From Hysterium pulicare CBS 123377 (Eukaryota > Ascomycota > Dothideomycetes > Hysteriales > Hysteriaceae): a stretch of DNA of 64,000 bases. Location: contig AJFK01000453.1 in assembly GCA_000467715.1 (NCBI GenBank), positions 16,134 through 80,133 on the forward strand, given 5' to 3'. Made by a program: the position numbers and the translations under genes. The notes under the pieces were generated by a model. The model was not told where the DNA came from, searched no databases, and saw nothing but the letters and a program-made list of their open reading frames with translations. Positions 1 to 64,000 of the stretch are shown here, piece after piece. Position 1 is the stretch's first letter. Every line of letters starts with the position of its first letter.

Positions 1-776
1 CCACAGGGAACAACATTCCCAGTGACGCACTCATTAGGAAAATGATACCGCATTCATGATAGAGACCACATGTGCGTAGGCGGTCCTGTGAGTAGTGATA
101 ATGGCTTACGCAATGAACAATGTACGCTCGACGGCGCTCCTAGCCTTAGAGAAAGTGAGCGGCGCAGCCTGGCGCGGGCTCTGCTCAGCTGTGGCCGGGG
201 GCACCCACCCTTCAGGCAGTCGCATCGCGCAAAGGCCGTGTGTCACTACAACCCCATGTTCTCACGATCACCGCAAACTCTATCCTGTGGCTTCTCTCTA
301 GAAGAAGAGTCCGTCATGTTCTATACCTCTCTCCCGATCATGAAGCCTTCTACCTTCCTCAGCAGATGGTGCCCTGCATTTGTCGACCAGCCGGCCGCGA
401 TCGAAACCGAGGCGCCAGATGCAGACTCATTTACTTCGGTCACGTACACCTTCACAGCACCATATCTGAACGATCAACATGGAGTAGCATAGCATGGAAT
501 TGCGATTTCGTGAGACAACAAGAAACACATGGGGGCACTTCAACTTTATTCAGGATCATTTGCATTATGTTACTTCCAGTGGAAGAACCCAGTTTAAGGA
601 TGGAAAGCTAATATCAAACCCGACAGTTAAACTCCGGACTCCAGATTATCGCAGACCCATTCAATCCATCCCGTTAAGCAGTTTGGTATGTGGAAGGATT
701 AAGGAGGGGATAAGGTTGTGCACAAAGAAAGCAACACCAACAACGTACAAGGCCGCGGTGGCGCCATGGAAACGCC
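1..776. other. No supportable gene
   Basis: Short overlapping open frames are present on the plus strand, but none has family-like sequence, a convincing start, or intron signals. It probably contains the 3' flank of the BTB-like gene that follows on the minus strand. Confidence 0.5.
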
Positions 777-1664
777 CTAACGTCCTAGCAGACCTCGAAG
801 CATTTCCGCCGCCTCAGGAGAAGCCGAATTGATCTTGGAATCCTGCATGCCGCGAGGAGGGTTCAGAACCTTCTTGACGGCCTCCATCGCCTTCTTCTGC
901 TTCTTGTTCTCGTTCTTGCAGTGGACCTTCCATGCCTCGTTCTCGGCATCTTCGATAGCCTTGCGCTCGAGGCGACGATCGGTGAACTCCTTGTCTACGG
1001 CAGCCATAGCATTTGCCAGATCAAGATGGCTCGCGAGATACAGGCCGAATTCTTCAGGATCCTCGATCTCTCGCTTATAGCGAAGCTTAGCGAATCGCTT
1101 GGCCACAGTCATGTACACAGTGTCTTCGGTCTTGACATACTTCTCGACATATTCAAGGCCCTTATACGACAGGACGGTATTGTTGATCGAGCCGATAAGG
1201 TTGCGACGCACAAACTTGATATGCTCGTTGAGGCCAAGCACGCGAGCAGCCTGGTAGATCATGAAGTTGACTTCGAGATTATCGGTGAACGTGATTGGAT
1301 AATACTTCTCGGACTTGCAAACTCGGTGCAGCCAAATAATGATGTGCTGCACGCCGGCTGCTTCCACAGAGCCTGCTGGAAGCCGGATCTGGAGTGATTG
1401 AGGGTACAAGGCGAAGTATCCGTTGGCCTTGGAAGAGATTGCTGTGAAAGCTTCTTTTGGCACACCGTTGATGACTTGCTCAGCCGGGCCCTCGATCACG
1501 ATCTGAACTTTGGGATTACCGCTTAGTTGCTTGCGCTCGTCCTGTGACAGCTCAGCGAAATTCCTGATCTGCTGCTTGGCGGCGACCGGTTTTGGAGATG
1601 GAGTCGCCATCGCAGGAGGCGGTTGGTTGATTTTAGCTGAAGAAGTAGCTTTAATCGTGTGCAT
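777..1664 (-). CDS. Fungal BTB/POZ-like protein, copy 1
   Basis: Single-exon gene of about 295 aa. The first ATG in frame is at 1664 (MHTIKATSS); the open frame extends slightly further only through non-ATG codons. After a short proline-rich leader, residues about 35-200 form a fungal BTB-like fold: a strand with VQIVIEG, then the helical block IRLPAGSVEAAGVQHIIIWL, then VNFMIYQAARVLGL. The C-terminus is a charged helix (residues about 225-275, rich in K/E/R). It is clearly paralogous to the genes at 2611-4763 and 6286-7701, which share the order LP+GSV, IIxWL, VxxAAxxLGL, but it lacks their long disordered N-terminus. BTB folds usually mediate dimerisation or Cul3 adaptor binding; no catalytic function is suggested. 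A TATA-like ATATAAAAA stretch lies about 220 bp upstream, near 1885. Gene reality is likely; the role is unknown. Confidence 0.8.
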   Translation of the reverse strand: MHTIKATSSAKINQPPPAMATPSPKPVAAKQQIRNFAELSQDERKQLSGNPKVQIVIEGPAEQVINGVPKEAFTAISSKANGYFALYPQSLQIRLPAGSVEAAGVQHIIIWLHRVCKSEKYYPITFTDNLEVNFMIYQAARVLGLNEHIKFVRRNLIGSINNTVLSYKGLEYVEKYVKTEDTVYMTVAKRFAKLRYKREIEDPEEFGLYLASHLDLANAMAAVDKEFTDRRLERKAIEDAENEAWKVHCKNENKKQKKAMEAVKKVLNPPRGMQDSKINSASPEAAEMLRGLLGR

Positions 1665-2610
1665 GTTGAACGACTGATCGAACAACCTTAAGTCGAGGGA
1701 AAATTGCGTAGTTGTGGGTTACGGTTGGTATGAGGTTGTAGAGAGAAGTCAGAGAAGTGGTATAGGGCTTTGGAAGAGGGTGTTGGAGGGCTTTTTGTGC
1801 GATTCCAAAGGTCTGAATTGGAGGACTTCATTGTGAAGAGAATCTCTGTGAATTGCGGACTTGTGAATGCACGAAGTTGGCTTGATATAAAAATCACAGC
1901 CCTCCCGTATATTAGGGGCGTGAATCTAGCCCTTCGTGCATCGTAGCTCTTCAATGATATGAGACACGCTGTGAAAGAACGAGAAAGGCCATCTTAACGT
2001 GTAAGCGTAGAATATATACAACACGTATATCTGTCAACTGTCATGAAAAATTATACGGCGGTATCTGATAATGACAAAGTACAAATGTCAAATTTAATAA
2101 GATAATGGTGACAACACGGCCACTTTGTATTTTACCAGTGACATGTCCTGCAAACGCTCCGTAGCGTCTAGCATTAGGAACAATGAATTTGCGTCTCAAA
2201 GGCCATAGATAACAAACAGCTGGCAAGCAAAGGCAAGCGCAGATCGGGCATCGTGAACAAAGGCCTGTTTTGCCTGGCGTAAATCAAATTGGCGAGTTGT
2301 TTCTGCGCTAAAGACAGATCGTAAAAGGCCGAAAGTTAAGATTAGGAGACAAAAGCCTTTTAGGAAGAGAACGGAAGGGTATTATTGCATATTTTCGCTT
2401 GTGTTATGTGCACATTTGTACTATGTCAAGTATAATAAAATGGGATTTGAGTAGTATGTGGCCAGCAAGAGACAGCAATCAACAATTCTGAACCACTTAT
2501 CAACAATCTGTGTCCTAAAGCGCCTGAATACTATCCAGTGACCACTTGCTCGAGTAAATGAAAGAAAACAACGTGAAAACCCCCGCTAAGAACTATTTTC
2601 CAGCACTGTT
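1665..2610. other. Intergenic region between BTB-like copies 1 and 2
   Basis: Holds the likely promoter and 5' leader of copy 1 (roughly 1665-1960) and the 3' flank of copy 2. Open frames here are short and unlike any family I know. Nothing else is supportable. Confidence 0.5.
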
Positions 2611-4763
2611 CTACAACCTAGCCGCTTCCTCCGCCGACATCGTAACAATCTTAGTGTCCTTAGCGCCGAGAACCGGGTTGTCAGTAGTCTTCTTGATTTC
2701 ATCTACCAGCTTCTTACTGTGTTGGATCTCGAATTTTCGTTGCTCGTTCCCATTGGCGTGATAGATCTGCCATTCTTCTTCGCCTTCGGCTTGGAAGGTT
2801 GGGTGGGGAGCGGAAAATTCCACATCAGCCTGCTTCATAGCCTCCGTTAGCTTTGGATGGCAAGCCAAGAATTTGAAGAATGATTGGATGTTCTGGATCT
2901 CATTCTTGCGGCGGCGATATGCGAATTTACGGGCGATAGCGACGTAGACCGGATCCTCGATTTTGACGAGGCGATCAACGAGCTCAAAATCCTCTTTAGC
3001 AATGTTCTGAAGGTTCCATGATGTTTTCCATGAAGCGAGGAAGTGCTGAACATAGGTGTCCATGCCGAGATAACGGGCGGCCAGGTAGACCTTAAGATCG
3101 ATCTTAAAGTCGTCGCGCTTTGAGATGGCGAAATATTTGGACTTGGTGACCTGCATGAGCCACTTTGCAATATAATGAACTGCCTGTCCGTCTACGCCGC
3201 CCTTGGGAATGCGAAGTTCCGTGGCGCTTGGGTTTCCAGCAAACAGCTTCTGCGCTGTCTCAGATGCAGCCATCAACGCGGCCTTTGGAACATAGACGCG
3301 TATGCCAGGCTCGCCATCGAAGTTGATGGTGACTTCGGGACCTTTGGCTAAGGCCTGACGCTGTGTTGCGGGAAGGCCACGAAGATCTTGAATATTCTGC
3401 TTGACGACTCACTTATCCATCTTCTGCTTCGAGTTTGGTTTGGCAGTGATGTCTAGAGTGTCTAGCGGTTGAGGTGCTGAGCCAAAGCGATCAGTTGGCT
3501 TGAGAACGGGAGACGAACCCGGCGAAAGTGTTGTTGGTGTAGAGGTCGAAGAATTACCGGGAGACGACCAGACCGATGTAGGCGGAGTTGATTCCCGAGA
3601 GGAGATGGACTCAGAAGGTCGACCATAGCTGATAAACTTGAATATGACATCATTTTCACCCGAGGCGGGTTTAGGAGAAGCTTTTGATGCCTTTTTGGCC
3701 CACGGTCCCGAAAGGGTAGTAGGCGCTTTTATGGCTGTTGGCATCTTGACGGTAGCTGCTGAAGTTTCTGATTTCCCTGGCTTAGGCAGCACTTCAGCGG
3801 GTGGTACCCTAGAAGCCTTAGAAGCCTTGGAAATGGCATTCTCGGGTTTGCTCTCGTGAGATGATGGAGCGGTGATTGTGGAAGGCGCCAACTGGGCTAC
3901 CTGGCTCCATGAAGAGTTGTATTTGGCTTGCGAAACCAAGCTCACTGCCGCTTCAGCTGATTGCATAGCTTGAGCTTGCCGCCTATGGGCATTCCGGGAA
4001 AGCTTCTGAACTCGAAGTTGCGGACTAAGAACGTTAGCAATAGGGAACAAATGGCAGATATGACTCGATAATGATACGTACTTGGCGAGCTCATCCATAG
4101 CAGCTTGTTTGGTAGGATAATGGGTGTCGATACGAGTAGTGGCAGTGATCTCGGAAGCATTTAAGGAGCTAATCGAAGTTTGATCATCTCCGAATGACAC
4201 AATATCAAGCGCAGTCTTCTCGGTAACCTTCGTATCCTGGGCACCAATTGAGCCCTCGGCATTGCTAAAAGTAGCAGTTCTACTCTCTTCGGATAAAGAA
4301 CTCTGCACAGTGGTATCTGCATGCTGGCAAGCTTCTTTATCATGCGGATTTAGGTTAGCGAGACGAGAAGCATTTGCCCTACCCTTACGCTTCTGCCGCT
4401 TCCGAGCAGACTTCGACAATTGGCTTCCAGTGGTACTATTTGAATTGGGTTTGGAAGATTCTCCTATAGCCACCGTAGACTGAGGATTCATCGAAACATA
4501 GATGGAACCGACAGCCGCAATGGTAGTGGCAGCGACAGGGGGAACAGCAGTTGTAGCAACCGCACCCTTGTACAAGGCTTTAGCCTTCTTGTTCTGACGC
4601 TTCAAAGCAGATTTGGAAAGCTTGTCGGTAATGGTAGGCCTAGGGGAGTTAGTTTGTTGGGGTGTGGGCAGTCAGGGGTCAGGAGGGTGCCATACTGTAC
4701 CATCTTCGAAACATTTCCTTTAGGCACAACAGTGACCCAAACGGATGTAGTAGCCTTAGACAT
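2611..4763 (-). CDS. BTB/POZ-like protein copy 2, interrupted by an in-frame TGA
   Basis: Start ATG at 4763 (MSKATTSVW). Intron 1 is 4640-4695 (56 nt, GTATGG to CTAG, branch CTAAC); intron 2 is 4025-4081 (57 nt, GTACGT to TTAG, branch GCTAACG). The spliced frame encodes a 413-residue, Ser/Thr/Ala-rich disordered region with a basic SARKRQKRKGR patch (possible NLS), then meets TGA at 3409-3411. In the same frame the sequence continues directly into a complete BTB-like domain ending at 2611, whose first strand lies upstream of the next usable ATG (3276). Both flanks align with the uninterrupted copy at 6286-7701. This is therefore one gene of about 680 codons with a single stop, not two genes. 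It could be a recent pseudogene, a stop bypassed by an unusual splice (GTGAGT overlaps the stop), or two expressed fragments. Confidence 0.7.
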
Positions 4764-6285
4764 TATCGAAGGAAGTGAAGAGACGGATATGAGAGATCCG
4801 AACGAAATGGTGAATCAGAAATTGAAAACGCTGAAGCTAATGCTTGGAATGTAGAGCAGGAGACTGGAAGTGGAGTTAGTCAAGTTGACAGAATGATTTT
4901 TAGGATCCGGCTAGGGCGATAGAACTTCGCCAATATTGACAGTAGGTAACCTATGCCGGCGACTGCCGCTGACGAGACTACAATGTGACGTGGACCGCCA
5001 AGCCTTCGTAGTAGTGGCTGCACAATGAAGAACGAAAGTAGGAAAAACTTACTGATTGAGACGTCTAGTGGTGAGCTCGAATGGTGTGGTGCAAGTGGTG
5101 GTGCTTCCGGTGGTCTTGGGAAGTACCTGACAGGAAGGTGCTGGTCTCCGGTGGGTCAAGCCAAGTGAATCACCCGAATTGGTGAATTGCCAAGGAAAGT
5201 CCGACCAAGAAGCGAAGAGTGTTCAGGTGCAAGAGGAAGGATAGTAGTTGAGTTACTAAATGCCAAAGCAAATGGTGCTCTCCTCAGAACCATTGGTCGC
5301 TCGTTTATCAATGGCTGAAGAGCGGTATCTGGCTAAGCGTCGTCAGAGAACTCGGGACGTGACAGCTACTTTCCACGGTATTCCGCCGCCACGCCTGCAC
5401 TTTTGTGTCGCTTGCAGGGAGCATAGCAAATTGAGCTCCCTACCCTTTGTTGGTATGTATATTCGAGTTCGTAATGAAGGTCATCTCTAACAAGTAGTCA
5501 TTGATATTAATCCAGCACTGGGAGTTGGCGGTACCATTATAAAATCGTTCTGCATAATCATGTCAAACTATATGTTGAATCAACTTAAACATGATGTATA
5601 AGGCCAATCCCGCTTCTTCTAAATAGTAGAATGTCCTATCGACATCTCCGCAAGTCCCACGCCATCGAACACCTCAGCCCAAAATAAGTTATATGATACT
5701 TCCACGATGGTTCACCGCAAGGAAGAAAAATAGTGCTGTGGATGCATCGTCCGGGTGTTTGCTTATCATCATGTGCTATACATAGCAAACAAGTAGTCTT
5801 CAGAGAAACCATACTATCATATAGCTAGCAAACGCGTGCTGTCCATTTGATCAATAGATCATAATACTTCAAGTTTTCGCTCACAAGCGAAAGATTTTAT
5901 ATAAAGCTGTCTTGGCGAAATGAATTATTGGAACTTAGAAGAACAGACTTTTATACATAGTCGTCGTTCGGATGCATTCCAGTTCGGAGATCGTATATAT
6001 TCTCGTAGTCTATCAGTATATCACATCAAACTAGTATCACTTTACGAGCCGGAAACTTTTTGAAGATTTCAATTTTCTATGAAAAGCGAAGAACTGTGGG
6101 CTATTCTGTGCAGAGGGGTTGGGGAGATCAATCTTGGTGAAGTGGAGAATTGAGCAGCCAATCCAAACGCCAAACCTTCAGAGTTAAATCGAGAAACTAT
6201 GATGTCGACACATCAAGTCGAAACTCCGAACTGTGAGAGAAAAGAGAACATCCATCGCCCCACCATCGTACTACGCCTTGCTGAC
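4764..6285. other. Intergenic region, no gene seen
   Basis: About 1.5 kb between BTB-like copies 2 and 3. One 76-codon plus-strand frame (5260-5490) has no recognisable features. The stretch from about 5500 to 6100 is AT-rich, consistent with promoter and untranslated sequence. I see no RNA gene or repeat. Confidence 0.5.
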
Positions 6286-7701
6286 TCACTGCCAGTAGTA
6301 TTCGTCATCCCAGCTGGCATGACCCTCTCGCTTCAAATCTGCCACCTTTAACAACTTCGCCTCCTCAACCGTAAGGACTTCCACCTTACTATCCATCCCC
6401 TTTATCTTTCTAGCCTTCAAGAGCTGCTCGCGCGCCTTCCGCTCAGCGTTCTCTGCAGCCCTACGCTCAGCATTACGGCGCTGACGCTCCGCCTCTTGAA
6501 CAGCCCACTTCTTCTGCTGCTCCTCGAAAATCTGACGATTACGCTCGTCAATCTGAGCTTTAACTACGGCGCGATGATCAGCGCGACGCTGAGCGTACCA
6601 TGCATCGGATTCGTTCATGAGTTGGGCGAAAATGGGATGCTGGGAGATGAAGTCGAGGAGTGAGGTAGATGCGGTAGTGTTTTTCGCCTTCTTGTACTTG
6701 AAACGAAGTTTCGAGTAGTCGAATGCGAGATCTTCGAACAGTCCATCCCACTCGGAGATGTTGTTGAGGACCGTCGCGAGTTCGGCGTAGTTGGCCGAAT
6801 GGTCCTTGAAGTAATCGCGGATCTGATTGTAGATGCCGTGAGTATACGAAGAGGCAATTTCGAGAACCTTAGCCGCGTTGTAAACATTAACTTTGTTGTG
6901 AATGTTCGTCTGGACGGTGATACGGAAGAGAGCGTAAGTGCCAACCGTCTTGCAGGTGTTGATCATCCAGTTGATTACTTGTAGTAATTCGTGCTTCTTG
7001 ACTGAGTCCCGGGGAAGATGGAGCTCAGTCAAGAGGGGTTTGTCAGTGAACTCCTTTTGAGCCAACGCCGAGACCGCCATGAGCAGGCGCTTGGGTACGT
7101 TGAAGACCCAGGCATGACCACCGACATAGATAGTGGCGCGAGGACCAGTAAGAAGATTCAGGCGGTCAGCCTTGCTCATGTTGAGAAGGTTGTCCACGAC
7201 TTTCTGTTCTACCGTAAGAATCTCGTTGGTCTTACGAGCGCGAGCTGGACCCTTTGGAGGCGTCGTTTTGACCAAGGGGGGAGAAGTCTCGGCCCGCTCT
7301 GATACACCAGTTACTGAAGTAGGGTTGGTATTCTTGGATTTTTTTGAAGCAGAGCTTGAACCTGTATTCTGGGCAGAGAGGGCAGGGGTGGATGTGGAAC
7401 CCGTGCCAGAAGGAGTCACAGCTTTGTCTTGCTTACGACGATGCGTGACAACAGTGAACCCGCCAGTGTCTTCGATCGAATTTGACGTCTCGGTCATAGT
7501 GGTGAGCATATCAGCTTTTGCTTTCTGATTCGCACGCTTTCGAGCGGACTTTAACATCGTGCCCTTTGCAGCGGACCTAAGACTGTTAGCATTTTCTGAA
7601 AGAAGACAGTAGTCAGGGGTGGGAACGTACTGGGTAACTTGCTTGGGACCGACAGTATTATCGGTGGTTTTGAGAACCGAGAACATGTTCGAACCAGTCA
7701 T
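6286..7701 (-). CDS. Fungal BTB/POZ-like protein, copy 3
   Basis: Two exons: 7631-7701 and 6286-7576, giving 453 aa. The 54 nt intron (7577-7630, GTACGT to CTTAG, branch GCTAACAG) is a multiple of three, so the unspliced frame also stays open. It splits the codon CA|G exactly as intron 1 of copy 2 does, which supports common descent. Residues about 1-150 are disordered with a basic KSARKRANQKAK motif; residues about 165-340 are the BTB-like domain (RATIYVGGHAWVFNVPKRLL, then the LPRDSV and VNVYNAAKVLEI blocks). A long Glu/Arg/Gln/Ala-rich coiled-coil-like helix fills residues about 350-420 (EEQQKKWAVQEAERQRRNAE). Likely nuclear or a scaffold, by inference only. Confidence 0.82.
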   Translation of the reverse strand: MTGSNMFSVLKTTDNTVGPKQVTQYVPTPDYCLLSENANSLRSAAKGTMLKSARKRANQKAKADMLTTMTETSNSIEDTGGFTVVTHRRKQDKAVTPSGTGSTSTPALSAQNTGSSSASKKSKNTNPTSVTGVSERAETSPPLVKTTPPKGPARARKTNEILTVEQKVVDNLLNMSKADRLNLLTGPRATIYVGGHAWVFNVPKRLLMAVSALAQKEFTDKPLLTELHLPRDSVKKHELLQVINWMINTCKTVGTYALFRITVQTNIHNKVNVYNAAKVLEIASSYTHGIYNQIRDYFKDHSANYAELATVLNNISEWDGLFEDLAFDYSKLRFKYKKAKNTTASTSLLDFISQHPIFAQLMNESDAWYAQRRADHRAVVKAQIDERNRQIFEEQQKKWAVQEAERQRRNAERRAAENAERKAREQLLKARKIKGMDSKVEVLTVEEAKLLKVADLKREGHASWDDEYYWQ

Positions 7702-7792
7702 GGTGGTAGCCGTGGACTTGGTGTGTAAAGATAGGAGTGTCTGTGGAATGTTTATCGTGGTATCGAAAACCGTGGTCGTGTTTGAAAGTAGG

Positions 7793-8180
7793 TTGTCGAG
7801 TATGTGGGTGGAGGTTGATGAGGAGGAGAGGAAGTTTTGGAGTGAGAAAAGAGGAGGTTTATATGTGGATGAGATTCGGTGATTTGTCGAAACCGGTGAT
7901 GGTGTTCTGAGAGTAGCTGATCGAGGTACTACAGAGACTCAGGGTTGCCGAATACGTAGAGAAAGTTTGATGAGGAGGAGAAGAAGTTCTTGAGCCCGAG
8001 AAAAAGAGGTTTATATGCGTTTCGGATTCGGTGATTCGCCGAAACTGGTGTGAAGGTATTTGCAAAGTAGTTGATCGAGGTGCTACTCAAAACACCTGGG
8101 GTTGTCGAGTGTGGAAAGAGAGGTTGATGGAGAGGAAAGAGCGTCTTTAGGCGGGGGAACAGGGGGTTTGTATGAGGATG
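7793..8180. repeat. Three imperfect tandem copies of the copy-3 promoter region
   Basis: Units start at 7793, 7945 and 8102 with TTGTCGAG / TTGCCGAA / TTGTCGAG, a period of 152-157 bp. Units 1 and 2 share GTTGATGAGGAGGAGA-like, GGTTTATATG, ATTCGGTGATT, CGAAACYGGTG and AGTWGTTGATCGAGGT-like blocks. Unit 3 is more diverged and shorter. On the minus strand, the sense of the adjacent BTB-like gene, each unit carries a TATA-type element (7858-7864, 8010-8016, degenerate at 8167-8173). This is a promoter duplication directly upstream of the gene. Confidence 0.75.
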
Positions 8181-9116
8181 GGATATAGTGAATTCAGCAG
8201 ATCCCAGATTCACTATCTGCAGTCTCCAAAACACATAAGGCATCGTGATGCATTGTGAATCTACTTAGCATGGTGACAGAACCTCTGCATCGTGAACGAC
8301 ACCTCAAGGCACCCACCTCAACCAGAAAAATGCGGACCATGCACGCACCTACACTCCCGTAATTGAAAGCCCCTAATCCCCCATATATAAATAGTATAGT
8401 TTTCCAATTCAATCAATTAGGAATAGAGGACATTGATAGGGCCAGGTCACTTTCAACCTCGAGTTCGATCCCGGTCGGAGTCTATCAATGCAGCATGATC
8501 AAAACCTGCTCCGAAAATCATAGGCTCTACTTTCCTAATAAAATAACATTCCCATCCCGGGTCTAAGTTTTCTCCTGCCGCTCTGACACAAATACAGAGG
8601 GTTGGGTTTTTGCTATTTGGGTGGGAGAGGTGAGGTCACGTGCGCATTTTTTTGAGTCTGCGAATTAGTGGCTCTGCTGGTTCTGTGGAAGAGTATGCTG
8701 GATGTATGATTTGTGGTGGGGATGAACAAGGACGGGTTTCATTGAAGGGGTTCTGCACCGGCTTCGTCGCGGCTTTCTACATGGAGACTTCTCAATGTGT
8801 ATGTACTCCTCCCAAACGAAAAAAGCCCTGACGTGTGAAGACATGATGATGAAAGCGATAGTACTGAATGTGCCTGATGCGTAAAACACGAAGACCAGAA
8901 TGATGCGATCCAAAACTCGAAGCGTCGAGATACCTCCGCCTCAAAAACTCCCAAGCTTGCAAGGAAATCAAGTACTAGACTTCCCACCCCCAATCCCATC
9001 CCCCACCAACCTCCATGGAATCCCTTTAAACTCTCCCGACCCAAAAAACACCTAATCTAGAAAACCCCCGGCGAATTTTCAAGTCTAAACTCATAACATA
9101 CCTCCCTCTCCCTCCA
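8181..9116. other. Intergenic region with a CACGTG box
   Basis: No convincing gene. A TCACGTG E-box lies at 8636-8642. The minus-strand frames at 8665-9044 lack family character. The right end is probably the 3' flank of the glutamine-rich gene. Confidence 0.45.
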
Positions 9117-11117
9117 TCAAAACAACCCCGCCGACGAATCATACATAGACGGATCAAACCCCATATCAAAGCTCGTAGGATCCACGTCCCCAACATCGAA
9201 GGGAGACGTAGTTTCCGGAACCGAGGCGCTGGGATCGTATATCACGCCCGTACTCTGTTGCTGGAACTGGGAGGGATCGAAAACTTGCTGGTTCTGGAGT
9301 TGCGACGGGTCGAAGACTTGCTGCTGGGGTTGCTGTTGGAATTGCGAGGGATCGAAGACTTGTTGGTTCTGTTGTTGCTGGAACTGAGAGAGGTCGAAAG
9401 TTTGTTGTTGTCCTTGCTGTTGCTGCTGCTGGAATTGCGAGGGGTCGAAGGTTTGCTGGCCTTGCTGCTGTTGTTGGAATTGGGAGGGATCGAAACCTTG
9501 CTGCTGTTGTTGCTGCGTCGGATCCGCAGTCTGCCCTCCTGCATGTCCGCTATGATGACTATGACCGTGTCCATGAGCGCCATGTCTACCCTTTACCAAA
9601 GCTCCCAACGCTATAGCTCCAATCGCCGCAACGCCTCCTCCAGTCACAGCTGTATTCGGAGCACGCCCTGCTCCTACATTCTGCTGCTGTTGCTGTTGTG
9701 GCTGCACGAATTGCTGTTGAATAGGATACTGAATCTGCTGCTGCTGTGGTGGAAAGTATTGATTTGCCACCGGCTGGGCTTGATATTGTTGTCCCTGCGG
9801 TATCGACGAAAATGACCCTTGTCGCGGTGCTGGACTGGCGAATTGACTGTATGCCGGTGCAGGCGTCTGGGGTGTCCTAGGCGTCATTACTGGGGTTCCT
9901 GAAATGGAGCTGCGAGGGCTGGGTTGAATGCCCGTGCTTATGATACCCAGTCCGGGCTGAGGCGATTGCGGTGGCGGCATGGCTACTTGTTGGGCTTGCG
10001 GGAACGGAGATTGTTGAGGGGTAGGCGGCTGGAAGGCCTTCGGTAGGGATGGGAGCATTTTTTGGTAATCTGTCCAGGTATGTTCGGGGAGATTGGAAAA
10101 AGCCTTGCCAGTTGTTTGAAGGAGGATGTAGGAGTGGGGATGGTTGGGGAAGAGGTAGACACCCTGTTGATTAATCAGTCATTGAACAGAGATCCTACGC
10201 TACATGTACCACAATTGGGCTTATGTTGTGAAGTCAAGATGTATAAGCAGTGGGTCGACATACCGCAATTCCAAGGAAATTCGGCGAGTCTTCCAAGAAC
10301 TTATTAATCCCAGCCAGTCCCTCGCTCTTACTTCTACTCAAATCCCAGCTTCCGCCTCCAGCAACCGTTCGCATGAAATAACTTCCATCGGCACCTAAGC
10401 TGACGAAACTCGGCGCTTCCCTTCCGTTTTCTCTCCATATAGTTTTCCATGGATCTTGAGATACTACGCGTGAGGAGAGAGCTTTATCTAGTACAGGTGG
10501 AAGATTGGACCACGAAGCCGATGTCTTGTCGTAGGCATAGTAGGATTCGTAAGGACCGAGGGTCAGAGAGAGGGTGGGGAGGTCACGGATTATGTGTGGG
10601 TGAGAATGGTAGAGGTAGGTTGTTAGGGGGTTCGGGAGGTTGTAATGGCCTGGAGGGGGTTTTTAGGGAAATGATTGAAAACGAGATGGAGAAGAGATGT
10701 TGGAGTAGAAACGCATGAAATTGAAGAAATAGGACATATAGAAGACAACAAACAAATGAAGATGAAAGTGGAAATCTCAATCCTTACGACAATAAACCAC
10801 TCCATCCGCATCCCGATAACTCACAAAATACGCCCCATTATCACCCAACGCCAACTCCAACACATCTCGAATAGGCGGCTGCTTCGTGAATAGAGTTTCT
10901 ACATCCGGAGGAAGATTGCGTCTACAACATCACGCGTCAGCCTTGCCGGTCTGGGCAATCGTTCGTTCACGTAAGGAGGACCCAGAAGGGAGCCATGAGA
11001 GGAAGTGAAAGATCTGAGTGGTGAAGAACGAGTAAACAAAACGTACCTAGCCCAATGAGTCGGACTATTAAAGAAATACGCATCATTCTTCCCCATAGTA
11101 AAAGTGATGAAAGCCAT
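9117..11117 (-). CDS. Fungal conserved protein with glutamine-rich FDPSQFQ repeats
   Basis: Four exons: 11047-11117, 10788-10921, 10264-10649 and 9117-10163; total 545 aa, with phases matching at every join. Introns are 125, 138 and 100 nt, with donors GTACGT, GTAAGG and GTATGT. The N-terminal ~230 residues form a conserved fungal module: MAFITFTMGKNDAYFFNSP, then NLPPDVETLF, GPYESYYAYDKTSASWSNLP, GADGSYFMRTVAGGGSWDL and FSNLPEHTWTDY. I recall this family in many ascomycetes, without a known function. The C-terminal ~310 residues are Pro/Gln-rich and disordered, with a His/Gly-rich patch (HGAHGHGHSHHSGHAGG) and six copies of FDPSQFQQ-like repeats separated by polyglutamine. The composition is prion-like. 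Likely cytosolic; role unknown. Confidence 0.85.
9256..9520 (-). repeat. Coding minisatellite for FDPSQFQQ repeats
   Basis: About six imperfect in-frame units of 30-50 nt encoding FDPSQF followed by variable glutamine runs (one unit reads FDLSQF and one FDPSQL). Unit-length differences are whole codons, so the frame is kept. Such tracts commonly vary in copy number between strains. Confidence 0.85.
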
Positions 11118-11738
11118 GATCGCGGGTCTTGGCGCAGGATTGCGGCTGAAGCGCTAAGGAATAGTCCGGTCCTCCAAGACCGGGTATCTTACCAGAAGAC
11201 AAAAAGGCCAAGAAACTGTATGACGAGCGCGAAAGAGATCTGCGACAGACGTGTACGGATTGGAAAGAAATGAAGGCGAGGAGAAGGTTGAAAATTGAAG
11301 AGGTGTCGTTGAACTCAGCCGCTCCGCTAGGAGCTGTTCCAGGCCGACGCATCGCTAACTTATTCCGTTCTCGGGCGAGGCTGAAAGCGATAGCGGATGA
11401 TCCCTGGACACGTGGATGAAGCCAGTATCATGGACGAAGGTCGGATATCTGGGGCATACAAGTAGAAGAAATTCAGGTTCAATTGTACATATTGGTATCA
11501 GTATCGCTAAGGTCTGGCGAATCATTATGGCTCGCGACAATAGGCAGAAAAGCACCTGTCGTTTGCCCACAGACTTGTGAAACCCTATGCTCCCTAGCCG
11601 ACTAACCCCTTGCAAATCATTGAAATCGCACCATTAGCTAATCTATTCCCTTGTACCCCGGCATATGACGAAGGTTACAGACTTTGAGGCCTCCTCAACA
11701 GCTCAGCATACTGAAGATGGAACGAAGGAACAGAAAAC
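11118..11738. other. Intergenic region between tandem minus-strand genes
   Basis: Likely promoter of the glutamine-rich gene plus the 3' flank of the ING/PHD gene. Open frames present are not family-like. Confidence 0.5.
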
Positions 11739-14202
11739 CTACCGGTTGCCGCGCCTACCAGGCAAAGCTGGAGGTGGGTCAGGATTGCCGTTTTCGGTGA
11801 CACGAAGCGCAACGCGACACTCAGGGCAGAACCACTTGGTACGACGGCCTGGCTCTGATTTGAGGCCGACGCACTCGAGGTGGAACCATTCCTTTTCGCA
11901 CTGGGGATGGATTAGTATGTCTAAAAGCAGAGGAGGAAGAGAGTTGGGAACTTACAGCATCGTTGTCACAACAGACCATTGTTCCGAAACTGACGTCGCC
12001 ACAGACGCAATATCGTGGCTCGTCATCCGCGATGTCTTCCACCGGCTCAACATTCTCAGAGTCAGCCTTGCCAGCTTTCTTCTGCTTGCCCTGGGTCCGC
12101 TTGGTAACGGTCACTTTGCCTTTACCATCCTCATCTGCAGTGGTCATCCCCGTTGGTGGAGGCTTCCTGCGCGAGCTAGCACGCGTAGGTACAGATGGTG
12201 TGGCCTGTGCTGAAGCGGGAAGGCTGACGTTGCTCGCACGACGAAGTTCACGGGACTTGGATGGAGCAGACGGCTCTGCGCTGGCAGCTTTGGGCGTTGG
12301 GACTTGTCCTCGAGATGATCGCGGACGAGTCGCTGGACCAGTCGGAGGAGCAGGCGCAGTCTCAGGCTCAGGTTCAGGAGCCGGAGTTGGAGACTTCTTA
12401 GGCAGTGCAGGTGGGGGTGGACTGGGAGCCTTGGGTGCCACTGACTCACGTCGAGGGCGAGAAGAAGCAGCTGTAGGTTGAGCTGGTAGCGGAACTACAG
12501 TCTGAGATTTCTTGCTTTCAGTTGGAGATGGTAAAGCTGGTGTAGCTTTGCGGCTCGGTGCTTTCGAAGGTGCTTTCGCCGTGGGAGTGGCTGGGCCCGC
12601 TGGCGCAAGTGGTACTAAGATGGTTGTTGTCTTAATATTAGACGGAGCCGTCGGCGGTGGGGCTGTTGGCGGTGGAACGGGAGTTTCGATCAAAGGAGTT
12701 GTAGGAGCTGAAGGAGCAGGCGCAATGTTTTGAGGAGGGGCTGGGGGCGCAATTTTGATGCGCTTTGGTCCCGGCTGTCTCGATGCGCCCTCCTGCGATA
12801 CCGACGAAGGTGCTGGCGATTCCGCTGCCGCAGGTTCGGGAGGTGGGGGGGTTGTATCTCTCTTACGTTTCTTGGAAGACTTCGCGGGTTCTTTTCTCTT
12901 TTCTGGAAGAGGGGTGACATTGACACTATCTCGAGTGTCGTGGTTGAGGAATCTGATATTCTTCATTGAATTCGCCCCTTCCATGACCTTGCGACTAGCG
13001 TCTTCAATCTCTTGAGCATCGCGCATAGCTTGTTCGCGTAGCTGACTCTCTTTCTTCAGCTTCTTGGCCTCGTTCAACCTCATGCCTCTATTCACGAGCT
13101 GGGAGTCTTCCTTTGCCCAAGTATCCGCGCTGATTTCGCCTGGCGCAAGTGTCGCAGTCTTTTTACTTGTCGCATCAGCGCTATCCTCGTCAAGGAAGGG
13201 CTCTCCAGCAGATTCGCAGCGAGCCTTTTCCTTATCGTAACTCTCTTTGCCGCGACCCTTCTTCTGCAACTCCCGACGTATCATTGTATCACTTGGGCTC
13301 CAGATGGCGTTCTTCTTCATTTGCTTCCGAAGGACGGCCATTTCGTACTCGGTGAGGCGGAACCATGGCGCGAACCGGCTGCCGGGTTTCGCGTCTGCTG
13401 GTGGCGGGGAAAGTTTAGCTAGGGCATTGCTCGTAGAGATGCCTGCGACCTGGCTGTGAACATTGGTACCTAAGACGCCAGGAGGCCTGACACGCGCCGG
13501 CTTCGACAATTTGATCTTTGATGACTTGGGTATCTTGATCTTTTTGGGATCCGAGATGTCGATTGTTGATCCTGTCTCGGATTCTTCCTCGGAGCTCTCC
13601 CATTCAGTCTCTCGCCTTAGCACAGGGGATTGCGATTGTGGCAGAGGCACTGTTGTCTTCCGGCCGCGATCTCTCTGACGAGCGGCGGAGCCTGTCCCTT
13701 GTTGTCCATCATCATGATCCAAACGTAAGTGTAATCGTGGTCTGTCATAGCCTCTATGCGCCGACCGGGTGGTTTGGGGTGATACGGGCGCGGGTGTAGG
13801 ATCGCGAGAGGGCGGTTGAGGAAGGGCTTGGAGCTTCGACTTGATTATGGCCAGTCTGTGACAATGACGTTTTGCGACCTCGTAGATTCGCGTCGCCTCA
13901 GCGTAGGTGGATTCTCTGCAGTAGATGGCATGTTCGAGGGCGGCCGAGATGTCTTTGCGCAGCTGTTGGGGGTCTGGTCGTTCGGAAGCCGGGAGGTGAG
14001 GGAGGTTGCCGTAGGTCTTGGTGAGCTCGTGAACGATGGAGGTGGCATCGACATAGCCCTCGTCGAGTTTGCCAATGAGGGTGAGAGAGCGCACAAGGTC
14101 TGATGGGAAGAACTCGGTATAGTCGAGGAAGTCGGTAACAGTGGTCTGGGCATCGGGATTCGAGGGTGGTTGGGGGGTCATGTCGGACACTGCACTCGCC
14201 AT
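11739..14202 (-). CDS. ING-family PHD-finger chromatin protein
   Basis: Two exons: 11956-14202 and 11739-11900, 802 aa; the 55 nt intron (GTAAGT to CCCCAG, branch ACTAAT) falls inside the PHD finger. The start is taken at ATG 14202 (MASAVSDMTPQ); 14181 is an alternative. Residues about 20-125 match the ING N-terminal helical domain (FLDYTEFFPSDLVRSLTLIG, GKLDEGY, then the AALEHAIYC helix). Residues about 731-785 are a C-terminal PHD finger with YCVCGDVSFGTMVCCDND, CEKEWFHLECVGL and KWFCPECR, giving the Cys4-His-Cys3 set. The long middle is Pro/Ser/Lys-rich with NLS-like KKRKR. ING proteins (Yng1, Yng2, Pho23) read H3K4me3 in histone acetyltransferase or Rpd3L deacetylase complexes. The size suits the long Pezizomycotina ING proteins, but I cannot choose the complex. 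Confidence 0.9.
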
Positions 14203-15000
14203 GGCTGCTTCAACGGCGTCGCATCGCAGGGAGCGTTCTGTCAAAGGGAGGCCAGACGGGCGTGCCAGACAAGCCAACCACGCGTCGATAATGGTATGGA
14301 GGAGAATGGGAGGCGGATGATGGTTGCTGCGACGGTGTGATGGAGGCTGCTTCGACGGCGGGCACTGTTTCGCGCTTCCCCAAGGCTGAGGTTGCAAGCT
14401 CCATCACGTGCAAGGCCACTTGTCGCGAGATTTAAATCCCTGGCGTTCGACTCCAGCCTCACCCTGCAGCACCCACGGCTGCCCTCGAACAGAATAATGC
14501 ATGTCTGTCCTCCAAGGCAGCCCAGTAGCTCTGTCTCACTGCGCAACGCCGTGTAGATGAACCCGTGTGAACCTAGCACCTATACTGACGCAGGCTTTAC
14601 TTAGGACAATCAAAACTCCCCTGCACATCGCAGACATGAGTTAAACGTCCTGCTCCAGTGCCGTGATAGCAACAACAACGGCCCATTTACTCCAAGGAGC
14701 GCAGATGAATATACGCCCCTCGGTGTGGACCGACTGACTGTATGTCGTCTTGACTTGGCGTACAGTCACGGCTGTTGCTGCAGTCGTGCTTTCCTTCTTC
14801 AACACACCTTCCTGCCTTCAGCGTGTTGTCTCCGTGGCCTCATTTCTTGCCTGCACATTTCATTGAACTGCCATTTGTCACGTGCAGCCTCTACAAGCCC
14901 GAAGACAGCAAACATCGTTGCTTGGTGAACCGCACACACGGGTAACTGCATAACAGCATGCTCTGATCCAGCCTCACCTCTACTTCTTCGTCATCTCACA
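14203..15000. promoter_or_regulatory. Divergent promoter between ING/PHD and DEDDh genes
   Basis: About 0.8 kb separating oppositely oriented start codons. TCACGTG boxes lie at 14404-14410 (about 200 bp before the ING start) and 14878-14884 (about 120 bp before the DEDDh start). No reliable open frame. Shared regulation is inferred from position only. Confidence 0.5.
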
Positions 15001-17474
15001 ATGGCAACCTCTTCACGACTCGACCGCCTCAAGAAACTCGTCACCTCCGACCTCGAGGCGCTGCCTGACCGGCCTGCCTCCGCCATTGACGACGAAGCAG
15101 AAAGCGGCGGTGTATCTCTTGTTTCTGGTGATAGCTGCTCCACCGCCGAAAAGCCTTCGTCTCCCGAGCCTACCCGGCAAGCCACTAAAGATCAAGAGAC
15201 TGCATCGCCAAATGATTTAAATCCGGCACTGTCCCGCTTGTTGCTCGCAACCTCTGAGCCTCAGCACGTTGCCAACCCAGAACGTCGATACATTCACATC
15301 CAGTCCGAAGCACAGCCTGAGCCTGAAACTAATCCAGAACGACGATTCATGCTCGTACATGGTGCCCAAAGCAGTTGGAACGACTCTCCTGCTTCCACCA
15401 CGGCGATCCATAGACTGCCACCAACCAAACTGGAACGCGGCTCTCTCGCGCCTCGTGGACAAGCATTCTGCCCCGTTCTTGCCATCTCCAGATTCCCATA
15501 CAAGTTTGTGAACCCAAAAGACTCACAGAGAATTGCGAGTAGGTTCTTCGACGAAGGCAAATTCTGGCTGCGTGAGTGGGATCTGTAGGTGATCCGCTAT
15601 TCACGTTGTATCCAATACGCTGACTGTTGATCGCAGCTTCTACGTCTGGGGAATTGACGGTGCTAAACCCTTGATTCTCGTTACCGAGCAGCAAGTCCAA
15701 AGCCTCCTCAACGAGATCAACCGAGAATACCGGGATATCGGCGTTAGAATCACTGCCCAACACCGCGCAGACGGCCTTGTTGCCAGATTCCCCAATCATC
15801 CGCGTTTGATACCTCGCTATCTCGGTCGAACCTCTTCCCGCTACGAATACGAGAAAATGTCGAACAGCGCTCCTGGTTTCAAGCATGTCTTTCCTGGTGA
15901 AGCGAAGGCGCCTCCACCAGATGAACGCACACTGGAGGCTTTCAAGCAGATGTATGAAGACGCTATGGAGCTGAACAAAGCTAGAAACAAAGCCAAGGCT
16001 GCAAAGAAACGGGAGGAGAGAGTCGTCAAGCAGCAGAACATGGGAAAACAGCTGAAGCGAGCTCAGCGATATCTGGGTCTAAGGCCAAAGAAGGAAGATA
16101 GTATGTTACTTAAAGGCCTGATGCTCCCATTATGCACCGAGACTAATATTACTAGTTCCCGATCCCGTCCATGATCCGAATCTGTCATGGCAAGAACTCA
16201 AACACGCTCAACAAGTACGCGACGAGAAGAAAGCCATCTATCCTATCGACCCAGAACTACCTGTTCCACACCCATTCGATAGCTCAGTTGTGTTCATATG
16301 TGTAGACATTGAAGCCTATGAGAAGAATCACCGTCAAATCACCGAAGTCGGTATCTCAACTTTAGACACTCGCGACCTGGCCGACATCGCACCAGGCAAA
16401 GATGGCATCAATTGGACTTCCAAAATCCGCACCCGCCACTTCCGCATCCGCGAACACGGCCATCTGAACAACTCCGAGTTCGTTCAAGGCTGCGCGCACA
16501 GATTCGAGCACGGCGACTCAGAATGGGTTTCTCTCTCAGATGCAACCAGTGTCATAGCATCCTGTTTCAGGCCGCACTTCCCATCGCCATTCCTTGATTC
16601 CGAACTCCCAAGTGGCTGGAATGGTTCCAAATCGGAGGAGCGCAAGATTGTTTTGCTCGGCCACGACACTAACAACGATATCCTCTACCTGCAACAGCTC
16701 GGGTACAACCCTCTCAACCTCGCCAACCTCGTCGAAGTCCTCGATACAGCAATCATCTACCGTGCCTGGAAACGCGAACCCAATCCTCGCTCTCTAAACG
16801 GAATTCTCTACGATTTCGATATCCCAGGCTGGAATCTACACAATGCGGGAAACGACGCCTTCTATACCACCCAAGCCATGCTCGCTGTCTGTGTCCGCGA
16901 AGCCACAATCCGAGGTTCGAAGGAGGTAAAGCAGAAGCGCGAAGAGGAGAAAAAGAACAAGATCCTCGAAGCGACGAAGGAAGCGGCTGCGAGAGCTCAA
17001 GAAGATGCCGAGGGTTGGAGTTCTTCGGAGGAGGGAGATGATGGTGGGGCGCCGGTTCCGACTATCGTAAAGGAGAAAGTGGAAATTGCGAATGCGCCGA
17101 CAAAAGCTTTTACCCCGGTCGCGAATTACCTCAATGGAAGTCCGGCTCAGCAAGGTCTTTCGCCTTTCCATAATGCTGAACGGGGTGGGAGGTCCGGTTT
17201 CGCAGATTCCCATCGCGCTCGCGGCACCTTCTTGAATGGCGCCTTCTTTAGTGGCAGTGATGCACGCGGACGCGGTCGAGGGGGACGCGGTCGTGCGGCC
17301 GAAAACTTCTCTGGCCAACGTGGTGGCTTCTTCAACGCGCGTAGTCGTGGTCGTAATAGAGGTCGAGGCCATGGCGTCAGTCATTCAGATGATGAAGGTC
17401 GTCAGGGCTATGGCCAGGCGAAGTGGAGGGTTGGAGTTGACGAAGGGGAGCAGGGGGAGTTAGTTGGTCTCTAA
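15001..17474 (+). CDS. DEDDh exonuclease-like protein (GFD2/YDR514C-like, QIP-type) with RGG tail
   Basis: Three exons: 15001-15584, 15637-16100 and 16156-17474; 788 aa. Introns are 52 and 55 nt (GTAGGT to CGCAG with branch GCTGAC; GTATGT to CTAG with branch ACTAAT). The C-terminal half carries a DEDDh nuclease-like fold: FICVDIEAYE (D400, E402), LLGHDTNNDI (D520) and LHNAGNDAFY (H578, D583), so the presumed metal ligands are all present. This matches the GFD2/YDR514C-like family; ascomycete members are often labelled QDE-2-interacting protein, after the Neurospora exonuclease that removes the passenger strand of siRNA. A Lys/Glu helix (about residues 290-340) precedes the domain. The last ~100 residues are RGG/RGR-rich, a typical RNA-binding tail. 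RNA processing is a reasonable role; orthology to QIP itself is not shown. Confidence 0.88.
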
Positions 17475-17981
17475 TGGTGTGGACCTGGGACTGCACGGGA
17501 GATAGGCAGAATGGATTTGATATGTGTATGACTAGGGAAGCGGGATGATGGGTTTACAGTGGATTCACTGGACTTTTGACGGAGTCCACTCGGGTCCTCA
17601 AATATTTGGTATAGAAGCCTTGCAGGTTTCATTCGTGGGACTGCTACTGATTTAGCAGTCTTTGCTTTCGGGCTCTATGGCGGGAGTGAAGCTCCTGGCT
17701 ACTGATGGGCATGTGATTCAAATAGGATGTAGGATATAGCGAATAGGACTTCATTGGCATAAACTTTTATTCAAACTTGAAAAAAACGTGTGAGCGCTTT
17801 TCGTCTACCAAAGATCATGCCAAAGAGATCATTCTCAATATTACTTTTTCTGATATCTCCAATTCTCTGAGAATATTTAAGTACCAAAGCGCGAACTTCT
17901 TCTCCGTATCCCATATCTAACCCATCACGCCGTGGAACCCAACCCCAAACCTCACAACCACCTCTGCTAACGCACTCCCAC
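17475..17981. other. Tail-to-tail intergenic region
   Basis: Lies between convergent genes and presumably holds both 3' untranslated regions. No open frame or repeat of note. Confidence 0.5.
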
Positions 17982-20212
17982 TCAACCTTTCGTCAAATTC
18001 TCAAGCTCAATCCCCTCCCCTGTCCTAAAACTACTCCTGCGCCTACTCGCACTCGCCGCGTTAGACTCCCCCCTAGACCTCACTCTCAAATTCTCCTCCT
18101 CTCTACTCCTCCCCCGTTCGATCTTCCCCATTCCTTTATTCCCATCCCTCAACCCACGCACCCCAGCCTCCCCCCTCTCCGCCTCATCACTCTCCTCAAG
18201 CACATCCTCCAACCCCTCATCTCCACCCTCCACCCCATGCACCCCACCCACCGACTCCATCGTAAACGGACTCGCAGTCGGCGCATCCAAAACCGCCAAC
18301 TCCCCCTTCTCAAACCACCTCGGCAACCCCCACGTCCTAAGCGGAACGAGCCCCAAAATCACAACCGGGAACCCGATCGCCGCAATCGTCTGCGTGATAG
18401 CGAAGGTGACCGCAAACCCGACGACTTCCAGCGCCACAAAGATCCACACCTGGCGCACGGGGATGCGGGAAAGCGGGTCCGAGCGCGGCGTAAGCGATTT
18501 GTCTTTTGCGAGGAAGAGGAGCTTGAGCGTTATGCCGTTTGATTCGAGGGCTTGGAGGCCCATGACGAAGAAGAGGCCTGCGAGCACGGCTTGTGGGATT
18601 AAGTGGAGGACGATGAGGAGCGGGCCGGTCATGGTGCCGAGGGTGAGGAGGCCTTGGGCGAGGTTTGAGACGCGTTGTTCGACTACGTGGTCGACGATTC
18701 GGTGCGTGTGGCCTTTGTTTGCTTCGCCTTCGTCGTCGGAGACGGTGCGCGTGACGCAGAGGGCTGTTGTGTGGAAGGGTGCTTGGGGGATTAGGCCGTT
18801 GGGGAAGGGGAGGCCTAGGAGACCTGCGACGCCTGTTGTGAGGCCTAGAAGGAATATGTCCCAGTGGAAACCGGCGGGTTTTCGGAGGGGGAATTCGGTG
18901 CCTTGGGCTATTAGGCTGGAGACGTTGTGGTCGAAGTAGAAGAGGATGGTTAGGAGGACGGCGAAGGGGATGGCTAGGAAGACGTCTGCTACATCTAGGT
19001 CCCAGAAATGGATGAACCATCCTCGATCGCTGGTTGGGAAGAAGGCTTTGCTAGTGGGGAGTTTCATGAGGGTAATTGAAGACATTTTTCCGATGTGCAC
19101 GAAACCAGTGAAGAAGATCACGGTTAAGGGTGTGCCGTAGTCTTCGATGAATTTCCGGATATGCCGTTGGAAGAGGCTGCTGTGGCCGATCACGCCGCAG
19201 AGGTAAGCCACCATTAGGACGAGGAGGGCGATGACAATAGAGAGGTAGGCGGATGCGTCGTTGTTGGATGTGGTGTTCCATTGTCGCGTGAGCACTTGGA
19301 TGCCTTTTTGGAGGTAGATGAAAGCGACGTAGAACCCGAAGATGTCGCAGGAGAAGCGCGTTACGTATTTCAGACCGTTGCAGGCGTTGGTTATGGCTAG
19401 GATCCAGTGCATGGCGAGGGACCAGAGCCCGACCCAGCACATGAAGGCGAAGTAGTTGGTGCCGCGTGGTGTGATGATGTCGTAGACGGTGTAGTTGAAG
19501 ACGGTGATTGGTCCTGTTCATGTTAGTTGGGTTGCGGAAAGAAAGATAGAATCGTCGTACCTGTAACACCCACAATGACTAAGGGCTGAGCTGCTGCAAT
19601 GGAGAAAACTACTGCAGCTAGGACTGATGCCAGAAGGACTTCGTTGACACCAAAGCTCATATTGGTCTTCGCAAACATATCCAAAGAGAAAGCAAGAGCG
19701 GGAAGGATGCTGTATGTATATTAGTGTCTCGCGCGTTCGAGCAATTGATGTCCTTAAGAGAACCATGGTCTAAAAGGGGTCATTGGATCGATAACAGAGA
19801 CGCCAACGGGTCACCATAGCAATGGAAAGACGGGTCGATGTAGGTGTAGTATTGTGTTCGATGAGACATACTTCGCAAAATACATATAAACCGTAGCCGG
19901 CACCACTCTATAATCCCAAGCATCCTTCCAATCGCTCCAGTAGAATGGAGTCCTTCTCCTCACATCATTTATCATGCCTCGAAACAGTTGTACCTCCCAC
20001 CATTTGTTACTCCACTTTGAACCTGTTGTTCGTCTCGATTGCCGAGTACCTTGACGGCCGAGGCTTTCCTCGCTGTCGGTATGGCGGTTGTTGGAGGGCA
20101 GGAAGGGAACTCGAGATCGCCATGGCTTCTTGGACTCATTTGGAGAGGCAGGGGATCGCATCGTCATGCCGTGGTGTTGAGTGGGTACTGTCAAGGTAGC
20201 GGAGGGCGCCAT
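17982..20212 (-). CDS. BOR1-type boron/anion transporter (SLC4 family)
   Basis: Three exons: 19872-20212, 19561-19709 and 17982-19513; 673 aa. Introns are 162 and 47 nt (GTATGT to ATACAG; GTACGA to AACAG). The start is ATG 20212 (MAPSATLTV). After a Ser/Arg-rich cytosolic N-terminus, the conserved SLC4 core follows: RGMINDVRRRTPFYWSDWKD, then ILPALAFSLDMF, then AQPLVIVGVTGPITVFNYTVY (the family's most conserved loop). About 11-13 hydrophobic segments run to near residue 560, including PFPNGLIPQAPFHT and the VVEQRVSNLAQG segment. The C-terminal tail is acidic then Arg/Ser-rich. Fungal BOR1 exports borate and other anions at the plasma or vacuolar membrane. Length and motifs are typical and nothing is broken. 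Confidence 0.93.
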
Positions 20213-20683
20213 TGTCGCTGTGTAGACCCGGAGGTGGGGACGGCAAATGAACGGACTACAATTGTTAAGAGGCAAATATGCTGTTAATTGGGGTCGCCAT
20301 TGAAAGCAACACCATTGCGCTAGGAATTGAGTTGAGGGTGTATGGAAATTAGTGAATGTGTGGGGAGAGGTGCAGAAGTACTGATGGGAACAAAGGCGGT
20401 GTCGCCATCGCGGGGAAAGACTTTTGCGGTCCGAAGATTGTCAGATCACGTGCAACTCTATCACCAGGATTGAGCGGATCTTCGTTTGGGATGGTCGGTG
20501 AGACTTGTTATGAGAGGAAACACTTGGTCTTTAGCATCCATAAGTACGCCTCGCTATGAAATAGTTCGTGGCCTTTTCCTGCCAATGCCTGCCCTTCGCT
20601 TATCTATTATCAGTCTACCTATCTATGATGATTTGGCCTCGGAGACAGGCTTCCAAGCCGGTCCGCATCTTGAAGCACTCACT
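20213..20683. promoter_or_regulatory. BOR1 upstream region with TCACGTG
   Basis: Contains the probable BOR1 promoter, with a TCACGTG box at 20456-20462, about 245 bp before the BOR1 start, and the 3' flank of the next minus-strand gene. No gene seen. Confidence 0.4.
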
Positions 20684-21805
20684 TCAATCCGTGTCCGAGA
20701 TCCCCCAATTCAGTACCTTGACAACGTACTGCATATCATGACCAGGAGGATGATGCGGAAAGGTCTGGCCGTCACCGAAGGTTGTGGGTCCAGTCCAGCT
20801 CCATTCCTTAACCGTCTCTCGTGGCATGATACGGAGTGTCTTCCCATCCGCTGTCCTAAATACGTATAGCTGACGGTGCCTCATAACATCTTCCACCAGG
20901 CAATTCAACTCAGCCTTCTTCGCCTCGATCGTTTCCAATTCCATGATAACTTTTTCCACGGAAGCTGGCAGTATCAACCACCGCATCTCCGCACTGTCGA
21001 GTGAAAGCGCATTATTGTCCTCCCAGTAGAGCCAGTCCGTATATCGAGTCGTGAATGTGATGATTTTGGGCCGAAGATACGGTTGTCGGGAGAAGAAAGG
21101 CTGAATGTTGCTCGTCGTCAGGCCCTGAAGCACCACGTGAATACGCTGAATCGCCGCCCATTGAATTCGTAAGAGATTACGGGTCCGCGTAGTTTGGAAT
21201 GGTGCGCTCGAAAAATAGTCTTCACATTCATGTCAGCTCTCATCATATCTGAGATACTACCCAAGTGGTGTCATAATTCGTCGTTTCGGAGGGTCTGCGC
21301 CCGTCACCTGCCTTTCTACCACCCTTCAGAGCCGATGTAGACTGTGTACAAGGCTTACAAACAAGATGTCGTCCCTGAGGTTATTCGGAACGTATTACAC
21401 GGAATAGATACCTTCCGGGCTTGAGTGGGGCATGGGAAGAAAGTCTTACGAACCTGGTGGTCTACGGTCTTTCTGGCTCAGAAAGAACGCTTGCTCTAGC
21501 TGCTGAAGAGGAACTGGTCGCGTCTCCAGCCAAACACGCTTGCACGTACGAAGCAAAGCGACGTCAACGCGGCGTGGAGCTTGAAAGCCAGGCCGGGTGT
21601 AATAACTATTTCGGCGATACGGCTGGCGGAGGTCTTCGTATTCCGAGAGTGCTAAGGCGAATATCTCATTTCGAATCTCGGGCGGGACGATACTGAAGAA
21701 AGGAGACTGGGTTTGAGGGTGACAGTCACTCAACTTCAATGATTTGAGAGCAGGGCAAGGATCGGTCGGCGGAATTTCGTAGGATGTGTATCGCTTCTTC
21801 GGCAT
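20684..21805 (-). CDS. Fungal F-box-like/2EXR-like family protein of unknown function
   Basis: Two exons, 21454-21805 and 20684-21219, giving 295 aa. The join uses an uncommon GTTCGT donor (intron 21220-21453, 234 nt, ending GTGAAG), so it is tentative; the nearby GTAAGA does not keep frame. The start is ATG 21805 (MPKKRYTSYE). The N-terminal block (FFSIVPPEIRNEIFALALSEYED, then YYTRPGF, then DVALLRTCKRVWLETRPVPL) is the hallmark of a large ascomycete family in which an F-box-like helix pair is followed by a conserved Tyr/Arg-rich segment. The C-terminal exon contains RIHVVLQGL, then YTDWLYWEDN. Molecular role unknown; soluble. Confidence 0.75.
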
Positions 21806-22211
21806 CTTTGATAAGACCGGTTGCAGCAGGGAGTTCCGCACGGTACAACCCAGCTACGCTGGCGTGGAGGGTGTTTTGAGGTGAAGGTCTTGTGGCACGG
21901 CTGGAAGGAAATGGGGCGCAGTAGCTCCATTAGGCAACAACACGTGCATCCTTCCGCTGCAGTTGCTTCGAAGGCTATGAGAAACGACAGATATGAGCTA
22001 CATGCACGTCCCACATACCTTTTACTTCCACCGGAACTTCTACCAGATTTGAAAGATTTGGGCCCATGGAGAATTCGCATGAGTGAAAACAGCCGATGCA
22101 GCCTCACCAGACGAGAATATCGACCGAGCATAAAGGAGATGGCTGGAAGAAAGAATGTATCATCTAGTCGCGGTCTATACTAGTACGGATACTTACCAAG
22201 TAGACAAATTA
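21806..22211. other. Intergenic region
   Basis: Promoter of the preceding minus-strand gene and 3' flank of the HET gene. Nothing distinct is visible. Confidence 0.45.
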
Positions 22212-24175
22212 TCAGACAAGTATGACTCTCTCAATAGTACGGCTATTGATCGCCGCAAACAAATGTCGATACGCTTTAGGCGCTAGTCCCTTGATAGAAA
22301 AGCACCCTATCCTCCGGTGGTGCATCCCGTCCTTTTGGATGAGAAGTCCGAGAAGGTCAGTGGCCTTGTTAGTTAGGAGAGGAAGCACAACAGCCTTCGA
22401 CAAGGACTCCCCTTTTATGTCGCTTCGCCAGCTCGTATGTGCGAAAGCGTCGCCGAGATCGGGGAGACTAATCCTCTCCTCAGGCTCTTCTTCGTCAGAG
22501 GACTCGCTCTTAGAACCTCCCTCAGTTGTGGTCGTCTCTTCTCTTTTGATGACTTCCTGCTGTAATGGAAGTAGCGGCGCCCTGAACTTTATCCATGCAG
22601 CGCTCAGCGCACCGAAAGGGTCAAGTCCAGCGGGCTCGATGTGCACAGCCTCTATGACGGTTCTCGGAACATCGTAGGACAATTCGAATCCCAACCCGTC
22701 GAAGCCATTGTATACGACAGTCCCGATGATTGACGCCCAAGACCAAGACGGGGCACGCCAGCGCTGGCATCTGGTACGAGACCCAGTTGGAACCCATAGG
22801 AGCCCTTTTCTCATGTCATTGCTCCAGATTCCCGCATAATATTGTTCTCCAGAAGCGTCAGCGACAGTTTTGGCGATGCCTGAAAGAGCGGGGAAAATGT
22901 CAGACTCCAAGGTCAGGGAGCGACTTGAATATGCGCGGATGAGAGCATACCAATGATAATATGATCTGTCACTTGAAGTAGAACGTGCTTCATCAACTAA
23001 GAAACTAATATTCGATCCATACAGCTCTCGAGACCCTCCAATTTCGGTGCGGAATGTATCTTGGCATTGCCAATCCATACATTCCGACCCAAAACCGAGG
23101 ATCCTACGAGATAGGTATCTCTCCTGAAGAGCCCAAGCGCGATATTCGAGTGGCTCACGCTCAATGGGGTCGTATTCTTTGTTCTGGGTTATGAAGAACA
23201 CTCGAACTTTTTCATCGAACTGAGTGATCACGTCCATTGCCAAGTAAGGGAAAGGCCGCAATTGGAGGAAACCTTCAGAATCTGACGCAGCCCTGTTCGC
23301 AGAGACAGTTAGATAGGAGTTCGCATAGATCTCTCCCATGTATGAAGATTGCGTTTGCCAATCCTCAGCGTCGTCCTGAATAATGCAGAGGCTGTCGATC
23401 CATAGATATCGCATATTTAGCATTCGTGTTACTTTGATAGCATCTTGGAATGTCGCCGGGATATCTGTAACTTTGAAGCCCCTTTTTCTTTCCTCGATAG
23501 TGGCCTGGGTGGTTGTGAAGGGCTGCGAAGTGCCCCAACAATGGCTTAGTGCAATGTACCGGTCCTTGCGTCCAGCTCCATCTTCGAGACGAACAACCTC
23601 TCCATCGGAGTCTCCTTCTCCTACGTAAATGATTCGCGTTGGTAGCAACTTTATTTCGCGGCTGCTTTGACAATCCGTGTGGCTTTCACAGTCTTTCAGC
23701 CAGGTCCGCACATTGCGGAATGATGGCTCAGAGGCTGGATCATGATGAACAACATAATGGGTAAGCACGCTAGCTAAAGGGCTGTCTATGAGCTGATAAA
23801 TGAGTTTTCTCGGTATGCGGAAGTATCATTTGAAAGCTGACCAGATTCACAGCCCAATCTATAGGATTGGGGTCGACATGTGCGATAGAGAACGGCACTC
23901 GTAAGCCTGAATCTTGACCCTTCCGACGGCTGGTGATAATACAAATCGTCGATAAGACGCGTAAGTCCGCATGTAATAGGTGGCCAATCATATTGAAACC
24001 AATTTTGATCGAATTCGGAGAGCTTCAGGCAATACGCTGGGGCATCTACTGGTTGCGGTGCTAACTCGTCCGACTCCCATGGCAGAGATTGACATAGAGG
24101 GCAGATCTTCTTTGTGGAGCTATGGTTGGCTGCGTACTCTTCAGCGAGCTCTATACTGGAGCGTGGGGATGCCAT
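22212..24175 (-). CDS. HET domain protein (heterokaryon incompatibility)
   Basis: The main exon, 22212 to about 23773, encodes a canonical HET domain: YIALSHCWGTSQPFTTTQ, then FKVTDIPATFQDAIKVTRML, then RYLWIDSLCIIQDDAEDW and MGEIYANSYLTVSA, followed by EYRAWALQERYLSRRIL and APSWSWASI further on. Upstream, an open exon from ATG 24175 (MASPRSSIELAEEY) contains CPLCQSLPW. A 68 nt intron (23774-23841; weak donor GTCAGC, acceptor TTTAG) would join them in frame to 631 aa, but this join is tentative. HET proteins trigger regulated cell death in fungal non-self recognition, acting alone or with NLR-like partners. An acidic Ser/Glu insert lies near residue 535. It is divergent from an F-box gene 262 bp away. 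Confidence 0.85.
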
Positions 24176-24437
24176 GCGGCATGAGGGCTGTAGCAAATGG
24201 TGAGGTGGACGGAGCAGGATATTGAGAGATGCGAGACGAAGCTGTGGATGGGTCGCCGCCTAGCCTAACACGGAATGGTGCTTCTTCGGACGATCAACGA
24301 GCCGAGTCTTACTTCACCCACTATATCAAACAGGCTGCCACTATGATGCCTCCAGATACACATTTGAGACCGGTACTCACTACAAACACTCGGATGAACG
24401 CTATCTCAGACTCTTCCAGACTTTCCCATTACACGCC
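24176..24437. promoter_or_regulatory. Short divergent promoter, HET / F-box
   Basis: The only 262 bp separating the start codons of the oppositely oriented HET and F-box genes; it must hold both promoters. No specific element stands out. Confidence 0.5.
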
Positions 24438-26497
24438 ATGGACGATCAGGCTGAAGATCCCTATCACATGTCGACTGTTCGCAAAACCACGTCAACATCC
24501 GAGGAGCAACCTAGAGGTCTACTTACATCGTTACCCAGCGAGTTACTGCAGCAAATTGCTAATTATCTTATCCCACAAGATCTGGTGAGCTACGTTGCGT
24601 TCACTCTGACTCATCCAGTAACACTATACGCTCTGGGTAGAGGTTCCTGGAGCCTTTTGAATAGCTCACCAAACAGCACTCATCGGCTTCATCTCCTACA
24701 TTTGCTTGCACGGGACGAGAAAAATTTGATTGTGTGTGAAGAATGTCAGATCCTTCACCATGTCTACCGTTTGTTGCGGAGATGCTCCCCTGGATGTTTC
24801 AATGAAGGTACAAGTCACGAGCGAAATTTCCAACCAGAGAGGTTACTCTCAGATGCGGCTTCGCTTTGTTCAAGTGGCCGTGATTTCTGCGACTCGACTT
24901 ATGGAATTTCTCTCCACCAAATTCGACTCGCAGTGGCGCGGCAGGCTCTTGGTAAACGTTACGGAATCTGCCACACCTTGCTCAAGAGTCACGGAAAGAA
25001 AGTCTACGATGTCGCTTGCTCCGAGCCTACTCAAGATATTCCAGCCATGAGTATCTCGGAATTACTAACTCCATACGAACTTGGTGCGTACGATTTCGAT
25101 CAGTACCCTCGAAATGAAGCTCAGCGCCACATCGGGAACAAATCTCTCATGAGGGTCGTAACACCGCCCGAGAAGGACCTCCGAGCGAGAGCGCGACAGC
25201 TTCGATCCATTTTATCAGATGTGCATGTTACTATTCAAGGAGAACCTTGGAGAATCGAGTTTCCCATGACGTTGGCTCTACTCCTCCCGCGGTCTAAACC
25301 ATTCCGTATTCGCAAGAAGATTACAGAACCAAAGCATAAGGAACCTACCGCAAGTTGTCAAAAGCAGTTCGACGATGCTACCGCTGGGCCACCGTTATTG
25401 GAGGAATTTACGCATGATATTGAGTCAAGCACAGGAAATGTCAATCTCTGGGACGGGTATTATGCCGACTTAACCAACCCACCGAACTCCTGGCTGATTG
25501 AACACCCTCCTGGCCCCAATCCTGTACGCGTGTATTACTCGTATGAAGCACCAGACGGCAAGAGACCTTGGTATGATAATAAAGTTGTACTAAAAGTAAT
25601 GAAGTTTTGGTGCCACCAGATTACCGAGAGGGCGGAGTAAGTTTACGAGTTCTACAATGCCACCATTACTATACTAATGTAGCTATTAGGCATGCAATTG
25701 ACCGCCTCAAGGAAAAGTTGAGCTACTGGAAAACCCGGAAGTTACTGAGAGAACTAAACAGCGCGGCAGGGGAGGATGAGTCAATGAGTGACTATGATGA
25801 TTCCAATGAGGAGTCGGACTTGGAAAACGATATTGACTCGACTGTTCCCGATGAGGAAGGTGTTGAGGGGTCGAATACACGCAAAGAAAATTGGCCTGGC
25901 AGAAGTCTTGCCAGTCGGCTTCGAAAAACGACAGTTATATCAGCGCTGCCTGAGATGCCAAAGCATGGTTCAACGTCTCGCGTCCTACTCGAGTACACAA
26001 TGGTTCCAAGATCGGTAAATAGCTGCTTGATACTCGCCGCTACATATACCTTTACACTGCCAAAGCAACCGGCGTCTCAAGCGATTGACCTCTGCAGATG
26101 CTTACGGGAACTCAATTTTAGGATATGTCCTCACATTACCACTTCAACCACGCGCTTATCCTTCGAAACGATTCCAAGCCTTTGGTCGGATAAAGTCGTC
26201 TTCTCGCATTACATGTCTGGTTTCTCTTATGACAACGAGTGCCGATACTGCTACACGGAGATCCAAGTTTCGGCTCGGCTCAATGCGCTCACATGTAATC
26301 GTATTGAACAAATCACAATTAAAGCATGGCATGATCTCGGAGATGGCCAATCGGTTGAAGATCCGCGATGGAAAGCCTTGGAAGTTGGGGAGACGCAAAA
26401 CGAAGACGCAGCTCTTGAAGAGGTGACTTTTCCGAAAGGTTCAATTTCACGGGCCTGGTTTGGATTCGACAATTTCCTCTCGGATATCGCACTTTGA
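24438..26497 (+). CDS. F-box domain protein
   Basis: Two exons, 24438-25636 and 25690-26497, 668 aa. The 53 nt intron runs GTAAGT to TATTAG with branch ACTAAT. The F-box helix block is LLTSLPSELLQQIANYLIPQDLVSYVAFT (residues about 30-58). It is followed by the CEECQILHH Cys/His motif found in a common family of fungal F-box proteins, in which a CxxC..H segment follows the F-box. A Ser/Asp/Glu-rich insert near residues 430-465 is probably disordered. F-box proteins recruit substrates to the SCF ubiquitin ligase through Skp1; the substrate is unknown here. The gene looks intact. It converges on the secreted-protein gene at 26624-27220. Confidence 0.85.
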
Positions 26498-26623
26498 GAT
26501 GGAGAGGAGAAATTCAGGTATGAATGGACTTTGGACGATACGTCTTCCGCTTCTGAAATGAATTGCAAGCTTACAACTCCCTCAACAGTTTTGCCTCATC
26601 GTCCAAACATATTCGACCATCTA

Positions 26624-27220
26624 TCAACGACGCTCTGGCTTATGGACGGTCCCGTTGAAAGCGAAAAGCACCTCGTCGTTTGGCATTTTCGCTTCAACAA
26701 AGAACTTGACGTCGCTCTCCCAAAACCCTCTGAGAATGAAGTCTCCCATCATCTCTTGAATCCCAACGCCCAATGGTCTACAAAGCTCCCTTTGTCCCCT
26801 AACCACGATGAAGGGACACTCGGTGAACTTGCCTCTCCACCAAAAGACCGGATGATTCAAATTATCTGGCTCCAGTTCCTCCCAAACTTCTAGAGTTGCA
26901 TCCTCCAGTCCCTCGGCTTCGGCCATGTCACCATGGAGCAGAAAGAAATTTCGTTTATCCCTAATATCACGTCAGCTTGTCCTCCATTCAGTAAGGACCT
27001 CCGGATCTCCGTACCATAGCGGAGGGTCTGGAACGAGGTCCAAGTTGGATATCTGAAAGAGCTGATCCTCCTTTTTGGGACCGTAGAAGTAGGCTGGGTT
27101 GTCTCCCGGTACCTTACTACTGCCGTTCTCTATCGATGTCATGACTAGTTGGCGATCCGTTGTAGCAAGGACCGAGGCGTGTGTGAAGATACGAAAAAGA
27201 ATAGCGAATAACATTATCAT
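26624..27220 (-). CDS. Small secreted protein, possibly ML-like lipid-binding fold
   Basis: Two exons, 27015-27220 and 26624-26960, 180 aa; the intron is 54 nt (GTACGG to TATTAG, branch GCTGAC). The N-terminus (MIMLFAILFRIFTHASVLAT) is a good signal peptide. The mature part, with NPAYFYGPKKEDQLFQISNL, DLVPDPPLW and a later WWRGKFTECPF, resembles fungal secreted proteins of the MD-2-related lipid-recognition type. That assignment rests on pattern memory and is weak. A TCACGTGA palindrome at 27305-27311 lies 85 bp before the start codon. The opposite-strand frame at 26531-26893 is a shadow. Confidence 0.7.
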
Positions 27221-27925
27221 GATTTTTCGAAGAAAACTATCAATGGGACTTGTAAGGCTTGTGCGGATAAGCTGGCGAGTACTCTTGACTTTGTGGTGAA
27301 GAGGTCACGTGATGATCAGAGCAGAGGTTTGGAGCAGCCGACAATCTAAACCGGAAGGGAGAATTGGTTTACCGGAGAATTAATGCTCGTGGCAATGACT
27401 TCATATAAACCGCTGTTGCCTTGTCCAAAATTAGATTTTCGATCTGCTGCATGCGGCACAGTTGATGAAGCGCAGCCGGCCCCTGGACTGCTTGCACCGC
27501 CAGCTTTGCTGCGACATGATGAAACTACTACGTTCACTACGCCGCTATTATGTGCCTTGTGTCATCATGTGTCTTGATGAATGTATTCGCAAATCGGTTG
27601 ATGGGGTTTCTGATCATGGCAAGTAGTGGACTTAGTGGCTCTTCAAGGCTCTTGATTGAGGTGGATTTGGAAGCTGGAGTACTTATTACCAGGCAATTAC
27701 TGTTTCATTCTTTATCCCTAGGCTATTTCTCGATGTCCCCCATTCGCGAATCAGCATTCCAAGCGCGATAGAAAGTCCGATTATTAATTTGAATGGAAGA
27801 GTTTAGGGAAGAAAGCGAGAAACAAAAATGCAAAGAAAATAAGAAAATAAGAGCCCTTACTTGGACCCCTTCTGAGTTCAAAATGCCACAAAATTAATGC
27901 ACATCCATGCTCGAGCTCTTGACCA
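27221..27925. other. Intergenic region with TCACGTGA
   Basis: Promoter of the secreted protein (E-box at 27305-27311) and 3' flank of the AAA ATPase gene. No gene seen; the small plus-strand frames look random. Confidence 0.45.
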
Positions 27926-30900
27926 TTAGTTAAATGCCTCAGGGTTGTCTTCAAAATATGCCGACTTGCGAGAACCTCCAAATTGATGTGGGCTTGGGCT
28001 TTCATCTCGCCTAGATTGCGGTCCAGTATAGTATGGTTTGGGCTGATTTGGTGCTGTTTGAGGGTACCGTCTAGACTGCTGATCTTGGTGTATTGACGTC
28101 CGGCGGGATCTGTATGTCATGTTTTGATCAGAATTCTGGGAGGATAAGCCGAACTCCATAGGGCTGTCGTATGGATGGGAATTCTGGTACGGGGCGCGAT
28201 AAGCATCGGAGGATGCCAGACCAGTCCGCCTATCATGTAAGAGACTTCCTTGCTCATCGTTTCTCGAGTCTGGTGTATATGGCATTGGACTCTCGTAGTT
28301 GCGTTGATCGCGATATCCTCGACTGCGTGGTTCAAGCGGCGTTTCAAAATTGATTCTCCCATCGGAACTTGACGGCGCTGGAGTAAAAGGATCCACCAAG
28401 TTCCTCGTTCCTAAGTCTTTAATGCCAAGGCTCTTCGTAGCTTTGAGGTTGTCGGCGCGTTCGCCATGGAAAAGTGCTCTGGCTGCATCATTTCGGCCTC
28501 TGGCCTCCTTCATATAGAAATCAAACTCATCAGTGACCTTCGCCACGACTTTGAAGTGGGTATCGTCCAGAATTGGCTTTGGACATTCGGCATTTGGGAT
28601 TTCGCCTCTTTCGCGACGCGCTATTCGCCGAGCATACTCAGCATGCATAGCATTGTAAGCCAATGACGACGCTATTTGAAAGGCATTTCGTATTTGCCGG
28701 CCGTTCCAGGGTATACCATTGTCAGCTATCGTATCATCGAATAGTCTAGTGGCGAAGCTCAGGATACGGTCTTCGACGATGTGGAGTGGGGGCTCCTCCG
28801 CGATCTGACTGCGGGCTTTTGCAACTTCCTTCATTCGGGTGATGTTGACCTTGAATATTTCCACGGCTTGTGTTGTTCCGAGAGACGGATAGTACAAACT
28901 AATATGTATCCGGGATTTGAAAGCTTCGTCCAATGTTCCCACTCGGTTAGTTGTAAGAAAGAGAATTCCACTATAGTACTCAAGGACCCGTAAAAAGACT
29001 AGAGATGAATTAGTTGTGTTGAATCGATAAAGATGAATGGAGCAGTATTTGCGAACCTGACACTAGAGCATTTCGATTCAAGTCAAGATTGGATCTCGAA
29101 GAGAGAAACACATCAGCTTCATCGAGTAATAAGACACAGTCCCAGAGATGAGCCAGTCGAAATACATTCATAAGATGCTTTTCAACCTCAGTTGGGGTGA
29201 GTCCGAGATCGCCACACGTGATGACGAAAAGCGGTTTCTGGTTCTCTAAGGCAACAGCCTCAGCAGTCGCAGTCTTCCCTACTCCAGGTACTCCATGGAG
29301 AAGTATGACCAGGCCCCGGCCTTTCCCTTGAATGAGGTCTTGGCTCAAACCTTCCGTATCAACTCTAGAAAGCAATGGGGTCCCGTTGGCCTGGTTGTCA
29401 TCATGCCTCTTAACTTCTAGGTCATTTGGCTGGGTACTAGAAGGCGTCTGGGCTTGGGCTTTTGCAGACCGAGCCGAGATTTTTCGTTCGAGGTCCTTTT
29501 TCATGAAGTGAGAGGACACAAGCCCCCTGACGATATCTTTGTAATCTGTGAGAATTTTGAGTCGCCCAAAAACGTTATGTTGTTGAGGTATTTGCTGTAC
29601 AAACCGCACATCAAGTGGGGCAAATTTTCGGTCTCGAAGAATGTAAGCGAAAAGCCGTCTCGGTAGGAGAACGAGGTCTGAGTCCAGTATTTCAATAGTC
29701 GTTTTTTCTTTTGTGGAGTAAGAGTACTCTTTGAAAGACTTGATTAGTTGATCGTTATCGAAGTAATCTCTTCTCTGCTCCATTGTAACTGAGTCATCCG
29801 ACTGTACGTGTTCCTCCGTAGATTCATCTGTATTCCAATTGATGATTTCATATTCGTCTTCTTTCATGGTCCAACCATCGCTCGTATCGCCGTAGACTGG
29901 ATCATGGAACTGAGGCTTCCAAGTTTGGTAGGCCTGGAACGTCTCCGCAAAATCAACGATGACATGGCTCTCAACATATTCTGGGTATTTGATCTTAGAA
30001 CCATAGTCAGTGCCTTCCATGACTGGTTCGCCAGTGGGCGTGGACGCAGCTGTCCAACCATCATATGACAAGTGCCTCTTTTCGATACATTGCTTGAATT
30101 TTGCGCCTTCGTGTTTGAGGGTATTGAGAAGATCCGGATTTTCCATGTATCTGATTGGGTAGCAAGGGAGTTCTCTAACGTCTTTCTCGCCTTCGTACCG
30201 TCGGATCTTAAACAAGTGTTTAACGGGACCGTACGAGTTACCGTCAAAATCGATGTAATAGCAGAAGACTCGGAAGAAGTTTTCCACGTTATTTTCATCA
30301 TTCACTTCTCGATCAAACACATTAGCCCGTGGTTTTCTTCGCTGATCAAAAGACGGGTAACCCTGATAATCTTCCGGTGGGTTGAGACAGTATACTCTCC
30401 AGACTAAGGTGGATTGGGAGAGACTCGAGTCTAGCGCATGCAAAAGCAGCTGTTAGCAATATCCAACTCCGTCTTGCGATATGGCTCTGGTTTAGATGAC
30501 TGACCTTTGTTTCTAGCATTTCCATGTCGGGGACGCACATCAGATGTTCGACTTGCATATACTAGTTCGCCCGTTCTGAACAGGAGCCAAAGATCTTCGA
30601 ATCTAATCTTGGTACGAGACACTCCATCAAACATACTGTAGAGTGGCATGATTTGCTCTTCTACAAAGTTGACGTAGCATCTCACTGCTTTGACGGCTTC
30701 CAGGTCATACATGGCAGGGTTTTGTGCAACCTCATTCTCAAACTCATCATCATCTTGAACACTCACCTCACCATCTTCGGGTTTCTTATGGGATTCTGTG
30801 ACTTCAGCCGACATTGCCTGAACTTCATCCTTCTTATCGAGTTGTAGTCCATGAGGAGACCCCTCTTTTTCATAGTGCTTAGCTTCGATGATCTGTAGGA

Positions 30901-31687
30901 TATCCTTCATTTTCGGTTGGAAGTAGATCAACGCCCTAAAAGGCCTGAAGAAAGTCTGCGGGAAGGATGTAGATAGACTCTCTCCTACCGCTTTGGCAAG
31001 ATGGAAAATAATGGCTGGGGATTGGACGCGAACGCGTTGAATCCAAGTATTTTCGACAGTGCCACTAATAGATGGTTTGGGTATCGCAGGCCTCTGCTCT
31101 TTCGCACTCTTCCCTTTAGCACGTCTCCTTCTCATCATGTTAACTTGTCGTACTTCGTGGAGCAGGCTGGCTCCAGCCACAAGCACGTCGATCACAAAGC
31201 GCCCATCCTCATCGGAGTAGCGATTCTTGAATTGATCAAAACTGACTTTTCTGACCTCCGGAATCATTGGTTTCTCAGGCTTGGAGTCTTCTGCGTGATC
31301 GGATTTAGTGTCTCCTTCTTTTGCATTATCCTCGGCGTCCGAGTTTGGAAGGGGTAGCGAGGGTACAGTTAAAGAAAGATCGTTCGATTCTGCCAACTGA
31401 GGATCTAAAGCATCGGGTTCCGAGTTCTTTGTAACATGACTGGGCTCAGACGCCTTGGGATGGCCGGTCTCCAGAGCGGTCGCATCTTCAGTCTGAAGGC
31501 TGCCCTGGGGGTCTGGCGAGGCTGGCTTAAGTTCGGTATGGGCCGGTTCTAACTCCAAACAAGTGACGGATGGTTTCAACGATTCATTTTTGGTATCAGA
31601 TGTTTCGCTTTCCGGAGGAGCCAAGGTGACCTGGATTGCTTAGCTCTGGATACCACATGAGATAAGAACACTTACGGCCTCTGCCAT
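27926..31687 (-). CDS. AAA ATPase with long fungal N-terminal region (DUF7025 type)
   Basis: Five exons as read: 31676-31687 (M-A-E-A only), 30505-31630, 29057-30430 and 27926-28998, with the microexon at the start; total 1194 aa. Counted explicitly these are four exons and three introns: 45, 74 and 58 nt, with donors GTAAGT, GTCAGT and GTTCGC and a clear CTAAC/CTAAT branch in the last two. Residues 1-120 are acidic and disordered. Residues about 150-650 match the conserved N-terminal region of large fungal AAA proteins. The ATPase core has Walker A GVPGVGKT (759-766), Walker B VLLLDEAD (812-819), sensor-1 LFLTTNR and an SRIHI arginine-finger segment. The last ~150 residues are Ser/Arg/Pro-rich. 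These proteins are common in Pezizomycotina, mostly uncharacterised, and often near HET or NLR-type genes. Intact. Confidence 0.9.
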
Positions 31688-32662
31688 GATCAGAACAGGA
31701 CTCCACCTAGTTACTGGTTCTGTTAGGAAGAGTTGATATGAGAATGTATGATGCTAGCAAAATATTTGTGTAGAGAAATGAGCGATACGAGGGTCTTTAG
31801 GGCTCGATGGTGCTAACTAATTTGCTCGCCGCATAAGTCAGGACTCCTTGAGTATGAGGGAAGGAGCTGTGATCAATCGTCTGATAGGTCCTACATGTGT
31901 TTTCGGAAATTGATTCGTATGCGGGCGTACTTTACGGATGCTCTCTTCTGCTGCCGGTGAACCCGAGTACCCTGCACGGGAAGTCCGGCGTCAACCCATC
32001 ACCTTCTAGCATTCTAACATTCTCAAATCTATGCATGTTGACTGCATCTTAGCTTACATAGCAAATTGCAATTGGATAGCCTTGTCGTCTCGTAAACTGC
32101 AGATGCAGGGTACATTCGATTTGGTGTCGATAGGCTATTCGGAACCTCCGCAATTGTCAGATGGAAGGAGGCAAGGCAGGAAAGTGCAACTAATTGGTTG
32201 GATAGGACTCGGGATCGGCAAGGCAATGAGGCTGAAAACCGGAAACGGGAGTTGTTTGCTGTCAGCTCGATTAATCAGTCCAATGAGCATAGTCCGACAA
32301 GCATTGACTCTGCAGCCTTCTCTACGTGCATCTGTCTAGGCTAGGCGAGACGCCAGTTGTATCAGCCAATACTGCGTATGTCCGCCAGCCCCAACGTATG
32401 CTTATGAATGAGATGCATACGTCAGCTTCGTAATGGCGTTCAAGCTGAAGATAGGAATGCAGCCTTGAAGATAACCTTCCCATTCAGAGTGACTAAATTT
32501 TATTCGCATCCTGGCCGATATGATACGGGCGGTCACTGGTCAATCTGCTTTATGTGAGAGATATTCATTGACATTCGCGCTGAAGTGGGCGACAATCCTT
32601 AGGCTCCAAAGTCCATCTATTTGCTGTTTTCCCGATTTTTTTCCAGATCGAAAACGAGTCCT
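31688..32662. promoter_or_regulatory. Divergent promoter, AAA ATPase / STAND-like gene
   Basis: About 1 kb between two oppositely oriented starts. It contains no convincing coding frame. The plus-strand frames at 32031-32339 and 32520-32876 are out of frame with the adjacent gene or overlap it. Confidence 0.45.
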
Positions 32663-34981
32663 ATGGCGGACATCGAAGCAAGAAGTGACGCAGAGTCAAG
32701 AAATGCCGTGGTCAGCTTTATCGGGAAAAAGGCCTCTGATGGCGACATACCTGCTCTCCAAGTACGGTCACGCTACAATCACATCACCGGCGAGTTCGAG
32801 CTTCCTGACGACCCCGGGCAATTATCACAATCTGAGAACAATACTTCCGAAAGGCCTCTTAATCAAGAAGATTTGAAACAGGCCCTTCTCAAATACAAAG
32901 AGTTAAACATAACTTCCCATCTCGAAGTTGACATAGAAAATTGTTCCTGGGAGAATGTTTTCACTCAAATGGGCAGTGCGCGAGACAAACACGAAGAAGA
33001 AGCGAATCACCTCAAGGGCTTTCTTCGTAAATTGTGGAGGAAAGCGGGAGAAAGATCCGACGATGCCATGCCCCTTCTGGACCTGATTCCGGACGAGTAC
33101 GGACTTGGGACTGTAAGAGCTGGCCTGGCTCTCTTCTTCGCTGTGAGACCCGCCATCTACGTTCGCAAAATGTTTTCCTAACCCTTTTGCGCATACAGTA
33201 TGCAAAAAAATCCGTGGATAACGCCAACAAGATTTTGGCGGCCTTTGAAGACATACCGCTAATAATTATAAGAGCACAATCTATGCGAAAGAATTTCCCC
33301 AAAAACATAGATCTGAAACACCACTGTGACGTCTTGTATCAAACGCTTTTGAAGTCGATGAGCGATTTGATAGGAGCCTTATTGCACAAAACCGAGGGTA
33401 ATCCGAATTTCTCTTCCGTCGAATGCACTGGGGTATCGGCTTGAAGATTAAGGTACTGATTCTGACTTTGATACAGAGAAGAAACTACCCTCCTTCCTTT
33501 CAAAAAGGCCTTCGCAAGCGGCCACTGCGACGATAGATGCGATATTGAAAAAAGTGAAGGGAGAAGGCGATTCGCTTAAGAGGTTGACGGAGAACCTTTG
33601 GGAGGAATTGCTTGTCAAACAAGGTGACGGGATCGAGGACCTACGAACTCAAGGCAATAAGATTTTCCGCGTGGTTGCGAAGAGTGATGTTAAGATTCAA
33701 TCCCTCATCAAGAAGGCCGATAGGAATCATCGAACCGCCTTGAAAAGTGCCGCTGAAGTTGCAAATATTGGCGGGAGAACAAGGGAAATTCAGTTCACCG
33801 GAAACGATACGTACGAAGTCGCCAAGGATGTCAAACTTGGGGTCACGGAGGTTGGCAGGAGACTGGGTGGCGTAGAACGTGGTGTTGAGGCCATGCAAGT
33901 CTTGCCAAAAATGCTTGAGACATATGCGCTGGCAGAGAAGGCAACGTTTGCAGCTGCTATCGAAGCGGCCAACTCGCATAGTATCGGGGCCTTGAATGCT
34001 TTAATCCCATTTCTACAAGATGCTCTCAAAGAAATGGAAGGTCAGTTTCCGAGGAGAGTATGGGATTAGCAGACGTTTAGTAACAATTCTGCAGTGGCCC
34101 ATGTCAACCAACTGGCCAAAGAAGACCAAGAACGATCCTTGATGTTTGAGGAGCTTCTGCTCAAGGCTCTTAGCATACCCACCGGGCATCCTGCGGATGA
34201 TTTTGTCTTCCTTTTGAGGGAAGCAGGGGAGTTCGACACTGTATCGCTGGGTCAAGCATACAGCCTCCTACGAATGGACCAATTCCGAACATGGCTTCGC
34301 TCCCAAAGGCCGGAATTCTTAATCGTCAATGGTGGAATAGAACCTTTGGGGGCCTCTAGGATATCTGCAATGTCGTGTGTCTCTGCCTCACTCATTGCGG
34401 GTATACAGAAAGTGCAGAAGGGCGCAGTGTCCCTCTATTTTTTCTGCGCTCTTCATACGTCCGTGAAGCTGGTTGGACCTGGCGGCCTTGTGCGAAGTCT
34501 AGTGTGGCAGATTCTAATAGAGCTCACCAGTCGACACATTCTCAGCCTCGAATTCATCCATTCACGCTCTCTACGTTACGCTATCGAACAACGCGATATC
34601 CGAGCAATGTGCCAAACATTTCGACAGCTTATTGCGCAACTTCCCTGGGATACTCCTGTCTACTGTATTCTGGATGATATTTCATGGTTTCAGCAGCCTG
34701 AGTGGCAGAAAGACGTCGACTACGTTGTAGAGGAGCTTCGAAAGCTTGCCCAGGACGACAAACTGCGTCCAACCTTTAAAGTTCTGGTGACTAGCGCGTA
34801 TAGGGCTAACACTATTAACTGGAAGATTACCGAAGAGCAGTGTGTTTCCATTCGACCAGAATTTTCTGACAACGATATCATATCTGAAAGATTTATAGTC
34901 GAAGAAATCCGGCAGCTTCATAACGCTGGAGAGCGGCGACAAGATAGTGATACTGAGGACGTACCGGAGGATTATTTGTGA
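32663..34981 (+). CDS. STAND/NLR-like protein lacking a visible P-loop (DUF7708-like N-terminus)
   Basis: Four exons: 32663-33142, 33199-33397, 33477-34040 and 34095-34981; 709 aa. Introns of 56, 79 and 54 nt keep phase at each join. The N-terminal ~210 residues (MPLLDLIPDEYGLGTVRAGLALFFA, then YAKKSVDNANKILAAFEDIP) match the helical module found ahead of NACHT domains in many fungal NLR-like proteins. The central part holds a helical stretch with KIQSLIKKADRNHR. The C-terminal ~300 residues (LIVNGG, then SLYFFCALH, GPGGLVRSLVWQIL, PVYCILDDISWFQ) follow the order of a NACHT-like domain: aspartates in ILDDIS sit where Walker B would be, but the GxxxxGK[ST] loop is absent (NGGIEPLGASRIS instead). 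No WD, ankyrin or TPR repeats follow. Probably a signalling or scaffold protein; ATP binding is doubtful. Confidence 0.75.
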
Positions 34982-35142
34982 AAATAGGCTGCCGTAAAAA
35001 TTTCTGGTCGATTTCCAATATATGTGCATCTTCTTCTATGTGCAGGAAAATTAAACAGATAAACCGGTCAATTGAAGTAGAATCTGCCATGTCAGTCACA
35101 CCCTTATAGAACAAGAAGGACATCCTACCTTTTCTATATATC

Positions 35143-36715
35143 TCACCCAATCAAGATATCGTCTTCGTCCTTAAACTCCTGCTCATCACTAAAGTCCGGA
35201 TTTGTCTTGTCGAGACAGGTCAAACAAGAAATCACGATAGCCGTGTACTTGTCTCCCATATGCCTCGGCAAGTCTTTCTTTGCGAGTGTAACCAAGGCAT
35301 CTTTGAAAACAAAAGCTTTTGCGACTTGATCCCCCTCTTGGATCTTAGTGATTGGTAGAAGCTGGGAGGGTGCGGCATCACCACCCTCCGCGTCATACGT
35401 GACGAATGATTGCCACAAGCCCACTTCCAGCATGCACACGCCCAGACTATAGATGTTGTGTTACATCACGTACTCATCTTCAGGCCTTAGTCCTTGACGA
35501 TGCGGATGGCGATATAATGCTTTCTCCCAAGCGTCGTCTCCAGCGCGAAATGTTCGTCCGTCTGCGGGGCGGAACTTCTCGAAGCCTAGTAGGAACAAGG
35601 AGGAGAGAGGGAATTCGTCGCTGTCGAACACAACAGCCGTGTCTGGCCATACGCTCTTGTGCACGATCCGTATGTGTGTATGTAACTCACCAATTGCGCT
35701 AGCTGCTGGGCAATGTGGAAGCGGACACTGAGGGGGGTGTCCGGATTAGTTGAGATAAGAATGTTCCCCAAGCTTTGAGGATTCCGCAACCCGGGCGGGA
35801 TGTAAAAGATGAAGTCATAGGAAATGATTTTACGGGATCCGTTGTAGACTCGGACGACACCTCGACACTGCAGCAGACCAAGGGCTACAGGATCTGTTCC
35901 CGCGAGCTTTCGGGCTAGGTCCGGAACATCCTTTTCGAGGATTTTTCCGTTTACCTCAGGAAGGTATGCAACGGAGTCCAGGATGTAACTGCTTGTCGTT
36001 TGATCTCTGCATGACCATAGCTGTGCAATAAGGAATCTCTCTTCTCTGTGCAGATGCAAGACCTCCCTCTGGAAGAAAGATCGAAGTCCGGGTTGAGTTC
36101 TCAGGCTTCAGCAAATTTCGCACATTCTTTGCCGTAGCAATAGAGCCACCTATCGTTTTCGCGTCATCGTCTTCTCCCTTTCGCAGCTCCTCATCGATCA
36201 CAGGATTCAAAATCTTCATCACCGGAAACCAAGACAGATCGAACATCTTCTGCCAATTCTGCAGCTCCTCGATTGCTTTATCCAAACTTTCCTCGACCCA
36301 CACATCTTTGAACCTTTTGACCTCATCACCCGGTTTGCTAGAGCCGTCGCCGTTTGCCTTTTTCTTTTTCAACACCCGCTGGGCTTGGACGATCGCTTCC
36401 TCCACCTTCGCGCGCAGATTTTGTAGAATCCGGCCTTGTAGGATCTGGAGCTCTTGGTCGAGGGTCTTCCAAATAGGTTTTAGGAGTTCGATTTGCTGGC
36501 GGGTCCGCGCCCAGTTAACCTCGATGCAGAGGACGCGGTCATGTAGCTCACTTTCGGCGGCTCTGAAGGAGGCATAGGCGTCGATGAGGATTTTGCCGTA
36601 TCTAAGGTGTGGGAGGCTCTGTTAGTGGGAGGGGAAGAGTAGATGGATTGGTCTTGTCGTACTTGATAACCAGGTCAGCAGTGCCAAGAGCGGCCAGCGC
36701 GAGCTCGACCGACAT
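35143..36715 (-). pseudogene. HeLo-like/four-helix plus pseudokinase protein, broken
   Basis: Start ATG 36715 (MSVELALAAL); first exon 36663-36715, intron 36602-36662 (61 nt, GTACGA to CTTAG). The N-terminal ~170 residues are long amphipathic helices resembling HeLo/HeLo-like membrane-targeting domains of fungal cell-death proteins. The C-terminal half is kinase-like but lacks catalytic residues: the HRD position reads VHKS and the DFG position LGFE. Lesions: a frame change near 35988, a compensating 1 nt change near 35663, an in-frame TAA at 35461-35463 where relatives of this family have Gln, and a further shift near 35145 that cuts off the usual C-terminal segment. Similarity resumes on both sides of each break, so this is decay rather than introns, although sequencing error is not excluded for the single-base shifts. 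It starts within 30 bp of the divergent kinase gene. Confidence 0.75.
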
Positions 36716-36742
36716 GTTCTCAGGCTCAAATTCAACCTCAAC

Positions 36743-38431
36743 ATGAAACTCAACCTCAGAAACTCCTCAACAGTCTCCAGTCTGCGTTACGCGTCGTTCC
36801 TTGGTCAGGGAAAGATCGACACTAGGTCGACTTGGGCACAAAAACGACTTGTGTGGCACAAGATTGCGTTGCTAAGTGATCGGGGACCTGATCAGAGACT
36901 CAAAGTTAAAGTTGACATTCCGTAACAGTTACGCAAAACACGTGATCGATATATCCGGTCCAAATGTGCGTCAAAGGAAAGTTAGGCAAGAGCAGCGTTG
37001 GCGGAGAGTGAAGTGCCTTGGAGAAGGATCGTATGGGACGGTTTGGCTGGAGAATTTATTAGCTGGTCAGAGTCAAATCAACGAACGAGCGGTCAAGGTG
37101 ATCAGAAAACGGTTCCATAAGTCAGAACCAATTGACTATAGCCGGGAGTTGGAGGCTCTTGCGAAGTTTTCCCACCGGAATGTGAGCCAAACTTCAGCCT
37201 AGTTCTGTCCTGGACATACCTACTAACCAGATCTTCGTACAATTCGTGTTTCATTGAATCGTTCGGTTGGTTTGAAGACGAAAACTCCGTGTTCATCGCA
37301 ATGGAGTATTTTCCGCTTGGTGATCTGCAGGACTATGTGACCACGACTCTGTCGGAGGTAGAAGTTCAGCAGATATCTTATCAGGTACTCGAGGGGCTGA
37401 GCTTTATGCACGGAAATGGATTTGCACATCGCGACTTGAAAACATCAGTAAACAATTTCATACAACACCTTGTCTTTGAAAGGAATGCATCTAAGCGGGC
37501 TTGGAACATTTTAGTGAGGTCTTCTAGCCCAGACTGGTGGGTAAAGATTGGAGACTTTGCTATCAGCAAGCGAGCCGAAGAAGGCATGACCGCACTCCGG
37601 ACTATCAGTGGCACGCCATGGTTCATCGCTCCGGAGGTACTCGTCCAAAATGGACTATTAGACTCCGAGGGTCTTGAGAATATCCGTGAATACACGGTTA
37701 CACTGGATATATGGTCTCTAGGAGAAATCATTTTCCGCGCACTTACCCAAAAACCACCTTTTCTAAGGAATTTGGCGGCATACATCAGAGATACCGTGCA
37801 ATTTTCCTTCAGTGAGCTCCGCGTTCAAAATGTCTCTGATGATGGCTGCGAGTTCATCGCCAGAGTGATTAAACCGAAACCAAAAGATCGACCAACCGCC
37901 TCGGAAGCGTTGAGCCATCGATGGATTGCATCCCAGAAACCGGCTTCGCCGCGGTCGTCGGAAGAGCTACAAAGGTACACAAGTGGTTTAACTTTCTATT
38001 CCACTGAAGCTAACTCCTGTATATCCGAGCCCGAGTCTATTGAAATGGCCAACGATGCTAGCTCGAGTTCATTGACCGTTGATGATGGTGTCGCTATTCT
38101 GGAGCCATCAGCTGTTTGGAGCACCGTCGGACAGCCCTCACCCTGCTCTATGAATCCTGGACTTGGAGATTTTTATGCGAGTCCTCCGACATCTACTAAG
38201 GATGATCTCGACTGGCATCGGTTACCTCGATTGGGCAATGCCGTTCCAGTACACCTTCGGCAATATAGCAGAATTGAAGATAATACGCCCACGCGGTTAA
38301 AAACCAAAGCCGTGAAGAAGAAAACTAGTGATGGGAGAATTCGTACTCGGAATGAGCTCTCTGAATCATTGACCTATACCATAGTAATCCCGCACTCCTC
38401 GCATATTGTCAGACTTCAAGGGAAAAGGTGA
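36743..38431 (+). pseudogene. Fungal Ser/Thr protein kinase, probably broken
   Basis: ATG at 36743 opens a leader (MKLNLRNSSTVSSLRYASFL) whose frame stops at 36923-36925. Kinase coding resumes one frame over (SYAKHVIDISGPNVR). The kinase domain has a glycine loop (LGEGSYGTVW), Lys in RAVKVIRK, Glu in SRELEAL, HRDLK, and GTPWFIAPE, but DFG reads DFA. An intron starts at 37182 (GTGAGC, with TACTAACCAG ending at 37230). The exon after that acceptor is in the wrong frame for FIESFGWFEDEN, so a second lesion lies between 37231 and 37255. A further 48 nt intron (37448-37495) is likely after HRDLKTS. The C-terminal ~150 residues are disordered. If the lesions are sequencing errors this would be an active-type kinase. 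It is head-to-head with the HeLo-like pseudokinase gene. Confidence 0.65.
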
Positions 38432-39842
38432 TCATCTACCCCCACGTTCAACACCGCACCAGAAGCACGATTGGCCAGCTTAAAATCCACCATGGGGCAT
38501 TGAGGCTTCATCCCAGTAGTGCTTAATGGAACGGCATAGGAATCTGGTTCATGATGAAAAGATACCGTGCAGGGCTTTTCCAACAAGTTGTTTAGTCCCG
38601 TCCGGATCTTCGAGCCCTTCCACTGCGCCGTATCATGTCCGCGCTCGTACTTTGTCTCGGTATTGAAAACATCGAGATGAGGCTTGCCAGGTTTGTATTC
38701 ATCGATATGTAGCTTTCTAAATTCCAGTTCTTCTAACTGCGGCATTTTGAGCAACGTTTCGAACAAGAGAGTCCAAAATCGGAATCCCGCAGAGCAGTCA
38801 TCAATGGAAACGTTGAACATAGGAGTTTTGAACACTTCAGCAAGTTTCGGTAAGTGTTTCTTAACTCCAAAAACGCGAATACGTTTTAGATTTCCGAATG
38901 GACCGATTGGATAGTACACGCCTCTGGTCGGTGTAATATAACTAAACTGGAACATGGCCTCAGGATGGAAATGATCAAGCAACAGCTCTTCACAGCCACA
39001 CGATTCCAGTGCGGTCAAGGTTCTGTACGTAAATGAGTCGTCGGCCTCCAAGATCATTACGATATTGAGGTTCTCCAAATGGCGTGTCAGATGGCCAAGA
39101 TCAAGCTCGCGCACGGTTTGCCAAGTTGCAAGGATAGGATCCTGTCCGTCTTTCCGAAAGTTCCTAATGCCTTGGGGCGAGTAACTTCCGCCTTCAAGTT
39201 TTAATTTTGGCGTCCAAGACCCAGTCTTCGAAGTACCTTTTCGATGGTGCGGCAGACATAGGGTTTATACGCAATTATGAGAGAAGGATCACATTGATAC
39301 CTTGCTGGTATGTCAGGGCTGAAGCTGATATTGACCCGACGAAAGATTTCGTTTACTCCCCAGCTTGGAGCACATGTTGGAATGCCCTCCCAACTGCGCC
39401 GCCGCCAGTCGGGCTGTCCGCGAAAGTCGATCCATATGGACGTCAGGTTCGGAAACCCGGAAATTGCTTTGGCGAGCATATCCACGTCGGTTCCGGATTC
39501 CTTCATTTGCTCATACTCCCTAAGCAAGTTCCTCAGATTGGTCATATTCTGTAGGCTCTTTCCAGAAAATGCTTGGGTTGAATGATAAGGGTTGAATATA
39601 ACTTCGGAGCCCACAAATAAGTTCTTGACGTGTCGGGCGTAATCTGGAACTTCGGAGATGCGAACGACATGTCGTAGGCTCAGCGGATGTAGCATGACCC
39701 GGACGGTCTCGAAACATTGGTGAAAGGCAAATTTCGAGACTTTCCTTGTGACGCGGCGGAGGGAAAGTTTATCAGTGAGATTGTCGAGATAGTTGAACAC
39801 TTTATCGACGAGCTCAGTTGGTAAATCGTGGAAAGTTGGCAT
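38416..39842 (-). pseudogene. F-box protein, copy A, frameshifted
   Basis: ATG at 39842 (MPTFHDLP). The F-box (LPTELVDKVFNYLDNLTDKLSL) and the following MLHPLSLRHVVRI and VKNLFVGSEVIFNP segments closely parallel copy B at 40230-41621. The frame runs into a stop at 39201, within an A-rich run just after RRLGLGRQN. Coding continues in the next frame (KLKLEGGSYSPQG, then LATWQTVRELDLGHL) to 38416, again parallel to copy B's C-terminus (AQWKGSKIRTGLNNLLE versus ANWKGSQVTEGVKVLVE). A 1-2 nt indel near 39205-39215 explains this best; a 51 nt intron with a GTCTTG donor is a weaker alternative. Its last 16 coding bases overlap the kinase stop on the other strand. Confidence 0.75.
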
Positions 39843-40229
39843 CTTTACCAGAGCGTATTTCGTGATGAGTAACGACTGGTTGCGGAAGAATATTTTTTCT
39901 CATGTACCTTGACTCTGGCTTCGTCCATACGTTTGTCGGTGAATGAATCCACATTCAGAAATCACCCTGGTAAAAATACTCAGGTGAATAATGTTCCGAA
40001 CTTCTAAGAACTCCCAGTACTTCATGCAACCTTTCTTCACCTGTCACTTCTCTATTATGAAAGCATCATCTTGTCCATTTATTTGCTCTGCAATTCACTA
40101 AACTTCATACCTTTACCTGTTACTTATAAACTCTTTACCAATTAGGTTGACTCTTAATCCGCTACAACAACTCCACTACACAAAGGCCGTCGCTCCCAAA
40201 AGAACTGGTTGTATCACCACTCACGAAGA
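39843..40229. promoter_or_regulatory. Divergent promoter between the two F-box paralogs
   Basis: 387 bp between the starts of two paralogous, oppositely oriented genes; it must hold both promoters. The sequence is AT-rich with CT-rich patches before the copy-B start. Confidence 0.5.
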
Positions 40230-41621
40230 ATGCCTCAGCTCAATCATTTGCCAACTGAGATCATCGACCAGATATTTTGCAACCTCGAGAATGTACCTGA
40301 CAAAATGTCTCTTCGACTAGTTTGCAGAAAGATTACAAGCTTCACATTCAGAAAAGAGTGCTTCAAGAAAGTCAACATCATGCTACATCCAATCAGCTTG
40401 GATCATCTTGTCGAGATAGGAGGCACTCCTGAATTGGCGGAGCATGTCAAACATATCGTCATTGGAGCGGAGTTCATCTTTAATCCCCACGATGGCATGC
40501 CAATTCTTACCGAGCAAGATATGGAAAGCGCAACAAAAGCCCACGCAACCTTGAGCAGAAACCTTGAGTTGCGCCAACTTCTCAACGCACAAACAACCGC
40601 AGAGGCATCACATTCCGATGAAAAAACACTCATCCAGATTATACCGTGTTTCCCAAACATGGAGACCATCGCCTTGGATGACAACACCTACCATGAGGGT
40701 GGCACAGATACTGAAGATTCGATAAGCTGGGGTATAGGTCAGATCAAGAAGCGAACAGGCGTTGACTTCAGCTCGAAGTCTGTTTATCTATCTGCGCCAA
40801 CGATGGACAAACAGGGGGCTGCAATTGTCCGTGGTAGACATCCACTCAAAGTGGTCTCGAATGTCCTTCAAGCGCTGAAATTGGCTCGTCATCAACTGAG
40901 TATAGAAGTTGACCCTCCATACTTAGATTGGCATAGCGAAGAAGGTCTAGCCACCTGGGACCTCATGAGCACAGCAGACAAGAATGACCCACTCTCCACC
41001 CTCTCAGGCATAAAGCTTCAAATGCGCGTAAACGAGACACGATCGAAGAATTTGAAACTTTTCGACCAAGAGAACACCGTGGACATTGAAAGCCTATTCA
41101 TCAACCGCTGTAGAAGATTTGATTTATTCGAAACTCTGTTTGTCGATGGTCGGCCCAGCTTGGTATTTCAAAATCTTCGGAGGCTTGACCTTCGGGATAC
41201 TTGCGTTTACGAGCACGGCTTAAAGTTGTTCCTTGTCATCGCGCTACATCACCCCTTATCCCTAGGGCTAGGTGCCATTTCAATTGATAACTGTAGCACT
41301 TCCTTTCTTGGTGGTGTGGGGGATTTGTCTTGGCTATCGATATTCATGACACTCGATCGGTTACCACGCCTCACGGAGTTACGCTTAAATCGTCTTCATA
41401 GCGCAATCTACGCGCGACATCATACAGATGTGTATACCGCACCTGATGGATGGCATTGCTCAGCGAATTGGAAAGGATCTCAAGTCACAGAAGGGGTCAA
41501 AGTTTTGGTAGAGCAATACAGGACTGTTTCATATGAGACTGAGACAGATAACCGCTTGCTATTGGGCCCAGTGGTAGATCTCAGTCTGGCAAATAACGTT
41601 GTAGCTCAAGAGCATATGTAG
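40230..41621 (+). CDS. F-box protein, copy B
   Basis: Single exon, 463 aa, ATG 40230 (MPQLNHLPTEIIDQIF). The F-box lies at residues about 5-30 (LPTEIIDQIFCNLENVPDKM). The conserved family segments IMLHPISLDHLVEI and VKHIVIGAEFIFNP follow, and leucine-rich stretches occur later (LRRLDLRDTCVYEHGLKLF, LPRLTELRLNRLHS). It presumably binds Skp1 and recruits an unknown substrate to SCF. It is intact, unlike its divergent paralog copy A, and is the last intact gene before a long decayed stretch. Confidence 0.85.
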   Translation: MPQLNHLPTEIIDQIFCNLENVPDKMSLRLVCRKITSFTFRKECFKKVNIMLHPISLDHLVEIGGTPELAEHVKHIVIGAEFIFNPHDGMPILTEQDMESATKAHATLSRNLELRQLLNAQTTAEASHSDEKTLIQIIPCFPNMETIALDDNTYHEGGTDTEDSISWGIGQIKKRTGVDFSSKSVYLSAPTMDKQGAAIVRGRHPLKVVSNVLQALKLARHQLSIEVDPPYLDWHSEEGLATWDLMSTADKNDPLSTLSGIKLQMRVNETRSKNLKLFDQENTVDIESLFINRCRRFDLFETLFVDGRPSLVFQNLRRLDLRDTCVYEHGLKLFLVIALHHPLSLGLGAISIDNCSTSFLGGVGDLSWLSIFMTLDRLPRLTELRLNRLHSAIYARHHTDVYTAPDGWHCSANWKGSQVTEGVKVLVEQYRTVSYETETDNRLLLGPVVDLSLANNVVAQEHM

Positions 41622-42403
41622 TAGCAGAATAGAATACATCCTCTCAAAGGCATAAACTAGCCTTCGTGCGCTTCAGTAATTGGCGGTGGTCTCAAGCAAC
41701 TTATCCCATCCCTTCAAATATCACCTGCTTTATATTAGTATACTATAGAAAAGAGTTAATTAATACCTTTAATAGCCAATTAATTAAATTCTATTTTACC
41801 ACTCTCTAGCCTTAAAGAAAGGACCCCTAAAGGCTTTCCAGGCCACCGCGAGGGCGACCAAAAGCCACATCTTGAAGCGTAGTGATGTCAATAATTGCTC
41901 TTGGTGGAAGTCTAGTTAGTGATGTTGTAGAAAAGGGCAAGGGTCTCTTGTAATTTAGAAGAAGAGGATGAGAGAAAGTAATACTAAGCGAACAGATGTA
42001 CGCCGGACTGAAGTGGTAAAATGTATATCCGAAGTCAATGTCCAGGCTCGGTGAACGATAATAAATAGGGGAGCAACCACTATACAGGAATATCATTGCA
42101 GCTCTCCATAACGAACGCTTAGCTCAAACTCTCAATTGCCGGACTAGAAGAAAACTAGTCAAGATGTATAAGAGAAATCAGGCTTTGGGCAAGGAACTTA
42201 ATATTAAAATGTAGAATGTTGATTCTATCAAAGGGTCGGCCGGTCGGCCAACTTATATAGCTAGCTAGCTAGTTACATAACTAATATAAATAATACTAAT
42301 ATAACTACCTTTAATATAATAGTAATTGCTCTTTAACACATAGATTCTATTTCCGCTCTACATTCTACAATTCCGTATCTAGTCGCGAGAGGTCGAAGCA
42401 GCA
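41622..42403. other. AT-rich intergenic patches
   Basis: Two strongly AT-rich blocks (about 41738-41800 and 42252-42340) share an ACCTTTAATA core. They flank a stretch with no supportable gene. GGTCGGCCGGTCGGCC, an imperfect GC palindrome, sits at about 42234-42250, next to a TAGCTAGCTAGCTAG run. They may be remnants of a RIP-mutated repeat. Confidence 0.45.
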
Positions 42404-43504
42404 ATGGTGAATCTCCAACCGTCCCAGCCCACAATGCGGCTCTCAAATCCCTAGCTCCAGGTCTCGTCGCCGTGTTCGGTGAGTTCAACCTGCTCCAACA
42501 TTCCACTCTATACCATGCCCCCGCCAGAAACTGCGAAGCAGATTGCGCACCGCGAAGATACTCTTCTCCACCCTATCTCCTCTCCCAGAAACCTCCCATC
42601 TCGCTAACGTCCCCAGTCGGCGGCACCTCCGGCATCTCCCTGTCCACAGCCCTCGCCCTCGCCCACCACACCCCGTCCCCCAAAATCTACCTCATCGGCC
42701 GCAGCCAGGCCGCCGCCTCCACCGCCATCACATCCCTGAGAACCCAAAACCCGTCCGCCCAGGCTGTCTTTCTTCAAACTGACATATCGCTTCTCAAGAA
42801 CGTCGACAGCGTGTGCGCCGCCATCGCAGCCAAAGAGAAAAAGCTAGACCTGCTATTCATGACACCCGGATACATGACGCTGAATGGCCGAGACGAGACG
42901 GCCGAAGGATTGGACCGTAAATTCGTGCTGCATTATTATGCCCGCATGCGATTTGTCGATAACTTGCTGCCCCCCTTAACCGCAGCCGCACAAGAAGACT
43001 CCTCCATCCCCACCACTGCTAAAGCACAGCTTCGGCCTCGCCAAATGCGGCGCACATGCCAGCCTGATGGGTGATTTTTATCTCGAGGCCATGGCGCAGC
43101 GACACCCGCAGACCTCTTTCATCCACGCGTACCCGTCGGGTGTGGCTACTGGTCTGATGCGCGAATTGCCGGTTGGACGCGTGCTGGCGACTGTGCTGAA
43201 GACGCTGTTGAGGCCATTTATGGTGCCTATTCAAGAGAGTGGGGAGAGACATTTGTTTGCGGGGACGAGTGGGAGGTTTGCCGCGAAAGATGAGACGAAG
43301 GGGGAGGGAATGGACGGGGATGTCGCTGTTGGCAATGATGGGACGAAGGGGTGTGGTTGCTATTGGGTGAACTGGGATGGGGAGGTGTTTTCGGCGAACA
43401 AGAAATTGGATAAGACGAGGGCGGAGGGCGCGGTGGAGAAGGTGGTGTGGCATACTGAGGAGGTGTTTAAGCCGGTGTGCGAGGAGGGTGAGACGTACTC
43501 GTGA
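42404..43504 (+). pseudogene. Short-chain dehydrogenase/reductase, broken
   Basis: ATG 42404 opens MVNL, then the frame is lost by about one base before the typical AHNAALKSLAPGLVAVF segment. An intron at 42479-42616 (GTGAGT to CCCCAG, branch GCTAACG) leads into VGGTSGISLSTALALA (the Gly-rich NAD(P) motif), IYLIGRSQAAA and LDLLFMTPGYM. Near 43020 the frame breaks again, and the segment that normally follows the LLPPL helix (a conserved strand plus about 30 residues) is missing. Coding then resumes as LKHSFGLAKCGAHASLMGDFYLE, then FIHAYPSGVATGL, where the active-site Ser/Tyr/Lys region should be, and runs to 43504. The catalytic core is therefore incomplete. The family includes secondary-metabolite reductases; no other cluster genes are adjacent. 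Confidence 0.75.
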
Positions 43505-45826
43505 AACGGCATCGCGGGATAGAGGCTCAGCTTGTCGAGAGGGAGAAGAAGTAGACGTGTGACGGGGACCAATTGGAGACCCTTAGATCTCTTCATCTAC
43601 CGTTTCTTTTCTGAAACAGAATTCCAAGACCAGTGTAATTTCCCTTCACATGCTCCCAGTCTAGACCACCCAAAATCAAAGAACCAAGACCAATGAGAAC
43701 TCAACGCAAAATCAAAGAAACAGCGTTATATCATTTAATGAAACGAACCATAAACGAGAGTTTTGAAAGTAATCACCATCCTTGTAGGTTCACATTATCA
43801 GACTGTTAGTCTTTGGCTTTTCTGACCGCATGCGAAAGCCATACGTGTATGCTCATGAGAGGTTAGGCTGATTGAATGTTTCCAAGGATTTTCTATGCTA
43901 AGCTTGAAGTGAGCATTGAATCCAACAATACCGCGAACTCCGTGGCCGGAAAAATAGACTGGTCAGTCTTTTATAGTTTGGGCCCGATTTCAGGACCTCT
44001 CCATGATACTTAGGGCGACTTCTGGCAATGCCGACCAAGCTGGCCGACGGCACAGGTCACGCAGCATTCGTCTTTAATGGTCTAAGGGCGAGGCGACATC
44101 TAAACCGTGTGCAATGTTCTCTTTCAGTTGTACGATTAGTAGAGCGCAGACCAATTAGGGCAAAGACTTTCATTACAAAGCTCGCGCGATGGCTTGAAAT
44201 ATTATTAGTAAATTAGCTGCTGCCTCTGCGATAGTACGAAGCCGCCAGAACTAGGTGCTGCCAGAAGTTGATAGACTTCGTGGGGTGTGCGAAAACTTAG
44301 TGTGAAAAAGTAAGGAAAGAAAGCGGCATAACACAATTGAACTTCGTTCCTCAAGGCTCTTTTACGACAAACCGCTCGCACCTCCATCCCTCGGGGAAAA
44401 TGAGGCAGTCTTAGATTTTAGAAGCCACGACAGATTTGTTAAGGAACACGCCTCCATTTTCAGAGCGCGCATCCCTCCTCTTGAGTATATATCAAGTCGG
44501 CTTCCACGCATTCGGCCCGAGAAACCATAGCATACGTTAACGGAGATGTCATGTACACACACATCAAAGCCGACAGGTTCCCATCTAGCGGCGACCAAGG
44601 GCATGTCTCTGTGCCGAACCCGATCAGGTATTTCAACAGCATTATCGGCAAGTTGAACCTCCAATTCCGGTCAAGTATCAAGGATCTAAACGAGCAGTAA
44701 AGGGCGGCGAAGACGGCAAATATAAGATGATGGGGTCAGCTGGGTGTGATAGTAAGTGAGGCGGTGTCGACGATGCGCGCGAGGCAGTGGATTTGCTAGG
44801 CTCGTCAGTCAGAAAGTCTCTAGGATACTAAGGCGGAACTTGTCTTATTCCCGCAGTTTATGGCGCTCTGAAGATATTCCGGGTGCTTGACGAGATATTT
44901 AGCTAGGCGCTCTGGGGAGACATTGCTGAAGTCGTTCATGTTAGGGTCGCTGGGAATGATAATGCCGAAGAGTGAGTGCCGCTTCACAAGCATCTAGCTA
45001 GCCACGATTAGTGCCGAGAGGAGGTGATTGTATATCTAGAAGATGTCGGCAATCGGGGAGCTTGGTTCCTGTCGCGTAAAGTAACCAGGTGCGCGGAGCT
45101 TCTTTAGTGTGAGGCCGTACCTCTCCTTATGGGCCTGCTCTTCTGTGTTGAAAAGAGGTGGGCTGATTGTAATAATGTTGTCAAATGTTTTCAGCGTTTT
45201 AGAAGCACTGAAGGTCCGATTGAGTTCTGCTTCATTAGCCAACTGTAGGGTTAGCTATACATATCCATTTTGAGGGTTGGACAAGGCGTGCAATGACGCC
45301 GTGTTGCTGCGCCTGGGGACGCGAGCTGAGTACTCATGCAATGAAGAGTCTCTGTGCTGGAATGAATACTTGGGATAACAGCTTAAGAGCAAAAGCTCGT
45401 AGAACACGACACAATTTGCGGTTGCGACGTGGCTCCTGGAGTCTACAGCTGAGACGACGAGGATGAAGGCGTCATGTGTGAGTTGAGATGAAATCTCGCG
45501 TACTTTGCGACACCGGCACCAACGCCCCTCTATAGATCCCTCAAAAGAGAGACTTATCTGTAGTTATATATGTAAAAGCTCCTTTATCGTCTCATTTACT
45601 TGAAAATCGGCCTACGGATGACGAACATCTAATCACCATCGCCTAGAAGAGAGTATGGCAGCGTAAGTACAGTTGACCGTGCCCCAGATGGGCTGATTTC
45701 AATTCCACTTCAATGTTGCAACATCGAACATCCAAGATTACTAGCTGAACTATAGCTCAGACGAAGCAAACCTCTTGCCCTAGATCGTTGAAAACGACAG
45801 ATCTTATTCAAGCATCATCCAGACTG
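43505..45826. other. Gene-poor stretch, no supportable gene
   Basis: Only short frames without domains. The 68-codon minus-strand frame at 45036-45242 (MANEAELNRTFSASK) looks somewhat protein-like but I cannot place it. No RNA genes or clear repeats seen. Confidence 0.45.
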
Positions 45827-46371
45827 GTCTTAGCTACCGACAGCAACGCTGTAGGCAGGAATGTTTCCGGATACTACCGCGCCAGCTCCAGTAGTGCAAC
45901 CATACCCGATACTCGCTCCTGGGAGAATGGTCACTCGTGCGCCGACCCAACAAGAGTCGGTAAGCCGTTCGGCGACATCTGTGGAGGAATTTAATGCAGA
46001 AAGTGAACGTCTGGCCCGATCAACACGTTACTCCTAATCGTTACGAAGGCGCTATCATCAATTGCCAGACTACTCAATCAGATATCTCAAATCAAATTTG
46101 ACACCTTTCTCGGTACGTACCCGACATTAGCGAAGAGGTTCTTGCCAATAGAGGTATTACAGCCATAAACCACCGCGAATGGGCTTTCGACTGTTTGCGA
46201 GCCGTCAAACGCCCCAAGCAAGGATGTCAGGATAGCTCTCCCTTGTTCTAGGACTATCTCGCCGTCCTCTTCCTTTGTGGCAGTCACATCGTGGAATTGT
46301 CTACAGCGTTTTGCGGCCCTCGCTCGGCCGATTACCCAACTCTTTCGAAGTCCACGACTGGTATCCATCAA
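45827..46371 (-). pseudogene. Maltose/hexapeptide-repeat O-acetyltransferase relic
   Basis: Reading the minus strand from 46371, RARAAKRCRQF and then SPFAVVYGCNTSIGKNLFANVG match the start of the left-handed beta-helix in fungal maltose acetyltransferase-like proteins. After a stop at about 46087 come DDSAFVTIRSNVLIGPDVHF, another stop, and then VGARVTILPGASIGYGCTTG with AGAVVSGNIPAYSV, the classic closing hexapeptide turns. The pieces are in the right order but in different frames, with stops. It is a relic, not expressed as a full enzyme. Confidence 0.7.
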
Positions 46372-47223
46372 GTGTCAGTGTCGCACCGAAGAAACTTGCA
46401 TTTCAACAAATCTTCCCTTATGCTAGATGTCATCTTCTCATATTCTTCGCACCACGGCACGTTCTTGGTGCCATTTGCCCTCTGGATCGCTTCGTTATCT
46501 TTCACTTTGCTCCATGTTTGATGCTGTGGTGTCTGCGCCATGATTTCGGTATTGACAATTGTCGTTCAAGATGGAACCAGACATCGAACTCGCTCTCTAT
46601 ATGTCGTATTTGAAGAGGAGGCATGCTTACAAGGCTGAAAAGCCCAAGTCGGCCACCGCAATCTGCAACCAATGAACTGTGCCTCTGGCTTGCCTACGTT
46701 ACGCAGGAGGCAAATGCATATAGCTCTATTCAGTGGGTCATCCGATCACCCACATGCAAAAGGCGCATAGGGTATTTGTCGCTCTTTGACTTGATATAGA
46801 TAGCCGTGCGTTTCAAACATGTACGTTCCTGTCCGGTAAAAAGGGGGCTTATTGAGGATGAGTTTGGAGGACGTAGCGGCCCGTGAAAGCGCAACATGGT
46901 GGCTATGCCCAACCCATTAGGACGGTATCTTTACGGGCACGGCATGAAAAGGGCCTCAGCTGAGAGGAGCATATCCTACGAGCTCCCGTCCACGAGGTTG
47001 TCAGGCTCAAATTGTATCTGCTACTTGGCATCTGGTATCTCCGTAAAACTTCTCTCAGATTTTGGTCGCCGCTAACCTTTAAAAGCCGCAGAACGGTCTT
47101 TTCTCCAGCGGAAGAGAAGTTACATCCCCGAATCGAAGCTCGGCGCCTGTTCACAATGAGGGCGGCTAATGCTAGTGTAATGTATGAACTCTTGTCAAAA
47201 TAACGCATACTCACCTGGAACAG
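46372..47223. other. No supportable gene
   Basis: Short frames on both strands without domain-like sequence. The left part of the glycosyltransferase relic may extend into it unseen. Confidence 0.4.
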
Positions 47224-48003
47224 TTGTTTGCCTACTTTAGTATAGTCGTTCACGTAGCAGTAGCCCAAGCGCGCCAGCTTTTAGAAGACTGTATCTTCCT
47301 GATTTGTGTTCTCCACGAATGCGTTTCGCAGGGCTCAGCCTTGCGACATGCTCTCAGCATTGCAAGCTTCCTGCTGTATTCATGTCTTCGGTACCACCTT
47401 CATCCTAAGCTTGCTTCAAACTTTCTAAGATGCTCTAGGATGATGGTCCTTCGGTCCGCCTTGATATTTGTAGTAGCCCACCAAGGCTCAGGAACACCTA
47501 GCATTGCCGAGCTCATTTGGCTCAATGTGTTGCAGAATCTTCCGTATCGCTTACTTTCCTGGGGCTGCTGCCTCGCACGACTTCTCGCGACACCTGCGAA
47601 TCACACCCCTACTTCAGGCCACTCTTCCATTTCTGAGGCAAAATACCCCAAAAGAGTTGTCATAATCCCATGGCGCAGAGAAACTGCCAGCGTTATTCTT
47701 GCCTCACTTAATTCGGATTATCCAAGGAAGCAAATCGCCGTATTCATCTCGTTCGATGGAATGCAAAATCTCGCAATATTTCAGCACTTAACCGAGAACG
47801 TTCGAGCAAAAACCTTCGTGGGGCCAGCATGCCGTTGCGCGGAGGCGGAAATAGAAGGGCTGAAGATAACACTATGCGGTTTTGAACATGGTGGCAAGCC
47901 TTGCTCTTAGAAAATCACTCTCGACTTCATGGAGAAGCATTCAAAAGATTTACATCCTGCCAGAGGCACAAACGTGTTCTTCCTTGACTGGGACTCCACT
48001 TAG
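47224..48003 (+). pseudogene. Family-2 glycosyltransferase relic (chitin/cellulose-synthase-like)
   Basis: The 228-codon frame ends with YPKRVVIIPWRRETASVILA, then DYPRKQIAVFISFD, then ITLCGFEHGGKPCS and a TAG at 47908-47910. The same frame continues for 30 codons (KITLDFMEKHSKDL, then TNVFFLDWDS) to another TAG at 48001. This order is that of processive GT2 enzymes: a VIIPxxxE strand, the DYPKxxIxVFxSFD strand, CRFPHGGKxxAQ, then the FIDSD metal site. Here the Asp motif is degenerate (DWDS), and the TAG sits where family members have Gln. The first ~130 codons are hydrophobic and poorly matching. No downstream catalytic region (QxxRW) is visible. Confidence 0.5.
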
Positions 48004-48309
48004 CCATGCTCTTGCCTCCCCTGCGGTAATATTCTCGTTGTATACTGGGCCTAGGCGTAGAAATAGCTGAAGAACTATTAGCAAGAGTTAAGATATCTAA
48101 GTAGTAGAGTCTTCTCGCTACGGCGTGATTCTCGCCACATAGGGAGGGATATTATATCATGCCAGAACTTTAGGTTCCGAAGAACGGCAGTTCCTGAGAA
48201 TATGACGTTCTTGAGCGCGCAAACCCCAGTACCAGAGCGCCAAGCTGCAAGAAGCCTTGGCCAGGATGTCACCAGGCTTTCCACACATCTAGAGACCCAA
48301 GTCTGCGCG

Positions 48310-49386
48310 TGTCAGTGATATCCTACATGTACTTCGAAGGCATGCCTCTTGAAGCGCATTAGCCCATGTAGCATGACACGGCAACTAGGATGAAGCTCTC
48401 CTTGGAATTCAGGGAGCCGAAAATGCGCCTTCACATGTTTCTTTAGGACATCCTTGCGCGGTACGTAACGCAACCTTCTTTCGTATGAGAACTCTTCATT
48501 CCCTATGCAAATAAGGCAGACCGGATGAGGAGGCACTTTCGGATACAGTTGCCGCGATGAACCTCCAAGATTTCTCCACAGTGGAGTAGGCCAAGCTCTT
48601 CTTTTACAACCACGCTACTTTGATTGAGCGGGCACATCTCGGACCCACCGGTACTCCTCTTTCGCCTACTCAAAGATGACAGGCAGGTGTCGGTATGTAC
48701 AACGAAATCCACCTTCTTTCGCTTAGGTGCCTTTAGCTGCGCGTCTCTTGTTTGTGGCACAACCTCACCAGAGCACGCACATGCTTCACACACGTGTTGT
48801 TGTCCTGGATTGGCTTGAAGAGCATGCTGGCAGCAGTTGCCCGCTCCCGAAGTTCGAATTCCGCAGCCGGCAGCGTCTGAACTTCAGTTGCAGCCTCCCC
48901 ACTATGTTGCCTGGCTATCTCAATCGTATCAACCGAATCGTGGAACTCGCGGATGGCCGCATACAAGTGTTCTCTGTACAGTCGTTGGTATGTACTGCTA
49001 ATCCTACGCTTCCTCTCCTCGTATTTCTCATTAAGATCAGTCCCTTTAGCCTCTGCAAGCGGATAGTAGCCTTGCTCGTAGAATCGTTCTTCGTACGTCT
49101 CTCGTTCTTCGCGAAGGGCTACCAGCTCAGGGTCGTTCTGTACCTCAACTAATTGCCCCCCGTCTAGCTCCGTGGGTGCACGTCGATCACGTGATAAGCC
49201 CATCCCTGCAACGGATTGGATGAGAAGATCTTCCAAGGCGCTTCCAAAGTGGATAGACTGGAAGTCGCGGGCAATATGTATGGGCGTATAGTACTTCTCA
49301 TATGTGCTTTGAAGATGACCCATAGTTTGATTCCGTTCAACTGGGTCAATGTGCGACTGGTAACTTCTATCAGCGTTTTCGAGCAC
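48310..49386 (-). pseudogene. FluG/DUF3435-type C2H2 protein, truncated and broken
   Basis: Minus-strand frame 49386-48733 carries the conserved C-terminal half of fungal FluG-domain/DUF3435 proteins: MGHLQSTYEKYYTPIHIARD, then LSRDRRAPTEL, then KGTDLNEKYEERKRRISSTY and DTIEIARQ. After several stops the usual C-terminal zinc-finger part follows in 48536-48312: CLICIGNEEFSYERRLRY, VLKKHVKAHF, then FKRHAFEVH. The N-terminal ~400 residues expected for the family are not found upstream. DUF3435 proteins include tyrosine-recombinase-like members (Starship captains are one branch); no active-site region remains here. It is therefore a relic of uncertain mobile origin. Confidence 0.7.
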
Positions 49387-52300
49387 GGATAGAACAGAAA
49401 GTGGGCCTTTGCCGGAATAAGATGCTAACCTTTAACTTTCAAAGAGGACGAATACTATTAAAAAGGGGACGTGACCTTCTTTATGCCACAGCGAGATCCT
49501 GATATGATGAAAAAGAGAAGAGAGTGCATTATGTTACCCTAACATATTGAGAAACGTCCTTCAAAGTCCAGGCATCCCTCCGACATCCAGATGAATAGAA
49601 TTTCTAACGCACAAGACGAAGATTCCTTCTTACCGTTAGCTCTCTTGCAGCTACTTTGGGGTTAGCAAAATTCTTATCTAACATTATTGCTTGGAGATCC
49701 CCACCCCAACCCCCTGCTTCAATATTCTTTACTTCCGCTAAAAGGTGATTGTATGTTTGCTCAAGGTTCCTTACCGTCTCTATAAGAGCGTGTCTCCACC
49801 TATTATAGAGTTTCACTTCTAGATGTAGTATAAGCTTATGCAGCGGTATAGACTCATTGCACTCTTCGAATTCCTCCTCTATCGTTCAGGTATATAAATG
49901 TTGAAGCGTGTCTTCACCAAGATCGTTATTTTGTTTAGCAACGGACGGATGGAAGCCTGGAAATTTTGAGCCCAGAGACTCCGAAACCTTGCAAAGCATG
50001 TCACCATCCATGCCAGCGACGGGGGCGCCTTGACTGTGAAGCTCATTGAACAATAGCATTGGTACTACATATCTATCAGACTCATCGATAGCGGGCTCCA
50101 TCCGCGGTGTGGAAGCTGAAGGTAAACATACCTTATTAAGTTCGCGGTCAAGTTGCTCAGCAACGCGGGCTTCTGCATCTGGTCCGCAAGGACGTCCCGC
50201 CGCCACAAGCATCTCATTATATTGCGATTGAAAAGACGTCTCCTCAACAGTCGTCCCGCGTTCTTCGTTCTGGAATATGGCCGGCTGGTTCGCCTGGTTC
50301 GGTTACAATAGCGAGCCGGATTGGCTTTTGACGATTGTTGTAGCCCACATAAAGAAGCAAGGTGACAGAAGCTTGGCTATAGAGCTGTCTCCTAGTAGAA
50401 GGGCATCTGTTGAGATTGAGCAGTAATAAAGTGTTGGAGGCAAGTTCAAATCGGTTAGTATTTATAAGCCGCTTCCTAAATGCCTGACTATTAAATTATG
50501 ATAGGGAGGCACTACCCGTACACCCTACCTAATTTTGCATTTCGACAATAGGAGCTTTTAATACCTCTCGTTCATCCTTGAGCACCGAAACCAATCTGTC
50601 GCTCTCCAGATACCACCCCTCGGGCTTGATTAGTCGCCGCAGACCGATCGATGTTTGGAGCGATGCAAAAATCCCCGAGCTTTGGCAAACGTAGGCGTCC
50701 GATGTTGAATTGTACTGACAGGTCAAAGTTGTGGCGGCACCAATACCGTTACCCGAATGTGGTGCTTTCATCCCACGGCGGTTATTCATCCTATTCACTT
50801 CCGCTGAACTGCGATTGCGATTTTCGTTCTTTTTGGTATTTAGCCATTCTTCTTTGCGTTTTGTCTTCCCTAAGTGTTTGTTGAATGAATTGAACAGTGG
50901 CAATTGAGCTCGTGTGCTCGCCCAAGCGGCGCAGAACCTTTCACTATCAGAGGTAAGGGAGACAGGATGTGGCGAAAGCAGAAAGGTGGTGCGCGATTGC
51001 ATCAGTAACAGAAGAAGAGGTGAATGAGGAAAGAGGAAATGATGGATTTCTGCGGCAGAAGTTCTGTAAAAGCAGAATTTGATTGGAAAGCCTAAAAAGG
51101 ACTCGTTTGACAAGTGGATGGTGAAAAGCTGACGTTGAAATCCGGCAGGGTGCAAATCAAAAGAGTGGAGAAACTCATTCCGAAAGCAGAAATCCGAATG
51201 CGCAATTGATGGCTGATTTGGCCGAGGAGAGACAGTGAAATGCTGGCCAGGTAGTGAATGTAGCAGTCTGGCTGGTAGATTTTCCGCATAGAGAGACGAG
51301 GTGAGTTACGTCGGAAAAGGGTGGAAAGTTGACTTTGAGTCGATAGGCAGCAGAAACCTCAGAGACTAGGATAGATCAGAATCTTCCCTCATCAACCATC
51401 TCCTTCCGCCTTTGTTGCCTCTGCCATGTTCCCGGAGTGCAATTTAGATCCGACGAACTCACCAGCAGTTTGCTCTACTCGGATTGAGGCATCAACGGCA
51501 ATGGTCTCGCATCGACGTTGAGGACCTATCCCTGTAGACATCCAATCCGGGGGTGTGGATCCATCGCATGCTTACATCTTCATACGCAATCCTCGATGCC
51601 CAAACTTCTCCAGCGTCTCGTTCGTTCCCATTTAAGGCGCTTCGACTCAGGTGAGCAGTTCAATGCAAAGCGTCCACAGTTTTCACAGTCTCGAGCTGCA
51701 ACGTTTCGTCGGAAGTCAATCATTCATTCCGTGCGCAGGTTCAACCAACGTCGTGGAGGCCCTGCTCTTGCATATTAGAAAGACAGGATCCGGCAACTTG
51801 AAAGGTCACCCCCACGGGTGAGTTTGGGCTCATGCTCGCAAGTAGCAAACAGCAGGCCCAGCCATCGAATGGTTGTCCGTGCTAATGTCGTTATGTAGGT
51901 CGAATATCTGCCAATTCTTGACGTGCACATGCCCAGGATGTGGCGTAGTGTTCCCCGCCGAACCGGACATGAAGCGACACAAGGCTCGCTCCGATGACTA
52001 AAGATACTACGCAAAGTGCGATTCGGAGTTTGTAGGACTAGGGTGAATTGAAGCAGTACATCGTCTCGGCCAAAGCCCGGCACCAGAGGGTCTAACGAGA
52101 AGTCGCAAGTTGCTGATGATGGAGAGGTTGAAAATAAGTTGGAGTTGTAGGTGTTGAAACTCCACAGATGCTCGGAAACATACTGAGGCATTGATACATT
52201 AGGTTGAAGATGGTATGGTATAGTGTAAGATCGTGCAGACGGGGGATATTGTTTGGCTAGAATTGAGTTCGCCTGCTCGTTTCCACAACTCTTGTAGTAT

Positions 52301-53805
52301 ATGTACTCTATGATGATCTTATTATCGACCGCAGGTCTGGAGCATGCGAACTCGTCAATGTCACGTTGAATCCCACGGAGATACCAACGCCACACCGCCA
52401 CCGAGCCGCGAAATAGAATACTATGGCGCTCCTTGGCTACTCATTTATGGAGTACTCGTGCGAACGCGCAACCACCGCACCCACTCGCGCCAAAGGAAAT
52501 GCGAAACGCTAAAACTACCCAGTATTTACTACACGACAATCTTAGAATATACAGCCTCTATATCTTCTATGCGACATCATCACAATCTCGAAGCTTTTCT
52601 CAAAGCATGTACAGCCGCCATCCCAGCTTGAAGCTATCACGAACTCTCCCTCCCTTGATCCTTCGCACATACAAGCTTCAAGCTTGTCCTTGGTAGCTCA
52701 CATCGCTACTCAGGAAACACTCGCATACTCACCCCTTGCATTCCAAGCGATCACTTCTTGCAGTCCTCATATTAAACACCACATCGTGACATGTCAGGTC
52801 CGAGCCCAGGATAGTGACCTCCTAACTTGACCCAGAACAGCTATATTCCTGGTGTAGTTGCATCCATTTCTTCTACCATTGGTGCTGTACGATGTCGTCA
52901 TCATCATTCTAGCCCTCCGCGCTCTCGGCAGCTTGTTGACGACCAAAGCTTTCTCTGTATCAGCCTTATCGATAGCTAACACTATTGTAGCTACCAGACT
53001 TGATTGCAGCGTCAACTCAGCTCTTCAGCCACTCTGTTGTTCGATCACTGTTGCATCAAAACTGCTTCTATCCTAGGACGTTGTATTGCAAGAGCAACGC
53101 ATAAGAACGGAGACTACACGTCGGGTATAGACGTTGTAGGCGTCTCGGCGGAAATGAGCATGCTAACTACTGATCCGGGTGGAACTGCGGAAGTCGCGCA
53201 AGTCGGTCTTGGGAGAGCAATGGTCCAAAGTACAGAGAGTGGGGAGAAGATGGAGAAGATTCTGAGGATTGGACACTCAGTACATTCACTAACACCTACC
53301 CCAAGCATCACTAACAGACCTTTTATTGGCGTAGGCCCATCAAGTTGCTTCCCAGCAAAATTGTTGCTACATCCCTTCCTCACATTACCTCCAGGATCGA
53401 TACGGGTATCTATGCCTGCTGATACCCCATGCATACCGGCATAGATTCAGTCAATATTGGACCCCATAGAAAAGGCTACGGACAGAAAGCCGCACTATGT
53501 GTTCCGGATCGGAAGAGAAGTTGGCTAAACATCGGTTGCGCGGCTTCTGGAATGCTCTTTGAGCAAATTTCATGGGTCACCAATTGCCCAACCGATCATA
53601 GAGCGAGAGCGCGCCTTCACTGACTTTTCCCCCGATATGGAGACGATAAGCAATACTGGGATGCCATCCCAGGATTGCTCCATTTTTTTCCCTCTCCGTA
53701 ATAACACTGCAACCTTGTACACTCGAGGGAATGAAGGATGGCTTGCTGCTCGGCGAGGCGAACTGCGGAGATGTCCAATCGTACATCGGCAAACATAATA
53801 CCAAG
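49387..53805. other. Long gene-poor stretch with unplaced open frames
   Basis: Minus-strand frames at 49604-49816 (MKLYNRWRHALIETVRNLEQ) and 49886-50212 (VAEQLDRELNKVCLPSAS) look coding-like and may be pieces of one decayed gene, possibly the missing 5' part of the neighbouring relic, but I cannot identify them. The 208-codon frames at 50529-51155 and 51775-52401 lack domain character. No RNA genes or repeats were recognised. Confidence 0.4.
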
Positions 53806-54414
53806 ATTGATGACACTTTGCGGAAGAAGTGGAGTTTGCAGGTCGCTCAAGCCGTCGTCAATACGCATGAGTAAGGCATCATCCACTCAAATCTAGGCAC
53901 CACGAATGTGCTTGTTCACCAGGCCGGCCGCACTCCAGATCTACTTCTTGCTGACTTCGGAGGCTCCAGATGCATCGAGCTGAATCTAAATAGCAGCCTG
54001 CTCCCTGATGATCCCTTCAGCGATCCGTGCTTGACAAATTATGAATCGCCAAAACTCGACGTTTTCAGTCTAGACGTCATCATCTACGTTATTATGACAG
54101 GCCATTACCCTTTCTACAATGACACTGCACCGCAGAATATGGAGAGATTTGTATATGGCGAGCGCGTGCGCGCGCTATTCGAACAAGGACGTTTTCCGAA
54201 CCTGTCCGGTGTGCTGTTTGGAGACATCATCGCAGGATGCTGCTGCACGCGCCGGTTAGGGACTGCGAAGGAGGTCGCTGCAGCTCTCCAAGCGGAAATG
54301 GGACACCAAGTTCATAGGGCGGTGGTGGACGGCGGCGTCACTAGTATGCAATTGGTCACAGATCTCAGATCATATTGGTTGAGCATGATGCCTTGTAGTA
54401 CGCCTCGGCTTTGA
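53806..54414 (+). pseudogene. Protein kinase relic
   Basis: In one frame the sequence reads RKKWSLQVAQAVVNTHE, a TAA at 53872-53874, then GIIHSNLGTTNVLV, LLLADFGGSRCIEL and TNYESPKLDVFSLDVIIYVI, then MTGHYPFYN. This is the order of the alpha-E helix, catalytic loop (HRD Asp replaced: IIHSNL), DFG and alpha-F of a common fungal kinase family. The N-lobe is missing or unrecognisable. The stop lies inside the catalytic loop approach. Coding-like sequence then runs to 54414 without the usual C-lobe end. Confidence 0.7.
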
Positions 54415-54924
54415 ACCATCGTGCGGCCTTTTCCAACGGGCATACCGATAGTCCTCACTCTCTTCAGTGGTGCGGCTGTCATTGGTACCGCGACTGTCGT
54501 CGCTGCTGTCGTCTTCATCCTCCTCGTTTGAATCATCGGAAGACGGGCTGGTAGACCGTGGGGTGAACATCAACCGTGCACCTTCGGAAGTCCTATAGTC
54601 GACGCGATGCCCATCGATCCCCGCGCCATCGCCTTTATCTTGTAGCAACAAAGGGCCACAAGATGGCGTGTCATTGGGAACAGACCATCTTTGTTGGTTT
54701 TGGTGTCGAAGGCTCTCGTCTTCCCCGTTCCTTGGCTGGTTCGCATCGGCATCGTTGCTGCCTTTCAAACGTGAAACCTGGCCGGTAGGGGTCGTCGATG
54801 ACAGTGAGTCTGACCAGCGCATGGAGCCCGATCTAGGCCTTTCTTGGAGTACTTCTATGAAGGTGGTTGAAGCGGATAAAGCGGGCGTGCGTTTGCGCTT
54901 CTGTGTTATTGACGGCCGACTCAT
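54370..54924 (-). CDS. Hypothetical low-complexity protein
   Basis: 184 codons from ATG 54924 (MSRPSITQKRKRTPALSAS). Ser/Asp/Glu-rich with a basic NLS-like start and an acidic tract (SSDDSNEEDEDDSSDDS). It has no domain, and its 3' end overlaps the kinase relic on the other strand. It could be a genuine nuclear protein or a chance frame in decayed DNA; I lean slightly to chance. Confidence 0.25.
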   Translation of the reverse strand: MSRPSITQKRKRTPALSASTTFIEVLQERPRSGSMRWSDSLSSTTPTGQVSRLKGSNDADANQPRNGEDESLRHQNQQRWSVPNDTPSCGPLLLQDKGDGAGIDGHRVDYRTSEGARLMFTPRSTSPSSDDSNEEDEDDSSDDSRGTNDSRTTEESEDYRYARWKRPHDGSKPRRTTRHHAQPI

Positions 54925-57805
54925 CGTGTCATCTTCATGTAGGAGTTCTTTCTACTGCTGCAGGCTGTCTTTAAATTACGTTAAATTAGAGATGCTAAGT
55001 CACAGGCCAAATACTTACCGTTGTACTGGCCACTTGCATTCCCTACAGAGAAGGAACATATGCCGTCTGAGCCCAGATCGTCCTCATGATGCCCTAAGGT
55101 CTCGCCAGCGGATTGATATCATCTATCTTATGGCTTAGTGCGGTTGCATCGTTATCTGCATCCAAGCGGAAGTCTGTTATGGTGTAACAATTGAGTAATC
55201 ACGACGCCGGTAGCATGCGCACCTAGATGGCTTCCGTCGCTCAACCCAATTATGGTCAAGTCCCTCTCTATATCTGCAGCTTGGCTAACCGCTTCTTAGC
55301 CGGACTGACTTTCTAGCGTCTTCAGAGGTTGAGAGGCGCTACGACTGCCCTCTCGGACTTCGCTATTTTGTTGTACGGGTTCTGCCGGCGTATACTGTTG
55401 AAGATCAGAAAACGAAGGATAGCGATCTTGGTGGGCAAAGAGCTCTTACCTGAGACGGCTATGCCTGGTCCGCGGAACCCAGTGTGCCGGACGCGGCCCA
55501 AGGAAATGCAAAGTCATCAATTTTGGTCCACTCTATATTAATTTCCAAGAAACCTTTCTTTAGTGAGTCATCTTCGCCGCGACTACGGTCCGTCGCCTTT
55601 CGCTGCTTCGATTTGGCCTTGGATCTCTTGGCCTTGGACGTTGGTTCGTAATGAGGGAATTGAAGAGGGAGCGAGGAGCCTAATGGGAGGCTGCCAAAAG
55701 TATGCCATTGTGATAGAGAAACTGGGCTTTCTTCTCTGATCGGAAGTAGCCAGCTGGCTTCAGTGATGCTTTAAGTACATGGCTTCCGCTCTAAACAGAG
55801 ACCTGCCACCCGAGCCCGAACAAACATCACGAGGAGTCCGCATGAGAATCGCACCTAAGCCCCAGGTCTAGTCGCCGAGGCCCCTAATAGAGATGCCATT
55901 CATACATCCATTACCTTCGACTTCCCCAAGATGGTCTTCGTTAAAAGTGTACATATCTCACACTATACTAACAGTGCCATGGGGCCTTACCGCAGCAAGA
56001 ACGCGAACCGGACCTTAGATAATTAGCCAGGAAATGTCCCAATGCATCCCAGTCGCCTCTTACCATTCATGCGTGTCGTGGTTTGTCGCTTACATTATTC
56101 AGCTAATCAAGAATCCAAATCGCTTCGAATGAGACCGCCGGTCTCCAGCCAGACTCTGATCCTGAGACCATGTTGATGAAGGAGGCTATGCTAAGCAAAA
56201 ACGAGTTTTTGCTCAATTTCCGTCGAGAGTGACCCGTTCCGACCCAACTGTGGGTTCGGGGTGCTCCATCCATACCTCAAAACGCGCCCAGCGCTAAAGC
56301 CGAGAGGTCAGCTGTCACACTTCCAGGCCCTAGCTCCACATAGGTTGCATTGGAATGTTGCAGCCAAGTCGGAAATTTCATGCAGAGTTGAGGATGCAGG
56401 CGATGCCGTGATGACGGTGGAGTGACCTAGAAGGGCGAAATTAACGCCTTACTGTGAGCGCCCTCTCATTGAGCTCTAAGCAGGGCGGAGTTAAGGGAAT
56501 AGAGCGAGAGATGTCCAATCACCATGCACTCAATACGACATGCGTGGGCCAGTGCATGGAAAAAGCTGTTGGCAACACCAGAGAGAGGGAGTGCAGGGCG
56601 TGCAGTTGGAGAGGCCAGAATGGGGTACGCAACTTGGACTCTGGACTAGTGGGTGGAGACAGCACTGTTCGGTCAAAATGAAATGCGACCTAAACATCCG
56701 GCAGATAAGGAGCGAGGGGATCCTTTCGTGCGGAGTCTGGCGGTATGTTCCCATGAACAGATAGCGCGGTAGGGACCCCAAATCGACTTGCATTGAGGAG
56801 AATGGCTTCGTCGGTCGTAAAAACTCTTCACTGGGATGGGTTTCTCAAGACCAGCAGAGGTCAAGCAAAATTCCGTGCCCTAGTGGTGCTTTGATAAGGT
56901 CCAGCTTGTTATAACGAACATCCATAATACGAGATACGCCATAGCCTTGCCGAAGAACACCCATCTGCAAGAGGTTAGATTGGTATATTGTTGATAGGAG
57001 AAGAGGGTCTTACCGAACAACTTCCACTCCAAGATCATCCACTCAAGATTCCTCCTTCTCTGGTCGTTCTCCCCATCTATAGCTTGAGCAGCAGGGACTA
57101 TGTTTGTATGATAGTAAAAAGACTTGAAACGATCTGGAAAAGGGCGCAGTATGGTCCAAGGGGGCACTGCACTACTGTCAGTCTAAGACACGGGATATAT
57201 AGGACTGGGTCAGGCTTTCCTGCGCGCTAACAGTGTCGGGCGCATAAAATGCCTTATAGGGTGGAGCAAGAATGTCCAATCTAGATAGGAAGGCAAGGTT
57301 AAGGGGGAGGCGCAGCATGAAGAGAAAAAGGGAAGAGAAACAGAAGTATAAATTAGTAAGGATGGTCTACTAAGTTAATAACGTGAATAAAGTTCTCGGG
57401 ATATTAGAACGCCTTAGCTAAACCAAGAAAACTTTGGTTTGCCGAAAATTATAGCCGGGCTTTATAAAGCTACGTTGAACTCCGTTTACGGAGCTCGTGT
57501 TAGCCGGTATCGATTCAAAACTTACATCCTCTCGTCCTAGACATGGAATACATATACCAGTGATGGTTGATGGCCCGGCATGCTCTATGTGTTGCTCCGC
57601 TGATATTATGTTTGGAATTCGGAACTGAGACCAACGCCGCTTCCCTTTCATTCCCAGATAGCCTTGGGGTCCAGAGAAATTGACTGGAAGAGAATTGGCT
57701 GGAACGATCACAGCTGGAGTGGTATTGTTTCACTCATGTTTCCAATTCGGCGGATGGAGTATGAAGTAATGAGTCATATGCAATTGACATTTAAGAGAGA
57801 GTTTC
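54925..57805. other. Gene-poor stretch, nothing supportable
   Basis: Only short frames on both strands; none has a domain, plausible intron set or start context. No repeats noted. Confidence 0.45.
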
Positions 57806-57875
57806 GAAATCCCCATAGATTCTGAAATCCCATAGATTCTGAATGCCCATAGATTCTGAAATCCCCGTAGATGCG
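57806..57875. repeat. Tandem array of about 17-18 bp units (A)
   Basis: Four consecutive units of GAAATCCCCATAGATTCT type at 57806, 57824, 57841 and 57858, differing by a few bases. A diverged array of the same unit lies about 640 bp downstream. Confidence 0.85.
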
Positions 57876-57971
57876 GATTCACTAGCCTCTCGGAAACGCC
57901 ATACGTACATTATCTCTCGATCTCAGCTCGACGACGTGGCTCGGATCCCAATCCTCAATCCGGATCATGAC

Positions 57972-58178
57972 TTACGTGGCAGATACTTCCGTCCACTCCG
58001 TATCCTGTTTCAACTCAAAATTGCTGTCTATCGCTGCCCAGGACCAACTTGGGCGCACGATGTGCGCTTGATTATGAGCGAGAAGATGCGCTCTCCTTAC
58101 GGCCCATAGCTTTTCAACTGTATTGGCTCGGAACAGTTCCCATTCAAGGAGTGTACATGTAGCAGGAGTCACCATCAT
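57972..58178 (-). pseudogene. HET-protein C-terminal fragment
   Basis: The minus-strand frame contains RPSWSWAAIDSNFELKQ, matching the [AR]PSWSWASIDG motif that follows the HET domain in heterokaryon incompatibility proteins. No HET core (ALSYxWG, IDxLCIxQ) is present around it, so it is a fragment. It lies between two arrays of the same short repeat. Confidence 0.45.
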
Positions 58179-58514
58179 GACATTGATCTACAGCGTCGAA
58201 ACCCTCGTTCTCGTTCGATTCCTTACGCTAAAATGCTTTCTTTGCAAGATACTAGTCGCAGAATCTGTTCTCTGCAGGAGCCTATATCATTACTAGGTGC
58301 CTCCGATCTCTGGGAATTGAAGTTATGGCGTTTCTCATGGAATGTGGTTCGAGAGAAATCATTTTCTTCTCGCGTTGTACATCGCTACCTAGAAAACAGC
58401 CAAGAAATGGTAAAGCACACTATTGCGGACAATGGAGAAGACCAAAGTGTGGAGCACACTAGGACACAGTTCACCTTCTTCATGTTGACATATCCGCAGA
58501 AAACGTATAGTTTT

Positions 58515-58609
58515 TGAAATCTCTATAGTTTTGGAATCTCTATAGATTCTGAATTTGAAATCTCCCTGGATTCAGGAGTCTCCTTAGATTCTGAAGTTCC
58601 CATACACTC
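58515..58609. repeat. Tandem array of about 17-19 bp units (B)
   Basis: About five diverged copies of TGAAATCTCTATAGATTCT-like units, the same unit type and orientation as the array at 57806-57875. Confidence 0.7.
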
Positions 58610-59829
58610 TTTTGAATAATTCCAAAGTTCTCAGCGTTGTGCATTACGTCGAGGTTTTAGAGAATCAATGACCGTAGGGACTGTACCTGCATTGTCCGAC
58701 CTTGTTATTGCACCAAAGCTTGCGGTTGGCCTTAAGTAAGGCTCTCGACTTTCCCGTTCTCTTTCCTAGTTCCCGTTAACATGCTAGTATTCGCGGCCAG
58801 GGCCTAGTCATCGTGTGATAAAGGAATCGCCTTCCTCGATAGCTTTGCGAATGATTGCTACTATGGGAAACTCCCTACCATGGACACTGCTAAGGTCGGT
58901 AATATCTTACTCGGTAGATCGTAGGTTTTTCTTGAGAAGTATGACACCTTTAGAAAGTATATGGAATCCCTACGTTGGAGGAGAGAGGGAAATTCGCATG
59001 GTTAGAGAAACTATCTGAATACCACTCTGCATAGCTGCGAATTGATATGCCCTATTCGATTCCAGAATTGTGCCGCACGGCACTGCCAGTACTAAGCCTT
59101 CTTCTCATCTGCCTTCTTCTTGAAATACGCCTCACTCAAAAGTCCTCCGAGCACAATGTGACACCTAGCTAGACTCACCGTCAAATGGAGAGACATGTTT
59201 TCGGTAGAAAAAGGTGAATACGTCGGCTATGTTGGGATCGTGGGTCGAGTCGTGTGAGTAGTGGTGAACGTATGGCCCCAAAATGTTTTCAAAAGCACGG
59301 CTTCGTGCTCTGGAGTTGTCGAGTGGAGCCATGCAAGATCGTACCGAAGTAACTTTTTTTGGTAATGCTCTTGGCCGGCGCTACTATATATCATCGCGTC
59401 GAGGTACCGGGCGTCTTACTGCCAGGTGGAGGAGCCCAAAGGCACGGCTTCGGTCCCGTCTTACTCGAGAATGATGTAGGAACGATACACGCAGGTTCGA
59501 AAGCTGAGGTCGCAGTGACTCAACCGGGACCCGCAGGTCTTGATGCAGTGCTACCAGGGAGGTCGTGGATCCACCACGCGCTTTGGAATGTGATGCGCAC
59601 TTTTCAAATGGCCCATAGCTCAGAGAGTGGATGGCCTCCGTGGTCACATAGTTAAAATTCGCTTTGCTCCCCGCCCGTCTATACCGAACGGGTCGACTCT
59701 TTCTTGCATGTCAACTCTTTCTTGCATGGTAGTATCAGCAGGATCCCCAACGTTGTAATATCACTGTAGCAGGAGTAATATGCGCACTCTGTCTCTCCCA
59801 TGTTCAGGTCAGTGACCGGGTTTTCCGTG
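58610..59829. other. No supportable gene
   Basis: Short frames only. The right end is probably the 3' flank of the glycosyltransferase gene that follows on the minus strand. Confidence 0.45.
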
Positions 59830-60981
59830 TCACACGATATACTCTTCGTCTCCGTCTTCCTCGCCTATCAGATGCCCTTTGCTCAACATATCTTTCACGA
59901 CTTCCCAAGTCGCAAGTCCATAGTTGCTAGTCCGCGAGAGGATCTTCTTCGGTGTGATGTAGTAGTTATTGTGGCCCTGCCCGAATGCATGCAGTAGATA
60001 CGTAGCAGAAAAGTCCATCTCCCATTCCTGCCTTCCCATCCGCCTCCGCACTATCGCGTCATAGATGTCCAACGGATCTTTTGAAGATATACCAAGAGGC
60101 TCTGGAGAGGGTCTTCCTTCGTTCGGATAGAAAAGAGCGCTCGTAGACTCATTATTCCAGTGCGTGGGTGCGAAAGCCTGGCGGTCGAGAATGAGAACCT
60201 GGTTCCCAGGAACACTAACGAGGCGCTCAGCGACCTGCGTCAAGAATTGCACGTTTGATAACCAGTAACCGTCAAAGCCCATCGGTTGTTCTCGAACCAT
60301 GATTCTTGCCATGACGCTGTTTGGTTTCGTCAAGAATGCGCCATTGTTTATTGTACCATTGGAAGCTACGTCGTCTACACCGCCATACTGGCGCCCACCC
60401 ACGAATGCGAAGCCAGAGTTCAGTAGAGGTGTTAACGGTTTCAGGGGAACGACATCCCAATCCATGTAAATGCCTCCGGTCTTGGCGATCTCGTTCCAGC
60501 GGATGAAGTCGGATTTGTGCTGGCTCGCATCGATTTTCTTCATTTCATTAGCACCGGCCCATCGTGGGACAAAAGCTGTATTCCAGGTTACTAGGTCCGG
60601 AAAGGTATTCAGCAATGTTTTCGTCCATGTATTGCCGAACTGGGCAGCGTGCGCTATTTCTTTCTCGTTGTAATCTGTGTGTATGTATATTCGCTCCGGC
60701 TTAAGGTACATGACGGATGCGTAGAGTGTGAGAAAATGTGCGAAGTGGAAGTTGAGGGTCGAATTGGCATCTTGCTTGAGGAAGACATAGTGAACTAAGC
60801 TGGGAATCGGCCGGTTGGTGGATGGTTTGTATAATTGCTGCGCAGTAGCTAACGGATGAAGAAATACTATAATGAAGAGCAGGATAACCACTGCGACAGC
60901 TCTTCTCGCCATTCGCTTAGCTCTGAGAAGAGTGTAGCCATTTGTGTGGAAGAGCTTGTAGTAGTGTAGAGCGTCTAGCAT
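59830..60981 (-). CDS. DXD-type membrane glycosyltransferase (Gly_transf_sug family)
   Basis: Single exon, 383 aa, ATG 60981 (MLDALHYYKL). A short basic N-terminus, then a hydrophobic anchor at residues about 27-42 (AVAVVILLFIIVFL), make it a type II membrane protein, probably of the Golgi. The catalytic part has IPSLVHYVFL at its start, SDFIRWNEIAKTGGIYMDWD with the DWD (DXD) metal-binding motif at 174-176, then PLKPLTPLL, as in the Och1/Gly_transf_sug group that transfers sugars from nucleotide-sugar donors. The C-terminus has FSATYLLHAFGQGHNNYY. It appears intact in surroundings full of relics. Acceptor and sugar are unknown. Confidence 0.88.
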   Translation of the reverse strand: MLDALHYYKLFHTNGYTLLRAKRMARRAVAVVILLFIIVFLHPLATAQQLYKPSTNRPIPSLVHYVFLKQDANSTLNFHFAHFLTLYASVMYLKPERIYIHTDYNEKEIAHAAQFGNTWTKTLLNTFPDLVTWNTAFVPRWAGANEMKKIDASQHKSDFIRWNEIAKTGGIYMDWDVVPLKPLTPLLNSGFAFVGGRQYGGVDDVASNGTINNGAFLTKPNSVMARIMVREQPMGFDGYWLSNVQFLTQVAERLVSVPGNQVLILDRQAFAPTHWNNESTSALFYPNEGRPSPEPLGISSKDPLDIYDAIVRRRMGRQEWEMDFSATYLLHAFGQGHNNYYITPKKILSRTSNYGLATWEVVKDMLSKGHLIGEEDGDEEYIV

Positions 60982-62155
60982 CTCGTACGAATGCGAGCAA
61001 AATAAAGTGCAAAATAGATATAGCTACAACATCTTAGATTTGCAGTGGTTTTTGACTGCCAGCACGAGTTTGAGTCCAGTGCTTACCGGAGGTACCGGAG
61101 CCGGAACCTGTTGGGAAAAAGGGCACTTGTCAGAGAGAAGACGAACCCCAAAACGGAAAATAGGCACGGTCGGATAAAGAAGCCGAGAATAGAACTTGTC
61201 CATGCATACGTAGGGATCGGCATTGCGCATCGGGTCATATGTCGAGCGCAGGATTCCGGAAAAAAGTCACCCCTGCTGCTATATGACGTTTCATATATGA
61301 TCTAAGATGCACTGAATGTGCTTCCCACGTTATAGGCTCACCGTCGACGAAAATGCACAAACGTTACCAACCTGCCTGTTCACTCCCACAGTTACGACAG
61401 GCGGGATAGTCCGCTCTGCGAGAATCCAGGGAAACACAGTAGAGGTGCAAGAGTGAAATTGGAGAAACACGGCAGCAGACTAAAGGGTAATATCTCCGAG
61501 ATATCGCCGATTGCTTTTGAGTTCCACGACCGAAACTTTCTTTTGATTGTTGTAGATTTCGAAACTAGTAAGAGATGCTAAGCTCCCTTGACAATTTCCT
61601 TCTCGTACGATGTGCGTAACAATCTGCAGACCTTTTAGAGGCTTAGAGTCTAGGAGGCGGAGCCTCTGTAATGATTCCCGTATGGGAGGAAGACTTTTAT
61701 AGAAGTGTCGGTTCCGAGAAGCTAAGCTTTTTGTCCCATTAGGCAACTTATTTACCTATCAATCCGCAATGCGTTCTTAAAGAAGTAGACCTTAGTTGCT
61801 CCCCTAATAACTAAGGGAGTTGAGGGAATGTGACAATCTGCTAGGCGAAACCTCCGTTGATGAAGGTCTTATATAGATGTGGCAACAATATCTAACGGAT
61901 ACAGTTTCCCGTTGCGGCTATAGAACCGCATACTCTGCCGTCGTTTGTAGCGCTCTACACATTATTGTACTGTAGAGATACTTTCAGAATCTCTAACATT
62001 TCCGCAGCTGGAGTAGACGTGGGCCGTCTGAAGCCAACTACTAAGAATCACGGTATCACGCTCCCCGTCTACCAGCCGCTCTATCGCCCATAAGTCTCCA
62101 TATTCCGAAAGCTACTCCCGAATCATGCATCGCCCTCTATTCCACCGTACATAGA
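60982..62155. other. Intergenic, one unplaced small frame
   Basis: Probable promoter of the glycosyltransferase at the left. An 88-codon minus-strand frame (61480-61746) has no recognisable features; the sequence after about 61740 is AT-rich. Confidence 0.4.
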
Positions 62156-62335
62156 AGAGGGGGGGTAAATGCAGTGGAAAGTGGGGTGTATATGGTGGAA
62201 AGGGAGGGTGCATGTAGTGGAAAGGGGGGTCGTATACGGTGAAAAGGGGGGGTGGATTCAGTAAAAAGGGGGGTGAATATAGTGAAAAGGGCCCTTTCTA
62301 TTGCATGCATCCCCCTTTCCACTACATGCACCCTC
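62156..62335. repeat. G-rich minisatellite with a perfect 25 bp inverted repeat
   Basis: About six units of 21-22 bp of the type GGGGGGTnnATnnAGTGGAAA run from 62156 to about 62288. A GAAAAGGGCCCTTTC-like palindrome follows. The segment 62204-62228 recurs exactly, inverted, at 62311-62335, so the array can fold into a long hairpin. Each unit carries a run of 4-7 G on the plus strand. Confidence 0.85.
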
Positions 62336-64000
62336 GCTATAATCTCTTGATCGGGTACATTGTTGCAGCGACTTATATAATTTTGTTATAAGAACGTCGT
62401 GCTACATTTGACGGCACGTGTAGCTAGTCTCTGGGGGCGACAGACCAGGCTAGGACTGGCAAATTGTACGATCAACTCAACTGAAAGAGATGTTACCCCC
62501 GTTTTAGCATTTAGTTACATTACATCGTGTTTTATGATTGCTACAGCGTCACAGTCACTCTATGAGCGAGCTGGTGTCACCGTCTACAAACGCAAGTCTG
62601 CTGCTGGGTCGATATCTCGAGATTCTATTGCCAGTGGAAGCAAACGGGAATTGGGAATGTTGCGATAAAAGTAGCTCAAATCGCTCCAGAAGTTCGTGTT
62701 GCCAAGGTAGCAGTGTAGGTTTCTCCATAGGTTATCTGGAGGTCGCCTCTAGCCGAATCTAGCTTTAATTTCGTGAGAAGCTATTAGTGTCGAACTTATA
62801 CTTGAACAGTTCATGAATCAAACATGCACGAGGACCAATCTGAAACACAGAAACTATCCGAAACACATTTACCAATACCCTGTTAAGCAGGGAATGGAGC
62901 CTAGGGCTTACGCCTTTACAAGCCTCTAAGAAAGGTACTGTTGCTCTATCCCAATCTACATCCTTACCAGGAGCCAGACGCCCTAGCAATCACTTACCCG
63001 GAGGTAGAAGCCTTGATGCCCGTCAATCCTTAGTACAGTCATATCTCAATATTCCGTCAACAAAAAGATTCGTCCTATCCTTCAACCTTGTTAATGAATA
63101 AATCTGCTTCCCACCGTTAGTAAAGTAAACGTCAAAGCATCCTTACTTATCATACCTGGCCAGTATTGACCCCCCTCGAAAATATGGTGTTGATCGCCAT
63201 TAATTTTCATGCGGATTCAAATTCGTAACGACGAATTGCGCAAGGAGGTGAGCCGGATCACATAACATCGTTCTGCCAGCTCCTTCTTTGGTTTATCCAT
63301 CTGTTCCCTCATCAGCTCTCGGGAAAAAAATAGCGCTTCCTTGTGTACTTAGTGGTCTTAACCGCAGTGCAAGGTTATTGTGATTCCTCCAAGAAGCGCC
63401 CAACCACCAATATTTAAGAAAAGTTGCTGCAATGTACTATAGAAATCCGTCTTTGAATCCTTCAAAGTATATAGATCTGAGATCTAGATCGCAGTGAACG
63501 TGGAAACCTAACCTTAGATACACTGAGGAGCGACAATGGCTCGAGGACCAGACCCATGATTCTGCTAGCGCAAATTCCGGATCATTCTTGATAGTACACA
63601 CATCTAAAGCCACATTTCTGGCGGCGCCCATAAGCCAATGATCCGATCAATGTGAGAGGACGACACTATTCCACCTAGCGCTTCATCTGCCACAGACACG
63701 AAGGATAGGGTAGCGCTAATATGGGCGGAGACTATGGCCATACTCTTGCGCTCGGTAATGTTATGCGATATGGCCAACACCTCGTGTATGTTCGCCACCG
63801 CCTCTGCGATCTAATGAATGACAGCTCAGCTACATCAACCTACTGGAAGCTGTCACCAACGTGGGCATCAAACTACGGGGCAAAGACGGCACTATCAATC
63901 GCCCAACAACTTTTCGCGGTTGCTCGGCGCCTTTTGTAGGGTTAGGGATGTCGCAGCCACTAAGCGCAGTTCTCATCATAGTAGCGTATATATCAGAATT
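62336..64000. other. No supportable gene; possible relics
   Basis: The minus-strand frame 62765-62989 (GRLAPGKDVDWDRATVPFLE) reads like real protein and is probably a fragment of a decayed gene, but I cannot name the family. Frames at 63437-63939 are short and unplaced. Confidence 0.4.

Follow-up and report, generated by a model that had tools for sequence, protein, structure and literature searches.

The window, by which we mean the whole 64,000-nucleotide stretch of DNA that was analysed, carries two damaged genes that stand head to head (Table 1). Gene A, on the minus strand, encodes a helical head followed by a pseudokinase, and gene B, on the plus strand at about 36.9-38.4 kb, encodes a protein kinase. 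About 0.3 kb separates the ATG of gene A from the glycine loop of gene B, and the inter-gene stretch is presumed to be a shared divergent promoter. The first-pass annotation had described both the divergent arrangement and the damage to each member, and closer reading bore out both descriptions: gene A contains frame changes and a stop, and gene B shows a frame change and no in-frame ATG in the stretch read.

Table 1. Coordinates of the gene pair, its parts and the adjoining NLR-like gene within the window.
Feature	Position	Strand	Basis
STAND/NLR-like gene in pieces, tail-to-tail with gene A (NPHP3_N, E 9e-9)	32603..34981	+	Pfam
Gene A: helical head and pseudokinase, disrupted by an in-frame stop and two shifts of frame	35143..36715	-	reading and own HMM
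Gene A, kinase-like (pseudokinase) region, limits approximate	35143..35990	-	motifs and HMM
Gene A, N-terminal region; HeLo not detectable	36110..36601	-	comparison with C48
Gene A, exon 1; an intron occupies the matching position in the C48 copy (read by eye)	36663..36715	-	gene model
Inter-gene stretch, from gene A ATG to gene B open stretch; presumed promoter	36716..36875		coordinates
Gene B: protein kinase, broken	36876..38431	+	ORF, motifs, Pfam
Gene B, first intron (own gene model); the frame of the C48 kinase is broken at the matching point	37182..37230	+	gene model

The reading of gene A begins with an ATG at 36715-36713, continues into exon 2 from 36601 and ends at 35143. The frame shifts near 35.99 and 35.67 kb, and an in-frame TAA is present at 35461-35463. 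Approximately 190 residues, which a low-confidence model renders largely as helix, precede a kinase-like domain in which both catalytic signatures are replaced, as had been claimed at first reading. The catalytic loop reads VHKS instead of HRD (about 35.66 kb), LGFE is found instead of DFG (about 35.59 kb), and YRHP occupies approximately the position expected for APE. A pseudokinase HMM that we built from nine relatives, with the window left out, matched three pieces of gene A at 73.5, 51.8 and 56.7 bits. The pieces gave no match to Pfam DUF7580 (PF24476), a weak test for the pieces of a broken gene. The kinship of gene A to the family described below is based on its similarity to a copy on contig C48, on this HMM and on the 14-gene census.

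In gene B, each of the kinase motifs named by the first-pass annotation was located: a GEGSYG glycine loop at about 37.02 kb, the lysine of AVK at about 37.09 kb, HRD at about 37.43 kb and APE at about 37.63 kb. The C-terminal piece matched Pfam Pkinase with an E value of 4.3e-37. A feature missed earlier is that the DFG position reads DFA (about 37.55 kb). There is no in-frame ATG from 36800 to the glycine loop, and an upstream exon may exist. In our gene model the frame shifts immediately downstream of the first intron, and by-eye comparison with C48 indicates that the second intron is read through in frame. The frame changes in both genes are those of the sequence as assembled, which was read from the assembly alone. 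RIP was rejected as the cause of the damage, as the indices lacked its signature over 30-44 kb (TpA/ApT 0.56-0.96). Loss of a costly allele may be the reason that both genes are damaged, and the window copy, broken in both, is probably inactive.

Several other genes lie in the same region. The NLR/STAND-like gene that abuts gene A ends before any repeat domain. A HET-domain gene is present at 22215-23825 on the minus strand, in a genome with at least 150 HET matches, and F-box-like genes are found beside gene B at 38419-41618, as minus-strand pieces below the cut-off and a plus-strand frame just above it.

All linkage figures given here come from a single fungal genome, that of the window, which comprises 37.2 Mb in 596 contigs (denoted by C-numbers, the window locus being C347). 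The closest copy of gene A in this genome is found on C48, where the pseudokinase piece is 47% and the N-terminal piece about 34-35% identical. When the genome was searched with the N-lobe of gene B, the sole other match also fell at C48, with 42% identity. The C48 kinase is on the opposite strand and points away from the C48 pseudokinase, so that the locus has the same divergent layout as the window, with no stops in the exons read. The C48 pseudokinase consists of a 506-aa open frame plus an exon 1 read by eye. The kinase contains HRD, DFG and APE in three pieces taken as exons, the last frame of which continues into WD40.

Three protein queries each gave the same set of 14 pseudokinase genes at 13 loci, namely C161, C339, C277 (two genes), C316, C154, C536, C56, C465, C48, C426, C546, C307 and the window. 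With one of the three, two canonical DUF7580 genes came up as well, at about 2e-6. In the pseudokinase tree the window, C48 and C546 were joined (0.989), and three canonical DUF7580 genes grouped beside C277a; thus the border of the family is a score cut and not a clean clade. DUF7580 was above the Pfam cut-off in 8 family genes. At one of the loci (L038, C426:36001-39000) a single frame of 652 aa encodes a kinase together with a DUF7580 pseudokinase. A single-protein scan of prokaryote genomes gave 9 pattern matches and no relative, and a scan of plasmids likewise gave no relative.

Judged by sequence comparison, the pseudokinase region of the family is a kinase fold, as a profile of nine relatives, again without the window, matched 991 distinct PDB sequences with E values up to 0.01. 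Ahead of MLKL (4btf, 1.1e-10) came GCN2 and IRAK4 (about 5e-14) and TYK2 (1.4e-11), with LIMK1 at 1.2e-10, and the idea that the pseudokinase sequence is specifically MLKL-like was rejected on this ranking. Nearly all the pseudokinases read have lost the catalytic motifs. The HRD aspartate is lost in 12 of the 13 pseudokinases read for it, the remaining one, C465, keeping HKD (C426 was not read), and DFG is lost in all 11 that were read (C465, C307 and C426 were not). The partner kinases described below retain these motifs, as all seven other than that of the window have HRD, HKD or HGD together with DFG. Some also carry repeats, with WD40 at C48 and ankyrin at C154 and beside the C56 kinase.

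The first-pass annotation had assigned a HeLo-like head to the pseudokinase, an assignment that found support in several relatives but not in the window gene. HeLo was above the Pfam cut-off in 7 of the 14 family genes (C161, C339, C154, C465, C307, C316 and C277b), and a HeLo profile made from five family genes and C130 matched HET-s structures with an E value of 6e-31. The N-termini of the window and C48 gave no Pfam HeLo (PF14479) match above the cut-off. Comparison of this region with HeLo by hhalign, without and with exon 1, gave a probability of 0.1 with what is a weak two-sequence profile, and a PDB sequence search provided no HeLo support. A HeLo motif profile of 40 columns, run on a set to which 2000 shuffled sequences had been added, scored C48 at -0.3 and did not list the window, in a ranking where true distant HeLo members also come low. 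The AF2 model of the gene A N-terminus, predicted from one sequence, had a pLDDT of 57, and this weak model gave no fold match in Foldseek. As the window N-terminus could not be recognised as HeLo with these methods, the claim belongs to the relatives and not to gene A. At C56 a caspase-like piece (Peptidase_C14, E 3e-7) lies directly upstream of the pseudokinase frame, at about 3.85-4.25 kb of the locus (L029), and the piece and the frame presumably form one gene.

Homologues of the two genes, rather than being almost never adjacent, were found side by side in this genome. Of the 10 family loci with readable upstream DNA, 8 show a kinase as their 5' neighbour, or 6 if counted more strictly, and the C48 divergent pair is among them. 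The ten loci leave out the C426 fusion as well as C465 and C316, which run into a contig edge on the 5' side. The kinase is divergent at the window, C48, C154, C161, C546 and C536, and lies upstream on the same strand at C277b and C56. The stricter count, from which the two weak cases C546 and C536 are removed, includes four divergent pairs.

The individual neighbours vary in distance and in how readily they can be read. At C154 the kinase carries ankyrin and the gap is 0.3-0.5 kb, and at C161 the gap is 1.4 kb. At C546, where both genes are apparently cut at their heads, the kinase was recognised by its motifs (HRDIKPRN, DFG), with a Pfam value of 0.028 and no match to our own kinase HMM; the stretch after it is NB-ARC-like and has matches to AAA_16 (0.022), DUF7779 and TPR. 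The C536 genes are about 2 kb apart, and between them is a stretch that looks like a kinase end and has no Pfam match. The C56 kinase domain lies 4.9 kb away, on the far side of an ankyrin frame, and the locus counts as a pair only if that frame is part of the kinase gene. No kinase was found in about 3.5 kb upstream at C339, C307 or C277a, the C277 kinase being on the 3' side of the last.

The pairing of kinase and pseudokinase is beyond chance. For a blind comparison we used a list of 114 kinase places, obtained after 19 second pieces had been dropped, which is a lower bound because 121 of 244 candidates were scored. Of 13 family genes, 4 had a listed kinase no more than 5 kb upstream (3 of these divergent), compared to 3 of 150 HET matches (2 divergent) and 1 of the 15 DUF7580 or HeLo-only genes outside the family. 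The control coordinates are those of domain matches, which places the gene starts too far off, an effect that is largest for DUF7580. Within 3.5 kb upstream the counts were 3 of 13, 2 of 150 and 0 of 15, the last of which sets the family apart from canonical DUF7580 proteins. On the 3' side, within 5 kb, they were 0 of 13, 0 of 150 and 1 of 15, and C465, with a kinase at 7 kb, is the lone family gene to have one there within 8 kb. HMM reading of the 15 control loci (the other DUF7580 or HeLo-only genes, with flanks shorter than those of the family) identified one 5' kinase, divergent at about 4 kb (C596), and one 3' kinase, convergent (C501); both were treated as controls and not taken as pairs. 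Because family members are not independent, the p values serve as guides: 7.7e-4 for 4/13 against 3/150 (one-sided Fisher), 3.4e-4 for 8/10 and 0.007 for 6/10 against the 1/15 controls (Fisher), and 3e-12 for at least 8/10 and 3e-8 for at least 6/10 by a density estimate that takes all 244 candidates as kinases.

These counts bear directly on the possibility that the pairing reflects a general clustering of fast-evolving immune-type genes, with no direct step from kinase to pseudokinase. The HET, NLR-like and F-box-like genes of the window are consistent with such clustering, as is the finding that partner kinases come from several groups. However, 5' kinases within 5 kb are rarer at HET matches and at the related genes, no listed kinase lies within the same distance on the 3' side of the 13 family genes, and a HET match lies within 5 kb of just 1 of 13 family genes. 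Together these results make general clustering an unlikely explanation.

The partner kinases do not represent a single lineage, an option rejected by a tree of 7 partner kinases and 27 others from which C546 (no HMM match) and L063 (short coverage) had been dropped. The window and C48 kinases are sisters (0.988), those of C154, C161 and C277 belong to a large clade that also contains unpaired kinases (1.000), and those of C56 and C536 form a sister pair in another part of the tree (0.942). With partner kinases in at least three groups, the descent from one ancestral two-gene module suggested by the first-pass annotation was not supported, and no conserved kinase-substrate pair is demonstrated. 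The occurrence of different kinases beside one pseudokinase family instead favours function over descent of one pair.

Our preferred reading, advanced tentatively and with a little less than even confidence, is that the two damaged genes are a decayed copy of a two-gene fungal module, in which a kinase acts as sensor and switches the pseudokinase-effector encoded beside it in the manner of RIPK3 and MLKL. From the linkage, the pattern of motif loss and retention and the domain make-up observed above, we infer a sequence of contact, phosphorylation, effector release and cell death by which the kinase may control its neighbour. The kinase would sense a trigger through the repeat part to which it is tied in other copies (WD40, ankyrin, perhaps NB-ARC-like/TPR). 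The neighbouring gene would supply a pseudokinase with an effector head, which is HeLo in several copies, caspase-like in one and helical in the window and C48. Once triggered, the kinase would bind and phosphorylate its partner pseudokinase, and the phosphorylated pseudokinase would release the effector, with the result that the fungal cell would be killed or arrested. More broadly, and with somewhat more reserve, we suggest that fungi may possess a modular death relay from kinase to pseudokinase, in which sensor kinases bear interchangeable repeats and pseudokinases bear interchangeable effectors, either a HeLo pore-former or a caspase-like protease.

If such a relay operates, necroptosis-type wiring in fungi would take the form of many parallel linked pairs and would be independent of amyloid signalling. 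The recurrence of a kinase beside the pseudokinase names a candidate activator for each copy. This bears on the question of how fungal HeLo-pseudokinases are switched on, and on whether a counterpart to the kinase half of necroptosis exists outside animals.

The pseudokinase might instead not be an effector, and could act as an allosteric regulator of the kinase or as a decoy or guardee that the kinase senses. Pseudokinases frequently serve as regulators, an example being STRAD, the allosteric pseudokinase partner of LKB1, and the C426 frame, in which the kinase comes first and the pseudokinase behind, would be compatible with a role of this kind. In contrast, effector-type domains (HeLo, caspase) are found at the pseudokinase N-termini and repeat parts on several of the kinases, and we regard regulator or decoy roles as improbable. 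We consider it somewhat less probable still that the two genes are a co-expressed pair answering one trigger in parallel, or that they signal through amyloid motifs as NWD2/HET-S do, despite the NLR-like gene adjoining gene A, the NB-ARC-like stretch at C546 and the frequent clustering of fungal death effectors and sensors, some with amyloid motifs, described in the available part of PMC12881547.

The proposed switching of a pseudokinase-effector by its neighbouring kinase resembles MLKL/RIPK3 in that an N-terminal helical domain joined to a pseudokinase would be the effector and a kinase its activator. The fungal system differs in that its genes are linked and mostly divergent, some of its kinases are tied to WD40 or ankyrin, one of its heads is caspase-like, and the window head is not detectably 4HB or HeLo. 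Furthermore, the likeness of the fungal pseudokinase sequence to MLKL is not specific, and activation is proposed from linkage.

Fungal proteins that combine HeLo or HELL domains with a kinase or pseudokinase domain, and fungal death clusters of two or three genes, are both described in the accessible text of PMC12881547. The family members of the present genome that combine HeLo with DUF7580 are of the HeLo/HELL-kinase/pseudokinase kind reported there, although that text, as far as it was available, names no partner kinase gene. NWD2/HET-S and HELLP/PNT1 are similar to the present pairs in that a sensor gene adjoins the gene of a HeLo or HeLo-like effector, but their signal, according to the same portion of PMC12881547, passes by amyloid templating and involves no kinase. 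Similarly, PMC12258605 describes fungal NLR pairs arranged head to head, comparable as divergent sensor-type pairs, and fungal NLRs that contain a kinase domain; the pairs couple NLR with NLR, however, and no HeLo-pseudokinase partner is mentioned in the part available. Thus HeLo-pseudokinases are already known, and the partner kinase gene is apparently unreported. It is not described among the literature matches listed, which cover few subscription journals, nor is it mentioned in the available parts of PMC10197012, PMC9815663, PMC5485727 and PMC8778642. The term 'DUF7580' was likewise absent from the literature searched, with the same coverage of few subscription journals.

Additional observations were made during the survey. 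At another locus (L041, C175:4001-9500), DUF7580 and a subtilase S8 domain are encoded in one 780-aa frame. Elsewhere in the window, a kinase C-lobe fragment at 53875-54411 on the plus strand has HSN instead of HRD in its catalytic loop. A DUF3435 fragment at 48736-49431 on the minus strand (E 2.3e-30) scores highest among 7 such matches in the genome, and belongs to the family of Starship element captains.
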